Of a stretch of 15,928 nucleotides of DNA, positions 1 through 15,928 are shown in pieces. A model generated the notes under the pieces. The model saw only the letters and a list, made by a program, of their open reading frames with translations. It was not told the DNA's origin and ran no database searches. How positions within the stretch are numbered: position 1 is the first letter of the stretch; each line of letters begins with the position of its first letter. The translations under genes were made by a program, and so were the position numbers. Origin of the DNA: Spirochaetota bacterium (GTDB lineage: Bacteria; Spirochaetota; Spirochaetia; SZUA-6); NCBI GenBank assembly GCA_003641675.1, contig QNBI01000008.1, positions 1 to 15,928 of the forward strand, in the 5' to 3' direction.

Positions 1-34
1 CGGCTGTGACAATTTTTTTTGGGTTTATTTTCAT
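1..34 (-). CDS. Start of an unidentified gene (partial, runs off left edge)
   Basis: On the minus strand an ATG at 34-32 overlaps the TGA of the preceding ATPase gene in a 4-base ATGA overlap. It is preceded by GGAGGG (44-39), a strong ribosome binding site at 4-5 bases spacing. Eleven codons are visible, reading MKINPKKIVTA, before the window ends. A lysine-rich start fits a signal peptide or the cytoplasmic end of a membrane protein. From its place in an importer operon it could be the missing C-type permease or the substrate-binding protein, but eleven residues cannot decide this. Confidence 0.7.
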   Translation of the reverse strand, partial: MKINPKKIVTA

Positions 35-1110
35 AAATCCCTCCTTTGATTTTTTTCAGTTTTTAAAGCTTTAGAAGCTTTCAACTGATATTTAATATAT
101 ATATCGTTAATGCATGCAATGGTATGCTTGTTGCTTACTGCTCTTAATTCGGGTTTTTCCTCTAAACATATATCTTCTCTTACCGGGCATTCGCTGTAAT
201 AGGGGCATCCCGTAAAGGGTCTTGAAAATGCAGAAGAAGCTGTTTTATTTGCATTTAAAAACAGTTCCGCTTCTTCTTTATTCCTATATTTCTCTGTATT
301 GCCGGGAATGGAGAAGAGCAGCTTTTTGGTATAGGGGTGCAGGGGGGTTTTCATAATGTCCAATACGGAGCCTCTCTCTACAATTCTTCCCTTATACATT
401 ACTCCGACTTCATCGCTTAAATAAGATACAAGGTTTAGATCGTGAGAGATAAAAAGGTATGTGAGCGAGAACTGTTTTTTAAGGTCCATCAGCAGGTTAA
501 TAATCTGTGCCTGTATCGATACATCGAGGTTGGAAACAGGTTCATCAAGGACGAGAAAATCGGGGTTAAGGGTAAGGGCTCTTGCAATTACCATCCGTTG
601 CTTCTGGCCTCCGGAAAATTCGTGAGGGTATCTTGTTTTGTACGAAGCGGGAATACCAACGTGTTCAAGAAGTTCATCTACTCGTTCGGATATTTGGTTT
701 TGGGGGTATTTCTGATTCTTTAACCCTTCTTCAAGGCTGGTTTTTATGGTTAATTTTGGATTTAGTGAACTGTTGGGATCTTGAAAGACAATCTGTATTC
801 TTTTCCTGAACAGCCTTAGCTCTCTTGACGAAAGTTCTCTGAGGTTTATACCGTCAATAATAACATCGCCGGATGTAGGAGGGTCAAGATATAGAATGCT
901 TCTTGCAAGGGTGGTTTTCCCGCACCCGGATTCACCTACAAGTCCGAATACCGTATTCTTTTTAACACTAAAGCTTACACGGTCCACAGCGGTAAAATTA
1001 CCGGCCCCCTCGTTTTGTCCGCTGTTATCCTTATTTCTGTCGAATATTTGCAGCAAGGAACCGCTGTGAAATATTTTTGTAAGTTTTTTTACTTCTAAAA
1101 TGGTATCCAC
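31..1110 (-). CDS. Peptide/nickel-type ABC transporter ATP-binding protein, F-type (DppF/OppF-like)
   Basis: One of the two ATPase subunits that power import of oligopeptides or related solutes through an inner-membrane permease pair. The 359-residue protein shows Walker A GESGCGKT at 59-66, Q-loop Q110, signature FSGGQ at 165-169, Walker B LVLDE at 186-190 and the switch histidine H223. The C-terminal region is the oligopeptide-transporter extension. It carries four cysteines (C302, C308, C315, C333) in the spacing associated with an iron-sulfur cluster in this family. The start is GTG at 1110, with AGGA 7 bases upstream inside the end of the D gene, only 4 bases away. The gene is third in an operon B-D-F and its stop overlaps the next start. 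Substrate cannot be told from sequence; peptide is the default, with nickel or oligosaccharide possible. Confidence 0.93.
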   Translation of the reverse strand: MDTILEVKKLTKIFHSGSLLQIFDRNKDNSGQNEGAGNFTAVDRVSFSVKKNTVFGLVGESGCGKTTLARSILYLDPPTSGDVIIDGINLRELSSRELRLFRKRIQIVFQDPNSSLNPKLTIKTSLEEGLKNQKYPQNQISERVDELLEHVGIPASYKTRYPHEFSGGQKQRMVIARALTLNPDFLVLDEPVSNLDVSIQAQIINLLMDLKKQFSLTYLFISHDLNLVSYLSDEVGVMYKGRIVERGSVLDIMKTPLHPYTKKLLFSIPGNTEKYRNKEEAELFLNANKTASSAFSRPFTGCPYYSECPVREDICLEEKPELRAVSNKHTIACINDIYIKYQLKASKALKTEKNQRRDL

Positions 1111-1114
1111 TGTT

Positions 1115-2092
1115 TTATCCTGTATTCCCGTCTAAAAGATGACATGCCGCAAAGTGCCCCGTTTTATATTCTTTTAAAAGCGGCATTTCCTCAGCGCAGA
1201 TTTTCTTTGAGTAGGGGCATCTGGTATGGAAAGCACATCCGGACGGTATAAATTCGGCGTCCGGAACTGTTCCGGGAATTGCCTTTAACGGTTTACCTCT
1301 CTTTTCCGGATCCGGGATGGATAAAAGCAGAAGTTGGGTGTATGGTTGCAGGGGATTTTTGAAAATAGCTTTTTTATCGGCAGATTCTACTATTTTACCT
1401 GCATAAATTACGGAGACTCTATCGGCTATCTGCTTAACAACATTTAAGTCATGCGAGATAAAGAGAATACTCATCTTTAATCTGTTCTGTAGGTCATATA
1501 TGAGCTCTAGTATTTGGAGTTGCAGGGTAACATCCAGAGCAGTTGTAGGTTCGTCTGCAATTAAAAGAGAAGGGTTGCAGGCTATTCCCATAGCTATCAT
1601 TGCGCGCTGTTTCATGCCGCCCGAAAGTTCATGGGGAAAACTGTCAAGCACTCTCCTGCTCTCTCCGAGCCCTACCATGGAGAGAAGCTCGAATGCTCTC
1701 TCAAGAGCCGGCTTACGTGCCATTCCTAAATGAAGGCTTAACCCCTCTCTGATCTGTTCTCCGATTTTGAGAGACGGATTTAAATATTTAGAGGGCTCCT
1801 GGAAAACCATTGCAATTTCTCTGCCTCTGAGCTTTCTCTTTTCTTCTTGCTTAAGTTTTAAGATATCTCTTCCCTTAAAAATTATCTGTCCGCTGTTAAT
1901 CTTTGCAGGGGGCTCAGGCAGGAGTCCTATTACCGCTGTAGATGTGACAGATTTACCGGAACCGGACTCTCCTACAAGGCCGTGAATCTGGCTTTTATCG
2001 ATCTCTAAATTTAAAGAACGTACAGCATGTGCTTTAGGCTTAAAAGTTATATCAAGGTTTTGAATGCGAAGTAAGGGTTCGTGCGAATTCAT
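1115..2092 (-). CDS. Peptide/nickel-type ABC transporter ATP-binding protein, D-type (DppD/OppD-like)
   Basis: Second ATPase subunit of the same importer, expected to pair with the F-type subunit as a heterodimer. In its 325 residues I see Walker A GESGSGKS at 41-48, Q98, signature LSGGM at 156-160, Walker B ending in D180-E181 and switch H214. Signature LSGGM rather than LSGGQ is common in D-type subunits. The C-terminal tail has the family HTRCPY segment and four cysteines (C286, C292, C299, C317), the probable iron-sulfur ligands. ATG at 2092 lies 2 bases after the permease stop. An AGGA in the permease's last codons is a somewhat distant ribosome binding site (about 11 bases), so translation is probably coupled. 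Length is normal for the family. Confidence 0.93.
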   Translation of the reverse strand: MNSHEPLLRIQNLDITFKPKAHAVRSLNLEIDKSQIHGLVGESGSGKSVTSTAVIGLLPEPPAKINSGQIIFKGRDILKLKQEEKRKLRGREIAMVFQEPSKYLNPSLKIGEQIREGLSLHLGMARKPALERAFELLSMVGLGESRRVLDSFPHELSGGMKQRAMIAMGIACNPSLLIADEPTTALDVTLQLQILELIYDLQNRLKMSILFISHDLNVVKQIADRVSVIYAGKIVESADKKAIFKNPLQPYTQLLLLSIPDPEKRGKPLKAIPGTVPDAEFIPSGCAFHTRCPYSKKICAEEMPLLKEYKTGHFAACHLLDGNTG

Positions 2093-2094
2093 CT

Positions 2095-3021
2095 TTAGCT
2101 TATCCTGATTTTCGGATTTAGGAGGCTGTACAGTATATCCACAAGAAAGTTGATAAGTGAAAAGATTAGTGCTACAAAAACAACTCCTCCCTGAATAAGG
2201 GTAAAATCTCTCTGATATATTCCGGTAAGAAAAAGCCTTCCGAGTCCCGGCAGAGAGAATACCTGTTCTATTATAATAGCACCGCCTAACATGTAGCCGA
2301 ATTGGATACCGGAGACTGTCACTACTGGGATGAGAGCATTTTTTAGTGCATGTTTATATTTTACGAGCCGTTCTGTAAGTCCCTTTGCTCTGGCCGTTAT
2401 AATATACTCTTTGCTCAGTTCTTCCACCATCGATGCCCTGGTGAGCCTTAGTATTATTGCGGCACGTGCAAAGCCCAGAGAGAGGGCCGGAAGAATAAAA
2501 TTCTTTATACTTCCTATACCGAAAAGAGGGAATAGATGTATTTTAACTGCAAAAAGCAAAAGGAGAATTATCCCGAGCCAGAAACTAGGGATTGCCATGC
2601 CGAGCTGTGAGAGAAACATCCCGAAGTAGTCTATTAAAGACCAGCGTTTAACTGCAGAGAGGACGCCTATGGGAATAGCAATAAGCATACCAAGGATTAT
2701 GCCCAGGGTTGCAAGGGTAAGTGTAATGGGAAATCGTCTCAATATCTGTTTTGTAACGGACTGGCCTGTAATCATAGAATTGCCGAAATCAAATGTTGCT
2801 ATATCCTTTAGCCATGAAGCATACTGAACCGCTATCGGCTTATCCGTACCTATTTTTGCACGGATAGCCGCAACATCGGCATCTGTTGCGTCTATTCCTG
2901 CGATAACTGCTGCAGGGTCGCCTGGAATTATCCTTATTACAAAAAAAATAATTGTGGAAATAAGAAGAATTGTTAGAATGAGTCTGGCAAATCTCTTTGC
3001 TATGAACATCATTAAATGCAT
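2095..3021 (-). CDS. Peptide/nickel-type ABC transporter permease, B-type (DppB/OppB-like)
   Basis: Inner-membrane channel subunit of the importer. The 308-residue protein has the DppB layout. There is an N-terminal membrane helix (about 12-30) followed by the IIPGDP motif, then a periplasmic stretch with the family FDFGNS motif (about 77-82). Five further hydrophobic segments lie between residue 98 and the C-terminus. The cytoplasmic EAA-type loop sits around 205-225 (EYIITARAKGL) and contacts the ATPases. ATG at 3021 is chosen because AAGGA lies 5 bases upstream; later Met codons (residues 4 and 5) lack that spacing. First gene of the operon. A C-type permease normally follows directly, but here the D-type ATPase comes next. 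Confidence 0.93.
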   Translation of the reverse strand: MHLMMFIAKRFARLILTILLISTIIFFVIRIIPGDPAAVIAGIDATDADVAAIRAKIGTDKPIAVQYASWLKDIATFDFGNSMITGQSVTKQILRRFPITLTLATLGIILGMLIAIPIGVLSAVKRWSLIDYFGMFLSQLGMAIPSFWLGIILLLLFAVKIHLFPLFGIGSIKNFILPALSLGFARAAIILRLTRASMVEELSKEYIITARAKGLTERLVKYKHALKNALIPVVTVSGIQFGYMLGGAIIIEQVFSLPGLGRLFLTGIYQRDFTLIQGGVVFVALIFSLINFLVDILYSLLNPKIRIS

Positions 3022-3042
3022 ATATATCCTTATTAATACAGT

Positions 3043-3070
3043 ATTTTACATAAATATAACTATTGTGCAA
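3043..3070 (-). promoter_or_regulatory. Candidate sigma-70-type promoter for the ABC importer operon
   Basis: On the minus strand TTGCAC (3070-3065) and TAAAAT (3048-3043) are separated by 16 bases and lie about 22 bases upstream of the permease start. A perfect inverted repeat, TGCAAT-ACG-ATTGCA (3066-3080), overlaps the -35 element and could be an operator. It sits in the 82-base gap after the upstream hydrolase gene, so the importer may be transcribed separately. Confidence 0.5.
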
Positions 3071-3103
3071 TACGATTGCAGTGAAATATATGACAAAAAT
3101 GGG

Positions 3104-3835
3104 TTAAAGCCTAATTTTAAGTGCAGTCCGGGCGAGCGTGATATTCCCTCTGTAATATTCTCCTGCTTCCTCTCTTAATCTTTCATGATTACCATAACGC
3201 GGCAGGTGAGTTAGAAGAAGCGCTCCGACATCTGCCTCTGCTGCAAGTTTACCGGCTTGAGCTCCGGACATATGGCCTTCTACTTTTCCCTCATATTCTC
3301 TGTAAAGGCTCGCTTCGCAGAGCAGTATATCGGCATATCTGGAAAAGTCGGTCAGCTTGTCAAAATATTCTGTATCGGCTGTATATACCGCTGTTTTGCC
3401 GTAATGTGTTATTTTTACGGCCATACATATCTCCGGGTGGACCGTTTTTATAAAACTAAAACTGAAATCCCCGATTGCAATTTCCGATTCCTCCCTTAAT
3501 GCAATCCCCTCTGTGTAGTCTTCGAAGGTTAAGGATTCGAATTGACTGTGTTTACTGTATGCATAGATAGGCAGGTTCCTATCCCTTTTATGCTGCAGGC
3601 TTTCTAGCATTACTGCATACTGCAGACAGTGAATATCCGCTACATGGTCGGCGTGATAATGGGATAATATAACAGCGTCAAGATTTGAAATTTCAATATG
3701 TTTCTGAAGCTCCGATAAAACGGCCGATCCGCAGTCGAGTAGAATATTTGTGTTTCTATCCTGAAACAGATATCCGGAAGTTGCCTCGCCTGCAGCCGGA
3801 TATGCCCCCCAGTATCCAAGTACAGTAATCTGCAA
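3104..3835 (-). CDS. Metallo-beta-lactamase-fold hydrolase (YhfI/RNase Z-like)
   Basis: Predicted cytoplasmic, two-metal (probably zinc) hydrolase of 243 residues. The hallmark HYHADH motif is at 59-64 and further metal ligands fit H133, D154 and H210. The N-terminus (VLGYWGAYPAAGEATSGYL, about 5-23) resembles the YhfI-like branch of the RNase Z-related superfamily. The GHMS segment around H188 is also typical. The protein is shorter than true tRNase Z and I see no exosite arm, so tRNA processing is not implied; phosphodiester or cyclic-nucleotide hydrolysis is possible. The start is TTG (3835), supported by AAGGA 7 bases upstream and by the conserved strand beginning right there. It is divergent from adenosine deaminase and upstream of the importer operon on the same strand. 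Confidence 0.85.
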   Translation of the reverse strand: MQITVLGYWGAYPAAGEATSGYLFQDRNTNILLDCGSAVLSELQKHIEISNLDAVILSHYHADHVADIHCLQYAVMLESLQHKRDRNLPIYAYSKHSQFESLTFEDYTEGIALREESEIAIGDFSFSFIKTVHPEICMAVKITHYGKTAVYTADTEYFDKLTDFSRYADILLCEASLYREYEGKVEGHMSGAQAGKLAAEADVGALLLTHLPRYGNHERLREEAGEYYRGNITLARTALKIRL

Positions 3836-3874
3836 ATAGTTTTCCTTATTCTGTTTAATAAAATTAAGAATTAG

Positions 3875-3902
3875 AATATACTTAAGTGTATTGTATGGTC
3901 AA
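3875..3902 (-). promoter_or_regulatory. Candidate promoter for the hydrolase gene
   Basis: On the minus strand TTGACC (3902-3897) and TATATT (3880-3875) are spaced 16 bases apart. This is a near-consensus vegetative promoter about 40 bases before the TTG start. It is divergent from the promoter at 3946-3973. Confidence 0.6.
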
Positions 3903-3945
3903 GAAGTATTTAATTATAGGCATTTGTTACAATAATAATTATTAA

Positions 3946-3973
3946 TTGAAAAAAATAGAATAATTGCTATATT
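3946..3973 (+). promoter_or_regulatory. Candidate promoter for adenosine deaminase
   Basis: TTGAAA (3946-3951) and TATATT (3968-3973) are spaced 16 bases apart, with an extended -10 TGC directly before the hexamer. The predicted leader of about 34 bases contains the GAGGAG ribosome binding site at 4001-4006. Confidence 0.6.
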
Positions 3974-4013
3974 TAATAGCAGGGGAGGGTGATATAAATC
4001 GAGGAGTGTACTT

Positions 4014-5105
4014 GTGAAGGCTAAAGAGGCAGAATTAGTAGAGAGGGAGGGATTAATCTATACAGAAGAGGTTTTAAGAAAATTTCCAAAGGTTGAACTG
4101 CACAGACATTTGGAGGGAACCTTTCCGGCTGAAAAACTCTACGAACTCTCTATAAAGAATAATCTGGATTCTCCTCGTGATTTTGAAAGATTTAAAGAGA
4201 GTGTCCAGTTCCCTAAAGATTCAAAGCCTGATTTTCTCACCTTCCTGGATAAATTTAAAAATGACTGGTATCGTTCGTACGAGGATGTTTACTGGATAAC
4301 GTATCATTCCGTTAAAAATTTTATTAATGACGGCCTTTTTTATATAGAACTTCGGTTTTCTCCGGAGCATTTTGCGCTTAAGAATGATTTTGACAGGGAA
4401 GAGGTGACTCGTCTCATTGTAAAGGCGGGAAATAAGGCTGCAAAAGAAACGAATATAAAAATAAAATACCTGTTAACCTTTAACAGAGGTAAACAGACCG
4501 AAAAAGAAATGATACCTCTTTACAATAAGCTTAAAAAGCTTAATATTCCCGAAATTGTCGGTATTGATCTTGCGGGGGATGAGACAAATTATCCCCCGGA
4601 ATCTTTTAAGAAATTTTTCGCCCTTATAAAAAATGACGGTATTTACAAATCGACTATTCATGCGGGTGAGGTAAGTCCATCTTCTCAGATATGGGCTTCC
4701 ATAAAAGAACTGCATGCAGATCGTATAGGCCATGGGATTTCTGCGGTTCATGACCCTGCTCTGCAGGACTATATAAAGGAAAAGAAGGTTTGCCTTGAGC
4801 AATGTATTACATCAAACTATCAAACAGGTTCATGGGTGGATGAAAGGCATCATCCTCTTGGAGAGCTGTACAGAAAAGGTGTCCCTGTAACTATAAATTC
4901 CGATGATCCTGCAATTCAGGGTGTGGATTTAACAGGGGACTACTATAAGGCTATGAGTTACCTTGGCTTAACTATAGACGATCTTGTTTCTCTTAATCTC
5001 ATGGCTATTAAGTACAGTTTTAACAATGAAGAGGTCAAAACAAAGTTAAACACAGATTATTTAAAGAGAGTGCGCGCATTTAAAAAAAGGTACGAAATTA
5101 AATAA
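4014..5105 (+). CDS. add: Adenosine deaminase
   Basis: Hydrolyses adenosine (and deoxyadenosine) to inosine and ammonia in the cytoplasm, for purine salvage or catabolism. The 363-residue TIM-barrel amidohydrolase has all expected zinc and catalytic residues: HRH at 30-32 (first two metal ligands), HAGE at 216-219 (third ligand and catalytic Glu), RIGHG with H240, and SDDP with D297/D298. The TSNYQTG segment (266-272) followed by HPL is the adenosine-type pattern; adenine deaminases of the same superfamily read differently there. The start is GTG, chosen because GAGGAG lies 7 bases upstream. There are a few more N-terminal residues than in short homologues. It sits alone between its own promoter and that of nifJ, with no obvious terminator hairpin after it. 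Confidence 0.93.
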   Translation: MKAKEAELVEREGLIYTEEVLRKFPKVELHRHLEGTFPAEKLYELSIKNNLDSPRDFERFKESVQFPKDSKPDFLTFLDKFKNDWYRSYEDVYWITYHSVKNFINDGLFYIELRFSPEHFALKNDFDREEVTRLIVKAGNKAAKETNIKIKYLLTFNRGKQTEKEMIPLYNKLKKLNIPEIVGIDLAGDETNYPPESFKKFFALIKNDGIYKSTIHAGEVSPSSQIWASIKELHADRIGHGISAVHDPALQDYIKEKKVCLEQCITSNYQTGSWVDERHHPLGELYRKGVPVTINSDDPAIQGVDLTGDYYKAMSYLGLTIDDLVSLNLMAIKYSFNNEEVKTKLNTDYLKRVRAFKKRYEIK

Positions 5106-5160
5106 CAGCATTAAATAATAAATATTTATCCCGCCTATTGAAAATATTGATATTACCATG

Positions 5161-5189
5161 TTGCAATACTTCCTAAATATGATTAATAT
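5161..5189 (+). promoter_or_regulatory. Candidate promoter and operator for nifJ
   Basis: TTGCAA (5161-5166) and TAATAT (5184-5189) are spaced exactly 17 bases apart. The -10 is embedded in a perfect inverted repeat TGATTA-N5-TAATCA (5180-5196), a likely repressor or redox-regulator site. A good ribosome binding site, AGAGGA (5216-5221), follows 8 bases before the nifJ ATG. Confidence 0.6.
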
Positions 5190-5229
5190 GTAATCAAATA
5201 ATCTTAATAAATAAAAGAGGATTAAAAAA

Positions 5230-8200
5230 ATGGCTGGTAAAACTGTAATGATAGATGGAAACACAGCTGCGGCGACAGTTGCGCATGCTACTAACGAAGT
5301 TATTGCTATTTATCCTATAACTCCTTCTTCGCCAATGGGGGAATTGTCCGATTATTTTTCCGCTAAGGGAAGAAAAAACATATACGGGACTATTCCGGTT
5401 GTTGTAGAAATGCAGTCGGAGGGAGGTGCTTCCGGTGCGGTGCATGGAGCCTTAACAACAGGAGCTTTGACAACAACTTTTACCGCATCTCAAGGATTAT
5501 TGCTCATGATTCCGAATATGTTTAAAATTGCGGGAGAGCTTACATCTACGGTGTTTCATATTGCGGCCCGTTCAATTGCCGCACAGGCGCTCTCTATTTT
5601 CGGTGATCATACCGATGTAATGACGACAAGGAGTGCGGGATTTGCCTTTTTAGCTTCCAACTCCGTTCAGGAGGTTATGGATTTCGCCCTTATTGCCCAG
5701 GCTTCTACTCTGGAAACCCGCATTCCGTTCCTGCATTTTTTTGACGGATTCAGAACGTCGCATGAAATACAGAAGGTGCAGGAAATTTCGTACGATGAGA
5801 TGAGAGCTGTTATTAATGAAGATGCTGTTTTTGCACATCGGATGAGAGGTCTTAATCCGGAAAAGCCTGCAATTAGAGGTACTTCACAGAACCCCGATGT
5901 TTTCTTTGCTGCAAGAGAAACAGTTAATAAGTACTATTTAGCAGCTCCGGATATTGTTGAGTCGGTTATGAACCGCTTTGGTTCTGTTGTCGGCAGGAAA
6001 TACAGACTGTTTGATTATGTCGGTGATCCTTCGGCGGAGCGTGTTGTTGTTATGATGGGTTCGGGAACGGAGGCTATGGATGAAACTGTACGCTTTTTGG
6101 CTGACAAGGGAGAAAAGGTCGGATTAATTAAGGTAAGACTCTTTAGACCCTTTAGTAGTAAACACTTTATTAATGCACTTCCTTCTACTGTAAAGGCTAT
6201 TGCAGTTCTTGACAGAACAAAAGAGCCCGGTGCTATAGGTGAGCCGATTTATGAAGATGTAAGATCCTCCATCGGTGAAGCAATGCGCAACGGAAGTCTT
6301 AAAATGGATTACCCGCATATAGTCGGAGGCAGATACGGGCTCGGTTCAAATGAGTTTAATGCAGGGATGGCAAAGGCGGTTCTCGATAATCTTAAAGAGG
6401 ATAAACCAAAGAATCATTTTACAATTGGAATCCACGACGACGTAACCCATACAAGCCTAGAATGGGACGATAATTTTTCAGCGGAACCTGCAGGGGTTCA
6501 TAGGGCTGTATTTTTTGGCTTAGGCGGTGACGGCACTGTTGGTGCAAATAAGAATTCAATTAAAATAATAGGTAAAGCAACTGATAATTACGCCCAAGGA
6601 TATTTTGTGTACGATTCTAAAAAATCCGGTGCACTCACAATTTCACATTTGCGGTTTGGTAAGGAGCCTATTAGGAGCACCTACCTTATTCAGAAGGCAA
6701 GTTTTGTTGCCTGCCATAAGTTCAGCTTTTTGGAGAAGGTGGAAATGCTCAATAAGCTGGAGAAAAACGGGACGTTTCTCTTAAACTCTCCCTACAGTAA
6801 AGATGATATCTGGGATTATCTGCCTGTGGAAGTTCAGAAGGAGCTTATAGACAAAAATGCCAAATTCTATCAGATTCATGCAAATAAAATTGCAGAGGAT
6901 GCAGGTTTAGGTTCACGCATTAATGTTATACTCCAGACCGCTTTTTTCCTTATTTCAGGAATTCTTAAAAAGGATAAAGCAATCGAGCTTATAAAGAAAT
7001 CCATAGAGGATACATACGGCAGGAAGGGTGAAGATATTGTTGCCATGAACATGAAAGCTGTTGAGACTGCAATTAACAGCATAGAAGAGGTTAAATATCC
7101 TAAAGAGGTGCGGGGAGATATTCACATAAAACCTCCGGTGCCGAAAACTGCCCCTAAATTTGTACAGGAAGTCACAGGTGAAATAATTGCGGGAAGAGGC
7201 GATAAAATTCCTACATCAAAATTGCCGGAAGACGGAACATACCCTTCCGGTACTACAAAGTACGAAAAACGTAATGTGGCAGAATACATACCTGTATGGG
7301 ATCCGGAAACATGTATCCAGTGTGGCGAGTGCGCCTATGTGTGCCCTCATGCTGTAATAAGGATGAAAGTCTACGATGAGAAAAGCTTAAAAGGTGCTCC
7401 TAAGGATTTTAAATCCACAGATGCAAAGGGAAGAGAATTTGCCGGTCTAAAATATACCCTGCAGATTTCTCCGGAAGACTGTACGGGCTGCGAGCTCTGT
7501 GTAAATACATGTCCTGCTTTTAAAAAAGAGAATGGCGTTAAAACAGACAGGAAAGCTATTAATATGGAATCGTATCTTCCCATAAGGGAACGTGAAGTCG
7601 AAAATTACAAATTCTTTGAAAGCCTTCCGGATACAGATCCTAAACTTATAAAGAGAGATTCAATAAAAGGGTCTCAGTTTCTTACTCCTCTCTTTGAGTT
7701 TTCCGGTGCATGTGCAGGATGCGGTGAAACCCCGTATGTAAAGCTCATGAGTCAACTCTTTGGTGACAGAGCTGTTATTGCAAATGCTACCGGGTGTTCA
7801 TCGATCTACGGAGGTAATTTGCCTACAACCCCGTATACAGTTAGAAGCGATGGAAGAGGCCCTGCATGGTCCAATTCTCTCTTTGTAGATGCTGCAGAAT
7901 TCGGGTTTGGGATGAGGCTTACAAGTGATAAACTCACAGAGTTCGCCTATGAACTTGTTGGCAGGTTTATTAAGGAAGGTGGTAATGGTGTTGATGTTAA
8001 TTTGCTCAAAGAGATATCCGGGGCGGATCAGTCAACTCAGGAAGGGATAGAACAGCAGAGAGAACGTGTTGCAGCACTTAAGAAACAGCTCGGCAGTGCA
8101 AAGAGTGAGGTGGCTAAACAGCTCCTTTCATCTGCAGACTACCTAATTAAGCGCTCTGTATGGATAATAGGAGGCGACGGATGGGCCTATGATATAGGCT

Positions 8201-8799
8201 ACGGCGGGCTGGACCACGTTATAGCTTCCGGTAGAAATGTTAATCTCTTGGTGCTTGATACTCAGGTTTATTCCAATACAGGAGGCCAGATGTCAAAAGC
8301 AACCCCGGTAGGAGCTGTTGCAAAATTCGCCGCTGCCGGCAAGCCTTTGCAGAAGAAAGATTTAGGTTTAATGGCTATGAGCTACGGTAACGTATATGTA
8401 GCCCGTGTTGCGATGGGAGCAAATAAGATACAGACACTGCGTGCATTTATAGAGGCTGAAAACTACAATGGGCCTTCGGTAATTATTGCTTACTCGCATT
8501 GTATAGCTCATGGAATTGATATGTCTCTAGGGTTAAATCAGCAGAAGCTTGCTGTTCAATCCGGAGCCTGGAATATATTCCGGTATAATCCGGTACTTGC
8601 TGAGCAGGGGAAAAACCCGCTTAAATTGGATTCCAAAGAGCCGTCTATCGATATTTCAGAGTACATGAACAATGAGATACGGTTTAGATCTTTAAAGAAA
8701 ATAGACCCACAACGTGCGGAGAAACTCCTGGAGCTTGCACGAAAAGAGGCGCAGGAGAAGTATAAGTATTTTAAGTATCTTGCAGACAGGCCTTATTAG
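5230..8799 (+). CDS. nifJ: Pyruvate:ferredoxin (flavodoxin) oxidoreductase, single-chain
   Basis: Converts pyruvate and CoA to acetyl-CoA and CO2, passing two electrons to ferredoxin or flavodoxin; the central energy step of anaerobic fermentation. At 1189 residues it is a full-length, single-polypeptide enzyme. The N-terminal pyrimidine-binding domain has T31, E64 and R114 at the positions known for substrate and thiamine contact in the Desulfovibrio enzyme. The middle domains are complete. The two-cluster ferredoxin domain has C695/C698/C701/C705 and C751/C754/C757/C761. The proximal 4Fe-4S cluster ligands are C828, C831, C856 and C1091. The thiamine diphosphate motif GGDGWAYDIG starts at 981 and ends near N1016. 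All key residues are present, so activity is expected. It is monocistronic between a promoter at 5161 and a terminator at 8832. Confidence 0.97.
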   Translation: MAGKTVMIDGNTAAATVAHATNEVIAIYPITPSSPMGELSDYFSAKGRKNIYGTIPVVVEMQSEGGASGAVHGALTTGALTTTFTASQGLLLMIPNMFKIAGELTSTVFHIAARSIAAQALSIFGDHTDVMTTRSAGFAFLASNSVQEVMDFALIAQASTLETRIPFLHFFDGFRTSHEIQKVQEISYDEMRAVINEDAVFAHRMRGLNPEKPAIRGTSQNPDVFFAARETVNKYYLAAPDIVESVMNRFGSVVGRKYRLFDYVGDPSAERVVVMMGSGTEAMDETVRFLADKGEKVGLIKVRLFRPFSSKHFINALPSTVKAIAVLDRTKEPGAIGEPIYEDVRSSIGEAMRNGSLKMDYPHIVGGRYGLGSNEFNAGMAKAVLDNLKEDKPKNHFTIGIHDDVTHTSLEWDDNFSAEPAGVHRAVFFGLGGDGTVGANKNSIKIIGKATDNYAQGYFVYDSKKSGALTISHLRFGKEPIRSTYLIQKASFVACHKFSFLEKVEMLNKLEKNGTFLLNSPYSKDDIWDYLPVEVQKELIDKNAKFYQIHANKIAEDAGLGSRINVILQTAFFLISGILKKDKAIELIKKSIEDTYGRKGEDIVAMNMKAVETAINSIEEVKYPKEVRGDIHIKPPVPKTAPKFVQEVTGEIIAGRGDKIPTSKLPEDGTYPSGTTKYEKRNVAEYIPVWDPETCIQCGECAYVCPHAVIRMKVYDEKSLKGAPKDFKSTDAKGREFAGLKYTLQISPEDCTGCELCVNTCPAFKKENGVKTDRKAINMESYLPIREREVENYKFFESLPDTDPKLIKRDSIKGSQFLTPLFEFSGACAGCGETPYVKLMSQLFGDRAVIANATGCSSIYGGNLPTTPYTVRSDGRGPAWSNSLFVDAAEFGFGMRLTSDKLTEFAYELVGRFIKEGGNGVDVNLLKEISGADQSTQEGIEQQRERVAALKKQLGSAKSEVAKQLLSSADYLIKRSVWIIGGDGWAYDIGYGGLDHVIASGRNVNLLVLDTQVYSNTGGQMSKATPVGAVAKFAAAGKPLQKKDLGLMAMSYGNVYVARVAMGANKIQTLRAFIEAENYNGPSVIIAYSHCIAHGIDMSLGLNQQKLAVQSGAWNIFRYNPVLAEQGKNPLKLDSKEPSIDISEYMNNEIRFRSLKKIDPQRAEKLLELARKEAQEKYKYFKYLADRPY

Positions 8800-8831
8800 T
8801 CCTTTAAAATTTGAGGAATTAAAAAAATTAT

Positions 8832-8861
8832 AGAGCCCGGATTTAGACTGGGCTCTTTTTT
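8832..8861 (+). terminator. Rho-independent terminator after nifJ
   Basis: A 9-base-pair stem, AGAGCCCGG paired with CTGGGCTCT (one G-U pair), with a 7-base loop ATTTAGA, runs straight into six T residues. It begins 32 bases after the nifJ stop. Confidence 0.92.
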
Positions 8862-8931
8862 ATGCTTTAAATATAATGTGGGGTTAAATATTAAACTGCT
8901 TTTAAATGCGGTGGGTATTTATAATACAATG

Positions 8932-8998
8932 AGCTAAAGTATAATATTAATATACTAATTTTACCAGTATTAGTTATATTAGTAGCAAATAGCTAAAA
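8932..8998 (+). repeat. Clustered inverted and direct repeats, possible operator region upstream of the RpiR-type regulator
   Basis: Two direct copies of AGCTAAA (8932-8938 and 8991-8997) flank a dense set of repeats. There is an imperfect 19-base palindrome, AGTAT...ATACT (8938-8956), and a perfect inverted pair ACTAAT-N9-ATTAGT (8954-8974). A further ATTAGT lies at 8978-8983. The block sits 36-102 bases upstream of the -10 of the regulator's promoter. Autoregulator binding is an inference; the region is very AT-rich, which raises the chance of accidental palindromes. Confidence 0.4.
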
Positions 8999-9033
8999 TA
9001 GTAAATATTATTCGTAAGTTTTTTACTTATTCC

Positions 9034-9062
9034 CTGACAGCATTTTTAAGCATTATTATAAT
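9034..9062 (+). promoter_or_regulatory. Strong candidate promoter giving a leaderless regulator transcript
   Basis: CTGACA (9034-9039) and a perfect TATAAT (9057-9062) are spaced 17 bases apart. The ATG of the regulator is at 9069, about where transcription should begin (6-8 bases after the -10). No Shine-Dalgarno sequence is visible before that ATG. Confidence 0.65.
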
Positions 9063-9068
9063 TAATTT

Positions 9069-9929
9069 ATGAGTATTGATACAGAATGGGCGCTTCGTGT
9101 TTCCGAAGCCACTTCTGATTTCACTAAAAGTGACAGGCTTATACTCTCCTTTATCACTTCACACCCCCAGGATGCAGCGTTTCTGCCTCTGAAGGGTCTT
9201 ACGGAAAAAACAGGGACAAGCAAGCCGACTGTTATAGAGTTCTATAAAAAGCTAGGATACAGTTCATTTAAGGAGTTTCTAAATGGTTTAAGAAACTTCT
9301 ATGAGCATCATATAGATTCGTACAGAGCCTCTGCAGCAATCTTTAAAAAAATAAATGGTACGGGGGAGCTAATTAGTGCGCTGGTAGAAACGGAAGTTCG
9401 ATCTATAACGAGAATTAAGGATTATATTTCCGAAGATGACCTAATGTTTATTTCGAAAAGTATTCTTGGTTCGAAAAGGGTTTTTATATTCGGGCCGGGC
9501 ACAGGGTATTACCCTGCTCATTTTCTTTTTCAGCGTCTTAAGAGATATAGGATTGATATTCACCTTATTGGGGATGATATTCAACACACTGCTGAATATC
9601 TTTTTCCTGTATGCACGGGCGACCTGGTGCTAATTTTTAACTACCTCCCGGAACCGGACATTATAGAGAAGGTGATGAAGTACTGTAAAGATGAAGGTGC
9701 TTCGATAGTGCTTATAACCGGGAGCATTTATCTCTCCCTGGCCCCCTATCCGGACAGGGTAATCTATGTGAAGAGGGGTGAAATAGGTTTTAAAAATTCT
9801 ATGGCTGTACCTATGGCTTTTGCTAATTTAATACTGCTTTCGGTAGAGCTTACCGGCGGAGAAAAAGTCAGCGGGTATTTAAAAAACTTGGAAGAGAAAC
9901 GAGATGAGTACAAACTTCTCTTCTCTTAA
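9069..9929 (+). CDS. RpiR/MurR-family transcriptional regulator (HTH plus SIS domain)
   Basis: DNA-binding regulator that normally senses a phosphorylated sugar through its SIS domain and controls sugar-use genes nearby. In 286 residues, the normal family length, the N-terminal HTH_6 domain covers about 1-77. Its recognition helix lies around TGTSKPTVIEFYKKLGY (48-64). The SIS domain covers about 125-260, with the sugar-isomerase-like nucleotide-fold strand and loop RVFIFGPGTG (137-146). ATG 9069 is the only possible start: an in-frame TAA lies two codons upstream and no other start codon precedes the HTH. It is followed 38 bases later by the remains of a sugar ABC importer, its probable original target. 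The gene itself shows no damage. Confidence 0.88.
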   Translation: MSIDTEWALRVSEATSDFTKSDRLILSFITSHPQDAAFLPLKGLTEKTGTSKPTVIEFYKKLGYSSFKEFLNGLRNFYEHHIDSYRASAAIFKKINGTGELISALVETEVRSITRIKDYISEDDLMFISKSILGSKRVFIFGPGTGYYPAHFLFQRLKRYRIDIHLIGDDIQHTAEYLFPVCTGDLVLIFNYLPEPDIIEKVMKYCKDEGASIVLITGSIYLSLAPYPDRVIYVKRGEIGFKNSMAVPMAFANLILLSVELTGGEKVSGYLKNLEEKRDEYKLLFS

Positions 9930-9967
9930 GTTTTCTCTTATAAATAATTTTTTTCAGGAGGTAAAAA

Positions 9968-10659
9968 ATGAAGAAGAAAATGCTTTTATTTCTAGGGCTC
10001 ATACTTATAGTGGGACTCTTTCCTCTAATGGCGAAAGGCCAGGAAGAGATAGCTACAGGACCGGCAAGTATTGAAGTTTACTACTCTGTGGCAGTAGATG
10101 CACCCATTGCAAAGATGCTTAGCGGTTATATTGCTGCATTCGAAAAGGATAATCCTGCAATCACTGTAAAACCTGTATTTTCGGGAGGTTACGGCGATAC
10201 TAAGACAGCCGTACAGACTATACAATAGAGGGGGGCGGGAAAGCTCCGGCTATGGCTGTTCTGCTGGCCACGAACCTATATGACCTAATTAATGCGGACT
10301 ATATAGAGCCTTTGGACAGTTACTTAAACGTACTAAAGGACAAGAACGGTTATATGGATGATTTCTTTAAGGCATTTCTTGAAAATTCTCGTTATGACGG
10401 GAAAGTTTGCTGCCTTCCTTTTCAGCGTAGCGCTGTTGTAATGTACTACAATAAAAACCTTTTTAAAAATGCAGGGCTTTCGGCACCTGACAGCTGGGAT
10501 TCATGAGGCGAAGCGGCCGCTAAACTGACAAAACGTTCGGGTTCACAGGTTACAAGATGGGGTATTCAGTACCCTTCAGGATGGCCATCTGGTTGTTTCA
10601 ACCCCTCGCTATAGGTGCAGGAAGGAATATAGTGGGAGATTCCGATACGGAAGTTTACT
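9968..10659 (+). pseudogene. Decayed sugar ABC transporter substrate-binding protein gene (UgpB-like, family 1), 5' part
   Basis: Begins normally, with AGGAGGT 5 bases before ATG and a Sec signal peptide (hydrophobic core about 5-20, cleavage probably near AKG at 22-24). The family 1 periplasmic binding protein fold can then be followed through three lesions. First, a frame change near 10219-10222 (one base lost or two gained), between KTAVQT and IEGGGKAP. Second, an in-frame TGA at 10504-10506, probably a former TGG, between DSWDS and GEAAAKL. Third, a loss of one base near 10588, between IQYPSGWPS and WLFQPLAIGAG. After about 230 codons, at TEVY, the sequence switches to the end of a permease gene, so roughly half the protein is missing. 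No functional product is possible; the intact stretches still allow the family call. Confidence 0.85.
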
Positions 10660-10919
10660 TGTTGCGCCGCTCCACGCTGTTTATCTCAACAATCGCTTTT
10701 ATCGGGGCTTTCCAGACGGTAGATCATATTTTTGTTCTGACGCAAGGTGAGCCCAGCGGTTCAAGTACTGTCCTGTTGTATTACCTGTGGCAGGAAAGGT
10801 TCGAAAATCTCGATATCGGAAAGTCATCCGCTTTGACTATAATTCTTATCGTAATACTTCTCATTTTCACTATAACGAATTTTCGAATAACCGAAGAAAA
10901 GGGGGAAAGGAATGCTTAA
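10660..10919 (+). pseudogene. 3' remnant of a sugar ABC transporter permease (UgpA/MalF-like)
   Basis: About 86 codons remain of a permease that is usually near 290-300 residues. They encode the end of the EAA region (LLRRSTLFISTIAFIGAFQ), the family LTQGEPSGSSTVLLYY segment, and a final membrane helix (TIILIVILLIFTI) before a charged tail. The start of the gene, with its first membrane helices, is gone. It has been joined by deletion to the truncated binding-protein gene near 10659. Its stop overlaps the start of the next permease gene by 8 bases, as in an intact operon. An ATG at 10557 opens the same frame but belongs to out-of-frame binding-protein sequence, so it is not a real start. Confidence 0.85.
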
Positions 10920-11574
10920 GAAGGCATTCTCTCTTGCCCCTTTCGGAAGGTATTACTTTAATACAATTTTTATCGTAATTCTAATATTTGCCGTTCAGCT
11001 TGTAACCATCACAATCGGGACTTTTGCCTTTGTAAACTATAAGTTTGTTGGTCACAGGGTGGTATTGTTTTTTATACTGCTTCAGCTCATGATCCCGCCT
11101 TCTGCTCTGCTAATACCGAATTTTGCAACAATCTGGTTTTTAGGCTTATTCAATACAAAACTGGCAATAGTGCTTCCCTATTTCGGTTCTGCTTTCGGTT
11201 TATTTTTAATGAGACAGGCATTTCTGGGTGTGCCAAAATCCCTTGTACACGCAGGCATTATAGACGGCTGTTCGTGGTGGCAGCTTCTTATCCATATATA
11301 TCTTCCGCCCTCGATACCTATTCTAATCGCCTTTGGGCTTTCTTCTATAACGTGGCATTGGAATGACTTTTTATGGCCACTAATAATAATCAATTCACCT
11401 AAAGCGCGGCCTTTAACGGCAGGACTTGTAAGATTTACTCAATTGGGTGAGATTGGAGCACGGTGGTCTCTGCTTGCTGCCGCCACAATTATTGTCATAG
11501 CACCGTTGTTTTTTGCGTTTTTAATATTTCAGAAGAGGTTTATTCAGTGTTTTATTAACTCCGGTATAAAGTAG
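10912..11574 (+). pseudogene. N-terminally deleted sugar ABC transporter permease (UgpE/MalG-like)
   Basis: The open frame gives 220 residues, whereas family members are about 270-290. After MLKK the protein jumps to AFSLAPFGRYYFNT, which in relatives lies about 70 residues in. The first membrane helix and first periplasmic loop are therefore missing. The other helices are present. The EAA loop that docks on the ATPase reads LVHAGIIDGCSWWQLL, where the usual Glu of EAA is His and the second Ala is Gly. Start ATG 10912 has a GGGGGAAAGGA tract upstream and overlaps the previous stop. The frame is open to the natural C-terminus. With its partner permease and binding protein destroyed, I treat it as a non-functional remnant, though a protein may still be made. 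Confidence 0.75.
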
Positions 11575-11610
11575 TTTTATATAATATCAGCAACTTATGG
11601 AGCAAAACCA

Positions 11611-12321
11611 ATGAGGAAAATATCAGTTTTTAAAAAATTATTTCTGATAGGAAGACCGGCAGCAGGAAAGAGCGAGATTATAGATTATTTAAAGAAAGTT
11701 TCTCCGGAAGAACGTGAATTAAAGTTTCATATAGGTAATTTTAGAGAACTGGACGATTTTCCTGTGATCTGGAGCTGGTTCGAAGAGGATGCAATTCTTT
11801 CTGAAATGTCCAAACCAAGGCTGCATACGGATTTCAAGGGTTATTTTAAGTATGAATACCTTTGGAATGTTCTAATAAAAAAGCTGGAACTGGATTATAA
11901 AAAGAGTTCTGTGGAGAGCGGTACCAATACGTATATTATTGAATTTTCACGGGGAAGTGAACACGGAGGATTCAGAGAAGCCTCCAGCCAATTTTCAAAA
12001 GCTATTCTGGATGAAGCTGCAGTTCTTTATATTAACGTATCTTTCGAAGAATCTATGAGAAAAAACCGCAAGAGATACAATCCGAAGAAGCCTTACAGCA
12101 TTCTTGAACACTCCCTGCCGGATAAAAAACTTGAAAAACTCTATAAGGATAGCGACTGGGAGGAATTTTCCTCCGGGGATCCTGACTATTTATCTGTGAA
12201 TAATGTGAGATTACCCTATGTTGTTTTTGAGAATAACGATGATATAACAACGGAAGGTGGGGCAATTTTGGGTGAACGTTTAAAAACGGTACTCGGCCGT
12301 CTCTGGGATTTATATAAATAA
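11611..12321 (+). CDS. P-loop NTPase of unknown function (possible small-molecule kinase-like)
   Basis: I do not recognise the family. The 236-residue soluble protein has a clear Walker A motif GRPAAGKS at 14-21, directly after a first beta strand (KLFLIG). A hydrophobic strand ending in an acidic residue (TYIIEFSRG, E111) could act as Walker B. An arginine-rich stretch (about 149-160, MRKNRKRYNPKK) could be a lid that closes over a phosphate donor. That order resembles adenylate-kinase-type or sugar-kinase-type P-loop phosphotransferases, but the role is not shown. GGAG lies 8 bases before the ATG. It is intact, 36 bases after the broken permease, and is probably the last gene of the former sugar-import operon. 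A role with the imported sugar is only inferred. Confidence 0.75.
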   Translation: MRKISVFKKLFLIGRPAAGKSEIIDYLKKVSPEERELKFHIGNFRELDDFPVIWSWFEEDAILSEMSKPRLHTDFKGYFKYEYLWNVLIKKLELDYKKSSVESGTNTYIIEFSRGSEHGGFREASSQFSKAILDEAAVLYINVSFEESMRKNRKRYNPKKPYSILEHSLPDKKLEKLYKDSDWEEFSSGDPDYLSVNNVRLPYVVFENNDDITTEGGAILGERLKTVLGRLWDLYK

Positions 12322-12362
12322 AAATAATATAATAGAGATATATTTTTACCGATACTTAAAGC

Positions 12363-13019
12363 ATGAAGTGTCTTTTAGTCAGCGTACTTTTCTCTTATTT
12401 TTTTTCTTTGAGTGTTATAAACGCCTTTGAACTGCCTGAGGTTACCGTTAAATATGAAGTTCTTCAAGGTTCGGATGAAGAAGAGATAGAAGATTATCTT
12501 CTGCCATCTTCTCTACGCAACATTGCATCCTTAAGGCTAAAGAAAATATTTACCGATGAGTTATGGTATGCTGTTTTGGTTAAATATTCAAATAAAGACT
12601 ATTACAATACTAAGGGAGATTACAGTTATATTAACCTTAATAACGGACTATCATGGAAGATAAGCAGTACGATGAAGATCGGAGCGGATTTTTTAACACG
12701 TTATGTATACTTTAATGACCTGGACACTAATAATCAACCTAAAAATTATATTAACCTCGGGGGCAAATTCTCCGGTACTTACAAAATTCTACCCGAGCTT
12801 TCATTGGGTACATGGATAAAAGCCGATTATAATCTCTATACAAATGCAGAAAAGTCAAAACAGGAGTATACTGTTAATGTAGGAGTTATATCGAAACAGG
12901 CTAATCTGCTATGGAGGTTGCGTTATAAAGGGATTCTGCGGGATGCACTCGGTGATTTAAGTATTCAGAGCAGAAGTTTTCTTAATTACGGAAGCATCTC
13001 TGCAACATGGAAGCCATAA
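12363..13019 (+). CDS. Secreted, probable outer-membrane beta-barrel protein
   Basis: Not matched to a named family. The 218-residue product begins with a Sec signal peptide (hydrophobic about 4-19, likely cleavage after VINA, residues 18-21). The rest is rich in alternating polar/hydrophobic segments with many Tyr, Asn, Lys and Ser, such as SYINLNNGLSWKI and NYINLGGKFSGTYKIL, and ends in a terminal strand NYGSISATWKP. These are signs of a small transmembrane beta-barrel. Cys3 is too close to the N-terminus to be a lipobox. There is no clear Shine-Dalgarno sequence before the ATG; the upstream 40 bases are AT-rich. It stands between the NTPase gene and the STAS-PspA cluster and may be transcribed with either. 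Confidence 0.65.
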   Translation: MKCLLVSVLFSYFFSLSVINAFELPEVTVKYEVLQGSDEEEIEDYLLPSSLRNIASLRLKKIFTDELWYAVLVKYSNKDYYNTKGDYSYINLNNGLSWKISSTMKIGADFLTRYVYFNDLDTNNQPKNYINLGGKFSGTYKILPELSLGTWIKADYNLYTNAEKSKQEYTVNVGVISKQANLLWRLRYKGILRDALGDLSIQSRSFLNYGSISATWKP

Positions 13020-13034
13020 ATAAATAAGAATTAT

Positions 13035-13063
13035 TTGACAAACTGTGTTAAACTTTATAATAT
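13035..13063 (+). promoter_or_regulatory. Near-consensus promoter for the STAS-PspA cluster
   Basis: A perfect TTGACA (13035-13040) and TAATAT (13058-13063) are spaced 17 bases apart. This is among the strongest promoters in the window. The predicted leader, about 13070-13125, contains a possible two-part hairpin (13076-13108): ATAGG/CCTAT outside and CTTCC/GGGAG inside. It ends in the ribosome binding site AAGGGG just before the ATG. Confidence 0.7.
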
Positions 13064-13125
13064 ATAACAATGTATATAGGCTTCCTGTAGTAGGGAGATA
13101 AAACCTATCTTTTAAAAGGGGCATC

Positions 13126-13674
13126 ATGAATAATAATATAGTGCCAGGTTTTGATGACGAAAAAGATGACAGCCTGAAAATAAGATTACAAAAGATAGAC
13201 GATATAGACGGATGTCTTGTAATGTATCTTTCAGGGTATATAGATACGTATAATTCCAACTATTTTCAGAAAAGGGTTGCAAAGGCAATAGAGGCTGGAT
13301 TTATTAGGCTTATTTTCCACTGCGGAAGCTTAAACTATGTTTCCAGTACAGGTATAGGGTCGTTCACAGCTTTTTTAAAAGCTGTGAAGCCGAGAGGGGG
13401 CGATCTGGTACTGCTCGAGATACAGCCCAAAGTGTATGAAGTCTTCCAGCTTTTAGGATTTTCCCAGTTTTTCAATATAAAAGAAAATTTGGAAGAGGCG
13501 GTTCAGTTTTTCAGCCAGAAAAAGGAGGCGGGACACGAAGGGCCGTTCCCCAAAATATTTAAGTGCCCGATTTGCGGAAAAAAACTCAAAGCTACAAAAG
13601 CCGGCAGATTCCGTTGTTCCGAATGCAAAACAATACTTGTCATAGATAATGCAGGGCAAGTTTTTCTTGGTTAA
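13126..13674 (+). CDS. STAS-domain protein with C-terminal zinc ribbon (anti-sigma-antagonist-like)
   Basis: The STAS domain (about 18-130) has the fold of SpoIIAA/RsbV anti-sigma factor antagonists: strand VMYLSGYIDTYN, then strand LIFHCGSLNYVSSTGIGSF. S73 or S74 sits where those proteins carry the phosphorylated serine. Unusually, it is followed by a separate C-terminal domain (about 145-180) with two CxxC pairs (C147/C150 and C164/C167), a rubredoxin/zinc-ribbon pattern that probably binds one zinc. The ribbon could bind a protein, nucleic acid, or sense metal or redox state. No anti-sigma kinase or sigma factor is encoded beside it. AAGGGG lies 4 bases before ATG. First gene of a four-gene plus-strand cluster with PspA. 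Confidence 0.82.
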   Translation: MNNNIVPGFDDEKDDSLKIRLQKIDDIDGCLVMYLSGYIDTYNSNYFQKRVAKAIEAGFIRLIFHCGSLNYVSSTGIGSFTAFLKAVKPRGGDLVLLEIQPKVYEVFQLLGFSQFFNIKENLEEAVQFFSQKKEAGHEGPFPKIFKCPICGKKLKATKAGRFRCSECKTILVIDNAGQVFLG

Positions 13675-13719
13675 TTGTTTCTATCCTTCGGTTTACATCT
13701 AAAATAGGAGCTATCCCTT

Positions 13720-14118
13720 ATGAGCAGTGAAGATAAAATAGAAAGATATCTTGTCCGACTTTCTCTTTCCTATGAAAAACTAGATGGGAACAGCTGGCTA
13801 ATTAATGACGGGGAAAAAGGACTTGAGAATGTTGTTGTAATTTCGGCAGGTCCGCTGGTTATTGTCAGGGTAAAGGTAATGGAAATACCGGATAATAATA
13901 AGAAAAAATGTGAGCTTTTCGAAACCCTTCTGCGCTTAAACGGCTCCGACATGATTCACGGGGCTTATGCTTTGGAAAAAAATAGTATTATAATGATTGA
14001 TACTCTGGAAGGTGAAACCATGGACATTGAAGAGCTGCAGGCATCTTTGGATGCTTTTGGTCTGGCTTTAGCTCAGCATTATAAGGCATTATCACAGTAC
14101 AGAATAAAAACTAACTAG
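13720..14118 (+). CDS. YbjN-like / secretion-chaperone-fold protein
   Basis: Small acidic cytoplasmic protein of 132 residues with no signal peptide or membrane helix. The pattern is an N-terminal helix (KIERYLVRLSL), a beta sheet (SWLINDG, NVVVISAGPLVIVRVKVMEI), a helix (CELFETLLRLNG), further strands (GAYALEKNSIIMIDTLEG) and a long C-terminal helix. This fits the YbjN domain, which shares its fold with type III secretion chaperones, and suggests a protein-binding or chaperone role. AGGAG lies 9 bases before ATG. It begins 45 bases after the STAS gene and ends 12 bases before pspA, so it is clearly in the same operon. The family call rests on pattern recognition and is moderate; a stand-alone hypothetical protein is the alternative. 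Confidence 0.6.
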   Translation: MSSEDKIERYLVRLSLSYEKLDGNSWLINDGEKGLENVVVISAGPLVIVRVKVMEIPDNNKKKCELFETLLRLNGSDMIHGAYALEKNSIIMIDTLEGETMDIEELQASLDAFGLALAQHYKALSQYRIKTN

Positions 14119-14130
14119 GAGATTTCTCAT

Positions 14131-14835
14131 ATGGGAATATTTAGTCGTTTTAAAAGAGCCGTAAAAGCTAATTTAAATGATATGATAAGCAGGGCGGAAA
14201 ACCCTGAAAAAATGCTCAACCAGCTCATACAGGAAATGAATGAACAGCTTATTCAGGCAAAAAAACAGGTTGCCCAGGCGATTGCCGATGAAAAAAAACT
14301 GGAAAGAGAAATACGAAGAAATAAAGCCGCGGCAGAGGACTGGGAACAAAAAGCTGTACTGGCTGTAAAGGCGGGAAAAGATGACCTTGCTAAGGAAGCG
14401 CTTGTAAGGCAGAAGGAATACAACGATTATAACGTGCAGTACCGTAGTGAATGGGAAGCCCAACATAGTACGGTGGAAAAATTAAAGGAATCACTACGTC
14501 AGCTTCAGGTTAAAATAGATGAGGCACAGCGCAAAAAGAATCTATTAATAGCCAGAGCGAAGCGGGCGGAGGCACAGAAAAAAATTCAGGAAACTATGGG
14601 GAGTATTGCAGATACATCTGCCTTCGATGCTTTTGACAGAATGTCCCATAGGGTGGAACAGCTTGAGATGGAAGCAGAGGCGGCGGAAGAACTGGGACAG
14701 ATAGGTGAGGCTTCAAAGGAAGATAACAGTATAGAAAAGCAGTTTGAGGAGTTGGAAGCATCGGATTCCAGCGCTGATAAAATGCTCGAAGAGTTAAAAA
14801 AGAAAATATTAAAATTAGAGGATAAACCCTCCTGA
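14131..14835 (+). CDS. pspA: Phage shock protein A / IM30 family protein
   Basis: Peripheral membrane protein that oligomerises on the inner face of the cytoplasmic membrane and protects it when integrity or proton motive force is threatened. The 234-residue protein is of normal PspA length. The N-terminal amphipathic helix is present (MGIFSRFKRAVKANLNDMI, 1-19), followed by the family segment AENPEKMLNQLIQEM (about 22-36). A long coiled coil runs to about residue 150, and a helical, acidic C-terminal half follows. There is no C-terminal extension of the Vipp1 type. AGGAG lies 9 bases before ATG. No pspF, pspB or pspC is nearby, so regulation is expected to differ from the enterobacterial Psp system. 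Its TGA overlaps the apparent CTG start of the next gene. Confidence 0.92.
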   Translation: MGIFSRFKRAVKANLNDMISRAENPEKMLNQLIQEMNEQLIQAKKQVAQAIADEKKLEREIRRNKAAAEDWEQKAVLAVKAGKDDLAKEALVRQKEYNDYNVQYRSEWEAQHSTVEKLKESLRQLQVKIDEAQRKKNLLIARAKRAEAQKKIQETMGSIADTSAFDAFDRMSHRVEQLEMEAEAAEELGQIGEASKEDNSIEKQFEELEASDSSADKMLEELKKKILKLEDKPS

Positions 14836-15446
14836 GCATAACTGTTAATATAGTCTGTACAGATACTTTTAAAAGCGAAGAGCTTAGGCACAGTTTAAAA
14901 TCCGATAATAACTATAGTTTTTTAATTTCCGATTCCCCTATTAAAGATCAGGATGTGGATATATATGTACTCCCTGTTGAGAAAATTCCGGAAAATGGTT
15001 TCCTATACCCCTTTATAGTGTACGGGGCGAGAGAATTTTTAGAAATAGCGGTGCTTAAAGGCTGTAAAGATTACATTAGAGAGCCCTGGGGCAGGGAAGA
15101 ACTTTTATTCAGGGTCCAAAAAGCTGTTTCCGGTCTGGCCAAGGTGAAAACCGGGGATGAGTCTGCTTTTATTGTTTTAGACGGCAAGCTTATGTACGGC
15201 GACAGGAAAGTTTCCTTAAGTTTTCCGGAAGCTCTTGTTTTTAGGGTACTTCTTGCTAATACGAGCAAACTGGTAAGCCGTGAAGCACTGTACTATACAT
15301 TATGGGGAAAGCTCCCTTCGAAAGGGAGCAGAGTAATTGATGTACACATTTCTTCTTTAAGGAAGAAACTTAAATATCTTAGAAAGGATAAGGGATACAA
15401 TGCAATAAGGTCTGTAAGGGGCTACGGTTACCTCTTTACCGGCTGA
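14832..15446 (+). CDS. OmpR-type winged-helix regulator with degenerate receiver, probable CTG start
   Basis: The C-terminal half (about 110-203) is a clear OmpR/PhoB DNA-binding domain: LSFPEALVFRVLLAN, then LYYTLWGK, the recognition helix in VIDVHISSLRKKLK, and the closing wing IRSVRGYGYLF. A GTG at 14955 could start it, but the frame is open upstream and encodes the first part of a receiver-like fold (SITVNIVCTDTF, SDNNYSFLISD). That half lacks the active site: the phospho-acceptor Asp aligns with P48 in DIYVLP, the Thr with Gly in IVYGAR, and the Lys with Glu in YIREPW. The full frame has no ATG, GTG or TTG before 14955. CTG at 14832 overlaps the pspA stop as CTGA and has GAGGA 9 bases upstream, giving 204 residues. 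Phosphorylation-independent control is inferred. Confidence 0.78.
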   Translation: MSITVNIVCTDTFKSEELRHSLKSDNNYSFLISDSPIKDQDVDIYVLPVEKIPENGFLYPFIVYGAREFLEIAVLKGCKDYIREPWGREELLFRVQKAVSGLAKVKTGDESAFIVLDGKLMYGDRKVSLSFPEALVFRVLLANTSKLVSREALYYTLWGKLPSKGSRVIDVHISSLRKKLKYLRKDKGYNAIRSVRGYGYLFTG

Positions 15447-15469
15447 AATTGTATGAGCAATCCATATAT

Positions 15470-15784
15470 TTACTCACATATTACAGCTGTTCCGTATACG
15501 AGAAGTTCGGCGGCTGCCTGCATAACGGAAGTAGTTGTAAACCTCATTGCGACTACCGCATTTGCACCTTTCTGTTCCGCCTCTTCTATTAGCCTGTCGA
15601 TAGCCTGCTCACGGGCTTCTGCCATCATCTTTGTATAATCGGTGATTTCTCCGCCTACCATATTTTTAAACGCAGCCATTACATCTCTGCCTATATTTCT
15701 TGAGCGTATGGTATTCCCCTTAACGAGGCCCAAAACAGTTTTAATTGTTTTTCCCGGAATATTATCGCTGGTGACGAGAATCAT
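15470..15784 (-). CDS. YbjQ/UPF0145 family protein (putative heavy-metal-binding domain)
   Basis: A 104-residue protein of the YbjQ family, whose members form compact pentamers; the biochemical role is unsettled despite the name heavy-metal-binding. Typical features are the opening VTSDNIPGKTIKTVLGLVKG (4-23), RSRNIGRD (27-34), the central helix with MMAEAREQAIDRLIEEAEQKGANAVV (about 53-78) and the final strand LVYGTAVI. Start ATG 15784 has AAGGAG 7 bases upstream and overlaps the stop of the upstream membrane protein gene by 4 bases (ATGA). It converges on the response-regulator gene, leaving a 23-base gap with no visible terminator hairpin. Confidence 0.9.
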   Translation of the reverse strand: MILVTSDNIPGKTIKTVLGLVKGNTIRSRNIGRDVMAAFKNMVGGEITDYTKMMAEAREQAIDRLIEEAEQKGANAVVAMRFTTTSVMQAAAELLVYGTAVICE

Positions 15785-15928
15785 CTTATAACTCCTTTAT
15801 AATTATCGTTTTTACTCTCTTTAATTCTATCAGTAATGCTTACCGACAGCAATATGATAAAACCAAGTGCTAATCCCCCTATTATTATTTTCAGGATGAT
15901 TTCCGTTTCGGGAGAAACAAATAACTGA
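15781..15928 (-). CDS. C-terminal end of a small membrane protein (partial, runs off right edge)
   Basis: An open minus-strand frame enters from the right edge and ends in TGA at 15783-15781, overlapping the ybjQ start as ATGA. The 48 visible residues contain a single strong membrane helix (IILKIIIGGLALGFIILLSV, about 10-29). A basic, polar cytoplasmic tail follows (DRIKESKNDNYKGVIR). The tight overlap indicates translational coupling with the YbjQ-family gene. No start codon lies in the window. I do not recognise a named family. A single-helix membrane partner for the YbjQ pentamer is a reasonable inference. Confidence 0.7.
   Translation of the reverse strand, partial: QLFVSPETEIILKIIIGGLALGFIILLSVSITDRIKESKNDNYKGVIR

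Follow-up and report, generated by a model that had tools for sequence, protein, structure and literature searches.

A cluster of four genes, encoding a STAS domain protein with a zinc ribbon (STAS-zinc), a small CesT-fold protein, PspA and a DNA-binding regulator, is a genuine and conserved spirochaete unit in which known parts occur in a new arrangement (Table 1). The cluster lies in a 15,928-nucleotide stretch of DNA from a Spirochaetota bacterium (hereafter the window), where the four genes share one strand and are closely spaced, as a preliminary description had reported; the gap between cesT and pspA is only 12 nt. The explanation that we favour, with confidence a little short of even, is that these genes form an operon of two halves, which brings together a partner-switch STAS-zinc protein with a wider job, a PspA-chaperone dyad and a phosphorylation-independent regulator. 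We infer that coupling between the STAS-zinc half and the PspA half is plausible.

Table 1. Features of the cluster and its borders in the window (positions in nucleotides).
Feature	Position	Strand	Remarks
Sigma-70-type promoter	13035..13063	+	TTGACA 13035-13040, TAATAT 17 nt on (TATAAT 15 nt on)
STAS-zinc ribbon gene	13126..13674	+	182 aa; STAS residues 25-125
CesT/Tir-type (YbjN-fold) small protein gene	13720..14118	+	132 aa; probable PspA partner
PspA/IM30 gene	14131..14835	+	234 aa; PF04012
Regulator gene	14832..15446	+	204 aa from CTG (probable start); receiver-like 1-102, OmpR-type wHTH 125-202
YbjQ gene and C-terminal end of zf-HC2 anti-sigma gene	15470-15928	-	convergent to cluster

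The preliminary description had proposed a gene-neighbourhood search and held that scattering of the genes in relatives would count against a common circuit. We fetched 110 loci, namely the 80 top-ranked of 424 when ordered by STAS similarity and the 30 best PspA matches; near-copies occur among them, such that not all are independent (78 different STAS rows of 103). Two culturable, non-pathogenic spirochaetes are represented, Gracilinema caldarium (L057) and Breznakiella homolactica (L091). The genes are not scattered, and their order recurs across loci beyond chance. A STAS gene is held by 108 of the 110 loci, the fetched stretches of L026 and L028 having none, and even among the loci fetched by PspA only, 28 of 30 (the window being one of the 30) also carry it. 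Downstream of STAS in these 108 loci we find PspA in 96, the regulator in 93 and CesT in 69, where a locus is scored as lacking PspA if there is none within 3 kb downstream of STAS. The full order CesT-PspA-regulator follows STAS in 59 loci, PspA-regulator in 26, CesT-PspA in 10, the regulator alone in eight and PspA alone in one, and the remaining four have none of the three genes, three of them with little sequence left. CesT is never found downstream of STAS without PspA (0 of 69) and sits directly before it. STAS-zinc is the most conserved member of the cluster, with a median identity to the window protein of 81% (107 loci), compared with 61% for PspA (97), 53% for CesT (70) and 33% for the regulator (85).

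Conserved order of this kind is only a weak to moderate argument for functional coupling, because synteny extends over the entire neighbourhood: of 50 loci, 38 have an NtrC-like gene and 32 a c5 gene in the 4 kb ahead of STAS, while the downstream counts are 53 of 61 for PspA and 52 of 61 for the regulator. A possible, if somewhat unlikely, alternative is therefore co-location without coupling, wherein STAS-zinc is an independent core gene under its own promoter, and CesT, PspA and the regulator form a distinct module that happens to lie downstream in a region of slow rearrangement. The high synteny of the flanking genes is consistent with this alternative, as are the variable gaps between STAS and the next gene (12 to 181 nt among loci) and the many genomes, described below, that keep STAS without PspA. 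Three observations argue against it. First, the window's genome has other upstream neighbours than its nearest relatives, and yet the four genes have stayed together. Second, no terminator-like site occurs on the + strand between the four genes. Third, in 27 loci without CesT, it is PspA that directly follows STAS. When mapped onto the STAS tree, the loss of PspA requires five changes, of which at least three fall on branches with support, and these losses are not mirrored by the regulator; sign tests on this tree had too few pairs and thus low power.

Two further observations concern the upstream DNA. The NtrC-like sigma-54 activator found upstream of STAS in relatives (e.g. L138, 2452-3579) has a weak receiver match. 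In the window, the sugar ABC genes at 9968-11574 look broken or condensed, with binding protein pieces at 9968-10228 and 10252-10506 and a permease piece at 10557-10919, followed by a permease.

The near-consensus promoter previously proposed ahead of the cluster cannot be credited from its occurrence in the window, where 11 promoter-like sites were found against 11.3 expected from shuffles. The site at 13035 is credible only because it is conserved in relatives: of the 76 non-redundant regions ahead of STAS, 71 contain TTGACA, compared with 3.6 expected (100 of 105 when redundancy is kept). The conserved upstream regions prefer TTTGACAAA, and the -10 element mostly lies 15-17 nt on. No conserved operator for the regulator emerged upstream of STAS, given that only the -35 and -10 columns are conserved across the 76 non-redundant regions. 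Likewise, no sigma-54 promoter stood out ahead of the operon: in 105 regions the best scores were like those of shuffles (top score 9 of 11, in L100). In six of the eight loci from family f29 (L134, L136, L137, L139, L140 and L173) a TTGAC[AT] box lies upstream of STAS, and L135 and L138 have none there; since this box persists in f29 loci, we conclude that the promoter belongs with STAS rather than with PspA. As a separate observation, the motif GCCGATA, which we take to resemble a sigma-28 -10 element, occurs on the + strand upstream of STAS in 17 of 76 non-redundant regions, compared with 0.65 in mononucleotide shuffles. It is found in Treponema-like loci (e.g. L045, L049 and L091), and a TAAA at 14-16 nt accompanies it in only one of the 76 regions.

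The distribution of STAS-zinc across the phylum separates it from PspA. Our sample comprised 296 genomes, with a strong STAS match defined as better than 1e-50 and family counts made by hand; 24 genomes without a STAS match were left out of the phylum listing. A strong STAS match occurs in 48 genomes of family f29, and 47 of these have no PspA over cut-off. The sole exception, G307, carries its PspA apart from STAS. Another 19 genomes of the same class, the window's own included, also have strong STAS matches, and 18 of these, all except G339, have PspA. The small f24 genomes that were listed have no STAS match. Another Psp arrangement is seen in G033 (L174) and other f14 genomes, each of which has two PspA genes and no STAS-zinc gene.

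In other classes the neighbours of STAS are different again. A SpoIIE gene directly precedes STAS in 10 of 19 such loci (L146, L147, L161, L162, L163 and L167-L171), and an RsbW-type ATPase gene directly follows in nine, these being the same loci minus L170. The next gene after RsbW is PFOR (pyruvate:ferredoxin oxidoreductase) in six loci (L146, L147, L161, L162, L168 and L169), and the contig ends after SpoIIE-STAS-RsbW in L163 and L171. Pfam assigns the SpoIIE proteins of L146 and L147 to a Cache-HAMP type, and the STAS protein in the SpoIIE-STAS-RsbW-PFOR operons of L168 and L169 has no zinc ribbon. Elsewhere, PPDK precedes STAS in L142 (by Pfam), L165 and L166, open reading frames of PPDK's length do so in L143, L144, L145 and L149, and other genes are found there in L148 and L164. 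The orthology of these other-class STAS proteins rests on similarity, at 39-64% identity over most of the protein length for those that bear a ribbon, and the identities for L167 and L170 fall below this range. The window also has a PFOR gene (5230-8799), which is not adjacent to STAS and lies 4.3 kb upstream of it.

The STAS-zinc protein itself has the features that the preliminary description ascribed to it. The STAS domain is matched by Pfam at 3.1e-22 and is followed by a C-terminal Cys4 ribbon (C147, C150, C164 and C167), although every single zinc-ribbon model in Pfam scores under its own cut-off. In our STAS alignment, Ser73 is present in 143 of 143 rows, Ser74 in 141 and the four ribbon cysteines in 141. 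The Asp-Ser of SpoIIAA structures aligns with Ser73-Ser74, and the aligned serine is the phosphosite of SpoIIAA. Judging from this alignment, STAS-zinc appears to retain the phospho-acceptor serine position of the SpoIIAA/RsbV type, with Ser73 replacing the Asp that precedes the phospho-serine, and Ser74 (codon 13345-13347) is the likely phospho-acceptor.

No kinase or phosphatase gene adjoins STAS in the window, and no partner for STAS-zinc emerged from our searches. SpoIIE domains are present in 35 of 37 genomes searched, with three in the window's genome and three in G113, an f29 genome of 1.14 Mb that we take to belong to the T. pallidum group and whose STAS-zinc gene would presumably be TP0233. 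Two candidates for a universal STAS partner were rejected. Close relatives of the RsbW protein encoded in the SpoIIE-STAS operons turned up in just four of 60 genomes, the window's genome not among them, and G113 has a single weak match to an RsbW-type ATPase (4.6e-4). The window's genome encodes one REC-HATPase over cut-off, on contig C417; this protein is found at full length in four f1 genomes and a few from other classes but not in f29, its full-length relatives occurring in G001-G003 and some other-class genomes. Literature searches returned nothing on-topic for a STAS domain with a zinc ribbon in spirochaetes, for STAS with PspA or for STAS with a pseudo-receiver, and nothing for 'TP0233'.

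The PspA gene was correctly recognized (PF04012, 3.4e-51), and its product scores 165.9 bits, under the NCBIfam pspA equivalog cut-off of 242.95 bits. The small protein encoded before it had been called YbjN-like. It does have a chaperone fold shared with YbjN, but the family is of CesT/Tir type rather than YbjN proper: Pfam CesT_Tir_1 (PF22550) matches at 8.1e-26, whereas the YbjN model PF10722 reaches only 0.013, which is under cut-off, and we rejected YbjN as the family name. These were the only two models matched in a Pfam scan at E ≤0.1, which thus included no match to DUF2170 (the YjfI/BacA subfamily), and the nearest solved fold to the model of the protein is BacA. Both its superfamily, by PF22550 and by fold, and its direct adjacency to pspA place the pair among CesT/Tir-PspA dyads, and our analysis indicates that the CesT-fold protein is a probable chaperone or partner of PspA. 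Operons with such dyads are already published (Ravi et al., 2024; PMC11237479), and to this extent the circuit, earlier suggested to be possibly undescribed, is not new. What sets the present locus apart is the combination with STAS-zinc and the regulator; the word 'STAS' does not appear in the main text of that article.

The regulator gene probably starts at CTG 14832, which overlaps the pspA stop codon as CTGA, and not at GTG 14955. An identical CTG overlap occurs in six other loci (L007, L017, L031, L032, L048 and L067, some of them near-copies), and in L027 and L039 an ATG at the regulator start overlaps the pspA stop. A structure model from 14832 has a mean pLDDT of 91.3, and residues 3-8 form its first strand; the block pLDDT values are 91 and 96. 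Databases list the regulator and its nearest relatives at 163-168 aa, a length at which part of the receiver-like domain would be lost. The model consists of a shortened receiver, from which the second and third receiver helices are absent, and an OmpR-type winged helix-turn-helix (wHTH) domain, the latter also matched by Pfam (Trans_reg_C, 7.3e-15).

That the receiver lacks its phosphorylation residues, as proposed from the window, holds for the whole family. The window protein has Pro48 at the place of the phospho-Asp and Glu84 at that of the Lys; among 68 family members, the former position is Pro in 54 and Asp in seven, and the Lys is present in none. Pfam Response_reg matches none of 47 members. 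Thus, by receiver fold and wHTH the protein resembles the OmpR/PhoB family, and the phosphorylatable Asp and the Lys are missing. An ordinary two-component regulator, phosphorylated by an unlinked kinase, is hardly credible when the active-site residues are lost family-wide and the domain model fails throughout.

The preliminary description further proposed that STAS-zinc and the degenerate regulator, perhaps helped by the CesT-fold protein as an adaptor, have taken the place of PspF-type control over pspA, and we now regard this as quite improbable. Some findings would fit the proposal: neither a PspF over cut-off nor a PspC was detected in the window's genome (assembly 82% complete), no sigma-54 site lies upstream, and the regulator is present in 93 of the 108 STAS loci. 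Specifically, the check for a canonical pspF elsewhere in that genome yielded 17 sub-threshold enhancer-binding proteins, the best at 295 of 443.55 bits, and PspC occurs in one of 24 genomes when the PspA-bearing relatives and the window's own are counted together. The distribution of STAS nevertheless makes the proposal less likely. STAS is retained in the absence of PspA in 47 of 48 f29 genomes, its promoter box is still there in six of eight f29 loci, and in other classes STAS stands beside SpoIIE and RsbW. Moreover, the regulator is kept with STAS in eight loci without a nearby PspA or CesT and is missing in 11 loci that have PspA, and the -35 element is already consensus, so an activator would not be needed. 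The related statement that classical Psp and Lia partners are absent is right for the locus. The LiaF-like C-terminal domain (LiaF-like_C) is absent from the window's genome (again at 82% completeness), but 12 of 24 genomes have a match that passes its cut-off, located outside the STAS-PspA operon.

Control of the cluster under envelope stress might instead come from next door, where a convergent operon encodes an ECF sigma factor, a zinc-finger anti-sigma factor and YbjQ. YbjQ, zf-HC2 and ECF sigma genes follow the cluster in the close relatives L154-L156 (in L156 the sigma gene comes after YbjQ/zf-HC2), and the window ends within the zf-HC2 gene. We consider this very unlikely, however, in that YbjQ is matched in only 14 of 110 loci, the window included, and the promoter of the cluster is sigma-70-like.

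We therefore return to the two-half operon as the preferred explanation. A housekeeping-type sigma-70 promoter would produce a single transcript that carries both functional halves. STAS-zinc would be a core spirochaete protein, anti-anti-sigma-like and with targets beyond PspA. A kinase and a SpoIIE/PP2C phosphatase may determine the state of its Ser74, and its zinc ribbon may act as the output by binding to RNA polymerase, to nucleic acid or to another protein. The CesT-fold protein is predicted to bind PspA and to hold or deliver it in a membrane-repair module. Translation of the regulator would be coupled to that of pspA through the stop-start overlap, and its product may be a phosphorylation-independent OmpR-type DNA binder, probably gated by contact with STAS-zinc or with the PspA-CesT pair, which could provide feedback or control envelope genes at other loci. 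A bolder and doubtful extension is that STAS-zinc is a signalling hub of nearly all spirochaetes, a partner-switching protein that was ancestrally set by SpoIIE and RsbW beside the pyruvate enzymes PFOR and PPDK and was rewired in Spirochaetia to PspA-CesT and the pseudo-receiver regulator. If this were true, metabolic or energy state would gate envelope repair by protein contacts, and not by PspF or a two-component kinase.

Systems for membrane repair by PspA, an ESCRT-III-like protein, are best understood under PspF or LiaRS control, and a spirochaete form with a partner-switch protein and a non-phosphorylatable regulator would show another wiring of envelope repair. STAS-zinc, at least as striking, shows some 80% identity among the sampled loci and is kept in a 1.14-Mb spirochaete genome that lost PspA; discovery of its kinase and target would give a way into a core regulator of a phylum with important pathogens.

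Each part of the cluster can be compared with a known system. With SpoIIAA/RsbV partner switching, STAS-zinc has in common the phospho-serine position and relatives in SpoIIE-STAS-RsbW operons, and it differs by the added zinc ribbon, by Ser in place of Asp before the serine and by the lack of an adjoining kinase or phosphatase. Like the regulator, HP1043 (PDB 2hqr) and RitR (5vfa), both among the Foldseek matches of its model, combine a receiver-like domain with a wHTH; they are phosphorylation-independent OmpR-type regulators that work without Asp phosphorylation. The window regulator departs from them in having a receiver without helices 2 and 3 and a sequence family confined to the sampled loci. 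The classical Psp (pspF-pspABC) and Lia systems, the former noted as classic pspABC in some spirochaetes by the dyad survey (PMC11237479), share the PspA effector with this locus, which in contrast has no sigma-54 promoter and no adjoining LiaF or LiaRS. Finally, Pseudomonas has an operon with a sigma-54 promoter in which the gene for the DUF2170 protein BacA precedes that for the PspA-like BacB, and an interaction between the two is mentioned as unpublished (PMC10948618), whereas the locus described here has a PF22550 protein, a sigma-70-type promoter, and STAS-zinc and the regulator as neighbours.
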